From: Acidobacteriaceae bacterium
GTDB taxonomy: Bacteria > Acidobacteriota > Terriglobia > Bryobacterales > Bryobacteraceae
Reading direction: 5' to 3'
Length of the DNA: 64,000 nucleotides
Assembly: GCA_019244055.1 (NCBI GenBank)
Contig: JAFATG010000325.1
Location: forward strand, 1 to 64,000
A model generated the notes under the pieces. That model made no database searches and was not told the DNA's origin. It saw only the letters and a list, made by a program, of their open reading frames with translations. The position numbers and the translations under genes were made by a program. Of this stretch, positions 1 to 64,000 are shown in pieces (positions within the stretch are counted from its first letter, which is position 1; the number at the start of each line of letters is the position of its first letter).

Positions 1-1923
1 AATGCCGGTATGCACGCCGCCGGCGTGGTCATCTCCTCGGTCCCGCTCAAAGAGTTGGTCCCGCTTTACGTCACGAACAAGCAGGAAATCGTGACCCAAT
101 ACGACATGCTTGGGCTCGAAAAGCTCGGGTTGTTGAAAATGGATTTCCTCGGCCTCACCACACTCACGATCGTAGAGCAGGCGATGAAGCTCATTGAAAA
201 ATATCGAGGAGTCAAGATCGTACTCGAAGATTTGCCGCTCGACGATGTCCAAAGCTACGAGAAAATCTTCAGCACCGGTTTCACCAGCGGCGTGTTCCAG
301 TTCGAATCTCCGGGCATGCAGGACATCTTGCGCCGGTATCAGCCGAACCGGATCGAAGATTTATGCGCTTTGAACGCCCTGTACCGGCCCGGACCCATTC
401 AGGGCGGCATGATTCCGGATTTCATCGATCGTAAGCACGGACGCAAGCCCATCGCCTACGATCTTCCGGTACTCGAAGAGATTCTGTCTGAAACCTACGG
501 CGTGATCCTCTACCAGGAGCAGGTGATGCAGATATCAAACAAGCTGGCCGGCTACTCGCTCGGGGAAGCGGACATCTTACGCCGGGCGATGGGGAAGAAG
601 AATGCCGTGGAAATGGCCCAGCAACGCGAACGGTTTATCAGCGGCGCCACCGAACGCGGCTATCCAGCCAAAAAGATCGCAAGAATTTTCGATCTGATGG
701 AGCAGTTTGCGGGCTATGGCTTCAATAAGTCGCATTCGGCCGCCTATGCATACCTCGCCTATGTCACCGCGTATCTGAAAGCGCATTACTCGGTCGAGTT
801 CATGTCCGCCTTGCTCACCTCCGAATCGGGCAATATGGACAAGGTCGTGAAGTATATCAATGAGTGCCGCGAAATGGGCATTCGCGTCCTGCCACCCGAT
901 GTCAATCGAAGCGAGCTGAACTTCACCCCCTCCGAGGATGCCATTCGTTTCGGCTTGGGAGCGGTGAAAAATGTCGGTCAGGGCGCTGTGGAGGCGATCG
1001 TCGCTGCGCGGGAGGAAGGCGGTCCCTTCACCTCCATTTATGATTTCTGCGAGCGCGTGAATCTCGGAAACGTGAATCGCCGCGTGCTGGAGAGCCTTAT
1101 CAAAGCCGGCGCCCTGGATGGAACCGGCGCGAATCGCGCCCAGCTCACCGAAGCTCTGGACCGGGCGCTCGAATCAGGAGCGCGCGCCTCCCGCGATCGC
1201 GCAATGGGGCAACATGGACTTTTCGGGCTTACCGAAGAACCCGAAAAGGCCGAATTTCCGCTCGCCAATTTGCCCGACTGGACTATGGAGCAAAAATTAG
1301 CCGGCGAGAAGGAACTCCTAGGAATTTACGTCTCCGGCCACCCACTGGATCGGTTCAGAGATAAGATAACCGATCTGGCAACCCACTTCACCGACCGTTT
1401 GGAAGATCTCGAGAAGAACACACCGGTTGCGCTCTGCGGAATGCTTACTAACATCGTTCGTAAGACGAATCGCGAGGGCAAGTATTGGGCGGCCCTCAAA
1501 ATCGACGATGCCCGGGGTACCGCCGATGGCATGGTTTTCGCGAACCGGTACGAAGAACTGCTCCCGGTGTTGCGGGACGATGCTGCTGTTTTCATTCGCG
1601 CCCTGGTACTCCCCGAAGAGAGTGGCCCACCCAAGCTTTCCATCCAAGAAATGGTGAAGCTTGAGGAGGCTCGGGTTGACCACCCTTCGCTTATCTCCAT
1701 TCGCTTCTGGTTGAAGGACGAAAACTCTGCCGAAAAGGCCGACGCGCTCAGTGATCTGTTCGGTCGCAAGCGCGGCAGTACCGAAGTCCGGCTTCGGATC
1801 GAGAAGCCGCGCGATTTCTCTGTAATCATGGACGTGGCAACTAAGGTACGGCCGGACCGGGAGTTTCGAGCGGAACTCGAGAAGATCTGCGGTCCCGAAG
1901 CATTGGAAGTACTGGCGAACTGA
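1..1923 (+). CDS. dnaE: DNA polymerase III subunit alpha, C-terminal part (5' end outside window)
   Basis: Replicative DNA polymerase catalytic subunit, of which the last ~640 residues are present; the reading frame is open at base 1 (Asn-Ala-Gly before the first Met), so the gene starts upstream. The GMHAAGVVIS motif and, ~45 residues in, KMDFLGL carry the C-family polymerase palm signature; that Asp is equivalent to the third catalytic aspartate of E. coli DnaE. Next come the fingers region, a helix-hairpin-helix stretch around GLGAVKNVGQGAVEAI, and an OB-fold (CGMLTNIVRKTNREGKYWA) expected to contact ssDNA, ending with a short C-terminal tail. The accA start lies 3 bases after the stop, so the two are probably co-transcribed. 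The sequence is intact to its stop. Assignment is secure. Confidence 0.97.
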   Translation, partial: NAGMHAAGVVISSVPLKELVPLYVTNKQEIVTQYDMLGLEKLGLLKMDFLGLTTLTIVEQAMKLIEKYRGVKIVLEDLPLDDVQSYEKIFSTGFTSGVFQFESPGMQDILRRYQPNRIEDLCALNALYRPGPIQGGMIPDFIDRKHGRKPIAYDLPVLEEILSETYGVILYQEQVMQISNKLAGYSLGEADILRRAMGKKNAVEMAQQRERFISGATERGYPAKKIARIFDLMEQFAGYGFNKSHSAAYAYLAYVTAYLKAHYSVEFMSALLTSESGNMDKVVKYINECREMGIRVLPPDVNRSELNFTPSEDAIRFGLGAVKNVGQGAVEAIVAAREEGGPFTSIYDFCERVNLGNVNRRVLESLIKAGALDGTGANRAQLTEALDRALESGARASRDRAMGQHGLFGLTEEPEKAEFPLANLPDWTMEQKLAGEKELLGIYVSGHPLDRFRDKITDLATHFTDRLEDLEKNTPVALCGMLTNIVRKTNREGKYWAALKIDDARGTADGMVFANRYEELLPVLRDDAAVFIRALVLPEESGPPKLSIQEMVKLEEARVDHPSLISIRFWLKDENSAEKADALSDLFGRKRGSTEVRLRIEKPRDFSVIMDVATKVRPDREFRAELEKICGPEALEVLAN

Positions 1924-1926
1924 TCC

Positions 1927-2802
1927 ATGGATGAAGAGCAAACTGAAGCGCGGAGTGCTGAAACCGTCCTCAATGCGGGGGAGACTCTCGACAATCCGAG
2001 CTGGCATCGTGTTCAACTTGCGCGCCATCCCAAGCGGCCGCATGCCCTCGACTACATTCGCGAGCTGATCACCGGGTTTGAAGAGCTGCACGGGGACAGG
2101 TTTTTCGGTGATGACCCATCGATCGTCGGTGGCATGGGTTGCTTCGAAGGCAAGCAGGTGATGATCATCGGGCAGCAGAAAGGGCGGGATACCAAGGAAA
2201 AGCTTCACCGGAATTTTGGTATGTCCAAGCCCGAAGGCTACCGGAAGGCTCTGCGTCTGATGAAGCTGGCCGCCAAGTTTCGCAAGCCGATCATCACCTT
2301 AATCGACACGCCTGGCGCGTACCCCGGTATCGATGCTGAAGAGCGTGGGCAGGCGGAAGCGATTGCTTACAATTTGCGGGAAATGGCCCGTCTGCCAAGC
2401 CCGATTATTTCGGTCGTCATCGGCGAAGGAGGCAGCGGCGGTGCGCTCGGCATCGGTGTTGCGAATCGAGTGTACATGCTGGCGAACGCCTATTACAGCG
2501 TGATCTCGCCGGAAAGCTGCGCCGCGATCATCTATCGGGACTCAGGAAAGGCTCCCGACGCTGCCGCTGCTCTGAAACTGACTGCGCCGGGTCTCTTGCA
2601 GATGAAGCTGATCGACGGTATCGTTCCGGAACCCGAGCAGGGGGCTCACTCGGATCCTGATGCGGTTTTCGCGTCGTTGCGAGAGACTCTGAAGACCGCG
2701 TTGAACGAGCTCGAAGGCCTCTCGCCTGAGCAGGTCATCGATGAGCGGTACAACAAATTCCGGCAGATGGGCAATTTTTTTAGCGACGGCGGCGATCTCT
2801 GA
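1927..2802 (+). CDS. accA: Acetyl-CoA carboxylase carboxyltransferase subunit alpha
   Basis: Alpha half of the carboxyltransferase that moves CO2 from carboxybiotin to acetyl-CoA, making malonyl-CoA for fatty-acid synthesis; works in the cytoplasm with AccD. The 291 residues show the AccA landmarks: [38 protein letters not shown], the [10 protein letters not shown] loop, and the oxyanion segment [12 protein letters not shown]. The N-terminal helix before [13 protein letters not shown] is only about 35 residues, shorter than in the ~319-residue enterobacterial enzyme, which is common in this phylum. It follows dnaE by 3 bases, a pairing seen in many bacteria, so an operon is likely. The ATG is the first in frame after the dnaE stop. 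Confidence 0.96.
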
Positions 2803-2831
2803 ATCGAATTGGAATTCTGATCGTTATCTTC

Positions 2832-3080
2832 GTGCTGGGCTTCCTGGCTCTGATCGCGTACTCCACCTTGAACGGCCCGCGCTACCGCGTGGAGGTGTGC
2901 ATGGCCTATCAAGGCCGGTCAGCGTGCCGAACGGTAAAAGCTAAAAGTGAGCAGGCCGCCATTCGATCCGGGACCGAAAACGCCTGCGCGGACATTTCCT
3001 CGGGCGTTACTGACACGATGCGCTGCGTGGAGTCCCAACCTCAAAGCATAAAGTGGTTGAGCCGTCCCGCACAGAAATAG
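2832..3080 (+). CDS. Small membrane-anchored hypothetical protein
   Basis: About 82 residues from a GTG, but the frame is open upstream to a stop at 2781 and encodes more hydrophobic residues (GILIVIFVLGFLALIAY), so translation may begin at a non-ATG codon such as CTG 2799, overlapping the end of accA. Predicted layout is one N-terminal signal-anchor helix and a ~60-residue soluble tail with four cysteines, including VEVCMAYQGRSACR and ENACADI. The even cysteine count suggests disulfides outside the cytoplasm. I believe short proteins of this pattern occur near accA in Acidobacteriota, but that is memory and not verified. No function can be given. Start position is the least certain point. 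Confidence 0.6.
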   Translation: MLGFLALIAYSTLNGPRYRVEVCMAYQGRSACRTVKAKSEQAAIRSGTENACADISSGVTDTMRCVESQPQSIKWLSRPAQK

Positions 3081-3185
3081 GGTCTCTTCCACGCCCTCCA
3101 GTCGGCCAGTATTGTTTTGCAGTAACGACGTGAGATTTGCCGGACGCCGTCCTTCGGAGTAAGATCGTGAGGCAGGTATCTGCAA

Positions 3186-3713
3186 GTGGCCGTCGATACC
3201 GAACGCTGGCGGCGCATCGAGTCCATTTACCATGCAGCGCTGGAGCGCGAGCCGGAGCAGCGCAGCAAATTCATAGCGGAAGCTTGTGCGGGTGACGAAG
3301 GCCTCTGTCATGAAATCGAGTCTCTGTTAGCACAAGCTTCAAAAACTGCTGGGCCTTTGGACGCACCCGCCTGGGACGCCCTGGGCACTTTACTTGGGGA
3401 CGCCAAAGAGTCGCCGCTCGCGCGCGGCACGCAATTAGGTTCCTACATCATCGAGTCCTTGCTCGGCGCGGGCGGCATGGGCATGGTGTACGAGGCGCAG
3501 GATGCCAAACTCCATCGCCGCGTCGCTATCAAGGCGCTTCCCGAAGGAATCTCGGCGCCAAAGCAGGCGATTGAGCGGCTGTGGCGGGAGGCGCGCGCAG
3601 CCTCGGCGCTGAATCATCCAAACATCGCCACGATTCACGCCATTGAGGAATACGAAGGGCGCCTTTTATCGTTATGGAGTTGCTGGAAGGCCAAAGCCTC
3701 AAGCAGCTTATAG
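3186..3713 (+). CDS. Serine/threonine protein kinase, N-terminal fragment (frameshifted gene)
   Basis: First piece of a kinase-propeller gene that runs to 6023 and is broken twice. Starting at GTG, it has the leader typical of these kinases ([19 protein letters not shown]), then the kinase N-lobe: Gly-rich loop [12 protein letters not shown] near residues 93-103 and ATP-binding Lys116 in VAIKALP, followed by the helix-C Glu in [15 protein letters not shown]. Immediately after EEYEGR the frame is lost around 3663-3667; shifting by one base restores FIVMELLEG in the next fragment, so one base is missing from a C/T run. Either a sequencing/assembly indel or a recent mutation. As written, the fragment cannot form an active kinase because it lacks the C-lobe. 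Confidence 0.75.
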
Positions 3714-5008
3714 ACGGCAAACCGCTCAAGCTGGAAACGCTACTGGAACTCGCGATTCAATGTGCCGATGGCCTCAGCGCGGCCCACTCGAAGGGCATCA
3801 TTCACCGCGATGTCAAGCCGGCCAATCTTTTCGTGACTAGCCGCGGACAACTGAAGATTCTGGACTTTGGAGTTGCGAAATTCCAGCAAATCGCCGAGTT
3901 GGCGGCGTCTGCCACGCCACCAGCCAGTGAGCGAACAGACTCCACATCCACTTTGAGCAGCACCGGCGCGCTGATCGGGACCATTGCGTACATGTCGCCG
4001 GAACAGGCGAGCGGAATCGAACTCGATACGCGCACCGACCTGTTCTCATTCGGCGCGGTGCTGTACGAGATGGCGACGGGTATTGCGCCGTTCCGGGGTG
4101 ACAGTGCTGCGCACATTCGAGACTCCATCCTGAGCCGTTCACCTTCGCCTCCCTCGCATGTCAATCCGCGGCTGCCATCGGCACTCGATCGAATCGTCGC
4201 GAAGGCGCTCGAGAAGGATCGGGAGAAGCGCTATCAGAGTGCAGCGGAACTACGTTCGGATCTCCAGGCGCTGCAGCGCAAAGTGGTAGTGCCCCGCAGG
4301 CGAGTATGGGCCGCGGCCATGGCTCTAATCGTCCTCGGGGTGCTAATTGGAGCGCTCTTCTGGGGTCGGTCGCAGCGGTCGACAGCGCGGGCTCCAGATC
4401 TTCTTCCGCTTCCGAGTCGCCTGACTGCAAACGGGCCTGAGTCGCCCATCAATTCAGCAAAGACTTCGCCGGATGGCAGGTACCTGGTGTATTCAGATGC
4501 TGAGGGTGTTCACTTGCAGCTCCCGAGGGGCGGCGTGAGCCACATCGTCCCAAACACGCGCGGTACGTGGGTCATTTGTTGGAGCTTGGATGGGACAACG
4601 GTGTTCCTGCATAACGACAAGGGAAATTACAGCATGTCGCCGGCGAATGAAAAGCTGCACCCGCTCGGGAATGTAACTCCATTCGGCCGGCACGTCTTCG
4701 TGCACACAAAGGATGCAATAGAGACCAGAGACACGCATGGAAAGATGATTTTTTCCTTTGCCCTGCGTGATGACACGAATGGGAGCCTTCGCGAAATGGC
4801 ACGTGGCGCGGATTGGTTGGCGGTCAGCTTCGGCAAACCATCCGGTTTGTCGTCGATCGACGCTTTTCAGCTCGACACAGGCCGGCGGACCACATTGGTA
4901 CCGCCCCAGCCCCATTCCATCACGGGACTTACCTGGCTCTCCAGCGACAGGCTCATGTATTCCCTTGCGGAACAGTTGAATAATAGACTACGTTACCGAA
5001 CCGGATAA
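3674..5008 (+). CDS. Serine/threonine protein kinase C-lobe, TM helix and start of propeller (middle fragment)
   Basis: Continues the preceding fragment in another frame. It holds the kinase C-lobe: catalytic loop [10 protein letters not shown], metal-binding DFGVAKF, activation-segment end [13 protein letters not shown], and helix-F Asp in [11 protein letters not shown] transmembrane segment ([20 protein letters not shown]) separates the cytoplasmic kinase from an extracytoplasmic beta-propeller whose first blades contain [10 protein letters not shown]. The frame is lost again near 4979-4985 and resumes as [19 protein letters not shown] in the original frame. The ATG listed is internal, not a true start. 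Full gene would be ~945 residues, the same architecture and length as the intact kinase at 58850-61696. Confidence 0.75.
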
Positions 5009-5099
5009 TCTCTGGCTTTTAAGCCTCGACCCGCGGACCGGGGTTCCGACGGGTCCACCCGTCCGTCGTTCCAGTTGGCCGGATTTCCATATCGCCCAG

Positions 5100-6023
5100 T
5101 TGTCTGCAACGGCCGACGGCAGGAGCCTCTCTTTTGTCCGCTTTACGCTTCAGCGAAGTATCTGGATTGGGACCCTGAACAGAAAAGCAGCCCGGCTGAG
5201 CGGCCCGCAGCGCCTCACGTATGGCGACGTAGTTGACTCTCCGTGGACATGGACGCGCGACGGCAAAGCCGTGGTGTTCACGTCCAACCGCGGCGGCTCT
5301 CTTCAGAATATGGGCGGGATTTACAAGCAAGACATCGGAACGGAAACCGCGCAAGCGCTTACTGCAGGACCTGGTAGCATTTTGATCGTCAGGCTATCAC
5401 CTGACGGGAATTGGCTGATTTACGCGACGACGCAGGGCGTTAGCACGAAGGTGCAGTTGATGCGTATTCGGATCGGGGGCGGCGAGCCACAGCCAATACT
5501 TGTGAGCGAGAGCTTTGCGGGCCTAAGCTGCAGCCAAATAGCTGGAGGAACTTGTGCGATCTCTGAATCGGACGGCAAAACGACAACCGTTTCCGCAGTC
5601 GATCCGATGAAAGGCCCCGGCGCGGTTCTTTTTCGTGACAAAGGGGCGACCTCCGCGAATATCTCGCCGGATGGAAAGCACGTTGCCTATGTGATCCCGG
5701 ACACACCGTGTAGGCGCGTCCGGATCACGGACTTGCACGGGAGGATCGAAGCAGACGTCACGGTGGCTGGCGTCGAAAATCTGAACAGTTTGGACTGGTC
5801 GGCAGATAGCGCCGGGTTCTTCATGTCTGACATGCGTAGCAACGAGAGTCGCCTGATACATGTTCAGAGGAGCGGCGCGTCACAGATTTTGTGGAGCGTA
5901 CCTTGGCCGACGGATCTATATGGCATTCCTTCGCCGGACGGCCGCTATCTCGCGACGCCTAGGGCAACCTACAGCAGCAACGTCTGGATGGTTCAAGAGC
6001 CCGAGGACCGCGGAAGACGTTAA
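5100..6023 (+). CDS. WD40/TolB-like propeller, C-terminal fragment of the broken kinase
   Basis: Third piece of the gene. It reads in the same phase as the first fragment and is open back to the stop at 4977, so the listed TTG is only the first possible start codon. It encodes repeated PD40-type blades: WTRDGKAVVFTSNRGG, LSPDGNWLIYATT, ISPDGKHVAYVI and LDWSADSAGFFMSD, the usual sensor-like periplasmic half of acidobacterial kinases. The stop lies 19 bases from the end of an oppositely oriented ECF sigma gene, so the two units converge with almost no spacer. The blades are intact, which favours a very recent frameshift or a consensus error. Confidence 0.7.
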   Translation: MSATADGRSLSFVRFTLQRSIWIGTLNRKAARLSGPQRLTYGDVVDSPWTWTRDGKAVVFTSNRGGSLQNMGGIYKQDIGTETAQALTAGPGSILIVRLSPDGNWLIYATTQGVSTKVQLMRIRIGGGEPQPILVSESFAGLSCSQIAGGTCAISESDGKTTTVSAVDPMKGPGAVLFRDKGATSANISPDGKHVAYVIPDTPCRRVRITDLHGRIEADVTVAGVENLNSLDWSADSAGFFMSDMRSNESRLIHVQRSGASQILWSVPWPTDLYGIPSPDGRYLATPRATYSSNVWMVQEPEDRGRR

Positions 6024-6042
6024 GCTTGGATGCGAGCCACTC

Positions 6043-6657
6043 CTATTTCGGCAGTTCACGCATCAGCCACGCCCGCGCCAGTTTCCAATCCCGCATCACG
6101 GTCTGTGGCGAGACACCGAGGACCTCGGCTGTTTCTTCCACGCTGAGCCCGCCGAAAAAGCGCATCTCAATCACCTGTGCTTTTCTTGCATCCAGTTGCG
6201 CCAGGGCCGCTAATGCGTTATCGACGGCGATCACTTCTTCCGCGCGCCGGGATGACCCGTCGGCAATTTCATCGAAATTCACGGCTGACGAATGCGCGAT
6301 TTTGCGCGCCTGACCGCCCCGTTTGGCGGCAGAGCGTGTCCTTGCGGCGTCGACAAGGATGCGCCTCATTACCTGTGCCGAGACAGCGAAGAAATGGGCG
6401 CGATCCTTCCAGTCCACCTCGCCTACATTCACCAACTTTAGATAAGCCTCATTGATCAAGACCGTAGCCTGCAGCGAGTTGCCGGCCTGCTCGTGTTTCA
6501 TGTGGCGGCGGGCAAGCCGGTGCATCTCGGCGTATAGGACTGGCATCAGCCGGTCCAAGGCTGCCCGGTCCCCAGCGGCCCAAGCCTTCAGCCAAATCGT
6601 GATTTCCGCTGTTTCCGTCATCGCTCGGGTGATTTCTGCAAGATTTCTTCCCGCCAT
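6043..6657 (-). CDS. ECF-family RNA polymerase sigma factor (Sig-70 X6 type)
   Basis: Alternative sigma factor of the acidobacterial/planctomycete X6 type, which usually lacks a classical anti-sigma and is associated with protein kinases. Region 2 is visible as LYAEMHRLARRHMKHEQAGNSLQATVLINEAYLKL, then the DWKDRAHFFAVSAQVMRRILVDAAR stretch; region 4 is LDARKAQVIEMRFFGGLSVEETAEVLGVSPQTVMRDWKLARAWL in pieces, a clear DNA-binding HTH. Length 204 residues is normal; an alternative Met12 start is possible. It converges with the kinase-propeller gene next door, so the pair may be functionally linked although not in one operon. Confidence 0.9.
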   Translation of the reverse strand: MAGRNLAEITRAMTETAEITIWLKAWAAGDRAALDRLMPVLYAEMHRLARRHMKHEQAGNSLQATVLINEAYLKLVNVGEVDWKDRAHFFAVSAQVMRRILVDAARTRSAAKRGGQARKIAHSSAVNFDEIADGSSRRAEEVIAVDNALAALAQLDARKAQVIEMRFFGGLSVEETAEVLGVSPQTVMRDWKLARAWLMRELPK

Positions 6658-6707
6658 TGTAGTTCTTCATTTCCGTTTCCGCTTACCCCTGCGAAAGGCG
6701 GAACGAA

Positions 6708-7460
6708 ATGAGGGTTATTGGGAACCTCGCGCAAAACGGCCGCGGCATCAAGCGTGCCGCGCAAAAAACTAGCGAGCGCCGACACTGTCCCGCGGCGCGC
6801 ATCCGCGCCCTTTGCGCTACAGCAGTAGCGAGCCTACTCGCAATCGGAACATCGGCCCTTGCCCAAAGCTCGGCGGAGGAAGCAAGAGCGACTGTGAAGG
6901 TCTACGTGCTAAGAAACGTAAGCGATCGTAACCTGAACGTGTCCTGGGCAGAGAACACTGCTTCGCAAATCTTTGCCCAAGCCGGCGTGCACATCAAATG
7001 GCAACTGGGAGAGCCCAGGCGCGGCGAACAGTACATGCCGATCGTCATAGACCTCAGCTCGAACACTCCGAAAACGCTTGCACCGGGTGCCTTGGCTTGC
7101 GCACAGGTGTATGAAGGCGTTCATATTCGGGTCTTTTGGGATCGCGTACAGAAAACAGTTCGGGGCGCCAATCCGCTCGGCACGTTTCTGCTGGCGCACG
7201 TCATCGCACATGAAATCGCGCACGTTCTCGAGCGTGTAGATCGCCATTCCGAAACCGGCCTCATGAAAGCAAGCTGGACAAAAAAGGAAATCGAAGAGAT
7301 GGGTGCCCATCCACTTTCGCTCGCCCCGGAGGACGTGCAATTGATTCATCAGGGTCTGCTCCAGCGAGTTACACAGCAGGCTGCCGGCGCAGCGACGAAT
7401 TGGGCTGCGATGGCGCTGGCCCGTACCAAATCGGATTGTGTCCGAGGCGCTGCCTTTTGA
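6708..7460 (+). CDS. Exported HExxH putative metalloprotease-like protein
   Basis: A 250-residue protein with a signal peptide-like stretch around residues 31-53 (ALCATAVASLLAIGTSALAQ); the first ~28 residues may be artefactual and a downstream start is possible. The key motif is AHVIAHEIAHVLERVDRH: HExxH at 168-172 followed by another His at 180, then GLMKASW, which resembles a metzincin Met-turn. The third ligand sits 8 residues after the second His, not 6 as in classical metzincins, so the fold assignment is tentative. It diverges from the adjacent sigma-factor gene and may share its promoter region. Substrate unknown. Confidence 0.7.
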   Translation: MRVIGNLAQNGRGIKRAAQKTSERRHCPAARIRALCATAVASLLAIGTSALAQSSAEEARATVKVYVLRNVSDRNLNVSWAENTASQIFAQAGVHIKWQLGEPRRGEQYMPIVIDLSSNTPKTLAPGALACAQVYEGVHIRVFWDRVQKTVRGANPLGTFLLAHVIAHEIAHVLERVDRHSETGLMKASWTKKEIEEMGAHPLSLAPEDVQLIHQGLLQRVTQQAAGAATNWAAMALARTKSDCVRGAAF

Positions 7461-7470
7461 CGCAGTCCAC

Positions 7471-8517
7471 TTACGGCCTAATCCCCGGCACATTCACCCG
7501 CATGCGATAAATGCTGCTGCTCGCCGCAATATAGAGCGTCTTTCCGTCCTTATCCCCAAACGTGAGATTGCCCGTCTTCTCAGGCATGTCGATCGTTCCC
7601 AAATGCTTCCCCTCGGGCGAGAAGATCCAAACTCCGCCCGGAGCCGCACTATAGACATTCCCGCGTTGATCCACCTTCATTCCGTCGGGCGCGCCCGGAC
7701 GAGTATCTAAGCTTGCATCGAAGAATAGCTTGCCCTCCGAAAGAGATCCATCTGAATTGACCCGATACCGCCGCCAGATCTTCTGCGGCTCGGAGTTGTT
7801 GGCGTAGAGCACACTCTGATCGGGAGAAAACGCAATGCCGTTTGGCCTCGGCAGGTCGGTGATGAGAAGCTGTAGCTTCTCATTCGCAGGCGCTGATCCC
7901 GCCGCCTGATCCGTTGCGCCCGGTAATCTGTAAACTCCATTCACCTTCAACTGCTTTTCAGCATCGTGATCGCTCTGGGTGCGCAAACCGTAAGGAGGAT
8001 CTGTGAAATACAGCGAACCGTCTGACCGGTACACAAGATCGTTCGGACTATTGAACCGTTTGCCTTGATACTCAGTCGCGAGAATTGTAATCTCGCCCTT
8101 TGGGTTCATCGTCTCCAGCCGGTACACATCCCGCTGAGCGTGGCCCGCTACCGTCAGGCGCCCGCGCGAATCGAGCGTCATGCCGTTCGATCCCGATTCC
8201 GGACCGCCATACGCTGCCGCCGATCCCTTATATCCGCTCGGCTGAAGGAAAATGGACGCACCCCCTCCCGGCATCCACTTCCGGATACTGTCGCTTGGGA
8301 TTTCAGCAAACAGTAGATACCCTGCGTGGATCCACACAGGCCCTTCGGTCCATTTGAAACCGGTTGCCAAGCGCTCGAGTTTCGCGTCGCTGGGTATCAG
8401 AGCGTCGATCTGCTTGTCCAACCGCTCGACCTTTACCGCTTCTTCCTGAGAAAGCGCTACCGGAATCAAAAGCGCCGGAAGCAAGGCTCCTGCCAACAAA
8501 ACGTGTATGTGTCTCAC
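7471..8517 (-). CDS. SMP-30/gluconolactonase/LRE family protein
   Basis: Exported six-bladed propeller enzyme of the gluconolactonase/regucalcin superfamily, which hydrolyses sugar lactones using one divalent metal. A signal peptide (HVLLAGALLPALLIPVALSQ) precedes the catalytic fold. Landmarks: GFKWTEGPVWIHAGYLLFAEI (metal-binding Glu in TEGPVW), NGMTLDSRGRLTVAGH, RFNSPNDLVYRSDGSLYFTDPPYG (metal-ligand Asn in SPNDL), RPNGIAFSPDQSVLYANNS, and PDGMKVDQRGNVYSA. Length of 348 is usual for the secreted form. Precise lactone unknown. The gene sits tail-to-tail with the HExxH gene, 10 bases apart. Confidence 0.9.
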   Translation of the reverse strand: MRHIHVLLAGALLPALLIPVALSQEEAVKVERLDKQIDALIPSDAKLERLATGFKWTEGPVWIHAGYLLFAEIPSDSIRKWMPGGGASIFLQPSGYKGSAAAYGGPESGSNGMTLDSRGRLTVAGHAQRDVYRLETMNPKGEITILATEYQGKRFNSPNDLVYRSDGSLYFTDPPYGLRTQSDHDAEKQLKVNGVYRLPGATDQAAGSAPANEKLQLLITDLPRPNGIAFSPDQSVLYANNSEPQKIWRRYRVNSDGSLSEGKLFFDASLDTRPGAPDGMKVDQRGNVYSAAPGGVWIFSPEGKHLGTIDMPEKTGNLTFGDKDGKTLYIAASSSIYRMRVNVPGIRP

Positions 8518-8581
8518 GGCAGGATTTTATAACGGCCGGAAAGAGAACGCCTCGGCTTACTGGCCAAGGCGTCTGGGAATA

Positions 8582-10399
8582 TCAAAACAGATCGTAGCTG
8601 GGCCAGGCCGAAACGGTATTGATCGCACTCTCGACCGCATTGGCCATGTTGCCGGCATACAGGTCGGTGCCGGGTCTGAAGTTCGCAATCGCCGCATACT
8701 CGAAGCCGTTCCCCAGAACGCGAAGCATGGAGATGGTTCCTTCGAGATCACCGTTATGCCATTGCGGATTGGCTACCCATCCGAACGCATAGTCAGGATC
8801 CTTGCCGGCCGCGTCTTTTATGTGAGCCGCTGTGGTCATGGTCGTGTGCGAAGCGGCGCTCATGATGTCTGGTTTAGCAGTGTTCCCATCCACGCGCACC
8901 AGAAAACGGACCAGATCGACCGGCGAAGCGATCCAGCCGCCGTGCGAATCCATTCGCGTCACGTTCAGAGTGTACGCGTCCGCTGGGTAGTACGTTACCT
9001 CCCGCGGCGCGCGCTGGTTCTGAGCATTTCCGGCTATCCGCATTTGAGTGATCCCGCAAGGAGCCATCACATGAGCCTTGACGTAATTCTCATAGCTCAT
9101 GCCGGTCTTCGCTTCAATGACGCGGCCAAGCACGCAATAACCGAAATTCAGATATTCGTATTGCGAGCCCGGCTGCCGCGCGACCTTCCTGGTTGGATCG
9201 TTCAGCACCCAATTGATTAGCTGCTGGTGATCGTAATTCAGGTTCTGGAACATCGGATCGTTCGGCGAATCAGTTAAGCCCGACACATGCTCCAGCAAGT
9301 ATCGGATCGTAATTCCATTGATGAGCTGGTTGTTCGCTGGAGTTGGATATTGCGAAGAGAGGATTCCACCTGGCCCGAACACGTGGTCATCCAAGTGGAC
9401 TGTGCCGGCCTCTACCAGCTTCATGATCGTCGCGGACGTGAACGTCTTCGATACGCTCGCGATTCGCATCAGGTTTGTGGGGCCCAGCTCTTCTCCCGAG
9501 GCTTGATCCGCATATCCGAATCCGGCGGCGTAGACCAGCCGCTCGTCTTTCGTGATCGCCACCGCTACGCCAGGGACCTGGTAGGCACTCATATAGCTCT
9601 TCACGTACGACTCGATGGTGCTAAGATCGGCCCACGAAAATACTGTGTTCTGCCAGATGCCGTTTAGCTTACCGGCGCTGCCAGATGTGAAGGCATTGAT
9701 GAATTCAGGGACGTAGCCCTGGTAGTAGAAATTGTCGAAGACATTTTGATACCACGCGTCCGGTACTCCGTTTCGGGCATACCATACGGGTCCGTTTGTC
9801 TTTTCCCAAATCGCGGCATAATAATCCTGCCCGCCCGCATTGTATCCGCTCACTATCTTCAGCCGGTAGCCCTGGCCATTCAGTTGATTGAACGTCTGTT
9901 GATATTCAGAAGAGTTCAACGCGTGACGTGCCTCATACGCCGGCCCGGAAGACTGTTCCCAAATCGCCGCATAGAGAACATTTCCACCTTGCGTATAACC
10001 GCACACGTGAACTAGCCGGTAACCCTGTTTGGAGAAGCTGTCGAAGGCGGCCTGGTAATCGGCGCTTGTCATTCCGTGTCTGGCCTGCCATGCAGAACCG
10101 CTGCCTTTGTCCCAAATCGTCGCAAAGCTCGCCTGGCCTTGAAATTCATGAGCGTTGACGTATCTGAGCCGATATCCTTGGCCAACGTAAGTATTGAAGG
10201 CGTTCTGATAATCTGCCGCTGATAAACCGTGCCGCGCAACCCAAGCCGGTCCGCTTCCGCTGACCCACAACGCTGCGTATCGTTCCCCATTGCTGACGTA
10301 ACCACTCACGTTGACTAGCCGGTAGCCCTGCTTGACTAAGCTGTCAAACGTGGACTGATAATCGGCCGGTGTCAAACCATGTCTTGCAACCCAAGCCAT
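8582..10399 (-). CDS. Tandem-repeat N-domain plus serine beta-lactamase-fold hydrolase (polyglycine-hydrolase-like)
   Basis: Two-part protein. Residues ~2-250 are five repeats of about 50 residues, each with WxARHGLxxxDYQxxFxxxxxQGYRLxxVxGY and ending in a xxAxIW strand; this looks like the bacterial tandem repeat domain found in fungal polyglycine hydrolases. The rest is a class C beta-lactamase/DD-peptidase fold with the nucleophile motif SVSK (Ser at about 315 from this start) and the YLN triad (~416). The ATG at 10399 is preferred over the upstream GTG because GGAG lies 6 bases before it. No signal peptide is visible from this start, odd for this fold. Likely a peptidase or esterase; substrate not determinable. 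Confidence 0.85.
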   Translation of the reverse strand: MAWVARHGLTPADYQSTFDSLVKQGYRLVNVSGYVSNGERYAALWVSGSGPAWVARHGLSAADYQNAFNTYVGQGYRLRYVNAHEFQGQASFATIWDKGSGSAWQARHGMTSADYQAAFDSFSKQGYRLVHVCGYTQGGNVLYAAIWEQSSGPAYEARHALNSSEYQQTFNQLNGQGYRLKIVSGYNAGGQDYYAAIWEKTNGPVWYARNGVPDAWYQNVFDNFYYQGYVPEFINAFTSGSAGKLNGIWQNTVFSWADLSTIESYVKSYMSAYQVPGVAVAITKDERLVYAAGFGYADQASGEELGPTNLMRIASVSKTFTSATIMKLVEAGTVHLDDHVFGPGGILSSQYPTPANNQLINGITIRYLLEHVSGLTDSPNDPMFQNLNYDHQQLINWVLNDPTRKVARQPGSQYEYLNFGYCVLGRVIEAKTGMSYENYVKAHVMAPCGITQMRIAGNAQNQRAPREVTYYPADAYTLNVTRMDSHGGWIASPVDLVRFLVRVDGNTAKPDIMSAASHTTMTTAAHIKDAAGKDPDYAFGWVANPQWHNGDLEGTISMLRVLGNGFEYAAIANFRPGTDLYAGNMANAVESAINTVSAWPSYDLF

Positions 10400-10566
10400 C
10401 CTGATCTCCTTCCGCACACTCGTGGTCGGGCCTATGACTTCGTTTCACCAGATCTATCCGATGCCAAAACAAGCGGTGCATTCGGCTCGCTAGTTGTTTT
10501 GCGCGGAAACAACTATTCTTTGCCGCTGGTCATCTCTGGGTCACCTTTTCAACACTTGATTGCAGC

Positions 10567-11286
10567 ATGCCAGTAACCGAGTGCCTCGAAACCAACATTC
10601 CCGCGCGCCTCGACCGGCTGCCCTGGAGTCGGTGGCATCTGCTCGTAGTTGTCTCCCTCGGTATTACTTGGCTGCTCGATGGCCTTGAAGGAAATCTTGC
10701 TGGCTCGCTCGCTGGCGTCCTTATGCGCCACGACACGCTGGCTCTCACAAACGCGCAGATAGGCCTTAGCGGTACGTACTACCTCGCCGGTGCCGTTCTC
10801 GGCGCGCTTGTTTTCGGCTATGCGACGGATCGTTTCGGACGCAAGAAGCTCTTCACCATCACGTTGCTGCTCTATCTTTCCGCGACCCTTGCGACCGCTT
10901 TCTCCTGGAATTTTGCGAGCTTCACCTTTTTCCGCTCCCTCACCGGTGCGGGAATTGGAGGCGAGTATGCTGCCGTCAACTCCGCAGTGGACGAGCTAAT
11001 TCCTGCGCGTGTCCGAGGGCACGTAGATCTCCTGATCAATTCAACTTTCTGGATCGGTGCGGCCCTCGGCTCCGGGGCGTCGCTGCTGCTGCTTGACACC
11101 GGCATTCTTCCTCCCACTTTGGGTTGGCGCGCAGCTTTCGGTGTCGGCGCAGTCATTGGTGCAGGCGTGCTCGTCATGCGCCACTTTGTGCCGGAGAGCG
11201 CCCGCTGGCTCATTATTCACGGCAGGCAGAAAGAAGCCGAATCGATCGTAGACCAAATTGAACAAAAGTCGCTGGGTCTCGCTTAA
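10567..11286 (+). CDS. MFS transporter, N-terminal half (frameshifted gene)
   Basis: Sugar-porter-like major facilitator, first six helices. Helices begin at LLVVVSLGITWLLDGLEGN; the loop 2-3 motif appears as GYATDRFGRKK and the loop 4 region as RSLTGAGIGGEYAAVNSAVDELIPARVRG, typical of the metabolite:H+ symporter branch. The fragment ends PESARWLIIHGRQKEAESIVDQIEQKS and then stops. An A4 run near 11266-11270 is one base short: adding one A restores KVAGSR...QLPPAEHAIKLEARDRTPFREIW in the following frame. The whole gene would encode ~478 residues to 11999. Confidence 0.8.
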   Translation: MPVTECLETNIPARLDRLPWSRWHLLVVVSLGITWLLDGLEGNLAGSLAGVLMRHDTLALTNAQIGLSGTYYLAGAVLGALVFGYATDRFGRKKLFTITLLLYLSATLATAFSWNFASFTFFRSLTGAGIGGEYAAVNSAVDELIPARVRGHVDLLINSTFWIGAALGSGASLLLLDTGILPPTLGWRAAFGVGAVIGAGVLVMRHFVPESARWLIIHGRQKEAESIVDQIEQKSLGLA

Positions 11287-11363
11287 GACAGCTTCCTCCT
11301 GCAGAACACGCAATCAAGCTGGAAGCCCGGGACCGCACCCCATTTCGTGAAATCTGGCAGTCC

Positions 11364-11999
11364 ATGGTGCACGAACACCGGAAACGCTCCATTCTAGGGT
11401 TCTCGCTAATGGTGGCGCAAGCTTTGTTCTACAACGGTGTTCAGTTCACCTATGGATTGATGCTTCTGCGGTACTACCATGTACCCGCACAGAAACTCGG
11501 GCTTTATCTTGTTCCGCTTGCCTTGGGCAATTTCCTCGGACCGCTGACGATCGGGCGGCTCTTCGACACGGTGGGAAGGCGAATCATGATCTCGAGCACG
11601 TACATCGGTTCGGGCGCTCTCCTGGCAATCACCGCTTGGCTCTTTCGAATCGGGATGCTTACCGCCTTAACCCAACAGATCTGCTGGAGCGTCATCTTCT
11701 TTATTGCATCGTCTGCGGCCAGCGCCGCCTATCTCACGGTAAGCGAAGTCTTCCCGCTGGAAATTCGCGCAATCGCGATCTCCATCTTTTATGCCTGCGG
11801 CACTCTGGCCGGAGGGGTCGGTGGCCCGGCGCTCTACGGCTATCTGGTTGGCTCAGGGTCGAGGGGCCTCCTTTTCTGGGGCTATATCGCTGGTGCCGCT
11901 GTGATGGCCGCCGGTGGAATGGCAGAAGTTTTTCTGGGCGTCAACGCAGAAAGGAAATCGTTAGAGGACGTCGCCCGTCCCTTAGCGTGCCGCGACTGA
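11364..11999 (+). CDS. MFS transporter, C-terminal half (frameshifted gene)
   Basis: Second six helices of the same transporter. The frame is open back to about 11270, so the listed ATG is internal to the original protein. Visible elements: HRKRSILGFSLMVAQALFYN (helix 7), IGRLFDTVGRRIMI (the second RxGRR-type loop between helices 8 and 9), YLTVSEVFPLEIRAIAISIFYACG (helix 11 PESP-like region) and a terminal helix. The halves fit together in register, so functional loss, if real, is recent. Next gene starts 9 bases after the stop and encodes another MFS protein, suggesting one transport operon. Confidence 0.78.
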   Translation: MVHEHRKRSILGFSLMVAQALFYNGVQFTYGLMLLRYYHVPAQKLGLYLVPLALGNFLGPLTIGRLFDTVGRRIMISSTYIGSGALLAITAWLFRIGMLTALTQQICWSVIFFIASSAASAAYLTVSEVFPLEIRAIAISIFYACGTLAGGVGGPALYGYLVGSGSRGLLFWGYIAGAAVMAAGGMAEVFLGVNAERKSLEDVARPLACRD

Positions 12000-12008
12000 G
12001 GCTGAAGT

Positions 12009-13271
12009 ATGCCTGATGATAAAGTGCGCAGCCTGAGAGCGCTAGATGCTTTGAATTTCTGCAATGCCGGCATTCAGACCGGACTCGGTCCATTTATCGC
12101 GATCTTTTACACGGCGGTACGGCACTGGCACCCTGGTCAGGTCGGAGTGCTGATTGCCTGCCAGTCTGTCGCCGGCATTGTTCTGCAAACGTGGATCGGC
12201 AGCGTCATCGACGAATCGCATCACAAACGGCTCTGGACGGCGGTCGCTGGAACTATCGTCGCACTCGGCGCGATCGGGATAGTCACTCTTCCCAGTTATG
12301 GTCTGCAAGTCGCAATTCAGTTGATAATCGGTATCGCAGTTACGGTTTTCCCCGCCACTACATCCGCGTTCGCGTTGGGGATGGTCGCGAAAGATCAACT
12401 GTCCGGTCGAATTGCGCGGAATGAGAGCTTCACCCACGGCGGCAACGTGGTATTCGCCGTAACGGCGGGTGCGGTCGGGACTTTGCTCGCTCTCCAGGGG
12501 ATCTTTTACGCAGCGGCTCTCTTTGCTGCGGGAATGGCGCCTTCGGTTCTATTCATCCGCGCGGAACATGTTGACTATGAGGCCGCCAGGGGCGCCGACA
12601 AAGACGACGCGAAGCAAGGCGAGCAAAAGAAACGAACCGGTTGGAAAGAGCTCCTGACGGACCGGCGCATTGTGACATTCACCGCAGCAGTCGTGTTGTT
12701 CTATTTCGCGAACTCCGCGACCTTGCCGCTTGTGAGCGAGATCCTAACCAGGGGTGAGCACGGCCGGCGCTCCGCCTGGGAAGTTGCCGCCGCGGTCGTT
12801 GCAGCCGAGGCCGTCATGGTCGGAATAGCCGCGATCACCGGCAAACTTGCTGACAAATGGGGACGCAAGCCGCTGTTCCTGATCGGGTTTGGAGTACTAG
12901 CGGTCAGGAACGCGCTCACAGTGATTAGCCATAACGAGTACTATCTGATCTCGCTGCAATCGCTCGACGGAGTCGCGATGGGGCTCTATGGAGTCCTGTT
13001 AACTCTCATAACGGCAGACCTTGCCAAGGGAACCGGCCGTTTCAATCGCTTGCAAGGAGCTGTGCAATCGGCCATGGGCCTCGGAGGCCTTCTCAGTAAC
13101 AGCCTGTTCGGCTGGATCGCCAAGGCCCTCAGTTTCGACGCCAGCTTCTGGGGACTTTCTGCAGTCGCGATCCTTGGAGGACTTCTGTATCAGTTCCGCA
13201 TGCCGGAAACCCGAGATAGTAAGTCTCCAAGTGAAGCAGAACAACCCGAGCAGTCCAGTGCCGCAGTCTAG
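12009..13271 (+). CDS. MFS transporter
   Basis: Intact 420-residue major facilitator with twelve predicted helices and a cytoplasmic central loop (residues ~190-215, rich in Lys/Asp/Glu). The RxxGRKP-type loop is seen in ITGKLADKWGRKPLFLIGFGV. Its N-terminus (LDALNFCNAGIQTGLGPFIAIFYTAVRHW) resembles drug/organic-acid efflux members found across Acidobacteriota and Proteobacteria; substrate is not predictable. It follows the frameshifted MFS gene by 9 bases and probably shares its transcript. Confidence 0.9.
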   Translation: MPDDKVRSLRALDALNFCNAGIQTGLGPFIAIFYTAVRHWHPGQVGVLIACQSVAGIVLQTWIGSVIDESHHKRLWTAVAGTIVALGAIGIVTLPSYGLQVAIQLIIGIAVTVFPATTSAFALGMVAKDQLSGRIARNESFTHGGNVVFAVTAGAVGTLLALQGIFYAAALFAAGMAPSVLFIRAEHVDYEAARGADKDDAKQGEQKKRTGWKELLTDRRIVTFTAAVVLFYFANSATLPLVSEILTRGEHGRRSAWEVAAAVVAAEAVMVGIAAITGKLADKWGRKPLFLIGFGVLAVRNALTVISHNEYYLISLQSLDGVAMGLYGVLLTLITADLAKGTGRFNRLQGAVQSAMGLGGLLSNSLFGWIAKALSFDASFWGLSAVAILGGLLYQFRMPETRDSKSPSEAEQPEQSSAAV

Positions 13272-13340
13272 GCCTTATGCGCTCACTCCCGCCTCGGTTT
13301 GCGAACGCTTTGGCATAGAATCACTCAGGAGCGTTCAGAC

Positions 13341-14333
13341 GTGAAGACCTCCATTGCGGCGCTGTTCGCGACAGCGCTCGTCTCCCTGACCATTAGCGCT
13401 CATCGAGTCTCTCAAGAACCTCTTCTGCGCCCGGGCACCGACGGCACAAGCTGGACTCGATTCGGTCTGTTCAATCCGGCCGCTATCAAGAAAGACGGCA
13501 AGACGATCCTGCTCTTTCGCGCGCAAGATGCAAAGCACACCTCGTATATTGGGTACGCCGAAAGCTCCGACGGCGTGCATTTCACCGTTCGCCGTCAACC
13601 CGTGCTCTCCCCCGAAGCGCCCTATGAGAAAGGCGGCGGCATCGAGGACCCGCGCCTTATCGAGATCGGTGGTGCTTACTATCTCACCTACACTGGCTAT
13701 GACCTGCATGCCGCGCAATTATGCCTGGCCACCTCCGCGGATCTGGAGCATTGGCAACGCTTGGGCGTCATCTTGCCCGCGTATAAAGGTACCTGGAACG
13801 AGCAGTGGACGAAATCGGGCGCGATCGTGCCCGAAAAGATTCTCGGCAAGTGGTGGATGTACTATCTCGGAACGAAGAAAGACAGCGACGGTAAAGCCCG
13901 CGACTATATGGGGCTCGCTTCATCGAGCGACCTGCTGCATTGGAGCGATGCAACGGCAAAGCCCGTTCTCGACCGCCGCCCGTCGGCATTCGATGCGCGA
14001 GTCATGGAGCCGGGGCCGCCGCCCTTTTTGACGGGTGCAGGTATTCTCCTTCTTTATAACGGCGCCGACGAGTCTCTCGTGTACCGGCCTGGTTGGGTCC
14101 TGTTCGATAGGAACGACCCGCGGCGCGTCTTAGCTCGATCGAACGAGCCGTTTATCCAGCCTGCTCTCGGTTGGGAAAAAGTGGGTAATGTTCCGAACGT
14201 GATCTTTCTGGAAGGCGCCATCCCGGATCGGGACACAACCAGCACGGACCGTTTTTCGCTCTTCGGATATTACGGCGCTGCCGACAAATTCATCGGTGGA
14301 ATGAAGATTCAAGTTTCGCTCGGGAATCAGTGA
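13341..14333 (+). CDS. GH130-family glycosidase/phosphorylase-like protein, exported
   Basis: Five-bladed propeller of the GH130 family (mannoside phosphorylases and hydrolases). Markers: LFNPAAIKKDGKTILLFRAQD, GIEDPRLIEIGGAYYLTYTGYD with the proton-donor Asp of EDPR, WWMYYLG, and GPPPFLTGAGILLLYNGAD. Start chosen at GTG 13341 because a clear signal peptide follows (KTSIAALFATALVSLTISAH); a longer ATG start at 13299 would bury that signal. Phosphorylases in this family are usually cytoplasmic, so an exported copy suggests hydrolysis (beta-1,2-mannosidase-like) instead of phosphorolysis. The two MFS genes upstream fit oligosaccharide use. Confidence 0.85.
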   Translation: MKTSIAALFATALVSLTISAHRVSQEPLLRPGTDGTSWTRFGLFNPAAIKKDGKTILLFRAQDAKHTSYIGYAESSDGVHFTVRRQPVLSPEAPYEKGGGIEDPRLIEIGGAYYLTYTGYDLHAAQLCLATSADLEHWQRLGVILPAYKGTWNEQWTKSGAIVPEKILGKWWMYYLGTKKDSDGKARDYMGLASSSDLLHWSDATAKPVLDRRPSAFDARVMEPGPPPFLTGAGILLLYNGADESLVYRPGWVLFDRNDPRRVLARSNEPFIQPALGWEKVGNVPNVIFLEGAIPDRDTTSTDRFSLFGYYGAADKFIGGMKIQVSLGNQ

Positions 14334-14387
14334 ACGTGTCGTGATGTTATTCTCGGGTCGAGGCTCCCCTCTCGCGCCTGGAGTATC

Positions 14388-15239
14388 GTGCGGCCCACTG
14401 GCAAGACGGTTTTGCGGGTTTCGGCAGTCACGCTCGTTGTTTTTGGTGCCATTTACGCTGCCGATCGAACTCTCCCTCAGCCTTTTCGCGAATATCCTGG
14501 TGACGAATACCGCGTCGATTCCATTCCTCTCCCTCCCAACTACCTCGACAAATCCGAGTGGGTCTTTGCCCGCTTGATGTATCCCTCCATTCCAGATGCG
14601 CACTTCCGCCACGCTGGGTGGGATTGGACCAAGGGTCATTCAAGCTGGACCAACGATTATCCTCGTGCTGATCGCCACTTCCTCCAAGCTGTGCGACGCC
14701 TAACCCGGCTCGATGCCCGGTCGGTCGAGCAACCGGTGAATCTCGACGACCCCGGCGATGTGTTCAACTATCCCTGGCTCTACGCTGTCTTTGTGGGCGA
14801 ATGGCAATTGACCGACGCGCAAGCGAAGACTCTTCGCGAGTACCTGCTGCGTGGCGGCTTTCTCATGTGTGATGATTTCTGGGGCACCCGTGACTGGGAA
14901 GTTTTCCAAGACAGCATGAAGCGCATTTTCCCGGATCGGACAGTAGTCGAGGTTCCCGATGCCGACGCACTGTTCCATACGGTTTACGATCTCGATCATC
15001 GTTACCAGATCACCGGCGAGTGGGGCGTGTGGCGAGGCATCCCGTACCGCAACGACGGTTATGTCGCGCACTGGCGCGGCATCTATGACGACAAGGGCCG
15101 TCTCATGGTCGCAATTGCCTTCAATTCCGATATCGGCGATTCCTGGGAATGGGCTGACGATGCCAAATACCCGGAAGAGTACTCTGCGCTCGGCATTCGG
15201 GTGGGAATTAACTATATCCTCTATTCAATGACTCATTAA
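14388..15239 (+). CDS. DUF4159 domain-containing protein
   Basis: A 283-residue protein beginning at GTG with an N-terminal signal-anchor (VLRVSAVTLVVFGAIYAAD). The DUF4159 fold, related to glutamine-amidotransferase-like domains, is seen as DPGDVFNYPWLYAVFVGEWQLTDAQ, LREYLLRGGFLMCDDFWG, the IFPDRTVVEVPDADALFHTVYDL segment and GDSWEWADDAKYPEEYSALGIRVGINYILYSMTH at the end. Members occur in gliding/secretion or methanol-dehydrogenase-associated clusters, but no specific reaction is known. The next gene starts 4 bases downstream. Confidence 0.85.
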   Translation: MRPTGKTVLRVSAVTLVVFGAIYAADRTLPQPFREYPGDEYRVDSIPLPPNYLDKSEWVFARLMYPSIPDAHFRHAGWDWTKGHSSWTNDYPRADRHFLQAVRRLTRLDARSVEQPVNLDDPGDVFNYPWLYAVFVGEWQLTDAQAKTLREYLLRGGFLMCDDFWGTRDWEVFQDSMKRIFPDRTVVEVPDADALFHTVYDLDHRYQITGEWGVWRGIPYRNDGYVAHWRGIYDDKGRLMVAIAFNSDIGDSWEWADDAKYPEEYSALGIRVGINYILYSMTH

Positions 15240-15243
15240 GGCC

Positions 15244-15726
15244 ATGCGCACTGGTTTCCCATTTCTTGCTTCCGCACTTCCGTTGCTATTTATCGTGCCT
15301 TTGAGTGCAAGGCAGGATCTCACTCAACAGCAGGTGACGCTATTCCAGGATCCGGGTGGGTGGGAATTCATTACCGTCACCGATCCTGACAGCGGGATTC
15401 AGACGACGCATACCTGCTTCGACGGCCATCCTCATCCAAAAACATGCAGTGGCACTCTAACATTTTCGCCAGACAACAAGTTCGTAAAAAATATCTACAT
15501 TCACGGGCAGCGAGTCCAGAGGCATGGAACCTATCAGCTCAGCGGTAACCAGCTTGTGTTTTACGACGAGTTGGGCACGCGCGACGGCCCCTACACGATC
15601 GCCATCGATGTCGCCAAGAACCAGTTGACAATGGACATGCCCCAGGTTCACATCCAGTTGATGCTGGACCGTGCCTATCGAGATGTACTCAAAGCTCGGG
15701 CAAAAAAGCATAGTGCGATACCCTGA
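15244..15726 (+). CDS. Exported hypothetical protein
   Basis: A 160-residue protein with a good signal peptide (FLASALPLLFIVPLSARQ). The mature part is beta-rich and carries CFDGHPHPKTC, a Cys pair flanking two histidines, then GTLTFSPDNKFVKN and HGTYQLSGNQLVFYDE, strand patterns like a lipocalin-type or META-like small barrel. No family recognised. It is sandwiched in a same-strand run between DUF4159 and the lactonase, with gaps under 10 bases, so co-expression is likely. Confidence 0.75.
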   Translation: MRTGFPFLASALPLLFIVPLSARQDLTQQQVTLFQDPGGWEFITVTDPDSGIQTTHTCFDGHPHPKTCSGTLTFSPDNKFVKNIYIHGQRVQRHGTYQLSGNQLVFYDELGTRDGPYTIAIDVAKNQLTMDMPQVHIQLMLDRAYRDVLKARAKKHSAIP

Positions 15727-15735
15727 AAATCGCGC

Positions 15736-16881
15736 ATGCGCTCGCACTCTGGTCTCGCCCTTATATCCCTGCTAATTCCTTTCGCTATGTCCGCACCAAA
15801 CACCACGGCAATTACCCAATCGGGTCAAACGAAGTATCTGGTCTACATCGGTACTTACGGCAAGGGCGTTTACGCTTTTCGCTTTGATTCCGCTAACGGC
15901 GGCGCTCAACCTCTCGGCATGGTGGGAGCGGTTGTCAATCCATCCTGGGTCACCTCCAGCCGCGATTACAAGCATCTCTACGCCGTCAGCGAGCTCGAGA
16001 AGGTACAAGGGGCGATCGCCGCATTCGGCATCGATCGTAAGAGCGGCACTTTAACGGCGCTGAACAGCGAGCCTTCCGGCGGGGAAGCGCCCTGCCACGC
16101 CGCCGTCGATCACACCGGCAAGGTGTTGATAGTCGCAAATTACGTGACCGGCGGAGTGTCTTCGTACCCGATCGAGCGCGATGGGCGAATCGGGAAAATG
16201 GCCTCCCTCATGACCGCCGAAGGGCATGGCCCGAATCCAGCGCGCCAGGAAGGGCCTCATGCTCATGAGGTCGTGATCGCGACGGACAACAAGCGTGTCT
16301 ACGTTCCCGATCTCGGTCTCGATCGCATTCGCATTTACCGGCTGGATCCAGCTACCGCGAAACTCACTCCGAACGATCCGCCTTATGCGCAGGAGGAGGG
16401 CGGCTTCGGACCCCGACATATTGTCTTCAGCGCCGACGGCAAGTACGCCTACGTTCTAAATGAAATTAAGCCCGCTGTTACCGTCTTTCGTCACAACGTT
16501 GCGAACGGCAGTCTGGAATTGGTCCAAACTGTCCCGACTCTACCGCATGACTTCTCCGGAGAAAACACGGGCGCGGAGATCCGTCTCAGCGCAGACGGAA
16601 AGTTCCTTTACACCTCGAACCGCGGCCACGACAGCATTCAGATCTTCGCGGTCGATCCGGGAAACGGCGCCATTCGGATGATTCAAACTATTTCCACGCA
16701 AGGAAAGACGCCACGCGGGTTCGCGCTCGATCCGACCGGTCAATATTTACTAGTCGGCAACCAGGACTCGAATAATCTTGTGCTGATGAAAGTCGATCGA
16801 AACAGTGGCAATCTCGCCCCCACCGGCAAAAGCTTCGACGTGCCTTCACCGGTGGACGTTTTGTTCGTGCCCGCCCAGTAG
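15736..16881 (+). CDS. Lactonase family protein (7-bladed propeller, PF10282 type), exported
   Basis: Related to 6-phosphogluconolactonase of the Pgl/carboxymuconate-cyclase branch. Signal peptide SGLALISLLIPFAMSAP, then blades starting YLVYIGTYGKGVYAFRFD. Family hallmarks: VNPSWVTSSRDYKHLYAVSE, GGEAPCHAAVDHTGKVLIVANYVTGGV, EGPHAHEVVIATDNKRVYVPDLGLDRIRIY, GFGPRHIVFSADGKYAYVLNE, LYTSNRGHDSIQIF and TPRGFALDPTGQYLLVGNQDSNN in separate blades. The export signal argues for an extracytoplasmic sugar-lactone or unrelated ring substrate, not 6-phosphogluconolactone. It ends 2 bases from the convergent amidase. Confidence 0.9.
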   Translation: MRSHSGLALISLLIPFAMSAPNTTAITQSGQTKYLVYIGTYGKGVYAFRFDSANGGAQPLGMVGAVVNPSWVTSSRDYKHLYAVSELEKVQGAIAAFGIDRKSGTLTALNSEPSGGEAPCHAAVDHTGKVLIVANYVTGGVSSYPIERDGRIGKMASLMTAEGHGPNPARQEGPHAHEVVIATDNKRVYVPDLGLDRIRIYRLDPATAKLTPNDPPYAQEEGGFGPRHIVFSADGKYAYVLNEIKPAVTVFRHNVANGSLELVQTVPTLPHDFSGENTGAEIRLSADGKFLYTSNRGHDSIQIFAVDPGNGAIRMIQTISTQGKTPRGFALDPTGQYLLVGNQDSNNLVLMKVDRNSGNLAPTGKSFDVPSPVDVLFVPAQ

Positions 16882-16883
16882 AT

Positions 16884-18287
16884 TCAAACGGCGGCTGCTT
16901 GCAAGCTTGGCGCCGGTTGCCATCCGCCCAGCTCGCTTTCGAGTACACGGCAGATCTCGAGTGTTAGCACGTCGCTCCACGGCCTTGCGGCCACTTGTAC
17001 GCCGACCGGCAGCCCTGCCAATTCCCCGCAGCGGACCACTGCGGCCGGTGCACCCGCGACGTTCCACGCCATGGTGTAACTGAATCCTTGAAAAATTGTT
17101 TCGTCGAGCGAAGCCCGGTGAGGCAGCGCCGGGTGCGTGTAGGCAGGGCAGAGAACTGCATCGTACTCGCTGAAAAACCGTTTGAGACTTGACCGATACT
17201 CATCCCACTGCGCCCATCGTTTTGCGAACTCCGCTGCGGTCGCGCGATATGGCCGCATGTGATCTAGGAAGCCGGTGAGCAGCGGATGAACTTGATTGCT
17301 TCCAACATCTCGCAGATAGCTATCGATTCCGTCCGCTCCATCAGCCCCGAGCAGCGCCAACTCTAATTCATACGCCTGCTCGACTCCGGGCGGCGTGCAC
17401 TCTTCAACTGGTAAGCCCAGGTTCGAGAGCGTCTTCCCGCAGCTTCGCACGCCTGCAATCACCGCCTCCGTGCATCGAGCGAACCCGTTGTACGTGAAGA
17501 ACGCGATTCGTTTTCCGCGTAGGTGCTCCGCATCAAGCAGCGGCACGGGCGGTGAGGTGAAATCTTCATCGTCTTCGCGCGCGAGCAGCTTCATCGCAAG
17601 CATCAGGTCTTCCGTGTATCGCGCCATGGGTCCTATCTGCCATAGCGCTTCCACCCAACCGCCTGCGGGCGGCACATGTCCCGTTCGGGGTAAACGCCCA
17701 CTGGTCGGCTTAATGCTCGTGATCCCGCAGAACGCGGCCGGAACTCGCACGCTGCCGGCACAGTCGCTGCCTAGCCCCAACGGCGAACCGCATGCCGCGA
17801 TCAGTGCCGCTTCCCCTCCGCTACTGCCGCCCGGCGTTCGCGCCAGATCGTACGGGTTATTTGTCCGACCGTAGATCAGGTTATCGGCCTCGAAAGAGAA
17901 CAGCAGATCGGGCAGATTCGTCTTCGCGATCGGGATTCCTCCAGCCGCCCGCAGCCTGGCGACAAGCGTCGCATCGCGCTCAGCCGGCGCGGCATTTCGC
18001 CTTCCCAGCGTTCCAGCCGTACACTTCGTCCCGGCAACATCGATCGAATCCTTGATCGAAAACGGCACGCCATGCAGCGGTCCGGTCGCTTCACCTGCTG
18101 CAAGCTGCCGGTCTGCCTCCTTGGCCTGTTTCAAAGCGGACTCGTCCAGTAACTCGACAACGGCGTTGATCGCTGGGTTGATTTCTTCAATCCGCTCGAG
18201 ATGCGCCCTCACCAGTTCAACGGACGAGGTTTCTCTGGAGCGGATACCCCGCGCCATCGCGGTCGCGCTTCGTTCCAACACGCTCAC
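16884..18287 (-). CDS. Amidase (amidase-signature family)
   Basis: Hydrolyses a carboxylic amide through the Ser-cisSer-Lys triad. All three are present: Lys79 in FSIKDSID, cis-Ser155 in GGSSGGEAALIA, and nucleophile Ser179 in GSDCAGSVRVPAAFCG. Length of 467 is standard and no signal peptide is seen, so it is cytoplasmic. It resembles broad-specificity amidases more than GatA because no gatB/gatC lies nearby and the C-terminal part lacks GatA-specific neighbours. Substrate unknown. Convergent with the lactonase gene. Confidence 0.92.
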   Translation of the reverse strand: MSVLERSATAMARGIRSRETSSVELVRAHLERIEEINPAINAVVELLDESALKQAKEADRQLAAGEATGPLHGVPFSIKDSIDVAGTKCTAGTLGRRNAAPAERDATLVARLRAAGGIPIAKTNLPDLLFSFEADNLIYGRTNNPYDLARTPGGSSGGEAALIAACGSPLGLGSDCAGSVRVPAAFCGITSIKPTSGRLPRTGHVPPAGGWVEALWQIGPMARYTEDLMLAMKLLAREDDEDFTSPPVPLLDAEHLRGKRIAFFTYNGFARCTEAVIAGVRSCGKTLSNLGLPVEECTPPGVEQAYELELALLGADGADGIDSYLRDVGSNQVHPLLTGFLDHMRPYRATAAEFAKRWAQWDEYRSSLKRFFSEYDAVLCPAYTHPALPHRASLDETIFQGFSYTMAWNVAGAPAAVVRCGELAGLPVGVQVAARPWSDVLTLEICRVLESELGGWQPAPSLQAAAV

Positions 18288-18321
18288 ACTGTAGCAGCCG
18301 GGGAACTCTGCGGTTCACAAC

Positions 18322-18528
18322 GTGGAAATAGCAGAGAAGGTATCGGCATCCCGAACTAAGGAGTACTTTCGCGAGCGGGCCAGCCGTGCCAATCTTGCGA
18401 AGGCGAAACGTATACTCAAACGCGCCGGTCGAGGCCGCCCTCCCGTTCCTGGCGACGAAATTTCCCGACAGTGGCATGACCTGCGCTCCTGCGAGCCAAA
18501 CCGTTCAGAAAATTTCGCAAAAACGTAG
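18322..18528 (+). CDS. Possible small protein with GRPPVPGDE motif
   Basis: Candidate 68-residue gene from a GTG start, divergent from the amidase. The sequence is basic and helical (FRERASRANLAKAKRILKRA), followed by GRGRPPVPGDEI, a tail pattern I associate with short antitoxin-like or stand-alone conserved proteins. No toxin-like partner is visible and no convincing ribosome-binding site precedes the start. Could be chance coding, so confidence is low. Confidence 0.35.
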   Translation: MEIAEKVSASRTKEYFRERASRANLAKAKRILKRAGRGRPPVPGDEISRQWHDLRSCEPNRSENFAKT

Positions 18529-18685
18529 AAATCCATTTCCACACAAATTAGCTAGCGATCGCTGTTGTGACCGACCTTCGGGTGCTAATCCGGCCACTTT
18601 CCAGATGGCCCTCATTTCCTCAAAAGCTGCACGCCGGGCCCTGATTCCGAAACCGAACGCTTACCTTGCCGCAAAATTGAAGAGA

Positions 18686-19195
18686 TTATTGCAGCTTGGC
18701 GAGTACGCGACTCTGTCGATCCAGTATGGCCAGCGCCTTGTACAAGAACGCGTGAGCCATCGCGAATGGATCAATAAACGCCAGAGGCCGCCTATCCGTC
18801 TCAGCTCGCACGTATGGAACTACAATGGCGCCGTGCGGAATGACAGAGGCATCGGTCGGGAGTTTCTCCCAACCTACGTCCAGCCTTTTAGCATGTATCA
18901 CTCGGTTCAGCGAGTCCCAGAGGTCCTTAACGACCTCCCCACCATTGTTAGGTGCCCACTGCCACCGTGGCTGTACGAGCTTAATCCCGGATCGTTCCGC
19001 TGAGCCTTCAAGTGCCCGTCTAGCGTTGATTGCGAAGCTGCTCACGGCTTCGACCAGAACGACCGTAGCCTCTTCCTGGATCACTGGGTGATTAAGCGGA
19101 TATTGAGCGCTCGCAAGCGCCCATAACATCACGGCCTCCTCGGTGGCTCGATTACGCGAGTGGCGGATGATACTCTCGATCTCGACCCGATTCAT
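18686..19195 (-). CDS. Hypothetical protein
   Basis: A 169-residue, mainly helical soluble protein with no signal peptide or transmembrane segment. The ATG is preceded by AGGGAG at good spacing. The N-terminus (IIRHSRNRATEEAVMLWALASAQYPLNHP) and the middle WQWAPNNGGEVVKDLWDSLNRVIHA read as helices. No domain recognised. It stands alone on the minus strand in an otherwise sparse 18.3-20.3 kb stretch with slightly lower GC, so recent acquisition is possible. Confidence 0.6.
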   Translation of the reverse strand: MNRVEIESIIRHSRNRATEEAVMLWALASAQYPLNHPVIQEEATVVLVEAVSSFAINARRALEGSAERSGIKLVQPRWQWAPNNGGEVVKDLWDSLNRVIHAKRLDVGWEKLPTDASVIPHGAIVVPYVRAETDRRPLAFIDPFAMAHAFLYKALAILDRQSRVLAKLQ

Positions 19196-19410
19196 TCTCC
19201 AATCTCCCTTTCAGCAAATACCCAGTGTCGAAGTTAGCAGTTCCGATTGAGGCACAGTGTCGCTTCGGACCCCACCGCATCGCACAAACCTTGCATGCCC
19301 GTTCACAACCACCTCAAAACCTTCTTCTCCCGCACCCACAACGTCTTATGGTCACCCGATGACGCCCGAAAAACCACCACGATGTACCTTCGTGGCGTAA
19401 AGAGACCACT

Positions 19411-20244
19411 ATGTCCGCTCGATCAATCCGCCGCGCGCTGGAGCGCCAACAGAAGAAACTTGTGCGCAAAGCCGAAAAAGCCGCGTTACAGAACCCCGAC
19501 TGTAAAGGAGCGGCCGTAGTGCCTCGTGCCGAGCCGAATCCCGAACTTCTCGACGAATTCACTCCCGAATTCCTCGCCGAAGCTGATGCTGTCCGCGAGC
19601 GTGTTCACCGCAGGGCCGGCCTTCATTCGGAACCGCGACCCATAGGGAGCGGAGCCATCTCCCCCGCCCAACTGCGCGCCAACCGCACCAATGCCCAACT
19701 CAGTAAGGGGCCACGTACCTCCGCGGGCAAGGAGGCGGTCTCCTTCAACGCCTTCCGCCACGGTCTCACCGGGCGCCTCAAAATCATGCCCTACGAAAGC
19801 GAACAGGACTATGAGGACCTCCTCGACGGCCTCCGCGACGAGCACCATCCTTCCACTCCCACCGAACACTTACTCGTCGATCGAATGGCCGAGCACTATT
19901 GGCTTTCCCAGCGCGCTATGTATCTGCAAGGGATGTGCTTCAACGAATATGGCGGCTGCGACCACGACGCCCACTTGGCCCTTTATCTTCGCTATCAAAC
20001 CACCCATGAGCGGGCGTTTCATAAGTGCCTGAAGGACCTGCTAAAGCTGAGAGCAGAACGACGCAAAGAGCAAATTGGGTTTGTTTCGCAGCAGCACAAA
20101 GCGGCGCATCAAGCCCGCCGCGAAGCGCGCGAGAACCGTCAGCAGGAACGGCACAACTGGGCGCTTCTGCTGGACCAAGCCAAGCTCGATCACCAAAATC
20201 TCCTAAACTTGCAGCTCGAAAACAAGCAAAAGTCCGCCGCATAA
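19411..20244 (+). CDS. Hypothetical protein of the NRxNAQxSxGPRT family
   Basis: A 277-residue highly charged helical protein. It has a Lys/Arg-rich start (IRRALERQQKKLVRKAEKAA), then the hallmark RANRTNAQLSKGPRTSAGK and SFNAFRHGLTGR, and a coiled-coil-like C-terminal half rich in Glu, Arg and Gln (RREARENRQQERHNW). I recall proteins with this central motif in many copies per genome in Acidobacteriota and Planctomycetes, with no known function; multi-copy status here cannot be checked. No catalytic residues are evident, and the charge pattern would fit nucleic-acid or protein binding. Confidence 0.75.
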   Translation: MSARSIRRALERQQKKLVRKAEKAALQNPDCKGAAVVPRAEPNPELLDEFTPEFLAEADAVRERVHRRAGLHSEPRPIGSGAISPAQLRANRTNAQLSKGPRTSAGKEAVSFNAFRHGLTGRLKIMPYESEQDYEDLLDGLRDEHHPSTPTEHLLVDRMAEHYWLSQRAMYLQGMCFNEYGGCDHDAHLALYLRYQTTHERAFHKCLKDLLKLRAERRKEQIGFVSQQHKAAHQARREARENRQQERHNWALLLDQAKLDHQNLLNLQLENKQKSAA

Positions 20245-20317
20245 TCAGCGTTCATCAGCGTTCATCCGCGGCTGCTACTCGCAGTCTCTTTTATAAACTG
20301 AATCTTTACTCCCACGA

Positions 20318-23300
20318 ATGAAGGCTCTCCGCTGTCTTGCCCTCGTTGGCACCTTATGCGCACTTCTGCTCCTGGCCGCGAACGTTCCTCAATCTGAAAA
20401 CCAGCTTTGGGAGCACCGCAACCTCGGCAAAGCCTTCTACGAAAATCCTGATACGCATCTGCAAGCCGTTCAGCAGCTCAAAGCCGCCCTCGATCTGAAG
20501 CCTGATTCCGTCCGCGAACGCATCAATTACGGTCTTGCTCTTCTGCGCGCCGGTCAAACCGAAGCGGGAAGGGACGAGCTGCTCAAGGCACAAAAGCAGG
20601 ACCCCTCGCTCCCGTACACGTGGTTTAACCTCGGCATCGCGTACAAACGCGCCGGCGAATACGACAAGGCCATCGAACAGTTCCAGGGCATGCTTCGGCT
20701 GGTCCCAACCGATCCGATTTCTCATTACAATCTGGGCGCCGTGTACCGCTCGAAGGGCGATCCTCAGGCCGCGCTAGCGGAATTTCTTCAGGCCGAGAAG
20801 TTGAATCCTGATCTCGCTGGCCCTCATTTTCAACTGTTCACGCTCTACCAGCGCGCCGGCAACAAAGATGAGGCCGCGCGCGAGCGGCAGCTATTCGAAG
20901 AAGCTAAGAAGCGCAACGAAGGTGCCGCTGTGCCCGAGGACATGGAATGGAACTTCTACGCCGAACTATACGACCCTCCGGAGCCCCGCCCCGCCGCCGC
21001 TGATGAGCCGACTCGTTATGACGACAAGACCGTCAGCACTGGTTGGGATCCGATGACCACTGGCATGTTACTGATCGATTCCGACGGCTCCGGCCGTGCC
21101 GATCTGCTCGTCTGGTCGCGCGATCGCATCGAGTTGCTGAAACACGGCACGGATCCCGTGAAGACTAGTGGCTTGGAAGATCTAAAGGATATCCGCAGTA
21201 TCGCGCCTGGAGATTTCGATAACGATGGTCTTGCCGATTTGTGCATCATAACCGGCTCTGGCGCATCCGTCTACCGCAATAATCACGGGACTTTTACTAA
21301 GTATGTTGATCTCCCGAACACGGCAGGAACCAGCACCGCCTTTTGGCTAGATTACGATCACGACTACGACCTCGACCTTCTCCTGTTCGGCCCGAATTCG
21401 GTGCTGATGCGAAATGATGGTAACGGCAAATTCGAGGACAAGACCGCCGCGTTCCCATTTGTAAAAGGGCAGGCAACCGATGCTGTCGCGTTCGCGGTCC
21501 GTGGTGATACCGCCGCTCGCGACGTGGTCGTGTCTTACGCGGATCGTCCCGCGGTTCTCTATCGCGACAAGCTGAACGGGCATTTCGAAGCCGGCGATTT
21601 CCTAGCGCTTCCGGCCGGGGCGACCGCGCTAAGCGTTCAGGATGTGAATCGTGACGGCCTGCTCGATATCGTCAGCTACCAACCCAAAGTCGTTACTGTG
21701 CTGGGTTCTCAGCCCGGCCCCGAGCTTGAGCGAGCGGCCCAACAGAACCCCGACCGACAGGGAGGGGACAACCGCGGGTCACCCGATCCCTCCCCCATCA
21801 CCGCCGATTTCAACGACGATAACCGTGAAGACTATGCCCGTATCCTGCCCGACGGTTCGCTCCACGTTTATCTGAATAGCTCCTCCACCCAAAGGTGGAT
21901 GACAGTTCGCATCCAGGGGGTTAAAAACGTTAAAGATGGAGTGGGAGCGACGGTCGAAGTAAAATCAGGTGCCTACTACGCGAAAAAGGTGTATCTGGGC
22001 GTGCCGCTGCCGTTTGCCGCCGACGCGCGTGCCGACATAGATACCGTTCGCATCACGTGGCCGAATGGTCTCATTCAGAACGAACCGCACCAGAAAATAG
22101 CGGGTCTCAAGATTGAGGAAGCCCAGCGCCTCTCCGGTTCCTGCCCGATGATTTTTACTTGGAACGGCCAAAAATTTCAGTTCATCACTGACGTTCTGGG
22201 TGTTGCCCCGCTCGGCGCCAGCTCCGGAGACGGCAACTATTTTCCCGTGGACCATAACGAGTACATTCAGGTGCCTGGCTCTGCGCTCAAACCACAAGAC
22301 GGCAGCTACAACGTTCACATTACCGAAGAGCTGCACGAAGTCTCGTATCTCGATCAGGTGCAACTCATTGCCGTCGATCATCCCGGCGACATCGACATCT
22401 ACACGAACGATAAGTTCAAGTCGCCCCCTTACCCCGAATTTCGGCTTTTTGGCGCGCGCGCCAAAATTCACCCTGTTCGCGCTACTGAGGCCCACGGCGT
22501 CGATGCCACCGCGCGTGTTGCCCGTATCGATCACGCCTATCCGGACGCGTTCAAGCACAACTCGTCCGGTGTTGCCGAGCTGCACACACTCGATCTGGAT
22601 TTTGGCGATGCTGCTAGATCCAATCACGCCGCCTTGGTACTGAACGGCTGGGTGGATTGGGCCGACGGCAGCACGTTCCTGGGTGCTTCCCAGAATGGCA
22701 CCGGGCTAATCTTTCCCTACCTGCAAGTAAAGGATTCATCCGGAAACTGGAAAACCGTTGTCGAAGACATGGGGATCCCCTCCGGAAAGCCGAAAACGAT
22801 CGTCGTCGATTTGGCTGGAAAGTTTTTATCCCGTTCGCGCGAGGTCCGTATTGTGACCAACCTCTGCGTCTATTGGGACGAGATTTTCTTGATTGATGAC
22901 TCGAGCGCGCCTCCGGTTCGTCTGACGCGCCTCAACGCCGATTCAGCGGATCTTCACTTCCGCGGCTTCTCGCGTCCCTTGATCGATCGCACGCGCCAGC
23001 AGCCGGAGCAGTTCTTGTATGATCAGGTCCGCCCCATCTCGAATTGGAATCCCACTCCTGGCTTCTATACGAGGTACGGCGACGTTCAGCCGCTCGTCCA
23101 GGCAGCTGATGATCGCATGGTGATCATGGGCTCGGGTGACGAATTGAAATTGCGATTCGCGGCCGGCAATTTACCGGCTTTACCGGAGGGCTGGAAACGG
23201 GATTACCTCCTCCTTGTCGACGGCTGGGCGAAGGACGCGGACGCGAATACCGCTTATAGCGAAACTGTTTTACCGCTCCCGTTTCACGCCATGAGCGCCT

Positions 23301-23464
23301 ATCCATATAAAAGCGACGAGCACTTTCCCGACGATCCGGAGCACCGGCAATACGTGAAGGAATATCTTACTCGGCCCGCGCTACGTCTCATTCGCCCGCT
23401 AGCCGCTACTGCGCTCCCTAATCCCGTTCCGAGCCGCGACCGTCAGGGAGCAGTTTTTCCGTGA
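20318..23464 (+). CDS. TPR / FG-GAP / ASPIC-UnbV (CRTAC1-like) giant exported protein
   Basis: A 1048-residue exported protein. Signal peptide CLALVGTLCALLLLAANV; TPRs at ~30-210 (YTWFNLGIAYKRAGEYDKAIEQF is one unit, split here: YTWFNLGIAYKRAGEYDKA); seven or so FG-GAP/VCBS blades at ~230-510 with Ca-binding-type DFDNDGLADLCII and DYDHDYDLDLLLFG; an ASPIC/UnbV domain at ~525-590 (VGATVEVKSGAYYAKK, ITWPNGLIQNE); and a large C-terminal region beginning CPMIFTWNGQKFQFITDV. Proteins of this kind are thought to be surface or adhesion proteins. The stop overlaps the next start in GTGA, giving translational coupling. Confidence 0.9.
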   Translation: MKALRCLALVGTLCALLLLAANVPQSENQLWEHRNLGKAFYENPDTHLQAVQQLKAALDLKPDSVRERINYGLALLRAGQTEAGRDELLKAQKQDPSLPYTWFNLGIAYKRAGEYDKAIEQFQGMLRLVPTDPISHYNLGAVYRSKGDPQAALAEFLQAEKLNPDLAGPHFQLFTLYQRAGNKDEAARERQLFEEAKKRNEGAAVPEDMEWNFYAELYDPPEPRPAAADEPTRYDDKTVSTGWDPMTTGMLLIDSDGSGRADLLVWSRDRIELLKHGTDPVKTSGLEDLKDIRSIAPGDFDNDGLADLCIITGSGASVYRNNHGTFTKYVDLPNTAGTSTAFWLDYDHDYDLDLLLFGPNSVLMRNDGNGKFEDKTAAFPFVKGQATDAVAFAVRGDTAARDVVVSYADRPAVLYRDKLNGHFEAGDFLALPAGATALSVQDVNRDGLLDIVSYQPKVVTVLGSQPGPELERAAQQNPDRQGGDNRGSPDPSPITADFNDDNREDYARILPDGSLHVYLNSSSTQRWMTVRIQGVKNVKDGVGATVEVKSGAYYAKKVYLGVPLPFAADARADIDTVRITWPNGLIQNEPHQKIAGLKIEEAQRLSGSCPMIFTWNGQKFQFITDVLGVAPLGASSGDGNYFPVDHNEYIQVPGSALKPQDGSYNVHITEELHEVSYLDQVQLIAVDHPGDIDIYTNDKFKSPPYPEFRLFGARAKIHPVRATEAHGVDATARVARIDHAYPDAFKHNSSGVAELHTLDLDFGDAARSNHAALVLNGWVDWADGSTFLGASQNGTGLIFPYLQVKDSSGNWKTVVEDMGIPSGKPKTIVVDLAGKFLSRSREVRIVTNLCVYWDEIFLIDDSSAPPVRLTRLNADSADLHFRGFSRPLIDRTRQQPEQFLYDQVRPISNWNPTPGFYTRYGDVQPLVQAADDRMVIMGSGDELKLRFAAGNLPALPEGWKRDYLLLVDGWAKDADANTAYSETVLPLPFHAMSAYPYKSDEHFPDDPEHRQYVKEYLTRPALRLIRPLAATALPNPVPSRDRQGAVFP

Positions 23465-26187
23465 AATCGCGCCTTCCTGTCCTGTTCGCCATCGCGATTG
23501 GGATTCTGCTCGTCAACAGCGTTCTGCTGGCCGGATTCCCCACTGCAACCGCGTTTAACGTCGCCAATCTGCTGCTGCATGTCGGATTGGGCGCAGTTGT
23601 GGGCGTGATCGCGCTGCTGTTCGTACGCCAAGAGCCGAGGCAGATCTGGGTGGTTATTGCCGCCCTTACGGGCGTCTTGTTGGCTGTTGTCGGAAACACG
23701 CGGGATCACACAGTCATCGCTCTCATCCACATTGTCATCGCGTTGGTGGCGGCCGCCATTGTTTTTGCCCGGCGCGAAAACTGGCTGATCCTGCGGATCA
23801 CCGCGATCGCCGGCGGCATCGTTCTCGCCGCTGCTGTGGCATACAAGTACGCCATTCCTCATCCGGACAACGTTATTGCCAATTCCCTTGTGGTCCCCTT
23901 ATCGATGAACCAGGAAGGTGCTGGTCCGAAGAGCCCGTTCTTTCCCTCCGGCGCGAATACTTCCACCGGCAAACTGGTCCCTTCTTCCTTCTTTATGGAG
24001 TCGCAGAAATGCAGTGAATGCCATCGTGACATTTATCAGCAATGGAAGAGTTCCGCTCACCATTTCGCCTCCTTTAACAACCAGTTCTACCGGAAGTCCA
24101 TCGAGTACATGCAATCCGTGGTCGGCACGCAGCCGAGTAAATGGTGCGCCGGTTGCCACGACCACGCCGTGTTCTTCAATGGCCGCTTCGATCGCCCGAT
24201 CAAGGACCAAATCGACACCCCGGAAGCGCAGGCCGGCTTAAGTTGCATGTCCTGCCACTCCATCGTGCATGTAAACGGCAGCATCGGAAATGGGTCGTTC
24301 ATTATGTCGTATCCGCCGCTGCATGAAATTGCCACCAGTCCAAATCCGGCGATGCACGATCTCGAACACTTCGTCACCTACGCCGCTCCGGAGGCGCACC
24401 GGCGCACTTTCCTGAAGCCGTTCATGCGGACCAGCTCTGAATTCTGCTCGGCGTGCCACAAAGTGCACCTGGATATTCCTGTGAACCAATACCGCTGGTT
24501 CCGCGGCTTCAACGAATACGACGCGTGGCAGGCCAGTGGAGTCTCCGGCCAAGGTGCGCGCTCCTTTTACTACCCGCCGAAGTCAAGCACCTGCCAGGAC
24601 TGTCACATGCCGCTGGTTCCGTCAAACGACCCCGGCAACATTCACGGAAAAGTTCATTCCCACTACTTCCCGGCCGCCAATACCGCAGTCCCATTCGCAA
24701 ACGAAGATCAGCCGCAGCTTCAACGCGTGGAGAACTTTCTGAAGTCGGGCTTTATCACCGTCGATATCTTTGCGGTCAGCCCTGTTAGGCACGAGAAATC
24801 CGACACGGAAATGGTCCGCCGCAACGGCGAAGCCCCGCAGGCCAACACGTCATTCGCTGTGGGCGAAGAAGCTGAGCAGAGCACCACGGCGGTGATTCGA
24901 ACTGTTGGCGCTGTTGCTGCTCCCGTAGACCTTGCCAACACCACGCTCCAGCCTGGCGAAACCGCGCGCGTCGATGTGGTCGTCAGAACTCGAACGATTG
25001 GCCACTTTTTCCCGGGTGGCACGGTCGATGCGTTCGATGTTTGGCTTGAGCTGGAAGCGCAGGACGACACCGGCAAACCGGTGTTTTGGAGCGGTAAGGT
25101 CGAGGACAAGGGTAACGGCCCCGTCGAGCCCGGCGCTCACTTTTACCGCTCGTATCAACTCGATTCTCAGGGCAACGCGATCAATAAGCGGAATGCCTGG
25201 CAGTCGCGAACGACTCTGTACGCCCATCTGATTCCGCCCGGCGCCGCTGACGTCGTCCATTACCTCGTTCACGTGCCGAAGGATGCCAAAGGCCATCTTC
25301 ATTTCACTGCGAAGCTGAATTACCGCAAGTTCTCCTGGTATTACACACATTTTTCATACGCTGGAGAGCCGAAGTCAGGTCAGCCTTCCTTGCTGCTCGC
25401 CGCCGACCACAACGGACTCGCTTATAGCTTCGATCGGAAGAACATTCCGGCGAATGTGTCAGGCAAGATTAAAGGAGAAATCCCCGACCTTCCCGTCGTC
25501 ACCGTCGCCGAATCCAGCTTGAGCTTGCCCCTGTCCTCTCAGCCACCGGCTTGGAATACAGTTGTGAATCCCCGGACGCGCGAAAGATGGAACGATTGGG
25601 GCATCGGCCTGCTGCTTCAGGGTGATCTCAAAGGCGCCGAATACGCGTTCCGCAAAGTGACGGAAGCCGATTCGTCTTATGCCGACGGCTGGCTGAATGT
25701 GGCTCGTGCGCTCATTCAGGAGGGGGAAACCGACGCCGCGAAGCCCTTTATTCATCATGCTCTGGCATGCAATTCCTCTCTGGGTCGCATCTATTATTTT
25801 CAAGCGCTGATTGAAAAATCGGACGGCGATTACGATGCCGCGCTTAAATCCTTACAGCGCGCCGAGTCTCAGTATCCACGTGATCGCGTCGTGCTCAATC
25901 AGATCGCGCGCATCCTCTTTCTGAAGCGCCAGTACTCGGAAGCCGTAAGCTATCTTCAGCGTGTCTGCGAAATCGATCCGGAAGACGTGCAGATGCACTA
26001 CACGGCCATGCTCTGCTACCGCGGCTTGGGTGATCAGCCGAATGCAGACCGAGAGCAGATTCTGTTCCGCCGCTTCAAGGCGGACGAGGCCTCCCAAACC
26101 ATAACGGCGCAGCGGCGCATGGTCAGCTTTGAAGATAATAACGAGCGGCAACTCATTCACGATCACGAATCTGTGCCGCTTCCCTAG
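23461..26187 (+). CDS. Membrane-anchored multiheme cytochrome c with TPRs
   Basis: 908 residues. Four to five N-terminal transmembrane helices (to ~140) precede an extracytoplasmic domain with five CxxCH heme sites: CSECH (~183), CAGCH (~228), CMSCH (~262), CSACH (~329) and CQDCH (~378), the cytochrome c554-like arrangement. A beta-rich middle follows (VDVVVRTRTIGHFFPGGTVDAFD), and a C-terminal TPR block (~700-890) includes LGRIYYFQALIEKSDGDYDA. GTG start overlaps the previous gene by 4 bases. Expected role: electron transfer outside the cytoplasm, possibly coupled to the two FG-GAP neighbours. Odd heme number and absence of a dedicated catalytic subunit nearby leave the acceptor unknown. Confidence 0.9.
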   Translation: MKSRLPVLFAIAIGILLVNSVLLAGFPTATAFNVANLLLHVGLGAVVGVIALLFVRQEPRQIWVVIAALTGVLLAVVGNTRDHTVIALIHIVIALVAAAIVFARRENWLILRITAIAGGIVLAAAVAYKYAIPHPDNVIANSLVVPLSMNQEGAGPKSPFFPSGANTSTGKLVPSSFFMESQKCSECHRDIYQQWKSSAHHFASFNNQFYRKSIEYMQSVVGTQPSKWCAGCHDHAVFFNGRFDRPIKDQIDTPEAQAGLSCMSCHSIVHVNGSIGNGSFIMSYPPLHEIATSPNPAMHDLEHFVTYAAPEAHRRTFLKPFMRTSSEFCSACHKVHLDIPVNQYRWFRGFNEYDAWQASGVSGQGARSFYYPPKSSTCQDCHMPLVPSNDPGNIHGKVHSHYFPAANTAVPFANEDQPQLQRVENFLKSGFITVDIFAVSPVRHEKSDTEMVRRNGEAPQANTSFAVGEEAEQSTTAVIRTVGAVAAPVDLANTTLQPGETARVDVVVRTRTIGHFFPGGTVDAFDVWLELEAQDDTGKPVFWSGKVEDKGNGPVEPGAHFYRSYQLDSQGNAINKRNAWQSRTTLYAHLIPPGAADVVHYLVHVPKDAKGHLHFTAKLNYRKFSWYYTHFSYAGEPKSGQPSLLLAADHNGLAYSFDRKNIPANVSGKIKGEIPDLPVVTVAESSLSLPLSSQPPAWNTVVNPRTRERWNDWGIGLLLQGDLKGAEYAFRKVTEADSSYADGWLNVARALIQEGETDAAKPFIHHALACNSSLGRIYYFQALIEKSDGDYDAALKSLQRAESQYPRDRVVLNQIARILFLKRQYSEAVSYLQRVCEIDPEDVQMHYTAMLCYRGLGDQPNADREQILFRRFKADEASQTITAQRRMVSFEDNNERQLIHDHESVPLP

Positions 26188-26191
26188 TCAA

Positions 26192-27865
26192 ATGAAGATC
26201 CTCTCTGTTGTTTTGGGCGCGGGCCTGTGCCTCGCGGCCGGATTCTCTGTTGCGGCCCCTCATGGGGCAATGTCCACACCCGGTGTTCGATTTGTGGATG
26301 TAACCAGCAAGGCCGGCATCCACTTCACTCATCACTCCGGCGCGACGGGCAAGAAGTATCTGCCGGAAACTCTTGGCTCCGGCTGCGCCTTCATCGACCT
26401 CGATGGCGATGGTTGGCCCGACATTCTTCTGATCAATGGAAAGGATTTCACCCCAACCGGCAAGAAGTGGCTGCCGGCGCTCTACCATAACAATCACAAC
26501 GGCACGTTCACCGATGTGACGCGCGGCAGCGGTCTCGACGTCGAGATGTACGGGATGGGAGTCGCGGTCGCCGATTACGACAACGACGGGCTCCCCGACA
26601 TCTACATCACCGCCCTTGAAGGCGATCGCCTGTTCCATAACGAAGGACATGGTCATTTCCGTGATGTCACGGCCCAGAGCGGTATTCACAACGCGAATTT
26701 TGCTACCAGCGCCGCCTGGTTCGACTATGATCGCGACGGCAAACCGGATCTCTTCGTCGCCAACTATGTGGTTTGGTCGAAAGAAAAAGACCTGTGGTGC
26801 TCGCTCGATGGCGCCAGCAAATCGTATTGCACACCCGAATCGTACAAGGGCACGTCCTCAAAGCTCTTTCACAACCTCGGCAACGGCAAGTTCGAAGACG
26901 TAACAACGAAAGCTGGGCTCGCCGACGCGACGGGGAAGGCGCTCGGCGTCGTAGTGTTCGACTACAACGGCGATGGCTGGCCCGATCTGTTCGTCTCAAA
27001 CGATACGCAGCCGAGTAAGCTGTACCGGAACAACGGTAACGGAACATTCACGGAAGAGGGCATGCAGGCCGGCGTCGCTTATGGTGAAGATGGTGTTGCC
27101 CGTGGCGCAATGGGCGTCGATGCCGCCGACTACGACCATTCCGGCCGCCCGGACCTGCTCGTCGGCAACTTCGCCAATCAAATGCTCGGTCTTTATCACA
27201 ACGAGGGCAAAGGATTTTTCGTCGATGAGGCCCCATCTTCGACAGTTGGCCGCGCGAGCCTTCTGAGTCTCACCTTCGGCGCGTTCTTCTTCGATTTCGA
27301 TCTCGACGGCTGGGACGATATCTTCGCCGCCAATGGCCACATTGAACCCGACATTAATCGCATTCAGCCGAAGGTGCAATACCGTGAGCCTCCGTTGTTA
27401 TTTCGCAACCAGGGACATGGTCATTTTGAAAACGTCAGTAATGATCTTGGGCCGGATTTCCAGAAAGCTATCATTGCGCGTGGCGCGGCGTATGCGGATT
27501 ATGATCGCGACGGTGATCTGGACCTGCTGATCAACACCAATGACGGCCCGGCGATCCTGTTACGGAATGATGGAGGCAACCGCAACAACTGGCTGACTGT
27601 TCGCCTCATCGGAACCAAGTGCAATCGCAGCGCCCTCGGCGCCATCGTGCGGATCGAAAGCGCTTTGGGCAAGCAGTGGAAGACAGTGCACAGCGGTTCT
27701 AGCTACTGTTCACAAAGCGATCTGGCTTTGACATTCGGGCTCGCAAAAGACAGCACAGTCGCATCTTTGACAGTCGAGTGGCCCAGTGGTACACGCCAGC
27801 AGTTCAAGAACGTCGTTCCGAACCAGTTCGTGACCATAGACGAGTCAAAAGGTATGGCTAAGTGA
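26192..27865 (+). CDS. CRTAC1 family protein (FG-GAP/VCBS plus ASPIC/UnbV), exported
   Basis: 557 residues from ATG 26192, four bases after the cytochrome stop; chosen over a longer in-frame start because a signal peptide follows directly (ILSVVLGAGLCLAAGFSVAAP). Seven FG-GAP blades with repeated calcium loops: FIDLDGDGWPDILLIN, DYDNDGLPDIYIT, DYDRDGKPDLFVANY, DYNGDGWPDLFVSND, DFDLDGWDDIFAANG and DYDRDGDLDLLINTND; then the ASPIC/UnbV domain (NWLTVRLIGTKCNRSALGAI, VEWPSGTRQQFKNV). CRTAC1-like proteins probably form a calcium-stabilised propeller in the periplasm or on the surface. Third gene of the operon. Confidence 0.92.
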   Translation: MKILSVVLGAGLCLAAGFSVAAPHGAMSTPGVRFVDVTSKAGIHFTHHSGATGKKYLPETLGSGCAFIDLDGDGWPDILLINGKDFTPTGKKWLPALYHNNHNGTFTDVTRGSGLDVEMYGMGVAVADYDNDGLPDIYITALEGDRLFHNEGHGHFRDVTAQSGIHNANFATSAAWFDYDRDGKPDLFVANYVVWSKEKDLWCSLDGASKSYCTPESYKGTSSKLFHNLGNGKFEDVTTKAGLADATGKALGVVVFDYNGDGWPDLFVSNDTQPSKLYRNNGNGTFTEEGMQAGVAYGEDGVARGAMGVDAADYDHSGRPDLLVGNFANQMLGLYHNEGKGFFVDEAPSSTVGRASLLSLTFGAFFFDFDLDGWDDIFAANGHIEPDINRIQPKVQYREPPLLFRNQGHGHFENVSNDLGPDFQKAIIARGAAYADYDRDGDLDLLINTNDGPAILLRNDGGNRNNWLTVRLIGTKCNRSALGAIVRIESALGKQWKTVHSGSSYCSQSDLALTFGLAKDSTVASLTVEWPSGTRQQFKNVVPNQFVTIDESKGMAK

Positions 27866-27981
27866 AGCTCCGCGGCCTCATCGCCGCTCCGAATTATCGG
27901 ATTAGAGGGCTATACTCGGTATGTTGTCTGCGCGGAACGCGCGACTTCGGCTGCTGGCTCGCAAGTAGAACTTAACCTCAC

Positions 27982-29373
27982 ATGTCCCAATACGATTTGG
28001 TCGTGATCGGTTCTGGCCCCGCTGGCCAACGGGCTGCCATTCAGGGCGCCAAGAGCGGGAAGCGCGTCGCGCTGATTGAAAAGCGCGAAGTGATTGGCGG
28101 AGTTTGCATCAACACCGGAACTATCCCTAGCAAGACAATGCGCGAAGCCGTATTGCACCTATCCGGTTACAACTATCAGAACATTTACGGCGTCAGCTAC
28201 CGCGTTAAGGAAAAGATCACGATGGCGGATCTGGCGTTTCGCGTCCAACATGTGATCAAAACCGAAATCGATGTCACGCAAGCCCAGTTATCGCGAAATG
28301 GTATCGAAGTCTTGACCGGACTCGCTACTCTTAAGAGCCCGACATCCGTCCTGGTAACGAGTACCCGCGGGTCTAACGAGGTCAGCGCGGACAAGGTCGT
28401 AATTGCAACAGGGACTAAGCCGGCGGCATCACCCAAGGTGCCGATCAACGCGCGCACGATTATCAATAGCGACCAGATCCTCGAGATGCCGGCCATTCCG
28501 CGAACCCTGTTGGTCGTAGGCGGCGGCGTGATCGGAGTCGAATACACGTGCATGTTCGCGGCCCTCGGTGTCCGCGTCACTTTGATTGAGAAGCGGCCGC
28601 GGCTTCTGGAGTTCGCCGATTCCGAAATCGTGGAAGCACTCTCCTATCATCTCCGCGATCATCGTGTAACCATGCGGCTGAACGAGGAAGTCCAAAGCGT
28701 TGAGGAAAGCTCGGCAACCGGGGGTGTAATTGCTTATTTGGAGAGCAACAAGAAGGTTCCCGGAGACTCTCTGTTGTATGCCGTAGGGCGCCAGGGAAAC
28801 GTGGATGAGCTGAACCTGGAAGCTGCCGGACTCAAAGCCGACAGCCGCGGCCGAATCGCTGTCGACGAAAATTATATGACGTCGCAGCCGAACATCTATG
28901 CAGTCGGAGACGTGATCGGGTTTCCCAGCCTTGCTTCCGTTTCAATGGAGCAGGGCCGGATTGCCGTCGCGCACGCCTTCGGGAAACCGATTACTTCGAA
29001 TCCAAGCTATTTCCCGTTCGGCATCTATACGATCCCGGAAATCTCGTTCCTTGGAAAGACCGAGGAACAACTGACCGACGAAGATGTTCCGTATGAGGTG
29101 GGCGTGGCGTATTATCGGGAGATTGCGCGCGGTCAGATCCGTGGCGATACGACGGGTCGCCTTAAGCTCATCTTTCATCGTGACACTCTTGAGCTGTTGG
29201 GCGTTCACATCATCGGCGAGGGCGCATCCGAGTTGCTGCACATTGGCCAGGCGGTTTTGATTCTGAAGGGCAAAGTGGACTATTTCATCGACACCGTGTT
29301 CAACTATCCGACGCTGGCCGAGTGCTACAAGGCGGCCGCATTCAATGGATTGAATAAGCTCGTGCGTGCTTGA
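27982..29373 (+). CDS. sthA: Si-specific (soluble) NAD(P)+ transhydrogenase
   Basis: FAD-dependent enzyme interconverting NADPH + NAD+ with NADP+ + NADH in the cytoplasm. FAD-binding GxGxxG at the start (VVIGSGPAGQRAAIQGAK); the region normally holding a redox-active disulfide reads GGVCINTGTIPSKTMRE, with only one Cys, as in SthA and unlike dihydrolipoamide dehydrogenase. NAD(P)-binding GGGVIGVEYTCMFAALGVRVTLIEKR and second FAD motif IYAVGDVIGFP are intact; the C-terminal dimer interface ends HIGQAVLILKGKVDYFIDTVFNYPTLAE in two parts. Length 463 is standard. It stands 116 bases after the previous operon. Confidence 0.93.
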   Translation: MSQYDLVVIGSGPAGQRAAIQGAKSGKRVALIEKREVIGGVCINTGTIPSKTMREAVLHLSGYNYQNIYGVSYRVKEKITMADLAFRVQHVIKTEIDVTQAQLSRNGIEVLTGLATLKSPTSVLVTSTRGSNEVSADKVVIATGTKPAASPKVPINARTIINSDQILEMPAIPRTLLVVGGGVIGVEYTCMFAALGVRVTLIEKRPRLLEFADSEIVEALSYHLRDHRVTMRLNEEVQSVEESSATGGVIAYLESNKKVPGDSLLYAVGRQGNVDELNLEAAGLKADSRGRIAVDENYMTSQPNIYAVGDVIGFPSLASVSMEQGRIAVAHAFGKPITSNPSYFPFGIYTIPEISFLGKTEEQLTDEDVPYEVGVAYYREIARGQIRGDTTGRLKLIFHRDTLELLGVHIIGEGASELLHIGQAVLILKGKVDYFIDTVFNYPTLAECYKAAAFNGLNKLVRA

Positions 29374-29385
29374 GACAGGATCGAC

Positions 29386-30276
29386 ATGGCACACGACATA
29401 GGAATCGTCATAACAGACAGAATTACAGTAGGCGCCGTCTCCGGAAATGCTCTGGTTGGGTCTTTGCGCGCATATCCTGAGGAGACCTCCATATCGAACT
29501 CGCTGTACGGCGTTCCCGCGGAACATCTCGTTCAACGCATTGTGGATCTCGTGCAACAGCTCGGTATTGGTGAAGATCCATCTTCTATCGGCTTGGGGAT
29601 GCCCGGCATTGTGCGCAACGGCGTCGTAGAAGACTCTCCGAATTTGGTTCAGTTCAAGGGCATTCACATGCAGAATCTCGTAACTGACGCTTTTGGGCGG
29701 ATCTTCGGAAATCCACGCGTCTCAATCTTCAATGACGCGGATGTCATGGCTGCAGGAATCGCTGCCATACGCGGGCACCTCGACCGACTGGTCCGCGTTT
29801 GGACCCTCGGCACCGGCATCGGGTTTGGCCGCTATCCCTCCCGCGACGGCGTATGGGAAGCTGGGCATTCTGTAGTAACACTCGATCCCAAGGAACAGTT
29901 CTGCGGCTGCGGCGGCAAGGGTCACCTGGAAGGCATCATGGGGCACCGGGCCATGCGTCTGCGCTTCATGGATCTTGAACCGGACGAAATCTTCTCAGAA
30001 GCAGAAGCCGGAGATTCGCGTTGTGTGGACTTCGTCAAGCTCTGGCATCGAGCTTTGGCTGCGGCCACAGCGACGAGCATTCACCTGGATGGACCAGGAA
30101 AGTTTTTTATTACCGGTACGAATGCACGCTTCCTGAACTTGGGCCTTTTGAACGAATACCTCCACGAGATGGTGAAGCTGAGCCCGCTCCAAGGCTATTC
30201 GGCCGAGATCGTTCCTGGCGGAGAGATGGTCGCCACTATCGGAGCTGCAGTAAACGCTTCTCAAGCAACGGGATGA
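29386..30276 (+). CDS. ROK-family protein with altered ATP and zinc motifs
   Basis: 296 residues of the ROK (repressor, ORF, kinase) fold without a winged-helix domain, so kinase-like. Recognisable parts: GLGMPGIVRNGVVEDSPNL, the catalytic-Asp region IFNDADVMAAGIAA, TLGTGIGFG, and the zinc site beginning GHSVVTLDPKEQFCGCGGKGHLE. Departures from canonical ROK kinases: the N-terminal phosphate loop reads DIGIVITDRI where DxGGTK is expected, and the third zinc Cys is His. Activity as a sugar kinase is therefore doubtful. It begins 12 bases after sthA, so they share a transcript. Confidence 0.8.
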   Translation: MAHDIGIVITDRITVGAVSGNALVGSLRAYPEETSISNSLYGVPAEHLVQRIVDLVQQLGIGEDPSSIGLGMPGIVRNGVVEDSPNLVQFKGIHMQNLVTDAFGRIFGNPRVSIFNDADVMAAGIAAIRGHLDRLVRVWTLGTGIGFGRYPSRDGVWEAGHSVVTLDPKEQFCGCGGKGHLEGIMGHRAMRLRFMDLEPDEIFSEAEAGDSRCVDFVKLWHRALAAATATSIHLDGPGKFFITGTNARFLNLGLLNEYLHEMVKLSPLQGYSAEIVPGGEMVATIGAAVNASQATG

Positions 30277-30311
30277 GGTCCCGCTTCCGCCGGCGATGGC
30301 ACCGGTTTTAA

Positions 30312-31457
30312 TTGAGCATTCCCGTCATGGCTCGTTTGGGCGCGCTAAAAATCTATCTGGGCTATGCCGCCGGCGTCGGCAAAACGTACCAGATGCTTGA
30401 AGAAGCGCAAGCTATGAAGGCGCAAGACGTCGATGTGATCGTCGGCTATTTTGAGCCGCATGGACGTAAAGATACCATCGCGAAAACCGAAGGGCTCGAA
30501 ATGATTCCTCGGAAAAAGGTTCAGTATCGCGACACTTTCTTCGAAGAAATGGATACGGATGCGATCATTGCCCGTCATCCAAAGGTGGCCGTGATTGACG
30601 AGTTTCCACACTCCAATGTTCCCGGATCTGCGCGCGAGAAGCGGTGGGAGGATGTGCAGGCCATCCTCGAAGCAGGCATTGATGTCCTGACTACCATGAA
30701 CGTTCAACATCTGGAGAGCCTCAACGACCAGATGGCCCAAATCACGGGCGTTAAGGTGCGCGAGACCGTCCCGGACTGGGTGGTCAACCAAGCGAAGGAA
30801 GTGGTCATGGTGGACCTGACCCCGCGTGCGCTGTTGAATCGTCTGGAACGCGGCGTAGTCTATGGGCCCGAGAAGGCCCAACGAGCGCTCGAGAATTTTT
30901 TCAAAGAGTCCACTCTGGTCACCTTGCGGGAGATGGCGCTTCGCCAGACCGCACACGAGGTTGAGGAGCGTATCGAGCAGAACGAGACAGCTTCGAGCAC
31001 AGAGCAGGATTCTAATCTGCTGTCTCGCCGCGGGCGAGCGCTGGACGATGCAGTAGTAATTTACCTCAGCGATGCACCCTCGACGGCCATGCTGATACGG
31101 CGAGGCAAACGCGTCGCTGATATTATGCATGCCCATTGCATCGCCGTAGTCGTCGACGAGCAGGGCGACTTGTGCGCTTTATCCACGGAAAAGCGCGGAG
31201 CCGTCGAGCGCCATCTCAGCTTCGCTCGCAAACTGCACGTCGAGACGCGTATCTTGACCGGCCGCGACCAGGCACAAGTTCTAGTGGAGTTCGCCCGCTC
31301 CCAAAATGCGCGTCAAATCTTCCTTCCGCGATTGATCGGAAAAGGGGTTGATCGCCTTCTCGGCAAGAGCTTTGTGCATCGCGTCGTGAGCCTGGCGAAA
31401 GACATGGAGGTCACGATCGTGGCCGAACGGCGCCAAGGCAAAGCGGTGGTGGGCTGA
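30312..31457 (+). CDS. KdpD-type sensor domain plus universal stress protein domain, without histidine kinase
   Basis: 381 residues. The N-terminal half is the KdpD osmosensor/ATP-binding domain: Walker A GYAAGVGKT at 17-25, then DEFPHSNVPGSAREKRW (Walker B-like DE), TTMNVQHLESLNDQ and VVMVDLTPRALLNRLERG. From about 245 comes a USP-like alpha/beta domain with SFARKLHVETRILTGRDQAQVL and RVVSLAKDMEVTIVAER. The membrane helices and kinase of KdpD are absent and no kdpFABC genes are adjacent. TTG 30312 or ATG 30327 could be the start. It may act as a stand-alone sensor; c-di-AMP binding is known for some KdpD USP domains, not shown here. Confidence 0.85.
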   Translation: MSIPVMARLGALKIYLGYAAGVGKTYQMLEEAQAMKAQDVDVIVGYFEPHGRKDTIAKTEGLEMIPRKKVQYRDTFFEEMDTDAIIARHPKVAVIDEFPHSNVPGSAREKRWEDVQAILEAGIDVLTTMNVQHLESLNDQMAQITGVKVRETVPDWVVNQAKEVVMVDLTPRALLNRLERGVVYGPEKAQRALENFFKESTLVTLREMALRQTAHEVEERIEQNETASSTEQDSNLLSRRGRALDDAVVIYLSDAPSTAMLIRRGKRVADIMHAHCIAVVVDEQGDLCALSTEKRGAVERHLSFARKLHVETRILTGRDQAQVLVEFARSQNARQIFLPRLIGKGVDRLLGKSFVHRVVSLAKDMEVTIVAERRQGKAVVG

Positions 31458-31486
31458 TTTCTGATGTTGCGCTAGACTGAAGGCTT

Positions 31487-31564
31487 CGGGCCGTGGCGCA
31501 GCCTGGCTAGCGCGCTTGCTTGGGGTGCAAGAGGTCCCGGGTTCAAATCCCGGCGGCCCGACCA
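31487..31564 (+). tRNA. tRNA-Pro (anticodon GGG)
   Basis: Cloverleaf drawn by eye. Acceptor CGGGCCG pairs with CGGCCCG; D stem GCGC/GCGC; anticodon stem CTTGC/GCAAG with loop TTGGGGT, giving anticodon GGG; T stem CCGGG/CCCGG with TTCAAAT loop; discriminator A and an encoded CCA. The leading C-G pair and A73 suit proline. Length 78 with CCA. Confidence 0.95.
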
Positions 31565-31612
31565 GTTGGCGGCTCTACACACTTAATGGGGCAGAGTCGC
31601 CTCGGACTGATC

Positions 31613-31991
31613 TCAAGAACACATTACCTTAACGCGCAATCGGTAATTCTGGAAATTTCTAAAGGCGTAGGCTTGGCGTTGCAAGACTTCCATTTTGGTG
31701 TGAAAGCCTTCCGTGATGCCGTTGTTGCGGGTGAAGCGCCACATGCAGGCGATCTCCTCGCGCCAGGAATGTAAGGCAATTGCCGAGTTGTACCAGTGGC
31801 GCGAACCCGCAACAACGGAGCGCGGTGATGTCCCTCAGCACACGGTTCGCCAAGCGGCGGCAGCGTTTCTGCGTCTGGCCTTTCTCGAGCGGTAAATAAC
31901 AGAGCCGTTGCTTAAAATTAGCGGACGTCCATGGCATCCGCTTCGCCATCCAGAACATCGCAGCTTGATGGCTCAGACTGCTCGACTCCAC
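31613..31991 (-). pseudogene. ISL3-family transposase remnant (C-terminal end)
   Basis: On the minus strand one frame reads WREEIACMWRFTRNNGITEG then FHTKMEVLQRQAYAFRNFQN, YRLRVKVMCS and a stop: the conserved C-terminal end of ISL3-family DDE transposases (GITEGFHxKM and FRNFxNYRLR). Upstream, toward 31990, the frame is interrupted but still looks transposase-like in an adjacent frame. The rest of the element is missing. It lies 50 bases downstream of the tRNA gene. Confidence 0.75.
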
Positions 31992-32062
31992 CGGTAGTGG
32001 AAAACGGGATCAGAATCCCGCTCCGCTCACCTGCAATAGGCGGCGGCTACCGAGCGGCAGCT

Positions 32063-33082
32063 TTATTTCGTCAGCACGTCCTGAATGAAGGCCAGCGCGC
32101 GGGGATCCTGGCTCTGCCCCAGCCAGAAGAAGGCCTGCTTGCGAACTTCCGGATTTTTTTGATCTCGGGCAACTTCGATCAGCTTGGGAACACCTTCATC
32201 CTTGGGCAGTTGTGAAAGAGCGAATACGGCCTTCTTCTTCACTTCGGTATTAGGGTCATTTTGGATGGCATTAGTGATGGTCGCGGCTGCAACCTTGCCG
32301 GCCTTTTGGGCCAACCAGAATAAAGCCTGTCCCCGGACGTGTGCTGAAGGATCGCTTTTGGCAGCCTGTATCAGCATCTCCAGCCCTTCGGGCTGTTTGC
32401 TGATGGAGAGCGCGAACACCGCCTTGTCGCGCACGTGTTCGCTCGGGTCATTTGCCAAAACGTTCTTCAAAATGGCAACTCCGCGCGCGCCGCGGCTGGC
32501 CCCGAGCCAGAATGTTGTCTGCTCCCGAATTCTTTCCGGTTGCGTGGTCTTGGTAAGCTGCTCCAGGACACGGTCGGCTTCAACGCCATCATGCTGAGCG
32601 ATCGCAAAGATGGCACCCTCTGCCTTGTGGTCAGCCGGATCTACTGCGAGTTCCTGTAAAAGACTCAGACTTGCGTGTGCCGGAACACCGGTGATCCACA
32701 CAAACGGCAGGCCGCCTGCATCAAGCGGACACGAGAGCGAATATACCTGAATCTTCTGAATCGCGTTATTCTCAACCCGGAAGAGAATCGCGATGGCATC
32801 GGCGCCTTCGAGTTGAACGGGGCGATTAGCGGGGGTAGTGATTCGCTCGCTGTTCTCATCTTTCTCAAGCCAGCATCCCGGCGAGCCGTTCCAGCAGCAG
32901 GTCTCGTGATCGCTTCGGATAGATTTCACGGGATATCCGAACCAGCTGGTCGATGTTGAGCGAAGCTCCGTCTCGAGATTGCCCGAATACCCGCGAGTCT
33001 CTAGCCGGGCGTTCGTGACGTTTGGCTGCCACTTCTGCGCCAGCGCCAGGGAAGCAGTAAGAAGCAGGACCAGGCTTTTCAT
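32063..33082 (-). CDS. Exported HEAT-repeat protein
   Basis: 339 residues with signal peptide MKSLVLLLTASLALAQ. N-terminal part (to ~160) carries Cys-rich HETCCWNGSPGCWLEKDEN; the remainder is HEAT-like repeats of ~31 residues with the pattern DPxxxVRxKAVFALSxxxxxEGxxxLIxxA, e.g. SEHVRDKAVFALSISKQPEG and AHVRGQALFWLAQKAGKVAA. Helical scaffold for protein binding in the periplasm. Last gene of a four-gene unit: its start overlaps the previous stop (ATGA). Confidence 0.88.
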   Translation of the reverse strand: MKSLVLLLTASLALAQKWQPNVTNARLETRGYSGNLETELRSTSTSWFGYPVKSIRSDHETCCWNGSPGCWLEKDENSERITTPANRPVQLEGADAIAILFRVENNAIQKIQVYSLSCPLDAGGLPFVWITGVPAHASLSLLQELAVDPADHKAEGAIFAIAQHDGVEADRVLEQLTKTTQPERIREQTTFWLGASRGARGVAILKNVLANDPSEHVRDKAVFALSISKQPEGLEMLIQAAKSDPSAHVRGQALFWLAQKAGKVAAATITNAIQNDPNTEVKKKAVFALSQLPKDEGVPKLIEVARDQKNPEVRKQAFFWLGQSQDPRALAFIQDVLTK

Positions 33083-34311
33083 CTGAGAACCTCCATCATG
33101 TAATCCGTGGTTTCTTTCGACTGAACCAGGGCGATCTTTTCCACGATCTTTTGCTTCATTTCGGGGTCTTTTTCACTGCGGGCGAGCGCGACCAGCGCCT
33201 TGCCATTGTGCTGCAGAAAGAGAGAATTCAACACTGCTTCGCGCGCCTCGCGATTCGGATCGGATTGGTAGATGGACACTAGAACATCGCCCCGGCCGTT
33301 GTCTCCCATGAGCCCGAGAGATTTGATAGCCGCAACCCGCAGCGCCGGGTCTTTCTGGTTGCGAGCAATTTCGATCAGCCTTGCCGAGTTGCCGCCCAGA
33401 AACATGGACTGCAAAATGGCTTTCCGGTTCTCGACCGAACTATCGGACTGGTACAGTTCCCAGAGCTCATCCTGACCGCCTGACATGGCCAACTCCCGAA
33501 TCGCTTGCAGGCGGAGTTCCGGATTGCTTTCCGTCTTGGCCGTCTTTAGCAGAAATGCGCGTGAGCCCGAAATCATGAAACCCTGCAGAATCGCCTTCTT
33601 AATGCGTTCATCCGACGAGGACGCATACAGCGATGCCAGTTCGTTGCGGGACTGGTCGCCTCCCATCATGCCCATGTACCGGATTGCTTTTAACTGGAGC
33701 TCCGGGTTTGATGATCCGCGGGCTATATCGGTGAGCAGCTTTCGCGCCTCGGGTGACGGGTTTTGTGTCAGAACGAAGAGCGCTCTTTCTTTCACCTTCG
33801 GTGAATTGTTGGGGCTGGCAAGCAGCTTTTGAAGAATCGGCAACGCCTGATTCGGATCCGATTGCATGAGGCTATTAATTGCAATGAGTTTCAGATTTTC
33901 ATCCGATTCCGAAGCGGGACTTACCGGGGCCCCGGTCTGCGCGCGAACTTCCACTTCGAGGGCGCGTGCATCGCCGATCCAATGGCTGGAAGGATAATCC
34001 TTGCGCAGTTCCGCAATGGTCGAGAGCGCGTCCTCGCGGTGGCCCGCCCGATTCTGCGCCCATGCCTTCCAATACAGAGCGGCGTCCACTTGCGTCCCCT
34101 TATGAGAAGCCGCCGCATCGAAGGACGATATAGCCTGATCCCATTGGCGCGCGTCGAGCGCCTGTAAGCCCTTCTGGTAATCGGCGTCATCTTGATTCGC
34201 CTGACGGGCCTGAAAACTTTGCGCAAATGGCACAAAACTACCCTGCGCAGCAGCAGGACCCACAGTCACTGCGATAGTCAACGCGATAAAAGATATACGT
34301 TTGCAAATCAT
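33079..34311 (-). CDS. Exported TPR/HEAT-repeat protein
   Basis: 410 residues; signal peptide (ISFIALTIAVTVGPAAAQG). Residues ~40-110 resemble a TPR pair (YQKGLQALDARQWDQAISSF, YWKAWAQNRAGHREDALSTI), after which HEAT repeats of about 32 residues run to the end, e.g. ERALFVLTQNPSPEARKLLTD, NPELRLQAIRELAMSGGQDE, DPALRVAAIKSLGLMGDNGR. No catalytic site. Fourth-base overlaps at both ends place it in the sigma/anti-sigma unit; likely an envelope-located partner regulated by that sigma factor. Confidence 0.88.
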   Translation of the reverse strand: MICKRISFIALTIAVTVGPAAAQGSFVPFAQSFQARQANQDDADYQKGLQALDARQWDQAISSFDAAASHKGTQVDAALYWKAWAQNRAGHREDALSTIAELRKDYPSSHWIGDARALEVEVRAQTGAPVSPASESDENLKLIAINSLMQSDPNQALPILQKLLASPNNSPKVKERALFVLTQNPSPEARKLLTDIARGSSNPELQLKAIRYMGMMGGDQSRNELASLYASSSDERIKKAILQGFMISGSRAFLLKTAKTESNPELRLQAIRELAMSGGQDELWELYQSDSSVENRKAILQSMFLGGNSARLIEIARNQKDPALRVAAIKSLGLMGDNGRGDVLVSIYQSDPNREAREAVLNSLFLQHNGKALVALARSEKDPEMKQKIVEKIALVQSKETTDYMMEVLR

Positions 34312-35000
34312 AAATTCTGTCCTCTTCTCCGGGCGTCAGTACCCGTGATGCGCACTTTAAACAGCAGAGCTTCGCTATCAATACGCTGTTGGATCATCTG
34401 AAGGCCGTTCGATGATGACGAGTGAGACCCGTTGGCGACATCCAGCAACACGCGTTCGAGCGCGTCCAGTAAATCAGCATCCGCCGCGTCACCGATATGG
34501 GCAGCGCTCTGACGAAGCAAACGGTTTTCACCGAGCAGTTCGCGCGCTTTGTCCTGCTCACCCGTCAGGCCGATCTCCGGATCAGCGTGGAGCAGTTCCG
34601 TCAAAAGAATCTGCGAGCGATCCAGGTGATCGCTGAGCGCCATCAAGAGAATGCGTTCGCGGGCTTTTTCGGAGATTCCCGCTCGGCGCTGGCCGGTAAA
34701 CATACCGGCAAGGAAGGCGACCAGAACAACGGTCGCAAGCGCAGGGGTAAGCATCCACCATCGAAACCAGTTCATGCGCGGCTTCGCCGCCGGCAGATCC
34801 GGAGCCAAACGAGCCCAGACATCGGACCCATACAACTCATCCCGTTCTGGGACTGGATAATCACGAACGGAGTCAAGTAAACCGCTCAATCGCTCAAATT
34901 CCGCGCGGCACTCGCCGCATTCTTGAAGATGTTGACGCGACATGTCATCGATATCGCTGTAATACGCCTCAATCAGCAGTTCTTCCGTGATGTGCGTCAT
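34308..35000 (-). CDS. Putative anti-sigma factor (zinc-finger type, single TM)
   Basis: 230 residues. The N-terminus has the anti-sigma zinc motif HLQECGECRAEF (HxxxCxxC) around residues 24-31, and a single transmembrane helix follows near 80-105 (LTPALATVVLVAFLAGMFTG). The C-terminal ~115 residues are extracytoplasmic and helical (LMALSDHLDRSQILLTELLHA, split for clarity). Overlaps the ECF sigma gene by 4 bases (ATGA), the usual arrangement for a cognate pair, so it most likely sequesters that sigma factor at the membrane. Confidence 0.87.
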   Translation of the reverse strand: MTHITEELLIEAYYSDIDDMSRQHLQECGECRAEFERLSGLLDSVRDYPVPERDELYGSDVWARLAPDLPAAKPRMNWFRWWMLTPALATVVLVAFLAGMFTGQRRAGISEKARERILLMALSDHLDRSQILLTELLHADPEIGLTGEQDKARELLGENRLLRQSAAHIGDAADADLLDALERVLLDVANGSHSSSSNGLQMIQQRIDSEALLFKVRITGTDARRRGQNL

Positions 35001-35578
35001 CGGGCTGCCACTCCCCAGGCCGGTTCCAGCGCGCGCCGGAGTTTTTGCACGGCCCGGAACACGCTGTGTTTTGCGGCATTCGGCTGCACTCCGAGTGCTG
35101 CGGCTATCTGTTCGATATCGTGGCCCTCATAATGTCGGAGTACGAATGCAATGCGTTCAATTTCACTCAGTCGCTTCAGGGCGTCTTCCAACCGGTTCGT
35201 GATCTGATTACTTTGCGTCAGGCGTTCAGGCGACGGCCCGGGCGAAGCCACGCGATCCAACCAGTGAACAGGAAATTTCTCACCCGCAAAGGGCTGTTCC
35301 TCATTACGGCGCTTTCGCGCGCGAATCAGGTCAATCGAGCAGTTTGTGCAGATGCGATATAGCCAGGTGCCGAATCCTGAGCGTGCATCGAACTGATGCA
35401 ATTGCTTATATGCCCGTAGAAACGTTTCCTGAACCATATCCTCGGCGTCTTGCTCATTGCCAGTCATACGAAACGCAAGACGGAAAACGGAGTGACTGTG
35501 GCGTTCGACCAAGACACGAAAGGCTTGTTGATTACCGTTGCGTGCCTCGTCGGCAGCCGCTGAGTCGGTCCATTCCAT
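34997..35578 (-). CDS. ECF sigma factor (RpoE-like)
   Basis: 193 residues. Region 2: FRVLVERHSHSVFRLAFRMTGN followed by EQDAEDMVQETFLRAYKQL, with YRICTNCSIDLIRARKRR as 2.4-type recognition helix. Region 4: LSEIERIAFVLRHYEGHDIEQIAAALGVQPNAAKHSVFRAVQKLRRAL in pieces. First gene of a four-gene coupled unit (sigma, anti-sigma, two HEAT proteins). The upstream stretch to the divergent isomerase gene is short (~90 bases) and should contain both promoters; no convincing consensus was seen. Confidence 0.93.
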   Translation of the reverse strand: MEWTDSAAADEARNGNQQAFRVLVERHSHSVFRLAFRMTGNEQDAEDMVQETFLRAYKQLHQFDARSGFGTWLYRICTNCSIDLIRARKRRNEEQPFAGEKFPVHWLDRVASPGPSPERLTQSNQITNRLEDALKRLSEIERIAFVLRHYEGHDIEQIAAALGVQPNAAKHSVFRAVQKLRRALEPAWGVAAR

Positions 35579-35671
35579 CCGGCTGGTCTTTAGACTGAGA
35601 ATACGCGCACCGGTTAGTTAGGTGCGATGAAAATTTCAGGCGGGGCTAATCTAGGCAGGAGCAACAAACAA

Positions 35672-36814
35672 ATGGACAAACAGAGCACTGCTGGCAGCGC
35701 GAAAGCTGGCAGGCGAGGCTTTCTCAAGAGTGCCGGTGCCGGCCTTGCAGGCAGTTTAATCCTCAATGCAACCGGGCCGAACGCCAGCGCCCAGGAAGGG
35801 GCACCGGAATCGATAACACACGCTGGCGCGGGCCGACCGCTTACGGATAAGGAAAAGATCGCTCGGATCGCATCGAACACTTGGCCTATCCGCTACATCT
35901 TCAAGAGCCACGCCGTTATGGCAGCGCCGCAGGAAGTGGAGCAGATGAAGAAAAAGTATGGGGAAATCACCATGCTGGATTTTCCGGACTTCACGAAACA
36001 ACAGTTCCCGGGTGTGTACCAGATGGACCTGTTCTCCGGGTTGTTTGGGGACGCAGGTGATGACTCGATGTTCGTCACAACCACCATCAACGTGAACGGA
36101 AGCACTCATACGATGCGCGAGTTCGATCCCGCCAGCGCATCGGGCAAAAAATGGCTGGAGAAGATGTCCAGCAAAATGGTGGCAACCGGGACTAAGTGCC
36201 ATCACATTTCAAACAATGCTCCGCGGGATATCTGCGAACTGGATACAGAACGGAGAAAAGCAGGCATTGAAGTGGCAAAGAAGTGGCTGGACGGCGCGGC
36301 GATGCTGGGCGCAAAATCGATGCGGGTGAATAGCGGTGGTCCACGCATCGCTCCTACTCCGGTAGCGGATCCAAGTTCGTATCCCAAGAACGATGCGCTA
36401 GCCCAATATCTGACTAACTGTATCGAGTCTTTTAAAGAGATGGCAGACTACGGCGGGAAGCTCGGCGTGAAAGTTACGCTGGAAAATCATTGGGGCCTAA
36501 CCGCCAGTCCGACCAATATCAGAATTATTGTCGAAGAAGTGAATAATCCCTTCTGCGAAGCCTCACCTGATTTCTGCAATTGGGAACACGAGTATCTGCT
36601 TTTCCATGGGCTCCAGGAACTTGCGCCATATGCTCATACTAATGTGCATGCCAAATACTGGAGCCGGTGGAAGAATCCCGATGTTCAACGGAATGTCAGA
36701 ATCATGCTTAATGCCAACTACACGGGCCTTTTTGCGCTCGAATACGAGGAAGGCCCTTGGGACGGAGTGGAAGGCGCGAAATACCTCTATCGAGAAGTGA
36801 TGGCGGCGCTTTGA
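35672..36814 (+). CDS. Tat-exported sugar phosphate isomerase/epimerase-like TIM-barrel protein
   Basis: About 380 residues. Start at ATG 35672 is preferred to 35627 because AGGAG sits 10 bases before it. Tat signal: RRGFLKSAGAGLAGSLIL. The mature part is a xylose-isomerase-like TIM barrel (AP endonuclease family 2): IARIASNTWPIRYIF, DGAAMLGAKSMRVNSGG, GGKLGVKVTLENHWGLTASP with metal-ligand Glu in LENHWG, EASPDFCNW, and final Glu in LFALEYEEGPWDG. Such secreted relatives often act on sugars or inositol-like polyols in oxidative pathways. Specific substrate unknown. Confidence 0.85.
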   Translation: MDKQSTAGSAKAGRRGFLKSAGAGLAGSLILNATGPNASAQEGAPESITHAGAGRPLTDKEKIARIASNTWPIRYIFKSHAVMAAPQEVEQMKKKYGEITMLDFPDFTKQQFPGVYQMDLFSGLFGDAGDDSMFVTTTINVNGSTHTMREFDPASASGKKWLEKMSSKMVATGTKCHHISNNAPRDICELDTERRKAGIEVAKKWLDGAAMLGAKSMRVNSGGPRIAPTPVADPSSYPKNDALAQYLTNCIESFKEMADYGGKLGVKVTLENHWGLTASPTNIRIIVEEVNNPFCEASPDFCNWEHEYLLFHGLQELAPYAHTNVHAKYWSRWKNPDVQRNVRIMLNANYTGLFALEYEEGPWDGVEGAKYLYREVMAAL

Positions 36815-37642
36815 GTACGAACGATTTGCAATGAAGATTGCAGTTACGCTTCTATCACTGCTCGGGCGCTGGTATTTTTTGCGAACGACCTCCCAAGTTC
36901 AGCCGATCGCTCCCAAAGATTTTGCTGTGATCGCCTTGGGCGAGTCGCCGTTCGACGGCGGCCGTGGTGGTCCTAGGGAGCGGCAACGCGTAGATCTGGT
37001 CTCACTGGCGAAGGTGTCTGGTTGTCGCAAAGTGAGCACCGCGACGGCCTTGTTTCCGGATTACTTCGTGTGTGGTCCGCAATCCGGTAGTTGTCCGAGA
37101 CTGTTCGCCTGTCCGGCGATTACAAACCCACATCCATTCGTCCGCGGGCTCGAGCATGGGAAGCCAATCAATGAGAGCCGCCGATTCCACTCCGGGCAGT
37201 GCTGATATCCGCTCCCGGGCCTGTCGGCAGAAGCTGCCGAGTCGAGGAGTAATAAGGTCACGCGCGGTTTTATCAACTTGACTGTCGTCGATGTATTTTC
37301 CCCGCAAGCCGGACTTCGAGTGTCACTAGATGGTTGGGATGAATCCGGGATCCGGATGCAGAATGCGGGGCATTGGAATCGAGCGGTCCATCACTGGGGC
37401 GAGACGATCCCATCCCACTTGCGCGCTTTGGCTGCGACGGATTAAAACACTCCCCAAAAGCGGCAAACGCAACACCTGGAGGGAGTGCAAAATGGCCGAG
37501 CGGGTACATCCCACCCACGCCCTACTCGGAAGCTGCCCTTATCGTTGGTCACATCTCGATGCGAGGTCATTTATCGCCTGGATAGCCTCACGGCTTAACG
37601 CCTTCCGCGGTCCAAATCTGCGTCTCACGGATAATGTGACTC
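36815..37642. other. Non-coding/decayed interval with an ADOP permease fragment
   Basis: No intact gene. A plus-strand frame at 36831-37205 begins with a signal-like MKIAVTLLSLLGRWYF but turns into low-complexity coding without family signs. The minus strand at 37002-37307 carries the permease remnant listed separately. From 37310 to 37642 I see nothing recognisable. Confidence 0.5.
37002..37307 (-). pseudogene. ADOP-type ABC transporter permease remnant (MacB-like periplasmic segment)
   Basis: One minus-strand frame gives RISALPGVESAALIDWLPML, the ALPGVExAAxIxxLPL pattern at the start of the MacB-like periplasmic domain of acidobacterial duplicated permeases; a frame change then continues GFVIAGQANSLGQLPD. 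Everything before and after is gone. A fragment from a later part of the same kind of protein lies at about 53 kb on the same strand. Family assignment is by motif memory. Confidence 0.5.
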
Positions 37643-38347
37643 ATGCTCGACTTTCAAGGGAAGCACGTGCTGGTCACCGGCGCAACCAGCGGCATAGGCC
37701 GCGCGATCGCCATTGCTTTTTCGTCCGCTCGAGCAACCGTCACCGCGGTAGGCCTGCCCTCCGGGGAGACGCTGCCCGCCTCCATGCGGGCAGCCACGCT
37801 CGACGTTACTGATACCGCAGCCGTCGAGCAATTGATCAGCAGCTTGCCCGACCTCCACGTGGTGGTGAACGCCGCCGGCATTATCCGGCGCGATCAAGAG
37901 TTCGGGATACATGTCTTCACCCAGGTTCTCAATGTCAACTTGGTTGGAGCCATGCGCGTCTGCATGGCCTCACACTCGAAGCTAAAGATGTCGGGCGGCT
38001 CGATAATCAACATTGCCTCCATGCTGAGCTTCTTTGGCTCTGGCCGCGTACCTGCCTATAGCGCGAGCAAAGGCGGGATCGTTCAACTCACTCGCTCTCT
38101 GGCCATCGCCTGGGCTCCAGACCGCATTCGCGTCAACGCGGTGGCTCCAGGCTGGATCGCCACTCCACTCACACAAGCTCTTCAGAACGATGCTGCTCGC
38201 TCGGCTGAACTAATCTCCCGCACTCCCCTCAGCCGCTGGGGCCGTCCGGACGAAGTAGCCGGCCCCGTGTTATTCTTGGCTTCCGAACTGGCCTCCTTTG
38301 TCACTGGCGCGGTCCTCGCCGTGGACGGCGGCTACCTGGCTTATTAA
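37643..38347 (+). CDS. SDR-family NAD(P)-dependent oxidoreductase
   Basis: Classical short-chain dehydrogenase of 234 residues. Nucleotide-binding TGATSGIGRAIA, NAAG at VVNAAGIIRR, catalytic Ser in INIASMLSFFG, and YSASKGG with active-site Tyr and Lys. The loss of a conserved acidic residue after beta-2 (TAVGLPSGETLP) leaves NAD/NADP preference unclear. Next to cupin and isomerase genes, it may reduce or oxidise a sugar/polyol intermediate. Confidence 0.92.
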   Translation: MLDFQGKHVLVTGATSGIGRAIAIAFSSARATVTAVGLPSGETLPASMRAATLDVTDTAAVEQLISSLPDLHVVVNAAGIIRRDQEFGIHVFTQVLNVNLVGAMRVCMASHSKLKMSGGSIINIASMLSFFGSGRVPAYSASKGGIVQLTRSLAIAWAPDRIRVNAVAPGWIATPLTQALQNDAARSAELISRTPLSRWGRPDEVAGPVLFLASELASFVTGAVLAVDGGYLAY

Positions 38348-38365
38348 GATCTTTCATCGATTTCC

Positions 38366-38848
38366 ATGCAGACCACGCATCCTCTATCGCCTCACCAGAT
38401 CGTGACGCAAGCCGTTCCGGAAGATGAACGCGTTTGGGTGCCGCAAGCTCCTAACGTTTGGTTTCGTCCTCTCATGCTCAACACGTTGAATGGACAGTGG
38501 TGCAACCTACTACGTGTGCGTCGGGCCGGCATCCTCAGCCGCCACCGCCATCCCGCGCCCGTCCACGGCTATGTCCTCAAAGGTTCCTGGCGCTATCTAG
38601 AGCACGATTGGATCGCCCGCGCCGGCGACTACGTCTTTGAACCGCCGGGTGAAACACACACTCTCACTGTCGATGCCGATGTCGAAGAAATGATCACCTT
38701 CTTCAATATTTCTGGTTGTATGTACTACGTGGATGAGAAGAACAGGAACACCGGCTTCGAGGATGTCTTCACCAAGATTGATATGTGCCGAGCGCACTAC
38801 ATAAAGGCGGGACTCGGCGCCGACTACGTCAACCAGTTCGTGCGTTAG
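38366..38848 (+). CDS. Cupin protein, 2,4'-dihydroxyacetophenone dioxygenase-like
   Basis: 160 residues with a single cupin barrel. Metal-ligand motif SRHRHPAPVHGYVLKGSWRY gives His-x-His and a further His, and PGETHTLTV supplies the fourth ligand. The end (FTKIDMCRAHYIKAGLGADY) matches the DAD-like family, which cleaves a C-C bond beside a carbonyl, but the substrate need not be aromatic here. It is 18 bases behind the SDR gene. Confidence 0.85.
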   Translation: MQTTHPLSPHQIVTQAVPEDERVWVPQAPNVWFRPLMLNTLNGQWCNLLRVRRAGILSRHRHPAPVHGYVLKGSWRYLEHDWIARAGDYVFEPPGETHTLTVDADVEEMITFFNISGCMYYVDEKNRNTGFEDVFTKIDMCRAHYIKAGLGADYVNQFVR

Positions 38849-39009
38849 TAAGCGCAGAATTTTTCAGGATGCGCCTCCGGCGACTGCTTTTTGGCTACAC
38901 GGGTATAGGTTCGCGTTGCGCGCGCCCCCTGGAGAAACGGCGGGAGTGCTCGATAACGGTCTCTGTGCTCCCCGTAACACAAAATTCCGCTTGATAAGCT
39001 TGGGCCGGT

Positions 39010-39513
39010 ATGGCCAGACTGCTACTCGCCCCAGCGCTTATCCTCGCCGCAACTAACCTACACGCACAAACGTCTGCGCCGGAGATTTTCGGCCCCGATC
39101 AAATTACAGACGTCTATCGGGTGTCTCTCGATCGCGGCGCTTCGCTACTCGAATCCATTAACGATGTCATCCGATCGAAAGGCATCCGCGATGGCCACGT
39201 CATCATCAGCGCTGGATCTGTACAGGAGTGTACGTATCATTTCGTTGCATCCACAGATCTCAAGGCGCAAAACGAGTACAGAACAGTCAGCGGACCATCA
39301 GAGATCCTCGGCGGGGGCGGCATCATAGCCGATGGCGAACCGCATGTGCATATCGCTCTATCCAACCCTGAAAAAGGCGTGTACGGAGGTCACCTCGAGA
39401 AAGGCTGCCGTGTTCTCTACCTTGCGGAATTCACCGTCTTTCGCTTTCGCGGTGGTGCGCCACTGACTAGAAAGTCAAACCAGAACGGCACTTTGCTGTT
39501 GCAAAAGAAGTAA
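39010..39513 (+). CDS. Exported PPC (DUF296/PCC) domain protein
   Basis: 167 residues with signal peptide (LLLAPALILAATNLHAQ). The PPC domain, usually found in plant AT-hook proteins or as a stand-alone bacterial trimer, is seen as VYRVSLDRGASLLESINDVI, SAGSVQECTYHFV, EPHVHIALSNPEKGVYGGHL and FTVFRFRGG. The His-x-His and GGHL residues form the conserved cluster that can bind metal. An export signal on this domain is unusual. A frameshifted relative lies at 55747-56299. Confidence 0.85.
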   Translation: MARLLLAPALILAATNLHAQTSAPEIFGPDQITDVYRVSLDRGASLLESINDVIRSKGIRDGHVIISAGSVQECTYHFVASTDLKAQNEYRTVSGPSEILGGGGIIADGEPHVHIALSNPEKGVYGGHLEKGCRVLYLAEFTVFRFRGGAPLTRKSNQNGTLLLQKK

Positions 39514-39556
39514 TCGACTGGTTCCTCTGCACGCCACACACATAGTAGAAAGCTGT

Positions 39557-41428
39557 ATGCGACCATGCGCCTCCGTCATCCCCGCGGTTCTTATGGTCAT
39601 CGCTGCGAAGCTCCCTGCCGCCGACGCGCCCGATTTGCATGTCTGGCAAAAGCAGCAACTGACCTTCACATCTCAGCGCGCGTTCAAAAACGCGTACACG
39701 GACGTGCGCGTCTGGGTGGACTTGAAGGGTCCCGGCTTCGCTAAGCGAGTCTATGGATTCTGGGACGGAGGCAACACGTTCCGCGTACGGGTGCTTGCTA
39801 CCGCCGTGGGCCGCTGGACGTGGATCAGCGGTTCGGATCCAGAAACGCCTGGTGTTTCCGGCAGAAGGGGAGCGTTCGTAGCGCAGGACTGGACCGAAGC
39901 AGAAAAGCAGGCCAACCCGCTACGCCGTGGCTTCCTCCGCCCAACGGCAAACCACCACGCACTTGAAACAGCAGACGGCACGCCTTTTCTTGTGATCGGC
40001 GATACCTGGTACTCGGCTGCTACGAATCGCTTCCGGTGGTATGACACTGATACGCCAACGCCGATCGGTCGCGAAGCGGGATTTAAGGACTATGTCCGTT
40101 TCAGAAAGTCGCAGGGCTATAACTGGGTGAGCATAATCGCTGCTTTCCCCAATTGGGACAACGATGGTAAGCCGTGGCACATCGTTATGAACGATGCGGA
40201 TCATACCACGGTCCGTTCTGCCTGGCTTGAATTCGGCACGGGGCCAGACAATCGCACGGGCACGGCCAAGAACATGAAGAATGAAGGCGGCCGTCCATTT
40301 TTGTTTCCCGGTAAAGTGCCTGGGTATGAAGACGTCTTCCCGGACGTTGATCGAATCAACCCTGAATACTTCAAATATTTGGATCGCAAGATCGACTATC
40401 TAAACGAGCAAGGATTTGTGCCCTTCATCGAGGTTTCGCGGCGCGATGCAAGCGAGTGTTGGAGGAAATATTACAACTGGAAAGAGTCTTACTCGCGTTT
40501 CATCGAATATGTTTTCTCGCGTTATCAGGCCAATAACACCGTCTTGAGCCCGATCCATTTGGACATCATCCAGGAAAGCATTACAATTCCCGAGTTCCTC
40601 GACGCCATCAATACCGCCTTCGATCGTTATGGCCGCCCGCCCTTCGGCAATCTACTCTCAGCCAATGCCAATCCTTCCACGCTGGTCAACTGGGGCTCGC
40701 ACTCATGGGTCACCCTGCAACAGACCGGCAACAAGCGCGAGCATGAATACTACTGGTACTTGACACAAATCTTTCGGGAGCCCGATCCACAACCTGGCCT
40801 CAACGGTGAACCTTATTATGCGGGCTATGTCGATGCGCGGGGCCTTGCAGGCGGCTATAAGTTCGGAGCCCAGGGCGGTACACCCAAGGACGACCAGTAC
40901 GTCAGGTCTGCCATGTACGGCAACGTGCTTTCAGGTGGGCTCGCCGGTCACGTGTATGGCGCTGAGGGCATCTGGGGTGCCGATGTAGAGCCAAGCGCGC
41001 CAACCCACATGTGGGACGCCTTCAAGTGGCGTTCCGGTTTGCAAATGCATTATCTATCGGAATTCACGCTCTCATTAGGCAAGCGTTACCAGGACCTCGT
41101 TCCTGATCAGTTTGTTGCTCCGAGTCAAACTCATCTACTGAAAGGGTATGAAGGGTGGGCGTACGCTACACGTACACCAGACCGGCAGATCTTCCTGGCG
41201 TATTTCGAAAAGGGCTGCCCGAAGAGTGTGATTCGAGGCGCTAAGTTGATGGGCAACTATCGCGCGAAGTGGTTCGATCCGAGAACAGGAGAATGGTCCG
41301 ATGTTGCCGGCGGAAGGATTAGGTCCAGCAATATCGGCGAGATCGAGCTACCGGAACTTCCTTCCAATGATGATTGGGCGTTGAGTCTCACTTATGAGGG
41401 ACCTGCAACGTTGCCGAAGCACTTCTAG
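39557..41428 (+). CDS. Exported apiosidase-like glycoside hydrolase (DUF4038/DUF5060 type)
   Basis: 623 residues. Short signal peptide; DUF5060-like beta domain at ~25-110 (VRVWVDLKGPGFAKRVYGFW, split); then a DUF4038-type TIM barrel (TADGTPFLVIGDTWYSA, KSQGYNWVSIIAAFP, LNEQGFVPFIEVSRRD), with candidate catalytic acid in LDIIQES and a second acidic residue around GHVYGAEGIWGAD; and a small C-terminal beta domain (AKWFDPRTGEWSDV). GH140 apiosidases of rhamnogalacturonan II use this architecture; activity here unproven but a pectin-type substrate is plausible. Confidence 0.8.
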   Translation: MRPCASVIPAVLMVIAAKLPAADAPDLHVWQKQQLTFTSQRAFKNAYTDVRVWVDLKGPGFAKRVYGFWDGGNTFRVRVLATAVGRWTWISGSDPETPGVSGRRGAFVAQDWTEAEKQANPLRRGFLRPTANHHALETADGTPFLVIGDTWYSAATNRFRWYDTDTPTPIGREAGFKDYVRFRKSQGYNWVSIIAAFPNWDNDGKPWHIVMNDADHTTVRSAWLEFGTGPDNRTGTAKNMKNEGGRPFLFPGKVPGYEDVFPDVDRINPEYFKYLDRKIDYLNEQGFVPFIEVSRRDASECWRKYYNWKESYSRFIEYVFSRYQANNTVLSPIHLDIIQESITIPEFLDAINTAFDRYGRPPFGNLLSANANPSTLVNWGSHSWVTLQQTGNKREHEYYWYLTQIFREPDPQPGLNGEPYYAGYVDARGLAGGYKFGAQGGTPKDDQYVRSAMYGNVLSGGLAGHVYGAEGIWGADVEPSAPTHMWDAFKWRSGLQMHYLSEFTLSLGKRYQDLVPDQFVAPSQTHLLKGYEGWAYATRTPDRQIFLAYFEKGCPKSVIRGAKLMGNYRAKWFDPRTGEWSDVAGGRIRSSNIGEIELPELPSNDDWALSLTYEGPATLPKHF

Positions 41429-41479
41429 GCGCTCCGTTCCGCTGATGGTCGGCAACGCATACCGAGCGACCGTAGGCGT

Positions 41480-41640
41480 ACAGTCCAAAACGCAAACGTC
41501 GATGGGACGCCAGATAAAAAAGCTCGTAATATTCTCGTTGTCCGTTGGTGTTCGTGTCCCGAGTGGTGTTCGTTGACAGATCGGTTACGGTGACCTTCAC
41601 GGCTGGAACGACGCCTGCATTGGTGTCTCACAAAGCAAGA
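41480..41640 (-). pseudogene. TonB-dependent-receptor-like N-terminal fragment
   Basis: Minus-strand frame gives NAGVVPAVKVTVTDLSTNTT, then RDTNTNGQREYY, the carboxypeptidase-regulatory-like beta domain that opens acidobacterial TonB-dependent (Oar-like) receptors, where G-Y-F/Y residues follow. The coding then dissolves. Only ~50 residues are recognisable; the gene is dead. Confidence 0.5.
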
Positions 41641-41657
41641 AGAAATCTGCTCGAGCC

Positions 41658-43577
41658 TCATTGATGCAGGCTACTTTTATGCCAATTCGCCTGATTGCTG
41701 CGCGGCAACGCAAACGCGACTATCGCGTCCGCCGGTTTGCTGCCAAAGAAACCGCCTCCTCCCGCGGCAATAACAACGTACTGTCGTGCATCCTTGCCGA
41801 GGTAAGTGATGGGCGTGGCATGTCCGCTGCCGTCAATTATGGCTGACCACAGCTCCTTGCCTGTCCGCGAATCAAATGCGCGGAATCGCTGGTCGTTTGT
41901 TGCGCCTATGAAAACCAGGCCTGACGCAGTAGCGATGGAGCCCCCGATGTTCAATGCACCGGTCCCATGCACTCCGCGTGCTTCGAGTTCCTCAACCACG
42001 CCCAGCGGAGTACGCCACGCGATCTCACCTGTGTTGACATTCACCGCCGTCAGCAGCCCCCATGGAGGCTTTTGGCATGGCCATAGATTGGGGTCCCAGA
42101 ACCGGCCATACTCACCGAAAGGGCTTGTTCTGCGCCATGCTACCTCCGATCCTGGCGGCTCTTTGACCATCTGCCCGATCGCGCCTACTTCGTTCGTATT
42201 TACAAACACGTACCCGAGGTTTGGATCGTAGGAAACCCCGGACCAGGTCGCTCCACCTAATGTCCCTGGGAACACGACCGTCAGACCCGTTCCATAGGGC
42301 GTATATCGGCCCTTGTTTTGTAATTTCGAGAAAAGGTCTGCGCAAAACCGGTGAGATTCGGGAGTCACATCTGTCAGGTCCTCGGCGCTCATGCTCGAGC
42401 GGGAAAGAGGCGGCGGCTTCACGGGAATAGGCTGCGTCGGCCAGGACGCTTCGCCCGGCACATCGCTTTGCGGGAAGGAACGTTCTTCCACGGGGAACAC
42501 AGGCTTCCCATTTCGACGATCGAGGATGAAGACGAGCCCCATTTTTGTGACCTCTACTAAAGCTGGAATCTCACGTCCACCGCGCTGCACGGAAATGAGA
42601 GCTGGCGGCGCGGGAGGGTCATAATCCCAGATGTCGTGGTGTACAAGTTGATAACTCCAAACAAGGCTGCCGGTCCGGGCGTTCAGAGCCACAACTGAAT
42701 CGCCGTACAGATTCGTGCCTTTGCGATCGCCTCCATAGAAATCGTACGCGGGAGAACCAATCGGAAGGAAGATTCTGCCCGTCTGAGTGTCGACCGTGAA
42801 TCCGGTCCAGACATTTGCGCCGGTGCGTTCCTGCCATCCGTTCGAATTCCAGGTCTCATGGCCGGGTTCACCGGGCCGCGGCACGGTATGAAACGGCCAC
42901 ACCAGCTTTCCTGAACGCACATCCCACGCCCGCACATCGCCGTAGGGACCGCGTCCGGGGCTTTCGGGCAGTTCGGCCCCCGTAATCACGACGTCCTGGT
43001 AAATCGCCGGAGGTGAAGTCACTGCATAAACGGAATCCGCAAACCCCTCAGCCACGCCTCCTCGCAGGTCAACTTCGCCTTCGTTACCGAATCCTGGAAC
43101 GGGAAGACCAGTTCGCGCACTCAGCGCGATCAGGCGCCCGTCTAACGTGCCGAGCAGGATTCGCGGAGGATTGTGCGAGTCCCCGGGCCAGTAAGAAACA
43201 CCTCGATGGGCACGATACCGAATGGCTACTTTACTCTTCGCTTGTGGATCGAATTTCCATATCTCGTGCCCTGATGTTGCATCGAGCGCAATAACGCGGT
43301 TTGCAGGAGTGGTCAGGTAGAGGACGCCTTCAATCACCAGCGGCGTTGTTTCGAATGCAACCTGTCTTTGGCCGCGCGGGCCTGATGCCGCAGGCTTTTC
43401 GCCCGTATGATACGTCCACGCCCGTTGAAGATTCTTAACATTACCGGGGGTAATCTGGGAGACTGGCGAGTAGCGCGAGCCGCCGCTGTCATATCCGTAG
43501 AATGGCCACTCGCTTTGGGCCGGCAAGAGTGAACTAGCGGCCACAGCTAGCATTACGTCACGCCACCGCGGCTTCAT
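41658..43577 (-). CDS. PQQ-dependent dehydrogenase (quinoprotein glucose dehydrogenase-like), exported
   Basis: Eight-bladed quinoprotein oxidising a sugar or alcohol in the periplasm with PQQ and Ca2+. Signal peptide (MLAVAASSLLPAQSEWP) and then WPFYGYDSGGSRYSPVSQI, typical for the family. W-motif blades: ALDATSGHEIWKFDPQ, DTQTGRIFLPIG, VNVNTGEIAWRTPLG and DSRTGKELWSA; active-site-like HHDIWDYDPP carries the catalytic Asp. Ends IAAGGGGFFGSKPADAIVAFALP. There is no cytochrome c domain, so a separate acceptor is needed. The DUF5107 gene upstream is 22 bases away on the same strand. Confidence 0.92.
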   Translation of the reverse strand: MKPRWRDVMLAVAASSLLPAQSEWPFYGYDSGGSRYSPVSQITPGNVKNLQRAWTYHTGEKPAASGPRGQRQVAFETTPLVIEGVLYLTTPANRVIALDATSGHEIWKFDPQAKSKVAIRYRAHRGVSYWPGDSHNPPRILLGTLDGRLIALSARTGLPVPGFGNEGEVDLRGGVAEGFADSVYAVTSPPAIYQDVVITGAELPESPGRGPYGDVRAWDVRSGKLVWPFHTVPRPGEPGHETWNSNGWQERTGANVWTGFTVDTQTGRIFLPIGSPAYDFYGGDRKGTNLYGDSVVALNARTGSLVWSYQLVHHDIWDYDPPAPPALISVQRGGREIPALVEVTKMGLVFILDRRNGKPVFPVEERSFPQSDVPGEASWPTQPIPVKPPPLSRSSMSAEDLTDVTPESHRFCADLFSKLQNKGRYTPYGTGLTVVFPGTLGGATWSGVSYDPNLGYVFVNTNEVGAIGQMVKEPPGSEVAWRRTSPFGEYGRFWDPNLWPCQKPPWGLLTAVNVNTGEIAWRTPLGVVEELEARGVHGTGALNIGGSIATASGLVFIGATNDQRFRAFDSRTGKELWSAIIDGSGHATPITYLGKDARQYVVIAAGGGGFFGSKPADAIVAFALPRSNQANWHKSSLHQ

Positions 43578-43598
43578 CGCAACTTCTCATTTGTCAGG

Positions 43599-46500
43599 TC
43601 ACTCCGGTATGGATCTCGCACGGGCAACCCGGCTCAGGTGATGCGCCATCATCCGATCGGGAAGCAGGAGCGCTTCCTGGAACGTCCTATCGGCCTGTTG
43701 GCTGCGTCCGAGTGCGCTTCCGAGCAAGGCTTGGGTGTAAAGGCTTGAGCTGTTCGAATCAGTTTCGTTGCTCGCCTGAATTCGCGCGAGCGCAGATTCC
43801 AGTCTCTCTTGCCATTCGGTTGCTTCACCGTGGTTCAGCTTCTTGTCGGCTGCATACGCCCAGAATATTTGGCCCGGGTCCGTCTGCCGTGCTGCACTCT
43901 GGAAGTGTGTGCGCGCTTGTGCGGGCTGCCCGCACCGCGAATTCAGAACACCGAGTAAGTATTGGGTTCGCGCGGAATCGACGACAGGCGCAAGTCCGTC
44001 TTGAGTAAATGCAAGCCCTGGCATCTCGCCGGTTAGATTTGCCGCTATCGATGCTGCAGCCGAGCAATGTCCTTGCTGTTCAAGCGACAGCGCCTGTTGC
44101 AATCGCACTTCCACCCACACCTGCCGCACGTTCGTGCCGCCCTCTTCCCGCGGGAAGAACCGATTACGGAAGAGATTCTCGGCGCCGGTGAAATCCCCTG
44201 CTTCGGCGCGATTCAAAGCCAATTCGTAGACCAGAGCCGAGGGCATGTGAGCGAGATCGGGATACTTCTCGAGCGCGCGGACGCGGTCGCCCGCCGGGCG
44301 CTCGAGAATGCTGAGCGCCTGATCGATGCCCGTATAGAGGTCCGCATTCTTTGAATCCACGGCTATTCCTTCCTGAAAAACAGGGACCGCTGCGCCTGCA
44401 TCTCTCTTGACCCGCAGAAGAGCCTTCCCGAGATCGGCGTGGAGCACGGGTGTCTCCGGCGCGAACTTCACTGCCGCGTTCCACTCTTCAATGGCGGCGT
44501 CAGTCAAGCCGCGTGAGAACAGAAGCGTGCCAAGCAGATAATGTGCTGTTCCATCCGACGGTCTGGCTCGCAGCGCGGCTTGTAGAACCTCTAGAGCCTC
44601 GGCGCGATTTGGAAAAGTATATCGCGTCGAAAGCTGGGAGGCAGCGGCGTAGTCCTGCTCGGCTGGCTCGCCGAGTTTCTGTTTGCAATAAGCACGAAAA
44701 TACGCAACCAGAACGTGATTCTGCGGCAGCACGGCCCCTGGTTCGCTTTGGTCCGCCGGAGGGGCGGGATAGCTCCGCGACAGCACTTGCAACGCTGGTT
44801 GGTATAAGCCGAGTCGCACATATTGAGCCGCGATGTTGAGAACACGATCGGGGTCTGCTCCGAGATGCGGCAGATCCGGGGTCCCAAGCTCCTCCCGCAG
44901 GAAATAACTCAATGGATGTCGTTCGAGCCATTTCTGTGCAAATGTCCTCGCACTGTCCGGATCGCCAAGTGCTTCCCGAACCGCAACGAGTTCCTCCGCC
45001 GCGCGAAGGTCATCCGGTGCAGCGCGCAGGCTTTCCTCGAGATAGCGTTCGGCTTCGCGCATCCGGCCTGAGCGAGCTTCTAATTCGGCCAGGCGCAGCG
45101 CGGCCGCGGCGCGATATTGCGGAAGACGATGCGCTCTCTCGTAAGCTGCTCGTGCCTTCCACTCATCACCCAGCCCATCGTAGGCGATCGCTAGATAATA
45201 CGACGCCTCCGGATCAGTAGTATTGCGTTCTTCGACTGGTGCAAGATGGCGAATCCCGTCGCGATAACGGAGCAGGCAAACTGCAACTCGCCCGGCTGCT
45301 TTGCTTAATGCCAAGCTCTTTGGAAATTTCGCTGATCCGTCCTCATATGTGCCGAACGCAGCCAGCGTTTTGCCGTTGAGTTCTTCGTCTTCGCCGAATT
45401 GAAGCCAATCATTTTCTGTTCTCTGCTCTGGAGGAGGCACGGTATGCAACGGCTGTGGACCGACATGAATTTGGCCCTGAGGCGTCCAGTCGTACTCTCC
45501 TTCGGTGTGTCGGAGCAACACCTTTCCAGCGGTGTCCCTCAGCTCAAACGTGTAGTGCCCCTCCGAATTTGCGATTGCAATTTCGCGTTTCCAGGTTCGA
45601 CTCGGAGTAAGGTCGACCTCTTCTTCTGACAGGATTCGATCGCCGTCAAGCAGGCGAATGGAGGCGTGCGGGATATCTGCGTTTGTGTTGAACGATGCAA
45701 GCAGATTATTACCTCGCCTGCTCAGGTTCACGACTCCAGCGAGATTAGCTCGCGCGATGCCTCCTAAGTCCCGGGCTGGCATCCAATACTCGGAAAATCG
45801 AATGCTTTGTCGAGGCTCGAGGAATGCATAGGTCTCCTGGTTGCGGAACAAACCGCCCTGCACCTCTACGTACGCACTCTCGTTGTCGGATAAAGCTTTG
45901 CGCCAGTCAAGTCCGTCCGCATCACAGCCCCAAGACCAGATCTTTTTCGCGGGCAATTCCGCGTAATCCGCGAAATGTACGACTCCGGTGTTCGTGTGCG
46001 GATGCCAAACAGCCATGAACGGCTCGCGACTGCCGTGTACGAAGCGCGACACCGGCCCGTCAGTTTGATTGCGGATGATGCTCAGATCTTTGCCGGAAGC
46101 ATCCACAGGCCATGGCTGCACCTCGGTAAAACCATGGCTCGCCACATAGCGCATTGGATATTGAATTTGTGAGTCATCCCACACCTGAACCCCGGCATTG
46201 TTCCACCAGTAGAATCGATGCCTCACATCGCCGCGATTGCTGAGAGTGACACGCTCTTCGAGCAGTGTCGAACCGGGCCGCAGCACCATCTCGACACTCC
46301 ACTCCATTCCATAAACCCGATCGATATTGCCGACGGTGACCGAAGCGCTTTCATCTGCATGCTTGCTGTAGGCGAAATCTACGGGCGACATCGACACCCA
46401 GTTGTGGGAGACGGGGAAGTTGAACTCGATTCCGAAAGCGGCCCACGCCCCTCGATAGCCGATTTGCGCTTTCTTGATCGACGGATTGGCATAGAACATC

Positions 46501-46817
46501 GGTTCCCCGCTTAACTTATCTGTGCACGTATAAAGATGACCGCCGATATCGGGCAGCACCGAGCACGTTAGATATTCGTTCTCCAGGTAGACGGCGCGCC
46601 AGGCATGATCCAGGCGATGATTGGTCAGGTTCTCCCTCAACGTGTACGGGTAATTGAAGCGAGTCGTTTGAAAAACATCGAACGGTGGATTCGGATTGGG
46701 CGCCCCTTCGTCATACGTTGGCAGCGTAAGGGTCCCCTCCCAAACTTGCACCTGCCCCCCGGCAGCACGCCAGGCTTCGGTTACGAGCAAAAGCAGGAAT
46801 GTGCAATATCGAGGCAT
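43599..46817 (-). CDS. DUF5107 domain plus TPR protein, exported
   Basis: 1072 residues, signal peptide ahead of VWEGTLTLPTYDEGAPNPNP. Residues ~25-340 form DUF5107, an aldose-epimerase-like beta-sandwich with VLPDIGGHLYTCTDKLSG, HNWVSMSPVDF and WHPHTNTGVVHF. A linker domain is followed by TPRs over ~560-1060 (YYLAIAYDGLGDEWKARAAY, HYLLGTLLFSRGLTDAAIEE). The epimerase-like fold suggests binding or isomerising sugars. Next gene begins 1 base upstream, so the three minus-strand genes 48020-41658 form an operon. Confidence 0.88.
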   Translation of the reverse strand: MPRYCTFLLLLVTEAWRAAGGQVQVWEGTLTLPTYDEGAPNPNPPFDVFQTTRFNYPYTLRENLTNHRLDHAWRAVYLENEYLTCSVLPDIGGHLYTCTDKLSGEPMFYANPSIKKAQIGYRGAWAAFGIEFNFPVSHNWVSMSPVDFAYSKHADESASVTVGNIDRVYGMEWSVEMVLRPGSTLLEERVTLSNRGDVRHRFYWWNNAGVQVWDDSQIQYPMRYVASHGFTEVQPWPVDASGKDLSIIRNQTDGPVSRFVHGSREPFMAVWHPHTNTGVVHFADYAELPAKKIWSWGCDADGLDWRKALSDNESAYVEVQGGLFRNQETYAFLEPRQSIRFSEYWMPARDLGGIARANLAGVVNLSRRGNNLLASFNTNADIPHASIRLLDGDRILSEEEVDLTPSRTWKREIAIANSEGHYTFELRDTAGKVLLRHTEGEYDWTPQGQIHVGPQPLHTVPPPEQRTENDWLQFGEDEELNGKTLAAFGTYEDGSAKFPKSLALSKAAGRVAVCLLRYRDGIRHLAPVEERNTTDPEASYYLAIAYDGLGDEWKARAAYERAHRLPQYRAAAALRLAELEARSGRMREAERYLEESLRAAPDDLRAAEELVAVREALGDPDSARTFAQKWLERHPLSYFLREELGTPDLPHLGADPDRVLNIAAQYVRLGLYQPALQVLSRSYPAPPADQSEPGAVLPQNHVLVAYFRAYCKQKLGEPAEQDYAAASQLSTRYTFPNRAEALEVLQAALRARPSDGTAHYLLGTLLFSRGLTDAAIEEWNAAVKFAPETPVLHADLGKALLRVKRDAGAAVPVFQEGIAVDSKNADLYTGIDQALSILERPAGDRVRALEKYPDLAHMPSALVYELALNRAEAGDFTGAENLFRNRFFPREEGGTNVRQVWVEVRLQQALSLEQQGHCSAAASIAANLTGEMPGLAFTQDGLAPVVDSARTQYLLGVLNSRCGQPAQARTHFQSAARQTDPGQIFWAYAADKKLNHGEATEWQERLESALARIQASNETDSNSSSLYTQALLGSALGRSQQADRTFQEALLLPDRMMAHHLSRVARARSIPE

Positions 46818-48020
46818 TTAGATGTTTATTCGAAGCAGACGAGCGGCATTCTCGTTGTACACTTTGCGCAGAATTTGGTCGGGCAATCCGATTCCGTAAA
46901 TGCGCCAGCGACCCTGCGGCGGTATTTTAGCCGGTGCGTAATCGAAATATTCGTCCTCCGTCTCGAGAAAGCGAAAGTAGATCTCATAAAGCCGATCGCT
47001 GAAATATTGCTGCGGCACCTCCTTACCGTGCGGCGTCGCGTCGGTTCCGAACAGAATTCGGTCCTGGTATTTGTCGAAGAATTTGCGTGCAGTGCGCGGT
47101 TGCCGGCCAAGTTCGCCGACGCGAGCGGCAATATCGATGGTCATATTGGGAAACCGATCGAGAGCTTCGGACACGTTCTCGAGATTCTCGGCGAAGTTGC
47201 CGACGTGCAGCACCACAAATTGGGTTTTTGGATGGCGGGCGATCACGCGGTTTCGCGCGTCCAATAACTCTGCATTGCTTGGAAAATCATGATCAAAGAA
47301 GGACCAGTCAGGATGGTTATGCAACTCTTCGTATCGCTCGTTAAAGCGGTCAGTAGGAGTGAAGAATGCAACGGGATCTGAGACGTGAATCGCCACAGGC
47401 ATGTTCAGTTGTCCGCACGCGTCCCACATCGGATCGAAGCGGGCGTCATCCACGCGTACCAGCTTGCCGGAGGTGATGTTTTCACGCAGAAAAAGACCAA
47501 GCGTCTTGAGAATTTTCAAGCCAGGGGCGCCTGCCGCGTGCGCCGCGCCAATCGCGTCTGCCTGGAGCTTCGGGTAATTCGGTTCGAAAAGCTGGCTGTA
47601 CGAAGGCTCCGTGAATGTATAAAAACGGCCCGGATGAGCCTTGTCATATGTTGCGATCGCCTCTCGCAGCCCGTCGCCGTATCCACCCGTCAGATTGACG
47701 AGGGCCCGAAGATTTTTCCTGTCCATTACGGGAAGAAGTTCAGCGGGGGTGCTGGGAAATTGACGTTTCGCAGCGAGGGCTACGCCATTCTCGGATTTCG
47801 CAGACCACGACAAGTGTGTGTGAACGTCGATTACGGCATATCGCGCGCGCGGTACTTCCGTTTCGCGTACGTGCAGCATGCTCCGCGGCTCATATTCGGC
47901 GAGCGGAAGAGGCGCTTCGGGCGTAGTCGCCGCATTCGCATTTCCGATCCGCGCTTCCATGGCAGATGCACAAAAAAAGCTCGATCCCACGACGTGTAGC
48001 CAGTCGCGCCGGTTCGTCAT
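46818..48020 (-). CDS. Amidohydrolase family 2 protein, exported
   Basis: 400 residues; N-terminal RRDWLHVVGSSFFCASAM is twin-arginine-like. Metal site motifs of the ACMSD-type amidohydrolases: VIDVHTHLSW (HxH), MPVAIHVSD, FVVLHVGNFAENL and FGTDATPHG, the last with the catalytic Asp. Such enzymes hydrolyse or decarboxylate ring carboxylates or lactones. First of three same-strand genes with DUF5107 and the PQQ dehydrogenase, so product of the oxidoreductase (a lactone or acid) is a plausible substrate. Confidence 0.87.
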   Translation of the reverse strand: MTNRRDWLHVVGSSFFCASAMEARIGNANAATTPEAPLPLAEYEPRSMLHVRETEVPRARYAVIDVHTHLSWSAKSENGVALAAKRQFPSTPAELLPVMDRKNLRALVNLTGGYGDGLREAIATYDKAHPGRFYTFTEPSYSQLFEPNYPKLQADAIGAAHAAGAPGLKILKTLGLFLRENITSGKLVRVDDARFDPMWDACGQLNMPVAIHVSDPVAFFTPTDRFNERYEELHNHPDWSFFDHDFPSNAELLDARNRVIARHPKTQFVVLHVGNFAENLENVSEALDRFPNMTIDIAARVGELGRQPRTARKFFDKYQDRILFGTDATPHGKEVPQQYFSDRLYEIYFRFLETEDEYFDYAPAKIPPQGRWRIYGIGLPDQILRKVYNENAARLLRINI

Positions 48021-48149
48021 CCAATCGCTCCCACTCCAGTTTCACTCAGCCGCTTCGCGGCCTGCTGCGCGACACCTCCGATAACGGCTGCACAGGTCAC
48101 ATCATAAAGCTCCGATGAAGTCCCGTCTGGTCACGGAATGTGTCCGGGT

Positions 48150-48590
48150 TCGAATACAGGAGACACGATATCGAGCGGCGGCGATCCATTCCGCTCACGG
48201 ACCCGTGCCACACGCTACCACTAAAAGTCATCACGTACACGCTATTTCTATCGGCAGGATCCGGAAATGACGCGGTGCCTTTTCGAGGCTGCTCTTGCGT
48301 TCCCAACTGTTGCCCGGATCATGCGAGAAAAACAGGCCGGCGGTCGACCCCTTTACCCCTGCCACATAAAGGGTGCGCGAATCTTGCGGATCAACCGCAA
48401 AGGCCGTGATCTCGCCCAGCGGATCCGGTTCACTTACGATCGTCTCGTCTGCATGGTCCGAAGCCATCCGAATTGCCGTCACCCCCGAGGGCTTCGGGGT
48501 AGCAGCCCGCACGTTTCTCAACATTGGTGCCTCGCCACAACGCGGTTGCGTCTGCATAGATGATGTGCGGACTGACGGTCGGGTTAAAAG
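48150..48590 (-). pseudogene. BNR-repeat/exo-alpha-sialidase-like protein, decayed 3' end
   Basis: On the minus strand three frames each hold part of a propeller protein: TFNPTVSPHIIYADATALWR, then AFAVDPQDSRTLYVAGVKGS with GLFFSHDPGNSWERK (Asp-box SxDxGxxW-like), then DRNSVYVMTFSGSVWHG. At least two frameshifts and a stop upstream of TFNP. Only the last ~140 residues remain. Confidence 0.6.
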
Positions 48591-48836
48591 TGCGCGCCTA
48601 CACCCCCTGGCCGATCACTCTGAAATCACCGGGACGGCCGGCGAATCACGCGGAACAAAGAATCAAGACGGCAGCAAGGCGCCGGATTTGCAAAATCATT
48701 TGCTTCTTTGTTCGTGTTTCGATAATCTTTGTCTACTCTCCGGTAAACTGAACGTCTTGTCAATACTCGTCTTCAAGTGCATCAGCGCCATTGTCGTATC
48801 TTTTCTGTTGACCCACTTCGTGGTGGTTGAGGCGTT

Positions 48837-49214
48837 ATGAGGCGCCGAAGCTTTCTCGCGCGCGCTGCATTGTTGGCTTCTATAGCCACAGGAGCCAGCA
48901 CGCAACTTCAATCGGACGTTCAGCCCAGAAATCAGCCGGCCCCCGCAGCAAGCGAACGGCTCGATCAAGCCCCCTTCGGTATTGACCAGGATCAGGGCTG
49001 GCAAACGATCCCCTTCACCACGCCTTTCGAGAAGCCGATGCGAAATCGCGGTCTTGGTCTGGTCGGATACGCGTGGGAGGAAAACGGTCCCTCAGTTGTG
49101 GCGCGGAGGGTCGCGAATCTCTCGAACAGAGCGTTGACAAAGTCGCGACCTTGCCCTTTGTCGATGTGCTCTATCAAGCCACGGAGAGATAACGGCTGGC
49201 GTAAAGGCGTGTGA
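48837..49214 (+). pseudogene. Frameshifted, truncated exported protein
   Basis: Starts with a Tat-like leader MRRRSFLARAALLASIATGA. Conserved-looking text GLGLVGYAWEENGPSVVARR is followed by a one-base frame change near 49106-49112; the other frame continues ESLEQSVDKVATLPFVDVLY and stops at 49192. The frame as first read stops at 49214, overlapping the next gene start. The pattern suggests the N-terminal 100 residues of a sugar-active TIM-barrel protein; the rest is missing. Next gene is a separate, intact protein with its own leader. Confidence 0.5.
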
Positions 49215-50644
49215 TGTCCCCGAAGAGCGCCACTTCCGGACAGTTCCTTCGGTTCTCGATGATTGCCAAAGCCATTGTCCTCGCTGGAACCGCTTATGGC
49301 AGCCTCGGATATGCGGCCAGTGTGATCGTCCGGCCGGTTGAAATTCAGGACGTTCTGACGAATCCTGGAATGGGTATCCAGACTTTCCAACGATATAACG
49401 GCGACGCGTTGAATCCGGGCGTCGAGTGGTCGGAAGAAGGGCCCACAAAGCTGGTCGTTTCACCTACGGAAAGGCCCGACTTCCCAGCTTCGACGGTCGC
49501 GTATTGCCGGTGGCATTGGGCAACGCTCGAACCGGAACAGGGTAAAGTTCGCTGGGAGATCGTCGATTTGGCTCTCGAGCAAGCGAGACAGCATGGACAG
49601 CGTCTGGCAATTCGCCTTATGCCGTATGACCCGAAACATCCTTTACCGGAGTGGTACCGCAACTCGGGCGCGCGCCGCGCAAACAACGATTCGTCAAAGG
49701 ACGGCAGCATCTGGCAGCCCGATTTCAGCGATCCCACGTATTTCAAATGTTGGAATGCGCTCGTTGTCGAGGCTGGCAAGCGTTACGACGGCCATCCCGA
49801 TCTTGACAGCGTGGATATTTCGACGGTCGGGTATTGGGGTGAGGGCTGGAGTGATTACATGCCGGAGTTTGCTGTTCAACGCAAACTGATCGACGTGTAT
49901 TTACAAGCCTTCCGAAAGACGCCGCTGCTGATGAATTTCGATGAACCGGAGGCGCTTGTCTACGGAACATCGCGCGCTGGATGGCGCTTCGATTGTCTCG
50001 GCGATATGCGTGAAAAGTGGGCGCACATGCTCGACTTCTATCCGGAACAGATCGCGAGAACAGGAATTCAGGATGTATGGAGAACCGCGCCTGTTTCGAT
50101 GGAAACCTGCGGTGTTCCGGAATCGTGGTTTCGCCAGCACTGGGACGTAAAGTACATCCTTAGCGAAGCTCTGCGATGGCACATAACCACGCTGAACGTG
50201 AAATCGAGCGCAATCCCCGCGTCCTGGAAAAGTGACTTCGAGGATTTCGAGCGAAAGATGGGCTATCGATTTGCCTTGCGCCGGGCCGAATGGCAGGAGG
50301 CCGTACAAGCGGGCCAGGCAATCGGGCTCAGAACGTGGTGGGTGAACGAGGGTGTTGCTCCTATTTACCGGCCGTTCGTTCTGGCGTTTCGTTTTAGTTC
50401 GGCCAGCCATACGGCGGTGGTGCGAACCGATTCGGACATACGGAAATGGCTTCCGGGCGATGCAGTGTTTGAGGGTCCTGTCTTTGTGCCTCTAGATCTG
50501 GCGCCCGGCGACTATGAATTCAGCGTTGCACTGCTCGATCCCATGACCCTTCAGCCCGGCATTCGCCTCGCAATTGAGGGCCGCGGAAACGACGGCTGGT
50601 ACGCATTGGGCAAAATTCGCGTTCTCGAGTCAGCCGGCCATTAG
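49214..50644 (+). CDS. DUF4832 domain-containing (beta-galactosidase-like) exported protein
   Basis: 476 residues. ATG 49214 directly follows a GTG at 49211 that could also serve. Hydrophobic leader MIAKAIVLAGTAYGSLGYAA. TIM-barrel: LTNPGMGIQTFQRYNGD, STVAYCRWHWATLEPEQGKV, DSVDISTVGYWGEGWSDYMP (candidate catalytic Glu in WGEGW), LLMNFDEPEAL; the C-terminal DUF4832 beta domain ends DYEFSVALLDPMTLQPGIRL. Related proteins act on galactosides or are uncharacterised. No neighbour defines its substrate. Confidence 0.85.
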   Translation: MSPKSATSGQFLRFSMIAKAIVLAGTAYGSLGYAASVIVRPVEIQDVLTNPGMGIQTFQRYNGDALNPGVEWSEEGPTKLVVSPTERPDFPASTVAYCRWHWATLEPEQGKVRWEIVDLALEQARQHGQRLAIRLMPYDPKHPLPEWYRNSGARRANNDSSKDGSIWQPDFSDPTYFKCWNALVVEAGKRYDGHPDLDSVDISTVGYWGEGWSDYMPEFAVQRKLIDVYLQAFRKTPLLMNFDEPEALVYGTSRAGWRFDCLGDMREKWAHMLDFYPEQIARTGIQDVWRTAPVSMETCGVPESWFRQHWDVKYILSEALRWHITTLNVKSSAIPASWKSDFEDFERKMGYRFALRRAEWQEAVQAGQAIGLRTWWVNEGVAPIYRPFVLAFRFSSASHTAVVRTDSDIRKWLPGDAVFEGPVFVPLDLAPGDYEFSVALLDPMTLQPGIRLAIEGRGNDGWYALGKIRVLESAGH

Positions 50645-50984
50645 CAGGTCGAAGGAGCTGGTCGCAATAGCAGAAACGGCGAGCGCGCAATGGCCAGCGA
50701 GGCTTCAGAGCTGTACCAGCACGGCTTCGCTTCAAAGCTGATCCGTTTCGGCTCGCGTCCGCGAGGCAGTTCAACTCGAAGGTTGTTGAACTCCGGCCAG
50801 TGTGCTTACAAAGAAAGCTGCAGACTTTGGTGAGAAAGGGCGCGGACGTATGATCGACACGCCGTTCCTCGCCTAAGGATGTTAATTGCAAGGGGTTCGA
50901 TTCGGAGGATGCGGCCTTAGAGATGTTGCGATGCCGTGTCACTGTACACAGTCGTAAGGGAGTGCGCTTTTAGCTGTGATGGGA
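50645..50984. other. Intergenic, nothing recognised
   Basis: 340 bases after the DUF4832 gene with no convincing frame on either strand and no clear repeat. It marks the left edge of the decayed region. Confidence 0.5.
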
Positions 50985-51290
50985 AACGCGATCACGCAGC
51001 TCGGCGTTCATGATGGTGATGCAGACCGCCAACGTCCGTCGTCTCGATCATTTCACCAGCAGTCCGCGGATGTACTCTTCGTGTTTCCGGAGCGTCTTTA
51101 TCCAGGAATAGATGCGCTCTCCAATTCTGGTGGTACGCACAATAACTCGACAGGATGCGGCGGGGAGAGTTCTCATTGAACACAATCAGATGATCGAGAC
51201 ATTCGCGGCGTATCGAGCAGTTGTCGGCCAGCCAACCACACGCAGGTGTCGTGATAGTGCGGTGCTTCGAAAATCCGGGCTCATGACCAA
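50985..51290 (-). pseudogene. Integrase-core transposase remnant, C-terminal end
   Basis: Minus strand reads SIRRECLDHLIVFNENSPRR, ILSSYCAYHQNWRAHLFLDK, DAPETRRVHP and GLHHHHERRAA, the end of the rve-type transposases common in Acidobacteriota (SIRRECLDHxIVFNE, THLSLxKDAP, GGLHHRYERRAA). No catalytic domain remains and no terminal repeat was found. A fragment of an N-terminal end of the same type lies at 55.6 kb, same strand. Confidence 0.7.
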
Positions 51291-51525
51291 TCCAGATGGC
51301 TAAACTAGAAGGACCTCGCGTTTATCGAGATCGTTTCAGTATCTTTGGTCAATTTGACCGGGTTGAATGGTGGTTTAGCAACTCCATTCTAGCCGTCGCG
51401 CATTTCCCCGTCAGTCTGACTTCTAATGTTCCGTTTGCGTTTACCTGGGCTCCGTGGCTCCGGGTGAAAAACACGAGTCAGAAAGTAGGCGCAATTCGCT
51501 CGTCTTTGGGAGGGCTTGATTTTTA

Positions 51526-51666
51526 ATGACTAAGAAGAGGTGGCCGAAACTCGCTAGGCTGTGGTGCCGTTTCATGCACGACTCGCCGATGTGGCCGATT
51601 GAGGGGTATTACCAATGTCGTACCTGCGGCTGCCGTCATCGAGTGCCATGGGCCCACGGCCGTTGA
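51526..51666 (+). CDS. 46-residue Cys-rich small protein
   Basis: Short gene, too small for usual calling. It has a basic start (MTKKRWPKLARLWCRF), then MHDSPMWPIEGYYQCRTCGC and RHRVPWAHGR before TGA. The CRTCG pair with the upstream Cys and His could make a small zinc ribbon. I recall conserved proteins with WC(R/K)xMHxSPMWP and CRxCGRxxxVPW in this phylum. No neighbour suggests function. Intact despite lying among pseudogenes. Confidence 0.6.
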   Translation: MTKKRWPKLARLWCRFMHDSPMWPIEGYYQCRTCGCRHRVPWAHGR

Positions 51667-51922
51667 TTTCCGCCCAGGCAATGTGGATTTAGCAGGCGCG
51701 GCTCGCAGCGTGACTGCTTCTCGTCTATGATCCGCGTAGCTCGCCATCATAGTTGTCCAATTGCGTCGTATCGAATCCCGAGTCGCCGCGCTGATTCTGT
51801 ACCCACAGAAGTTGCGGAACTTTCGCGATGCGTGTGGTGTCGAGTTTCGCGATGTTCACTGGCATCTCTCCAAACCGGGCCTGATCAGATAAGCATATGA
51901 TTTCTCGAATGCCGCCACGTGA

Positions 51923-52273
51923 ATCCTGTTAAGCGCGCATTTTCGGGAACTTGCCTGTGTAAAACCGGACTGGACGCTGTCAAAGTGTACCAGCGCGCTG
52001 TTCATTACAATCTCAGGCCTGCTCCGTCCAAGGCCCGTTCAGGCAAGGCTCTCGCCGCACGGAGCGATCGATCAGCAACGTCGCCTCCGGGTTCCGTCCA
52101 AAGAACCGCAAGAGCTGCGCAGCGCCAACAGCGGGATATACGAACCCTCACAGCAGGAGATTGCCAGATTGGCCTATACTCTGTGGCAACAACGAGGTTG
52201 TCCGGAAGGTTCTGCTGATGAAGATTGGAGAGAAGCAGAGCGGCAACTGCGTGGCCGCCCGGGCGGGGAGTAA
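51923..52273 (+). CDS. DUF2934 domain protein, no clear start
   Basis: Frame open from a stop at 51920 with no ATG; possible starts are TTG 51929 or CTG 52019. The last 40 residues match DUF2934: EIARLAYTLWQQRGCPEGSA then DEDWREAERQLRGRPGGE, and the preceding RRLRVPSKEPQELRSANSGI appears coding too. DUF2934 proteins are small and often found near mobile or phage-like genes. The 5' part may be eroded, so this may be a truncated gene. Confidence 0.6.
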   Translation: MLLSAHFRELACVKPDWTLSKCTSALFITISGLLRPRPVQARLSPHGAIDQQRRLRVPSKEPQELRSANSGIYEPSQQEIARLAYTLWQQRGCPEGSADEDWREAERQLRGRPGGE

Positions 52274-52989
52274 AGTCCGTCCGACGGTAATGCAAACATC
52301 GGGCGGACAGACTGGTGTGCTCTCCGCCCGGTTTTCCCATCTCGATGTAGTACCCGTACTTCGCATGCCTGGGCCGAGCTTGTTTATGCCAATAATTTCG
52401 CATACATTGTCAATCCCGAAAGAACGAACGGAGGCCATGTGGCACCGAGGCGGTTCCATATCGCAGAAAATTCGGGCACTGAACACAGCATCGGGGAACA
52501 GGCGTTCAGCACGAATTGGCTGAGCGGACTCGAACCGCGTGGTTTCGTACGAAGCGGCACAGGTGGGTGGTTCGCTCCCCCAGCTCTACCGTACATGGAG
52601 GCAGTGACCTCCACCCGCGAAGGATCAGCAGAGCAGAGAACTACTGGGACGTAACCAAGAGGCGGTAAACACGTGTTGAGGCTCGTTCGGTATGCAGCCG
52701 GCCGTAGCTTCGCACCGTGGGTTTAGGCGCCGAAGTTACCCTCAGCTTCTCGGTGCCCACGCACCTGCATGTCTGTGTACCCGCTTGTTTACCAGCAGCC
52801 CCTGCGGTGCTGCTGCGTGCTATCCATCAGCACGGCTGGAGGCGTTGCGGATCCGGGTAGAGGTCCACCATCTCAGTTTGCCCAGCCCCTCTGACCAGTT
52901 TGCTCTCTGGGCGGTAGCTGGTTCGTTTAGGAAGCAAACTTCCTGAAGTGGCTATGGAACAAACAGTTCCAACATGCTCCTCTTTGACA
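52274..52989. other. Decayed interval, mostly unrecognised
   Basis: Only short unrelated frames. An imperfect inverted repeat (GTCCGTCCGA around 52277 against TCGGGCGGAC ~20 bases on) could form a hairpin just after the DUF2934 stop, without a T run. The right end borders the ADOP fragment. Confidence 0.4.
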
Positions 52990-53220
52990 TCCGGCATCCC
53001 TCACGAGATGCTTGTTGTGCTGCGCACAAAAAGATCTGCCGGGGCTGTATCGCGCAAGTTCTCGTAATAGGTGTCGTTCACTACGCCGATGATATCGGTG
53101 TCGACGGGCGCTGGGATCGTTTCCTTTGCCCACGAACTGACCCACCGCAGGCTCGTCGGCGAAAAACCGTTTCAGAAAACTTTCACCACTGCGAAAGGCT
53201 GTAAGGTTGCTGTATCGCCC
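52990..53220 (-). pseudogene. ADOP/MacB-like ABC permease remnant
   Basis: Minus strand: ESFLKRFFADEPAVGQFVGK with GNDPSA in one frame, then VDTDIIGVVNDTYYENLRDT and APADLFVRSTTSIS in another. The order FLKRFFPDEDPIGQ...IIGVVNDTYYENLR is the end of the periplasmic core domain of duplicated acidobacterial permeases. One frameshift and loss of both ends. Confidence 0.6.
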
Positions 53221-53543
53221 ATTCCGTTCCTCCGAAGTTGATCCATCACTCCGATCGCGGCGTGCAATATGCCTCGCGTGAATACACTGCAATGCTCGCC
53301 GAGCACGAGATCCGAATCAGCATGAGCCGCCGCGGAAGTCCCTAGGAAAACGCCCGCGCGGAGCGATTCATGAGAACACTGAAAGAGGAGGAAGTACAAG
53401 GACGTAACTACCAGAACCTGGACGACGCAAAACGGCGGGTCGGCGAGTTTCTGGAAGAAATTTACAACCGGCAACGATTGCATTCGGCGTTGCGCTACGC
53501 GACGCCGGATGAATTCGAGGGCTGGGGAAAGCGACGGCACTGA
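53220..53543 (+). pseudogene. IS3-family transposase orfB remnant (C-terminal half of DDE domain)
   Basis: Plus strand: PPKLIHHSDRGVQYASREYT, then AMLAEHEIRISMSRRGSP, a stop where the family has Y-D-N-A, and continuing ENARAERFMRTLKEEEVQGR, LHSALRYATPDEFEGWGKRR H and a stop. The second catalytic Asp (HSDRG) and third Glu (LKEEE) are visible. The N-terminal domain is missing. Sequence 53545-53730 following it looks like IS flank but its repeat was not identified. Confidence 0.8.
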
Positions 53544-53854
53544 TGGAAAGCTTGGAAAACCAAGTGCAGGTTTCGCAAGCTTTCCACAGGCTTTGGAAAT
53601 CCCTCCGGGACCCCCACGTTTCCCACAGCACGATGGCGGCGAATGTTAAATAAAATAATCAAAACCGCTGTGTTTCCGATTTTCCGCGGACGCCAGCGTG
53701 TCTCAGCCAAGGGGTGCGGTTCCATCTATTATGGATCCCCACCCACTACATAAGGGTGACAGAGCAAAAGGCAGTAGACGCTGAAGGAGGTTCTTAGCGG
53801 CCGGATGGCAGACCGTAATGTACCGGCAGCAGATCGATCCAAGAATACGGCTTC

Positions 53855-54060
53855 AGGATTGGAATACTTATCTCCGGCAGCGGCGAGATCATCGACGGCG
53901 ACCCGCACCTGAAGGCCGGCCGTGAGCTGGGCTTGCTCGCAGTGCCCGTCATCGTGCGCGCCGACTGGACCGAAGAACAACTGCGGAGCTCTCGCCTGAT
54001 CGCGAATCGCTCTTCGAATTGGCGGCCCTGGTTCTCCGTGGCCCACGGTTCGGGTTTAGA
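53855..54060 (+). pseudogene. ParB-like nuclease-domain fragment of a DNA methylase-type protein
   Basis: One plus frame gives GILISGSGEIIDGDPHLKAG, RELGLLAVPVIVRADWTEEQ and LRSSRLIANRSSNW, matching the ParB/Srx-like domain (EIIxGxxRLxAAxxLGLxxVPVI, xRLADNRxxExxxW) found at the front of DNA-modification methylases. The key GER/GHGR residue is replaced by GDPH. No methylase domain follows. Confidence 0.5.
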
Positions 54061-54243
54061 TTCGATGTAAACGCATTTTAACGAAGCATTCCCAAGACTT
54101 TAACACTTCCAATGAATCCCTGGCCTCGCTCCGCCGTCCAAGCGAGTAGGAGAGGTTCAATCCATTTGGCAACGAACCTGCTCCCGGTTACTCGCCGAAA
54201 CAATTTGCATGTCGTTTCGGAACGCGGGAAGGAGGAGAAGGAC

Positions 54244-54528
54244 ATGCGGGACAATCATCCAATCATCAATGCATTGTGCCGACAGTGCGGCTGTAATCAA
54301 GCGCAAGCGGCAGCCGATGCACGTGCTCTCGGCTTCGAAGAGGAGTTCGCATCCGGTATTTACACCTGCTGCCAGGTTGTGCACTGGGCCGACGAGCAGA
54401 GGCTTGCATGGTTAAACGCGGCCAAGCAGGATGGCAAGATCGCCGAAGATGTGATGCGGCGGCTGGGGCTCAGCGAGCCGGCTGGGGAGTTCGTGCACCT
54501 TCGCTCAAGAAGGCGGCAGGGTCTGTAG
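54244..54528 (+). CDS. Hypothetical Cys-containing small protein
   Basis: 94 residues. ATG 54244 has a strong GGAGG 8 bases upstream, so it is chosen over the longer frame from 54112. Features: NALCRQCGCNQAQAAADARA (CxxCxC) near residue 11 and GIYTCCQVVHWADEQRLAWL at ~50. Composition is ordinary for the region and it is intact. Next gene begins 3 bases after the stop, so they are probably one operon. No family known to me; the cysteine cluster could bind a metal. Confidence 0.65.
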   Translation: MRDNHPIINALCRQCGCNQAQAAADARALGFEEEFASGIYTCCQVVHWADEQRLAWLNAAKQDGKIAEDVMRRLGLSEPAGEFVHLRSRRRQGL

Positions 54529-54531
54529 CAT

Positions 54532-54948
54532 ATGTCCGGCGTCGTATTTCTCGAAGCGCCCTGCCGCACTCAGGAGTTGCTCACTCTGAAGTGGCTGCTG
54601 CGAGGCTCAGGCTATCAGATTGGCTCGACTTGGCACGACGCGTCGCCAGCGGCCTTTCTCACGCCTCAGCCACATTGGACCCGCGCGCGAATGGAAGAGA
54701 TGACGCCGTTCGATACTCTTGTTGTTTTGCGCCGTGATAACGAGGAGATTCCTGCCGAGTTGGGTCTTGCCGTCGGCTTTGCTGCCGCTCGGAAACTTGA
54801 AGTGATCTGGATTGGTATGCCGCTCGAGCCGCTCTGCGAGTTCCGAAAGGTCCATTGTTTCCCCAATCTCGAAGGGTTCGAAAAGTATCTCTTGCTCGAA
54901 AAGAGTACGCGCGGCGAAAGCCCTGCACATGCTCGCCCGGCGGCTTGA
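54532..54948 (+). CDS. Hypothetical protein, nucleoside 2-deoxyribosyltransferase-like fold possible
   Basis: 138 residues. It begins VVFLEAPCRTQELLTLKWLL, then GSGYQIGSTWHD, and PFDTLVVLRRDNEEIPAELG with LAVGFAAARKLEVIWIG, giving an alpha/beta pattern where an acidic residue follows each strand, as in the deoxyribosyltransferase/SLOG-like group that uses nucleotides. Catalytic residues not certain. Paired with the 94-residue Cys protein. Confidence 0.6.
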   Translation: MSGVVFLEAPCRTQELLTLKWLLRGSGYQIGSTWHDASPAAFLTPQPHWTRARMEEMTPFDTLVVLRRDNEEIPAELGLAVGFAAARKLEVIWIGMPLEPLCEFRKVHCFPNLEGFEKYLLLEKSTRGESPAHARPAA

Positions 54949-55161
54949 GAGCGTCGAGTGTACCTGTCTTACGTTCGCACGAGCGTCGAAATGGGAGTGG
55001 TTGTGGTGATTTCGGCTAAGCTCACACCGCGACGTTCGATATAGCCTCAGGTTACGGATCGCCGAACCCATGAGACTACATCTGGTCGCGCGTTTGCCTC
55101 CCGTTACAGAATTCTGAGCTGCAACCCTAGCCGCGTCGGGTTAGGCGCCGTCACATTACTG

Positions 55162-55410
55162 TTGACTGCAGTCATATTCCCAATATCAATTTCTATTGCC
55201 GCTTTCCTCTTTTTTGCGATCACAAGACGAGGGAACCGGCGCGCCGTTTGGCCTTACTGCGTCCTTCCGATTGTCGGTGGCGTGGTCTTGGTTTGTATCG
55301 TACGGAGCGGCGCGGCCGATCTCCTTAAGTTGTTGTGGTGGGATGGGGATGGGCGAGAGGAGTGGAACGCGAAATCGAGAAGCTCGAGAGCATCGTCATG
55401 GGAACGGTAA
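55162..55410 (+). CDS. Possible small membrane protein
   Basis: 82 residues from TTG. Two transmembrane segments (VIFPISISIAAFLFFAI and WPYCVLPIVGGVVLVCIV) joined by TRRGNRRAV. The tail after WWDGDG becomes low-complexity serine/arginine, so the gene may be truncated. No family recognised; weak start. Confidence 0.35.
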   Translation: MTAVIFPISISIAAFLFFAITRRGNRRAVWPYCVLPIVGGVVLVCIVRSGAADLLKLLWWDGDGREEWNAKSRSSRASSWER

Positions 55411-55599
55411 GGATCCTGGTTAAATCGTCACAGCCTTCTTAATCTTTTCTTGTTGGAGGTGTTCTGCTGATTCATTTGCATATGCTGACTTTTGAGCAGC
55501 TCGAATAGGCGCCGGCACCTTGGTTTCTGATCGTAGGTTTGGACAAACGCCAGGGCATTTGTTCTCACCCTCGGTCGCGATGCTTTTGCCCATAATGAC

Positions 55600-55740
55600 C
55601 TGGAACCCGCCTTCCGCACGCGCCGGAAAATGCGAGCGCAGGATCCTGTTTTCTGCAACTAGAGATTCATTCTGCAGAAGAAGTCGGCGGTTCACCATGC
55701 CGGTGACGTACGTCAGCAGGCGAGTGGCGCGTTCACCATC
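55600..55740 (-). pseudogene. Integrase-core transposase remnant, N-terminal start
   Basis: Minus strand: MVNRRLLLQNESLVAENRIL then RSHFPAR, the typical opening (LRNEYLVAENRILR) of the same integrase-core transposase type whose end is seen at 51.0-51.3 kb. Beyond RSHFPAR the frame is unrelated. Confidence 0.6.
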
Positions 55741-55746
55741 CTTTCA

Positions 55747-56299
55747 ACGGAAAGCTTGGTCGTCAAACCTGCTCAAATCAGCATCTGTGTTGAGGACGCC
55801 CAACGTGATCACCGCAAACGTGAACACGTTCGTATTTGGCTTCGAGATGACCGCCAAACGCGTAGCTGCCCGCCGATAACGTGATATGTGCATGTACACG
55901 CCCAGGGGCATGTAGCCATTCATCCCGATGATGTCAGCCGGAGCCGTCGCATTGCGCACGAACAGGGTCGGTGGAAGGAAACGTCCGATTAGCTAGGCAT
56001 GCACTTGATAGTTTCGAATGGACCGCATGCCCGCCAGAATCACCGCGTTCCTGATCCCTTGCTGCTTGACCATTGATTCGAGACCGGCCCACAGGTCTGG
56101 ATCGTATTTGAAGCGGAGGAGGATGACCCGCTGAAATTGAGTAGAAATGGCATAGATATTGGGCACGGCATTACTATTTGCTTTCTTGTCTTCAGCGGGA
56201 TTCGTCGGATGCGTGACTAGTCTTGTTGTCGTTTGGACGGGCGACAAGGACCGGCAAAGCCAAATAAAGCAGGAGGCTGAGTTTGACGCGGTTGCGCAT
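55747..56299 (-). pseudogene. Frameshifted exported PPC (DUF296) domain protein
   Basis: Minus strand. A leader MRNRVKLSLLLYLALPVLVA, then after a frameshift QFQRVILLRFKYDPDLWAGL, ESMVKQQGIRNAVILAGM and RSIRNYQVHA; a second break is followed by RNATAPADIIGMNGYM and TNVFTFAVITLGVLNTDADL. The parts are in the order of a PPC domain and align with the intact copy at 39010-39513. At least two frameshifts; no continuous product possible. Confidence 0.7.
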
Positions 56300-56717
56300 C
56301 GCGGATTCCGATAAGAAAGGATAACGGCTGCTGAAGCGAGAAGCAAATGACGGCAACGAGGGTGTGCCCGCTGATCGACTGACGAGTTTCAAGCGCTGAT
56401 GTTGAGGGCAGTTTTACTTCGGGTGAGCCCCATGCGTATCCCCCTCATCTCAGTACCTGGGCATCTAGAGCTCCCCGAATTTCATGAAGTAGAGGCGGTA
56501 AGGCTGCTCCCGCACTGCGGCGAGCAAAGCGTAGGCAGCAATGGGCGAGGAGGAAGACTTGTATCGATCCAATGATTCTTTAAGCGGTCGCACCGATTAT
56601 GTGGCCGTCAGCTAAGGGGGCGGGAAGATCAAGTATTCAGAGGAGGGTTCATATCAGCAGCTGCCGCAGTTGCACGGATATTCACGATCCAGAGATTTTC
56701 GGTCTCCGGACGGCCTC
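56300..56717. other. Intergenic, no gene seen
   Basis: About 420 bases between the dead PPC gene and the binding-protein gene. One minus frame gives IAAYALLAAVREQPYRLYFM ending KFGEL and stop, which may be the tail of a lost gene. No terminator or promoter recognised. Confidence 0.4.
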
Positions 56718-57500
56718 TCACGGCACAGCCCACTTTGCCTTGAGCCGATCCATCGACCCGTCGCGCTGCATCGCCCCAAGGGCGCGGTCAATCGCCGCCA
56801 CAAGCGCCCGCTCTGCCTTCCGGAAGCCGATGCCGAGCGGCTGCGGATGGTCCGGCACTTGGCCGAGAATGCGCAAATGCGGGTTTTTGGCCGCCAACCA
56901 TGCCGCCACCGGCTCAATCTTCATCACCGCCGTGATCAGCCCGACCTCCAAGTCCCGCATCGCCTGCTCGATCCGATCGAAAGGGTAAACTTTGATGCGG
57001 CCGATTTCGCCCCGGCGCTGCATGGCAAGCGCCGCATCATAATCCGTCGTGGCCGCCTGCACGCCGACCGTCCCGTGCCGCAGGTCCGCAAGGCTGCGCT
57101 GCCCGGGCGTTTTGGCCTCGTTGACCACCAGGCTCAGTGTCGTGGTCAGGTACGGCACCGACCAGGCGAGTTGCCGTTCGCGCTCGGGCGTGATCGTGAT
57201 GGCGCCCACGATGCAATCGTACCGGCCGCCCTGCAGTTCCTGAAGGATCGCCTCCCAATGCGTGTTGACGAATACGGCTTTGAGCCCCAAACCTCGGGCA
57301 ATCTCACCCATCAGATCGACCTCAAAGCCCACCCGGGCCCCGTTGTTGGCCACGTACTCGAAGGGCGGGTTAACGAAGTAGGTGCCGATCCGAAGCGTCC
57401 CGGAAACCAGCGTGCGGGGGGCTTCGGGCGCGCCCGCGCTACCTCCTGGGCGCGCCAGTAGCAGGGCCGCCATCAGCCTCGTTCTTGCCGTTGTTACCAT
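56718..57500 (-). CDS. Periplasmic amino-acid-type ABC transporter substrate-binding protein
   Basis: 260 residues of the PBP3 family. Starts after a hydrophobic leader; PEAPRTLVSGTLRIGTYFVN opens the domain, followed by GFEVDLMGEIARGLGLKAVF, DCIVGAITITPERERQLAWS (ligand Arg in ITPERE) and MDRLKAKWAVP at the end. No permease or ATPase gene is adjacent. The gene is richer in G+C at third positions than its neighbours and sits between IS remnants, suggesting transfer from a proteobacterium. It is the only intact metabolic gene in the decayed region. Confidence 0.85.
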   Translation of the reverse strand: MVTTARTRLMAALLLARPGGSAGAPEAPRTLVSGTLRIGTYFVNPPFEYVANNGARVGFEVDLMGEIARGLGLKAVFVNTHWEAILQELQGGRYDCIVGAITITPERERQLAWSVPYLTTTLSLVVNEAKTPGQRSLADLRHGTVGVQAATTDYDAALAMQRRGEIGRIKVYPFDRIEQAMRDLEVGLITAVMKIEPVAAWLAAKNPHLRILGQVPDHPQPLGIGFRKAERALVAAIDRALGAMQRDGSMDRLKAKWAVP

Positions 57501-57671
57501 TTCCCATTTTCAACCGTTTTCCCGGACAGCCTGTTGCGGGCGATAGCGGATATGTCATGGCTGAATTCCGTAAATGACAGGTTCTGAGGGTTCACCAACA
57601 ATAACGGCCAGGTGCATCGGAGTTGGCAATGCCACGAGCGGCTTCCAGTCGAGGTCTTCGGAAAAGATGGA

Positions 57672-58098
57672 ATGTTGCCAACCGGCCAGGACGAGTCGGC
57701 TGTTAAGTTGAACTGGATGGGGAGCGCACCGTCCCTGTTCCGTGGCCGACACTTCGCGCCGGAGATCATCGTCACATGCGTCCGTTGATATCTACGGTTC
57801 TCACAGAGTTTGCGCGATCTGGGAAGAACTGACGGCCGAGCGCGGCCTGCGGATTGATCACACCACCATCTGGCGCTGGACCCAGATCTACGGACCGGAG
57901 GCACAGCGCCGATTGCATGGGCAGGTCAGATACAAGCGATCGAGCTGGCATATTGATGAGACGTATATTACGGCCGGCGGTCGAACGATTCAGGGACTCG
58001 AGGCGGTTCACATGATCAGAAAACGACAAGTGCTCGGAATTACTCGTCGGAACCTTGCAGCGCAAGCGATTCTTTCCGGAATGCTATTCGATTTGTAA
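57672..58098 (+). pseudogene. IS6-family transposase remnant with internal deletion
   Basis: Frame starting ATG 57672 gives VKLNWMGSAPSLFRGRHFAP, EIIVTCVR and a TGA (57786-57788) where the family has Trp; then a frameshift and ELTAERGLRIDHTTIWRWTQ, IYGPEAQRRLHGQVRYKRSS, WHIDETYI (first catalytic Asp); then directly GRTIQGLEAVHMIRKRQVLG, the family's last ~40 residues. The middle of the DDE domain is deleted. Clear IS6 signature. Confidence 0.8.
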
Positions 58099-58284
58099 CT
58101 GATTCGCACATCAACCGGCGAATCCTTGGCCGCAGACCCGATTGCAACACTTCCCTGCCGAGCCCGTTGTAAACTAAACAGCCGGGAGGCAAGTCGCTGC
58201 TTCTGCTTAGCCTCATCGCGGTAACTCAACCGAAAAACTGCTTTCGTAACAACACCGCGCGACCCCGAGTAATGGGCAGCTGAG

Positions 58285-58881
58285 GTGATGCGCATGGGAC
58301 GAAAGCACCGGCGAGGCCTGAACGGCTCAGCTCCAATCCCCGGACTCTCTGAGGTTCTTGAAAAATCGACCAACGGCGACCACGAGTCTTTCGACCGCCT
58401 ATTCACACTGATCTACAACGACTTCCGCGGCCTTGCGAAAAGCTATCTGGCGCACGAAGCGCATCCTGACACACTGCAGGCGACGGCTTTGGTGAACGAA
58501 GCCTATCTCCGGCTCGCTGAGCAACAAATGGATTGGAAGAATCGCAGCCATCTGCTTGCGGTCGGCGCCATCGCGATGCGACGCATCCTGGTGAACCATG
58601 CCATCGCAGCCAAACGCCAAAAGCGCGGAGGCGCGGCGGCCAGAGTCACACTAAGCGAGGATCTCATCGGCACGGAGCAGAACCTCGACGTGCTTGCCGT
58701 GGATGAGGCTATCGACGCTCTGGCGAAACTGGACGAGCGCCACGCCAAGCTTGTCGAATTGCGTTTCTTTGGCGGGCTGAATGTTCCCGAAGTGGCCGGC
58801 GTTCTCGGCGTAAGCGTCAGCACCATCGAAAAAGACTGGAGATTCTGCAGTGCGTGGCTCAAAAACGCGCTCCGGCCTTAG
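58285..58881 (+). CDS. ECF-family RNA polymerase sigma factor (Sig-70 X6 type)
   Basis: 198 residues from GTG, with ATG 58288 or 58294 as alternatives. Region 2: SFDRLFTLIYNDFRGLAKSY then LAHEAHPDTLQATALVNEAY; the MDWKNRSHLLAVGAIAMRRI block; region 4: LDERHAKLVELRFFGGLNVP followed by EVAGVLGVSVSTIEKDWRFC (HTH). Overlaps the kinase gene by 32 bases, so both are translated from one message and the kinase may modulate or be induced by the sigma factor. Confidence 0.92.
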   Translation: MMRMGRKHRRGLNGSAPIPGLSEVLEKSTNGDHESFDRLFTLIYNDFRGLAKSYLAHEAHPDTLQATALVNEAYLRLAEQQMDWKNRSHLLAVGAIAMRRILVNHAIAAKRQKRGGAAARVTLSEDLIGTEQNLDVLAVDEAIDALAKLDERHAKLVELRFFGGLNVPEVAGVLGVSVSTIEKDWRFCSAWLKNALRP

Positions 58882-61696
58882 CGCAATAACCGATCCCGCT
58901 GTCTACAAGCGAGTAGCGGAGCTTTTCTCGCAAGCAGCTGAGTTGCCGGTACAAGAGCAAGCCGCCTTTCTTCGAGATAAATGCGGCAGTGATACCGATT
59001 TACTCCGGCTGGTAGAAAGCCTTTTACAGGAAGACCGGAAGGGCCTGATTCAGCCGGAGCTCGCGCCAGATCGCTCAATGCCGGTTATTCACGAAGATCT
59101 AAGTGGACGAACTTTATCGCATTACCAGATCGTTCGGCCGATGGGAGCTGGTGGAATGGGAGTCGTTTATCGCGCAACGGAGACTCGGCTCCAGCGGACG
59201 GTCGCGCTGAAATTTCTGCCACCGTTGCTCAGAGACGATCCCCTCAGCCGCGAGCGTTTCATCCGTGAAGCGCGAGTGATCGCCTCTATCGATCATCAGA
59301 ACGTGTGTCCGGTCTATGAAGTCGAGGAGGCGGATGGATTCATCTTTATCGCCATGGCCTGTCTCGAGGGCACGTCGCTCGAGGAAAAGATTCGAACCGG
59401 ATCGATTCCTGTGAAACAGGCCATCGGCATCGCACTGCAGGCCGCGTATGGTCTGCACGCGGCCCACGGCAAAGGTGTCGTGCATCGCGATATCAAGCCG
59501 GCGAATTTGATGCTGACCGGCACGGGATCCCCCGAGCCCCTGCTTCGCATTCTCGATTTCGGAGTCGCCCAATGGACCGAGAAGACGGTTCTGACTCAGG
59601 AGGGCTTAAGGATCGGAACGGTGCTGTATATGGCTCCGGAACAGGTCGCCGGATCGCGGGTAGATCAGCGCGCCGATATCTGGTCGCTCGGCGTCGTGCT
59701 TTACCAAATGCTCTCGTGCCAAGTGCCGTTTGAGGGAAGTACATTGCGCGAAACGCTCGCGGCCATTGCAGGCCCGCAGCCCCCGGACCTCGGGCCGATA
59801 CGTGAGGTGGCGCCTCCTGAACTCGTTTCCATCCTCCGGAAGATGCTCGAAAAAGAGTCTGCGAACCGGTATCAAACTGTGAGTGCGTTGATCTCCGACC
59901 TGGAGAGTGTGCGACAAGCAGCTGCGCCGGGCCTGATCGCTCGTATCACCCTTGGCCCCGCATTTTACCGTGCGGCGCGAATCGTCGCGATCGCCGGGCT
60001 GATCGGTTTCTCGATATTCTTACTTGTTCATTCCAACAGACCGCATCCGGCGGATAAGCTGACAGTCGTTCCGTTTACGTACTATCCCGGCTACGAGGAG
60101 CATCCCTCAATCTCGCCCGACGGAAAGGAGATCGCATTCGTAGGGCAAGGAAACGAAGGCAACAGGCCGCTCGAAGTCTATGTGCAACTGATCGGCTCAA
60201 CCGATCCTTTGCGGCTCACCAGTGTCTCTGCTGATTCAGCCGATCGGTCCCCCGTGTGGGACCCAAGCTCGACCCGCATTGCTTTTCTGCGCACACGCCG
60301 CGACGAACGTTTTGCACGAATCCTGACGATTCCCGCGCTCGGTGGTGCCGAAACCGATCTGGGCATCCCATCGGTTCTCGCGACCGGACGTCTGGCGTGG
60401 AGCCCGGATGGCCGGCTACTAGCGTTTGCCGGCGCCAAAGGAACGAATGAAGGAGCCATTTTCGAACTATCTTTTTCTGACCACAAGGTTCGCCAGCAAT
60501 CTTTTCCAGCGTCCGGTGAAACCGATTGCTGTCCGGTGTACGATCCGAGCGGCACTCGATTGGCTTTCAAGCGTAACGAAGTGCAAATCGTTGTGATCGG
60601 CCGCGGCCGCGGAGCCGTACGAACCCTTCCGGCGCGAGCCTCGTGGGCTGGGCTCACCTGGACAGCCGACGGCCGTTCGCTCGCCTATTCCTGGTTTGGC
60701 AAGTTAGCCGAAGTGAATGTGGAGAGCGGCTCGATTACACAGCCCGCTTTGGCTACGGCACTAGGGCCCGACATCAGCGACATCACCATTCGCGGAAACC
60801 GGATTGCGTATGTGCACTGGGCGCTTGAACACAGCATTTGGGATCTCACCTTGCATCGAAGTGGCGACGGGCGAATACCGGAGATCTCGGCTTCCGCGGG
60901 AGTGCAGCTGATCGCATCCACGATGCGCGAAGATACGCCTCAGTTCTCCCCGGACGGAGAGTGGATTGCGTTTTCCTCGGAGCGCGCAGGCTCGACCGAT
61001 ATCTGGGTCGGAAGACGCGACGGCTCCGGCCTGCGACGGTTGACGTTTCTCGAGGGGTTCGCGGGTACGCCGCGCTGGTCTCCAGACGGAGAGTGGATCG
61101 CCTTTGACTTGCGGCCGCCATCCTCGCAACCGGACATTTGGCTTGTCCGAGTTGCAGGAGGAGAAACTCGCAAGCTCGCCACGAACACCGGGGGCGCCGA
61201 TGTGCCGAGCTGGTCGAACGACGGCCGCTGGATCTATTTCCATGCCGGGTCGGACGATCAGATTTGCAAGGTTCCAAGCCAGGGCGGTAAGCCTGTTCCG
61301 CTTACGCGCCACGGAGGATTCGAAGGGTTTGAATCCGGGGATGGCAAGTATCTTTACTATTCCAAGAGGGAGGAACATTCGGGAATCTGGAGAATCAACC
61401 TGAGCAACGGAAGCGAAGCGCCGGTTCCCGAGCTGTCGCGGGCCGGAGACTACCGGCAATGGGCGCTGGCCGGAACCGGGCTCTTCTTTGTTCCGTATGA
61501 CGAGGCGTTCAGCAAAGATGCGGCTGTTCGGTTCTTCGATTTCGCCACCCGGAGAATCGTTCGGGTAGCCACGGTAGGCAGACTCGTTACGGCCGGCCCC
61601 GGCGCACTCGCAGTATCGCGCGATGAAACACGCTTGCTTTACGTTCACATGGACCGCGATAACCGCAACATCATGCTGGTTGAGAATTTTAAATAG
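58850..61696 (+). CDS. Serine/threonine protein kinase with TolB/WD40-type propeller
   Basis: 948 residues. Leader, then kinase: Gly-loop GAGGMGVVYRAT at 99-110, Lys121 in VALKFLP, HRDIKPANL (catalytic Asp214), DFGVAQW (236-242), GTVLYMAPEQVAGS. Transmembrane helix at ~375-395 (RIVAIAGLIGFSIFLLVHS). The extracytoplasmic part is a PD40/TolB propeller: ISPDGKEIAFVGQGNEG, WSPDGRLLAFAGAKG, FSPDGEWIAFSSERAGSTDI, WSPDGEWIAFDLRPPSSQPD, WSNDGRWIYFHAGSDDQICK. Intact version of the frameshifted gene at 3186-6023. Starts 32 bases before the end of the sigma gene. Confidence 0.94.
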   Translation: MRGSKTRSGLSAITDPAVYKRVAELFSQAAELPVQEQAAFLRDKCGSDTDLLRLVESLLQEDRKGLIQPELAPDRSMPVIHEDLSGRTLSHYQIVRPMGAGGMGVVYRATETRLQRTVALKFLPPLLRDDPLSRERFIREARVIASIDHQNVCPVYEVEEADGFIFIAMACLEGTSLEEKIRTGSIPVKQAIGIALQAAYGLHAAHGKGVVHRDIKPANLMLTGTGSPEPLLRILDFGVAQWTEKTVLTQEGLRIGTVLYMAPEQVAGSRVDQRADIWSLGVVLYQMLSCQVPFEGSTLRETLAAIAGPQPPDLGPIREVAPPELVSILRKMLEKESANRYQTVSALISDLESVRQAAAPGLIARITLGPAFYRAARIVAIAGLIGFSIFLLVHSNRPHPADKLTVVPFTYYPGYEEHPSISPDGKEIAFVGQGNEGNRPLEVYVQLIGSTDPLRLTSVSADSADRSPVWDPSSTRIAFLRTRRDERFARILTIPALGGAETDLGIPSVLATGRLAWSPDGRLLAFAGAKGTNEGAIFELSFSDHKVRQQSFPASGETDCCPVYDPSGTRLAFKRNEVQIVVIGRGRGAVRTLPARASWAGLTWTADGRSLAYSWFGKLAEVNVESGSITQPALATALGPDISDITIRGNRIAYVHWALEHSIWDLTLHRSGDGRIPEISASAGVQLIASTMREDTPQFSPDGEWIAFSSERAGSTDIWVGRRDGSGLRRLTFLEGFAGTPRWSPDGEWIAFDLRPPSSQPDIWLVRVAGGETRKLATNTGGADVPSWSNDGRWIYFHAGSDDQICKVPSQGGKPVPLTRHGGFEGFESGDGKYLYYSKREEHSGIWRINLSNGSEAPVPELSRAGDYRQWALAGTGLFFVPYDEAFSKDAAVRFFDFATRRIVRVATVGRLVTAGPGALAVSRDETRLLYVHMDRDNRNIMLVENFK

Positions 61697-62016
61697 GGAC
61701 TGCTCTGGACCGTACCGCTTTGTTCAGCGGTCCCGACCGAAAAGTAGCTTGTTTTAGGCGCGCCGCATTCCTGGCGGGAATGACGCCCGTGAAATGCATC
61801 ACTCGCTACTGCAGCGACGCCTTGCCGCTTACTGGCACCAGAAGTGCCAGGCTATGAAACGGTTCGCAGTGCTCTATTCCAGGCAGCCCCATGTTCCCAC
61901 GCTTAGGTTAGCCACCCTGCAACAAGCCGCATTACGTCACTGCCGTTCCCGGCTCAGTTTCGCGCTGCGACAATTCAGACCTTATTGCACCGATTCCGGG
62001 AACGGCTCGATGCGAT
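61697..62016. other. Convergent interval with hairpins
   Basis: 320 bases between two genes that converge. It contains two inverted repeats (see hairpin entry and GGACCG...CGGTCC at ~61710-61735); no coding frame with family features. The hairpins may end transcription, though neither is followed by a T tract. Confidence 0.45.
61832..61850. terminator. Perfect 7-bp hairpin, possible terminator
   Basis: CTGGCAC at 61832-61838 pairs perfectly with GTGCCAG at 61844-61850 around a CAGAA loop. It lies between convergent genes, the place for a bidirectional terminator. No U-tract is present, so rho-independent action is uncertain. Confidence 0.35.
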
Positions 62017-63657
62017 CTACTGTTTCACAATTGGCGGCGGATTCCAAGTGCCGTTAAGAATCGCCTGGTCCGGCCAATACGCACGGAGGAAGAGTATAAA
62101 TTGGCCAGTGGGATTAGCGGAATTAGTGGGATCCGGTACAGGCGCCGCGAGCCAATTGCAGAATTGTTTCGGATCAGAGGGCGCATTTGCTTGGATGTAG
62201 AGATCGAGTGAGCCATCTGCGTTCAGGCACGCCTTATGGTTCTGCACATATGGTATGCCAATCGCGTTATAACTCACGTCTGGATTGTTGACGAGAAAGC
62301 CATTAATGTCATAGAGCGTAACCGACCAGAAGGCGAGACGGTTTACTGGTGGAATTTCGCCCGTGCGATGCAAACTCGTTTCGGCACTGAAGTGCACCAC
62401 ATAACGATTCCCCCCAACAAGCACGTTTGCGGGATCAATACCGCGGCTATCGTACGCGCCGTAGCCATACACGGCGTCTTGCGGCCTGTTCCCACCAAGC
62501 GCCTTCTCTGCGACTAATGCTCTCAAAATGTAATTGATTCCGTAATCACCCACATTGAGTGGCAGGGACCAATAATTTGTCTTTGCCGAGGCTGAAGGTG
62601 GATTTATGCTTGCCAGGAGATCCTTTGCCGCTAGCACCGCCGCCTGCAGTATCGTCACGTCGTTCTGGTCCGGCAGATCGACGCAGCTAAATGGCTTGCT
62701 GGGAGTAAGAAGACCCAGGTTCTTCAGCGATGGTTCTACCAGAACGTCGATCTTACGCGGTGGATTGGTCATCATCATCGTGGACATCGTTTCGAAGAAG
62801 GCGCACGCGTCCATGTTGTTGACCTGATGAATCGGCTGTGTAAACGTATCGATGGAAGGATTTACCGGCAAATTAGCGGGCGGCTGGTAGTCCGTGTCGG
62901 AACCGAGCGGTCTCAATGTCAGCCCGTCGGCAGGGTTCGCAGGGGGCTTAAGAGCGTCGTTAAGAGCCTTGAGATCAGCGTCGCTGCCGCTCGTAAAGAA
63001 CCGGAGTATTGACCATACGGTGTTGCTATCGAGTCTGATAACTCCTTCATAACCGGTAGTTGGTGCTGTGGTCCCGCCGGGGCCCACCAGAAGGTAATCA
63101 CCAGGTTTGCTCCGTATGCGCGAACTTGGTGACTGCCGGCTGACATTCGTCCATGCGTCCAATAGTTCGACGATAAAAAATCTCGGTTGATTTGTGCCAA
63201 CCACAGCCGGCAGCGGTGGCACGTGCATGATCAAGGGTCCGCTCGTGAGATCCATAAACGAAGACCCGTACAAGGTGGTGGTGCTGGGTAGCACCACGTC
63301 ATGGTATGACGCGTTGGGCAATGCCGTGGCTGCGAAGATTTGATTGATAGGAGCGCGCGTCGGGTTGCCTGGCGGTATCGGCCCTGGAACAGTCGTGGCC
63401 ACGCGCTCCGTCATGGCAATTGCGAGCAGGGAATAACCATAGATATAATCTGTCACCCCGTCCGCGAATGTCTGGACACCCGCCGCGTCAAGGTTCTCGG
63501 GTGCTTTGCTCTTCACAAGTGACTGGAACTGACTAAAACCATTAGCGTCGATAGCGGTATCCTGGCTCGAATCCGCTGCGGTAACACTTTGCGCCATCGT
63601 TACTGTCGTTCCAAAGAAGACAGTAGCAATAGTAACGATTAGAATGTTAGTGGACAT
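62017..63657 (-). CDS. DUF1254/DUF1214 domain-containing exported protein
   Basis: 546 residues from ATG 63657, chosen because AGGAG lies just upstream and a signal peptide (ILIVTIATVFFGTTVTMAQS) follows; a longer start at 63768 would add 37 unlikely residues. DUF1254: DYIYGYSLLAIAMTERVATT, LYGSSFMDLTSGPLIMHVPP, RFFIVELLDAWTNV, DYLLVGPGG. DUF1214: VHFSAETSLHRTGEIPPVNR, AFWSVTLYDINGFLVNNP, DGSLDLYIQANAPSDPKQFC, NWLAAPVP and RAYWPDQAILNGTWNPPPI. Family members occur in many soil bacteria; function unknown, possibly envelope stress or lipid-related. Confidence 0.92.
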   Translation of the reverse strand: MSTNILIVTIATVFFGTTVTMAQSVTAADSSQDTAIDANGFSQFQSLVKSKAPENLDAAGVQTFADGVTDYIYGYSLLAIAMTERVATTVPGPIPPGNPTRAPINQIFAATALPNASYHDVVLPSTTTLYGSSFMDLTSGPLIMHVPPLPAVVGTNQPRFFIVELLDAWTNVSRQSPSSRIRSKPGDYLLVGPGGTTAPTTGYEGVIRLDSNTVWSILRFFTSGSDADLKALNDALKPPANPADGLTLRPLGSDTDYQPPANLPVNPSIDTFTQPIHQVNNMDACAFFETMSTMMMTNPPRKIDVLVEPSLKNLGLLTPSKPFSCVDLPDQNDVTILQAAVLAAKDLLASINPPSASAKTNYWSLPLNVGDYGINYILRALVAEKALGGNRPQDAVYGYGAYDSRGIDPANVLVGGNRYVVHFSAETSLHRTGEIPPVNRLAFWSVTLYDINGFLVNNPDVSYNAIGIPYVQNHKACLNADGSLDLYIQANAPSDPKQFCNWLAAPVPDPTNSANPTGQFILFLRAYWPDQAILNGTWNPPPIVKQ

Positions 63658-63853
63658 CTTTCTCCTTTCGCCCAGGTAGACTTTCCCGTTCCCCCGCTCC
63701 GATGACCCATAGGATCTGGTAGCGGCGGAGCGCATCCTGTTCAACCAATACGCAACATGCGGGCACAAAAACCGTAACTCGGATCGAAAAAATTGAGAGC
63801 CGGGAGAAAGGCGGAACCGATCACAAGCAGGCCGTCAAGCGATCGGGCCGCGC

Positions 63854-64000
63854 TCATCCCGCCCCGCAGGCTCTGAGGTAGGCTTCGAGCAAGTCTTCGT
63901 CGGCGCAGGATGCCACCATACGAGCGACTGCGGTGCGCACGGGCTCTCCGGCAACCGGAACCAGTTCGATCGCGGCACGCACAGCAGCATGACCGAGAAA
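63854..64000 (-). CDS. C-terminal end of an unidentified gene (5' part outside window)
   Basis: The minus-strand frame is open from the window edge to TGA at 63854: 48 residues, including RAAIELVPVAGEPVRTAVAR and CADEDLLEAYLRACGAG. It looks like a genuine C-terminus with regular helices, but it is too short to assign. Confidence 0.45.
   Translation of the reverse strand, partial: FLGHAAVRAAIELVPVAGEPVRTAVARMVASCADEDLLEAYLRACGAG

Follow-up and report, generated by a model that had tools for sequence, protein, structure and literature searches.

A BTRD1 serine hydrolase of Acidobacteriota with the predicted repeat fold, but not the active-site type, of the fungal polyglycine hydrolases

The closest described systems are the fungal polyglycine hydrolases Fvan-cmp (PDB 7tpu), Es-cmp and Bz-cmp, of which Fvan-cmp consists of five EHEE repeats followed by an S12-fold domain (PMC9912923). 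Enzymes of this type cleave Gly-Gly bonds in a chitinase linker, the target of Fvan-cmp being a defence protein of maize. Fvan-cmp is without the third active-site motif and has a phenylalanine where a glycine is expected, and the tested fungal enzymes had no beta-lactamase activity (PMC9912923). In the same report, the function of the N-terminal domain (N-domain) is stated as unknown, and its fold is already described as occurring mostly in bacteria. Bacterial proteins with this repeat (BTRD1; Pfam PF17660) are already known, and the protein described here adds one member; among the papers listed, no title or abstract opening mentions bacterial proteins related to polyglycine hydrolases over their full length.

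Here, we analyzed a window of 64,000 nt from an Acidobacteriaceae bacterium (the whole stretch, contig JAFATG010000325.1), for which the initial annotation had claimed five repeats fused to a serine beta-lactamase-type domain carrying SVSK and YLN. The reading frame contains 605 uninterrupted codons (Table 1), both parts were recognized by Pfam (PF17660 and PF00144), and the motifs aligned with those of relatives, confirming the claim. An in-frame stop lies upstream of the ATG with fifteen open codons in between, including a GTG at 10417. A PF17660 search of the source genome (372 contigs, 96.7% completeness) found this to be its sole BTRD1 gene. The G+C content of the gene (0.552) is slightly lower than that of nine other window genes (0.564 to 0.593), and that of the part encoding the N-domain is lower both overall (0.534) and at third positions (0.591). 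The third-position value of the whole gene (0.648) falls within the range of the other nine (0.635 to 0.692). The composition gives no clear sign of recent import, and a foreign base composition was rejected.

Table 1. Positions of the BTRD1-S12 gene and its features in the window
Feature	Position	Strand	Details
BTRD1x5-S12 gene	8582..10399	(-)	605 aa, ATG start, stop codon included
Ribosome-binding site AAGGAG	10406..10411	(-)	Six bases 5' of ATG at 10399; matched by start-site script
N-domain, five EHEE units	9644..10399	(-)	AlphaFold2 mean pLDDT 89.3; 7tpu TM 0.87
BTRD1 repeat 1	10262..10396	(-)	PF17660, 76.8 bits
BTRD1 repeat 2	10106..10252	(-)	PF17660, 75.9 bits
BTRD1 repeat 3	9950..10099	(-)	PF17660, 91.8 bits
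BTRD1 repeat 4	9797..9946	(-)	PF17660, 79.7 bits
BTRD1 repeat 5, degenerate	9647..9793	(-)	PF17660, 38.0 bits
PF00144 serine hydrolase (S12-type) domain	8639..9613	(-)	Residues 263-587; Pfam 174.1 bits, cut-off 27
SVSK motif	9446..9457	(-)	Residues 315-318, putative nucleophile Ser315 and Lys318; alignments
Y416-L-N418 motif	9146..9154	(-)	Alignments
H548-N549-G550, third motif (KTG position)	8750..8758	(-)	25-row alignment

The PF17660 profile matched the protein in five tandem stretches with 312.8 bits (E = 2.3e-95, taken from the Pfam search itself; cut-off, 23). ARHG starts are found at residues 5, 55 and 106, with the variants ARHA at 157 and ARNG at 208, the latter replacement making the fifth repeat degenerate. 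Modelled alone with AlphaFold2, the N-domain (pLDDT 89.3, pTM 0.86) forms five strand-helix-strand-strand units, i.e., the EHEE repeat unit described for Fvan-cmp (PMC9912923). Structure prediction and comparison with the fungal enzymes had been proposed in the initial annotation, and the repeat domain was indeed predicted to have the same fold as Fvan-cmp: a Foldseek search of the PDB returned 7tpu (TM 0.87, rmsd 2.6 A, E = 2.5e-10) and nothing else at E <= 0.001, and VIA superposed 245 residues of the two at an rmsd of 2.5 A and a Z score of 29.4, with no other row of its second-look list above Z 6.2; sequence identity is 17%. The confident model and the fold match both support, for residues 1-252, a five-unit EHEE barrel like that of Fvan-cmp.

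The second domain carries SxxK, YxN and H/K-x-G in the order that marks PF00144/S12 enzymes (S315-K318, Y416-N418 and H548-G550). Ser315, Lys318, Tyr416 and Asn418 were invariant in all six rows of one alignment; among 25 aligned S12 domains, SxxK was present in every row, Y-x-N in 24 (the exception being L097, with Y-S-T; loci are cited by our L numbers) and H-x-G, including the H-N-G of the window protein, in 16. Its best PDB sequence match was 2qmi, a Pyrococcus abyssi PBP homologue (87.7 bits by phmmer), with 7tpu reaching only 43.5 bits. SxxK and YxN align between the window protein and 2qmi, and the weak model of the C-terminal domain (C-domain) superposes on it with 270 residues at an rmsd of 3.7 A (Z 20.8), but the match is limited to the catalytic domain. 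Entries for a D-amino-acid amidase, D-peptidase, DD-peptidase and esterase also matched the C-domain, all at Z scores of about 20. In the AlphaFold2 model of the whole protein (mean pLDDT 72), the N-domain is confident and the C-domain weak, with residues 374-418 and 522-553 under pLDDT 50. Despite its low sequence rank, 7tpu is the first fold match for this model (Z 29.1), but the rmsd is 21.2 A over 479 residues and the Foldseek TM 0.37; the predicted domain arrangement is unlike that of the crystal, and we therefore used the fold match of single domains only.

Next, we considered location. Sixteen BTRD1-S12 proteins with a readable start were scored for signal peptides by a hydropathy heuristic (not SignalP), and eight of these appeared to lack one (the window protein, L110, L139, L140, L141, L142, L143 and L144). 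All eight belong to the window's phylum, and in each the start chosen is preceded by 4-6 bases that resemble a ribosome-binding site; L139, the least clear, scored 1.58 and the other seven 0.16 to 0.57, versus 2.3 to 3.5 for the eight with a signal peptide (L039, L040, L041, L096, L097, L104, L108 and L146). L170 appears by eye to have one as well. The claim that the window protein has no signal peptide at its best start is thus supported by the heuristic and by the in-frame upstream stop, and further proteins of the phylum share this trait; inspection of three frames upstream of the ATG revealed no hidden signal peptide. Within its own clade (see below), the window protein is the exception among readable starts, since L096, L039 and L040 have signal peptides and L169 has no readable start. 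Most probably, the protein is either cytoplasmic or exported by a non-Sec route.

Pfam names near the gene comprise a kinase piece, PD40 repeats, an ECF sigma factor, an SMP-30-like protein, MFS transporters, GH130 and DUF4159, and one neighbor has no Pfam match. Around 11 BTRD1 genes (nine with S12 and two with other partners), no recurring neighbors were seen by eye in the first 70 residues of each neighbor, and an operon or secretion partner was rejected on this basis. Two neighboring loci appear interrupted. A sugar-type MFS transporter lies in two pieces (window 10567-11286 and 11364-11999; PF00083 positions 39-217 and 251-431), pointing to a frame break or pseudogene, and at 3674-5008 the match to a protein kinase domain begins only at profile position 77, with PD40 repeats coming next in a different frame (5100-6023), so that the two perhaps form one broken receptor-kinase gene. 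The full protein matches 179 phage records; the 20 matches listed all fall within residues 227-503, and several among them carry the annotation minor tail protein with lysin activity or D-Ala-D-Ala carboxypeptidase. For the N-domain, a search of 50,697 phage records gave no match at E <= 1e-5, and a phage origin was rejected. A defence system was likewise rejected, as no PADLOC family was found.

A search for the repeats in other bacteria, also proposed at the outset, was carried out with PF17660 and yielded 38 BTRD1 genes in 34 genomes. These came from surveys of the window's phylum (396 genomes, 11 with matches), class (399, 11) and family (237, 15), which overlap, together with the phylum of a Flavobacteriaceae genome (395, 4). 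Genes split over contigs (in Ca. Angelobacter Gp1-AA117, hereafter AA117, and in G1523) were counted once each, and five loci met by other queries (L040, L041, L045, L046 and L091) were left out. In a further phylum, that of a Clostridia record, BTRD1 was found in two of 299 genomes, both marginal and one above the cut-off; these are outside the 38. The catalytic partner was PF00144 in 18 genes (AA117 included), M23 in eight (two just under the Pfam cut-off), PF13354 in three, papain-type C1 in one and an M12-like domain in one (under the cut-off, its HExxHxxGxxD read by eye), and no partner was recognized in seven, one of them a 98-aa fragment. A peptidase-type domain thus occurs in 31 of the 38 genes (28 above the Pfam cut-off; a raw count over two phyla), for which reason BTRD1 looks like a peptidase-associated module. 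It can stand on either side of the enzyme, coming after it in L097 and L139, and proteins pairing it with M23, PF13354, C1 or M12-like domains share the repeat module with the window protein but differ in the catalytic domain. To judge by these domain combinations, BTRD1 looks like an exchangeable module joined to several unrelated peptidase types in the bacteria surveyed.

Several individual BTRD1 proteins were also recorded. A same-genus protein (L092, 1379-3394, (-) strand) has a papain-type C1 domain, five BTRD1 repeats and no obvious signal peptide. In a Flavobacteriaceae genome, a second BTRD1 gene (L039, 7856-9376), the C-terminal part of which is unrecognized, comes immediately after the BTRD1-S12 gene. 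Two BTRD1 proteins (L145 and L174) share an unrecognized N-terminal domain in which HE(I/V)FEA(S/A)(A/T)DP is conserved, perhaps another type of hydrolase.

As to function, we give an even chance to the reading that the window protein is a stand-alone SxxK serine hydrolase whose probable substrates are peptides with Gly or D-amino acids, bound with the help of the barrel. The enzyme would comprise the barrel (residues 1-252) and an SxxK hydrolase of PF00144/peptidase S12 type (residues 255-605). Ser315 would serve as the nucleophile, the general base and acid would be Lys318 and Tyr416, and HNG would lie on the terminal strand, roles that we assume by carrying them over from S12 enzymes. An amide bond next to a Gly or D-amino acid would then be hydrolysed via a Ser-bound acyl-enzyme, and the barrel may hold the peptide or anchor the enzyme to its polymer. 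The protein represents one BTRD1 combination, common to Acidobacteriota and Bacteroidota, and lies outside the lineage to which the fungal enzyme is closest.

The main competitor, possible though in our judgment doubtful, is an S12-fold esterase, amidase or acyltransferase acting on a small molecule, with the barrel serving stability or assembly instead of peptide binding. Esterases and acyltransferases (7pp3, 7atl, 7spn, 6kjp and LovD) score as high as peptidases against the C-domain model, which leaves the bond cleaved unsettled; esterases and peptidases of the S12 fold have the HxG motif in common; and the gene that follows after 64 bases on the same strand is SMP-30/gluconolactonase-like. 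However, the neighbors of BTRD1 genes do not recur by eye, and in the surveys BTRD1 is found mostly with peptidase-type domains, M23 and C1 included.

We regard it as unlikely that the protein is a true bacterial polyglycine hydrolase, i.e., an endopeptidase on Gly-Gly bonds in a glycine-rich linker. Domain order and N-domain fold are those of the fungal enzymes, and SVSK and Y-x-N are present in both Fvan-cmp and the window protein, but the third motif differs, being R563-D564-G in Fvan-cmp and H548-N549-G550 in the window protein, and F534 of Fvan-cmp stands where the window protein has G487 (both columns obtained by chaining the L140-7tpu alignment to the L140-window alignment). R-x-G recurs in all four aligned rows of a bacterial clade referred to here as PGH-like (RAG in L110, RTG in L140, RSG in L141 and RDG in L142); it is not unique to that clade, since L048, which is without BTRD1, has R-T-G as well, and the first position is Q in L139, K in L143, Y in L144 and F in L093. 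Scores to 7tpu were obtained with phmmer. For L140 (378.7 bits), L110 (356.6), L141 (313.7) and L143 (116.9), 7tpu is the best PDB match and spans both domains, and for L039 (67.2), L096 (65.4) and the window protein the best match is another S12 enzyme. By sequence, other proteins of the same phylum are thus much more closely related to the fungal enzyme, and they fill the place that this reading would assign to the window protein. The initial description as a bacterial relative of the fungal enzymes therefore holds for repeat fold and two-domain plan and fails for the type of active site; polyglycine-hydrolase identity fails on the HNG motif, on 2qmi outranking 7tpu by sequence and on the signal peptide, none being seen, and the enzyme may still work in a similar way.

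A PBP-like or beta-lactamase-type protein acting on peptidoglycan or beta-lactams is equally improbable: the R61 DD-peptidase (3pte, 1hvb and 1ikg) matches the C-domain at Z 19.6 to 19.9, but the class C beta-lactamase model NF033085 (NCBIfam) gave 55.6 bits against a cut-off of 415, no signal peptide was seen while peptidoglycan lies outside the cytoplasm, and the tested fungal enzymes lacked beta-lactamase activity (PMC9912923).

Returning to the preferred reading of a peptide-directed SxxK hydrolase, we analyzed its relatives in a tree of 28 catalytic domains, which left out 7tpu. The window protein groups with L096, L169, L039 and L040 (support 95/91), and the PGH-like clade is separate (100/100). 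The window fork is weaker (83/94) in a 25-row tree without L169, and the placement of L139 and L097 is unsure, as both are long branches. Two phyla alternate within the window clade, the window protein pairing with L096 (98/92) and L169 joining the two Flavobacteriaceae sequences, L039 and L040 (98/97), and this alternation of sequences suggests transfer between phyla. The best relative by identity is that of AA117 (68% in its best-matching segment); Ca. Angelobacter belongs to the class Terriglobia of Acidobacteriota. The AA117 gene is broken: it lies on two contigs (L094 164-787 and L095 474-1266), shows an internal deletion and changes frame, through either decay or an assembly fault. Its short hydrophobic start was set aside as a signal-peptide clue, since in a broken gene it decides nothing, and a transposase reading of a 127-aa ORF beside the break was dropped for want of a Pfam family. 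Catalytic-domain relatives without BTRD1 are L042 (46% identity), L047, L048, L049 and L093; no BTRD1 match was present in the records behind the first four.

The repeated pairing of the barrel with unrelated peptidases points to a common role, and there are many bacterial proteins in which to test it. We tentatively propose, as a minority view even among ourselves, that BTRD1 may be a general peptidase-associated binding barrel (with S12, class-A-like, M23, papain and metzincin-like partners) that guides Gly-rich or peptidoglycan-like peptides to the active site. The fungal polyglycine hydrolases would then be a branch from a bacterial BTRD1-S12 lineage now in Acidobacteriota, several members of which have no signal peptide and would be intracellular or use some other exit, and the window enzyme would form a sister branch in which the older active site is kept. 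Within the same phylum, the PGH-like clade allows one to compare, in bacteria, how a scaffold for hydrolysing D-amino-acid substrates or esters could turn into a Gly-Gly endopeptidase, and the window protein, with the same barrel and an ordinary S12 motif, is a natural control.

In comparison with the known systems, the window protein resembles the fungal polyglycine hydrolases in its five EHEE repeats followed by an S12-fold domain, with an N-domain TM of 0.87, but it scores far lower against 7tpu than L110, L140 and L141 do (43.5 versus 314-379 bits), and no signal peptide was seen here by heuristic and upstream stop, secretion with one being a mark of the fungal enzymes. The PGH-like clade (L110, L140, L141, L142 and L167, all of the same phylum) likewise has BTRD1 repeats, of which three or four pass Pfam alone, followed by PF00144, and its four tested members are, as the window protein, without a signal peptide by the heuristic; it differs in the R-x-G motif of the four aligned members, in its fully supported separate position and in having 7tpu as the best PDB match over both domains in the three members searched. 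Bizionia and other Bacteroidota have BTRD1-S12 proteins (L039, L040, L041 and L096) that share with the window protein the same domain order, 41-43% identity over nearly the full length, the HxG motif and a C-terminal WPxxDLF or YPxxDLF, and differ from it in carrying signal peptides by the heuristic.

Follow-up and report, generated by a model that had tools for sequence, protein, structure and literature searches.

The window analysed here, a 64,000-nucleotide stretch of DNA from an Acidobacteriaceae bacterium, contains four open reading frames that follow one another on the minus strand from position 35578 to position 32063. They encode, in this order, an ECF sigma factor (34997 to 35578), a membrane anti-sigma factor of 230 aa (34308 to 35000), and two exported repeat proteins, HEAT1 (33079 to 34311; 410 aa) and HEAT2 (32063 to 33082; 339 aa). 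Three ATGA overlaps of 4 bases join the genes (35000 to 34997, 34311 to 34308, and 33082 to 33079), so the ATGA-coupled four-gene unit described in the original prediction was recovered in full, with every reading frame and every overlap in place. Among relatives, a −4 overlap is possible at the three junctions in 58/75, 43/78, and 42/70 cases, respectively, when start codons are chosen optimistically; the triple ATGA is not universal, and distant relatives often have gaps of 0 to 100 nt instead. The first gene product carries the Pfam domains Sigma70_r2 (residues 23 to 91; 5.5e-22) and Sigma70_r4_2 (residues 128 to 180; 6e-13), with no further full-strength domain in the Pfam search, and scores 112 bits against TIGR02937, for which the cut-off is 42.9. 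The solved structures nearest to its profile are those of SigW (2e-46, the closest), SigH/AlgU, and RpoE. It also has the ECF trait of a co-encoded anti-sigma factor, here ATGA-coupled, with a conserved predicted promoter ahead of the operon.

The anti-sigma sequence of the window taken alone gives no Pfam match. A profile built from 73 orthologs matches the anti-sigma domain of RsiW (5wuq, 5e-7) and ChrR (0.02), which identifies the second gene product, at the level of sequence, as a class I zinc-type anti-sigma factor with predicted sigma binding. The zf-HC2 domain was detected in 26 of these 73 orthologs, and the three residues of the motif H24-x3-C28-x2-C31 are invariant across all 73. The classical sigma/anti-sigma pair of the original prediction is thus upheld by the Sigma70 domains in gene 1 and by the H-x3-C-x2-C motif and the RsiW profile match in gene 2. 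As a separate observation, one Acidobacteriaceae-type ortholog of the anti-sigma factor (L095) has lost the H-x3-C-x2-C motif. The AF2 model of the protein (mean pLDDT of 90) has a single membrane helix at residues 78 to 102 followed by five periplasmic helices at about residues 111 to 230, encoded at 34308 to 34670 on the minus strand. R116, H125, R160, R163, E182, F214, and R217 are conserved residues of this periplasmic part. Foldseek returned no match to the model below an E value of 0.2, and VIA-align retrieved generic four-helix bundles only, with Z scores of about 11, which is the range expected of helical bundles; the periplasmic domain is therefore not assigned to a family.

HEAT1 consists of a signal peptide, a TPR region (about residues 45 to 112; TPR_6/TPR_19), and HEAT repeats (about residues 130 to 410), the latter recognized by Pfam as four HEAT_2 stretches (HEAT_2, 102 bits). 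HEAT2 combines a signal peptide with a Cys-containing β-domain (residues 21 to 131) and HEAT repeats (HEAT_2, 80.8 bits; HEAT_PBS, 50.5 bits), and both proteins pass the cut-off for HEAT repeats. The description of the two as exported HEAT-repeat proteins is accordingly correct as to export and repeats, with the amendment that HEAT1 is a TPR-plus-HEAT protein rather than HEAT alone. When the most favorable start codon is used, 76 of 80 HEAT1 orthologs and 70 of 70 HEAT2 orthologs can be read with a hydrophobic signal region. The HEAT2 model (pLDDT of 91), in which the N-terminal β-domain leads into a HEAT superhelix, aligns with the HEAT-like alphaRep (3ltj; Z score of 18.4 and RMSD of 4.4 over 174 residues) and with YibA; these searches matched the HEAT half only, and the missing match for the β-domain is not proof of a new fold. 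Neither protein showed a Pfam match to MucB/RseB up to an E value of 1, the families assigned being TPR/HEAT for HEAT1 and HEAT for HEAT2. The TPR portion of HEAT1 is the sole part common to all relatives.

A HEAT1 query against a collection spanning bacteria and archaea yielded 80 loci, and the record titles are almost all Acidobacteriota; a few are labelled Betaproteobacteria, Nevskia, or Cyanobacteria and are presumed to be mislabelled genomes. The exact order of sigma, anti-sigma, HEAT1, and HEAT2 occurs at 59 of the 80 loci, the others having no HEAT2, a contig end that cuts the unit, or reading frames that are split or duplicated. With its order near-constant over these 80 loci, the four-gene arrangement is, by the sequence comparison, not due to chance. 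The unit ends at HEAT2, because the genes that flank it vary from locus to locus. HEAT2 is missing from roughly one-eighth to one-sixth of loci, and in some genomes HEAT1 and HEAT2 sit away from the sigma operon, so the switch can probably do without HEAT2.

We then ran the anti-sigma profile against 247 genomes of the phylum, choosing loci by the anti-sigma factor alone and defining as full length those matches that reach profile position 220 or beyond (n = 77 among the matches listed). An exported TPR/HEAT gene lies directly downstream of the anti-sigma gene in 77 of these 77 listed matches. The partner is of the HEAT1 type in 45, mostly with HEAT2 next. Nearly all of the remaining 32, which are more distant, encode a shorter exported protein in its place, built of TPR, a few HEAT-like helices, and a C-terminal domain (at two of the 32, the contig ends after the N terminus of the partner). 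These outer lineages (L113 to L144) resemble the unit of the window in that the third gene after a homologous pair encodes an exported TPR region followed by HEAT-like helices; they differ in that this protein, of about 285 aa, has few HEAT helices and a C-terminal domain other than that of HEAT1, and in that the fourth gene, unlike HEAT2, usually encodes a small exported protein resembling the C-terminal domain of the third, its Pfam matches all lying under the cut-off. As a control, 20 matches limited to the zinc and membrane regions were inspected: a sigma gene is present at each of these 20 loci, and over a distance of about 3.5 kb none is accompanied by HEAT1, by HEAT2, or by the TPR protein of the outer lineages. 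The contrast between 77/77 and 0/20 indicates that the presence of a TPR/HEAT partner goes with the periplasmic domain of the anti-sigma factor. It also answers whether the HEAT genes accompany this pair in other genomes: they do so at every homologous pair listed and at none of the generic pairs, and the frequent absence that would have spoken against the association was not seen, yet HEAT2 itself is dispensed with at the fraction of loci given above. The deep forks of the sigma tree are without support and favor neither a single inherited lineage nor a module moving between sigma factors, and co-segregation can also arise if the HEAT-bearing pairs all descend from a single ancestral operon.

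Ahead of the sigma gene, and not remarked on in the original prediction, lies a candidate promoter for the whole operon. The commonest bipartite motif in 108 sigma-upstream sequences is CTAACCG-N15-GTCTAA, and the window has an exact copy on the minus strand at 35617 to 35590, with the −35 element at 35617 to 35611 and the −10 element at 35595 to 35590. The motif is exact in 68 of the 108 upstream regions (spacer of 15 or 16) and present with at most one mismatch in 93, whereas none of 1,080 shuffled control sequences came within one mismatch of it. The sigma site whose presence upstream of the operon had been proposed as a check thus exists as a predicted element conserved across the phylum. 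In 84 aligned promoters, the AAC of the −35 element CTAACC is found in 98 to 100% and the GTC of the −10 element in 100%, the commonest base before the latter being A (42%) and not the C of CGT. A −35 element that includes AAC is characteristic of ECF promoters, and ECF sigma factors typically regulate their own expression (PMC8103513). An operon of autoregulatory architecture, with a predicted promoter, is thereby demonstrated at the sequence level. Since only 11 nt separate the −10 element from the ATG, the sigma transcript is predicted to be nearly leaderless, with little or no leader.

The own genome, a 6.2-Mb draft, has one exact promoter site, that of the operon, and one more within one mismatch (C137:12021), which was dropped as a target because no clear gene start lies at a spacing like that of the operon. 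The operon site is therefore the only convincing one at up to one mismatch, and the predicted regulon in this genome is near single-site. Across the genomes of the phylum and 237 genomes of the family, most of the informative exact sites are again those of the operon itself. The motif is apparently rarer in the genomes scanned than its reversed pattern (2 versus 22 matches), so the reversed pattern is not a clean null, and the position of sites relative to genes was used in its place. Exact matches in genomes lacking the operon (for example, G094 and G163) look like chance.

Among non-operon sites, of which a selection was inspected, chiefly from genomes with more than one match, two classes of gene recur. 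Firstly, HEAT1-HEAT2 pairs or lone HEAT2 genes located off the operon are closely preceded by the same promoter (L275, L295, L298, L301, L302, and L325), and sequence evidence thus places the HEAT genes in the predicted regulon even when they are unlinked. Secondly, the promoter lies 5 to 18 nt before the start codon of ADOP permease genes at nine loci (L290, L291, L307, L308, L312, L314, L318, L321, and L322); TIGR03434 was confirmed on four of the ADOP-type duplicated permeases with the promoter, and the genes at L291, L307, L321, and L322 appear to be orthologs that encode one permease in at least three genera. With ADOP genes so numerous in the family (the own genome has at least 22), some of these matches may be chance, although the recurrence of a spacing close to that of the operon speaks against chance for most of them. 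No ADOP promoter site was found in the own genome in the scan at up to one mismatch.

We suggest, as the account we tentatively prefer, that the unit may well be a self-activating envelope switch in which the exported TPR/HEAT proteins are the main output and probably feed back on the periplasmic bundle of the anti-sigma factor. At rest, the membrane anti-sigma factor would keep the sigma factor bound through its zinc-type domain, while HEAT1 would engage the periplasmic five-helix domain through its TPR part, with HEAT2 assisting. Unfolded or unassembled envelope material would draw the HEAT proteins off, or the contact between HEAT proteins and anti-sigma factor would change, whereupon the anti-sigma factor would release the sigma factor. 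The freed sigma factor would fire the CTAACCG-N15-GTCTAA promoter of its own operon, giving more HEAT1 and HEAT2, together with ADOP permeases in some relatives, and the climbing HEAT levels would re-apply the brake. The contact, its negative sign, and the signal are inferred, on the pattern of RseB/MucB, which bind and restrain RseA/MucA, blocking cleavage, until envelope damage pulls them off.

Judging by the promoters of the detached HEAT genes, the HEAT proteins belong to the output of the sigma factor and are not passengers, which agrees with a role as feedback modulator or effector no less than with one as upstream receptor. It is possible, if somewhat unlikely, that they are output and nothing else, serving as envelope scaffolds in assembly or repair, while the anti-sigma factor senses alone through its helical bundle and is never touched by them. 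ECF systems commonly have small regulons made up mostly of co-transcribed effectors, and a pure output would account for the retention of the sigma promoter by detached HEAT genes and for its sharing with ADOP permeases in some genomes, so that the promoter data are explained equally well as by feedback; the tracking of the periplasmic domain by the partner gene is, however, tighter than would be expected of an exchangeable effector. The original prediction raised instead the possibility that the HEAT proteins are signal receptors or chaperones that free the sigma factor. They might do so, for instance, by binding the periplasmic domain of the anti-sigma factor when loaded with a ligand, so that it is exposed to proteolysis. 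Export, repeat architecture, conservation, and a gene position directly downstream of the anti-sigma gene all suit such a receptor, but we consider this role improbable: the HEAT genes are themselves predicted sigma targets, so a positive action would stack one positive feedback on another, with nothing evident to restrain it, and no protease partner is consistently linked because the flanking genes differ between loci. Passive linkage, in which unrelated HEAT genes were merely carried along in an old operon, is very improbable and already largely refuted, for although operons can pass down whole and conserved order alone would be compatible with this, detached HEAT genes have kept or gained the same promoter in several genera, and even the very divergent outer lineages still have homologous TPR/HEAT partners.

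Feedback of the HEAT proteins on the anti-sigma factor could, more speculatively, be generalized: TPR/HEAT superhelices may form a new class of periplasmic third component in ECF systems, one that binds the anti-sigma bundle and reports the load of unassembled envelope proteins. The circuit would then be a homeostat whose regulon is in essence its own sensor/chaperone, phylum-wide and widened to ADOP permeases in some lineages. Acidobacteriota are abundant soil bacteria, and to our knowledge their envelope stress responses are largely unknown. The conserved pattern, as read from sequence, points to an undescribed envelope-monitoring circuit that is defined and testable, with a sigma factor, an anti-sigma factor, a phylum-conserved promoter sequence, and a short list of outputs. 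The promoter motif offers a ready marker for the regulon across hundreds of genomes and gives a first lead to the function of the ADOP permeases, which are very numerous. Literature searches on ECF and HEAT, whose coverage lay outside the ECF classification papers, found no description of an ECF switch with TPR/HEAT partners, of the promoter CTAACCG-N15-GTCTAA, or of the ADOP permease link; a published ECF group number for the sigma factor may already exist.

Several known systems bear comparison with this unit. The TPR part of HEAT1 resembles the TPR envelope proteins CpoB/YbgF and BamD through weak profile matches (2e-4 and 6e-4) that fall far under curated cut-offs, and these proteins are without the HEAT extension of HEAT1. 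CpxP exerts periplasmic feedback on the sensor CpxA in a two-component system, and the HEAT unit would operate similarly should its exported proteins restrain the sensor whose output they are; since its proteins are unrelated to those of the HEAT unit, the likeness is one of analogy only. SigW-RsiW is the closest solved structure by profile to both the sigma factor and the anti-sigma domain, but the periplasmic domain of RsiW is different; the SigW regulon of Bacillus is large, compared with the near-single-operon regulon predicted here, and we know of no HEAT partners in that system. An ECF switch with a periplasmic third component is itself known. In RpoE-RseA-RseB of Escherichia coli and AlgU-MucA-MucB of Pseudomonas, likewise, an ECF sigma factor, a single-TM anti-sigma factor with a periplasmic domain, and an exported third protein are encoded in one self-activated operon (PMC8103513, PMC7400510), and the operon-encoded periplasmic third component, RseB (PMC8103513) or MucB (PMC7400510), binds the anti-sigma factor. 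Unlike RseA and MucA, the anti-sigma factor described here combines a zinc-type domain with a helical-bundle periplasmic domain, and the partners, usually two, are TPR/HEAT proteins unrelated to RseB and MucB and likened to them in their presumed working only; if they do modulate the anti-sigma factor, they would represent a convergent answer to RseB/MucB made of repeat scaffolds.

In one genome, the sigma-HEAT unit is in decay, as judged from two loci. At the first (L327, G316:C58:13500-19500), a deletion that took out the anti-sigma gene has produced an in-frame fusion between the N terminus of the sigma factor and the central part of HEAT1; at the second (L325), located elsewhere in the same genome, a short HEAT1/HEAT2 remnant still carries the sigma promoter. 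A further piece of HEAT1 is found in the assembly of the window itself, where a fragment with 86% identity, corresponding to about residues 250 to 389 of HEAT1, lies at 6416-7024 of locus L070 (G000:C40, about 13499-13918) and is neighbored by sugar nucleotide genes of the rml type and by a gene resembling a transposase. It is apparently a pseudogene piece, representing either a broken second HEAT1 copy of this assembly or a mixture of strains.

In two loci from same-class genomes of family f2 (L095 and L094), the anti-sigma orthologue lacks the H-x3-C-x2-C motif for zinc binding and HEAT1 is shortened, yet the sigma promoter is intact. The promoter occurs twice ahead of the operon in L317 (G478:C129:42000-48500), as near-identical copies that share one orientation and are spaced 1.4 kb apart. 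The sole tRNA of the window, tRNA-Pro (GGG), is located at 31487-31564, downstream of the unit and on the opposite strand.

In the outer lineages (L113-L144), the gene order is sigma, anti-sigma, exported TPR/HEAT-like protein, and small exported protein. The last, of about 128 amino acids with a C-terminal end like “..ETVKVWLE,” matched no Pfam family over the cut-off and is similar to the C-terminal domain of the TPR/HEAT-like protein encoded just before it.

The sigma promoter also lies 5 to 13 nucleotides upstream of the start codons of genes for ADOP duplicated permeases (L291, L307, L308, L312, L314, L318, L321, and L322). This family is expanded in acidobacteria, and the shared promoter may offer a first link to its regulation.
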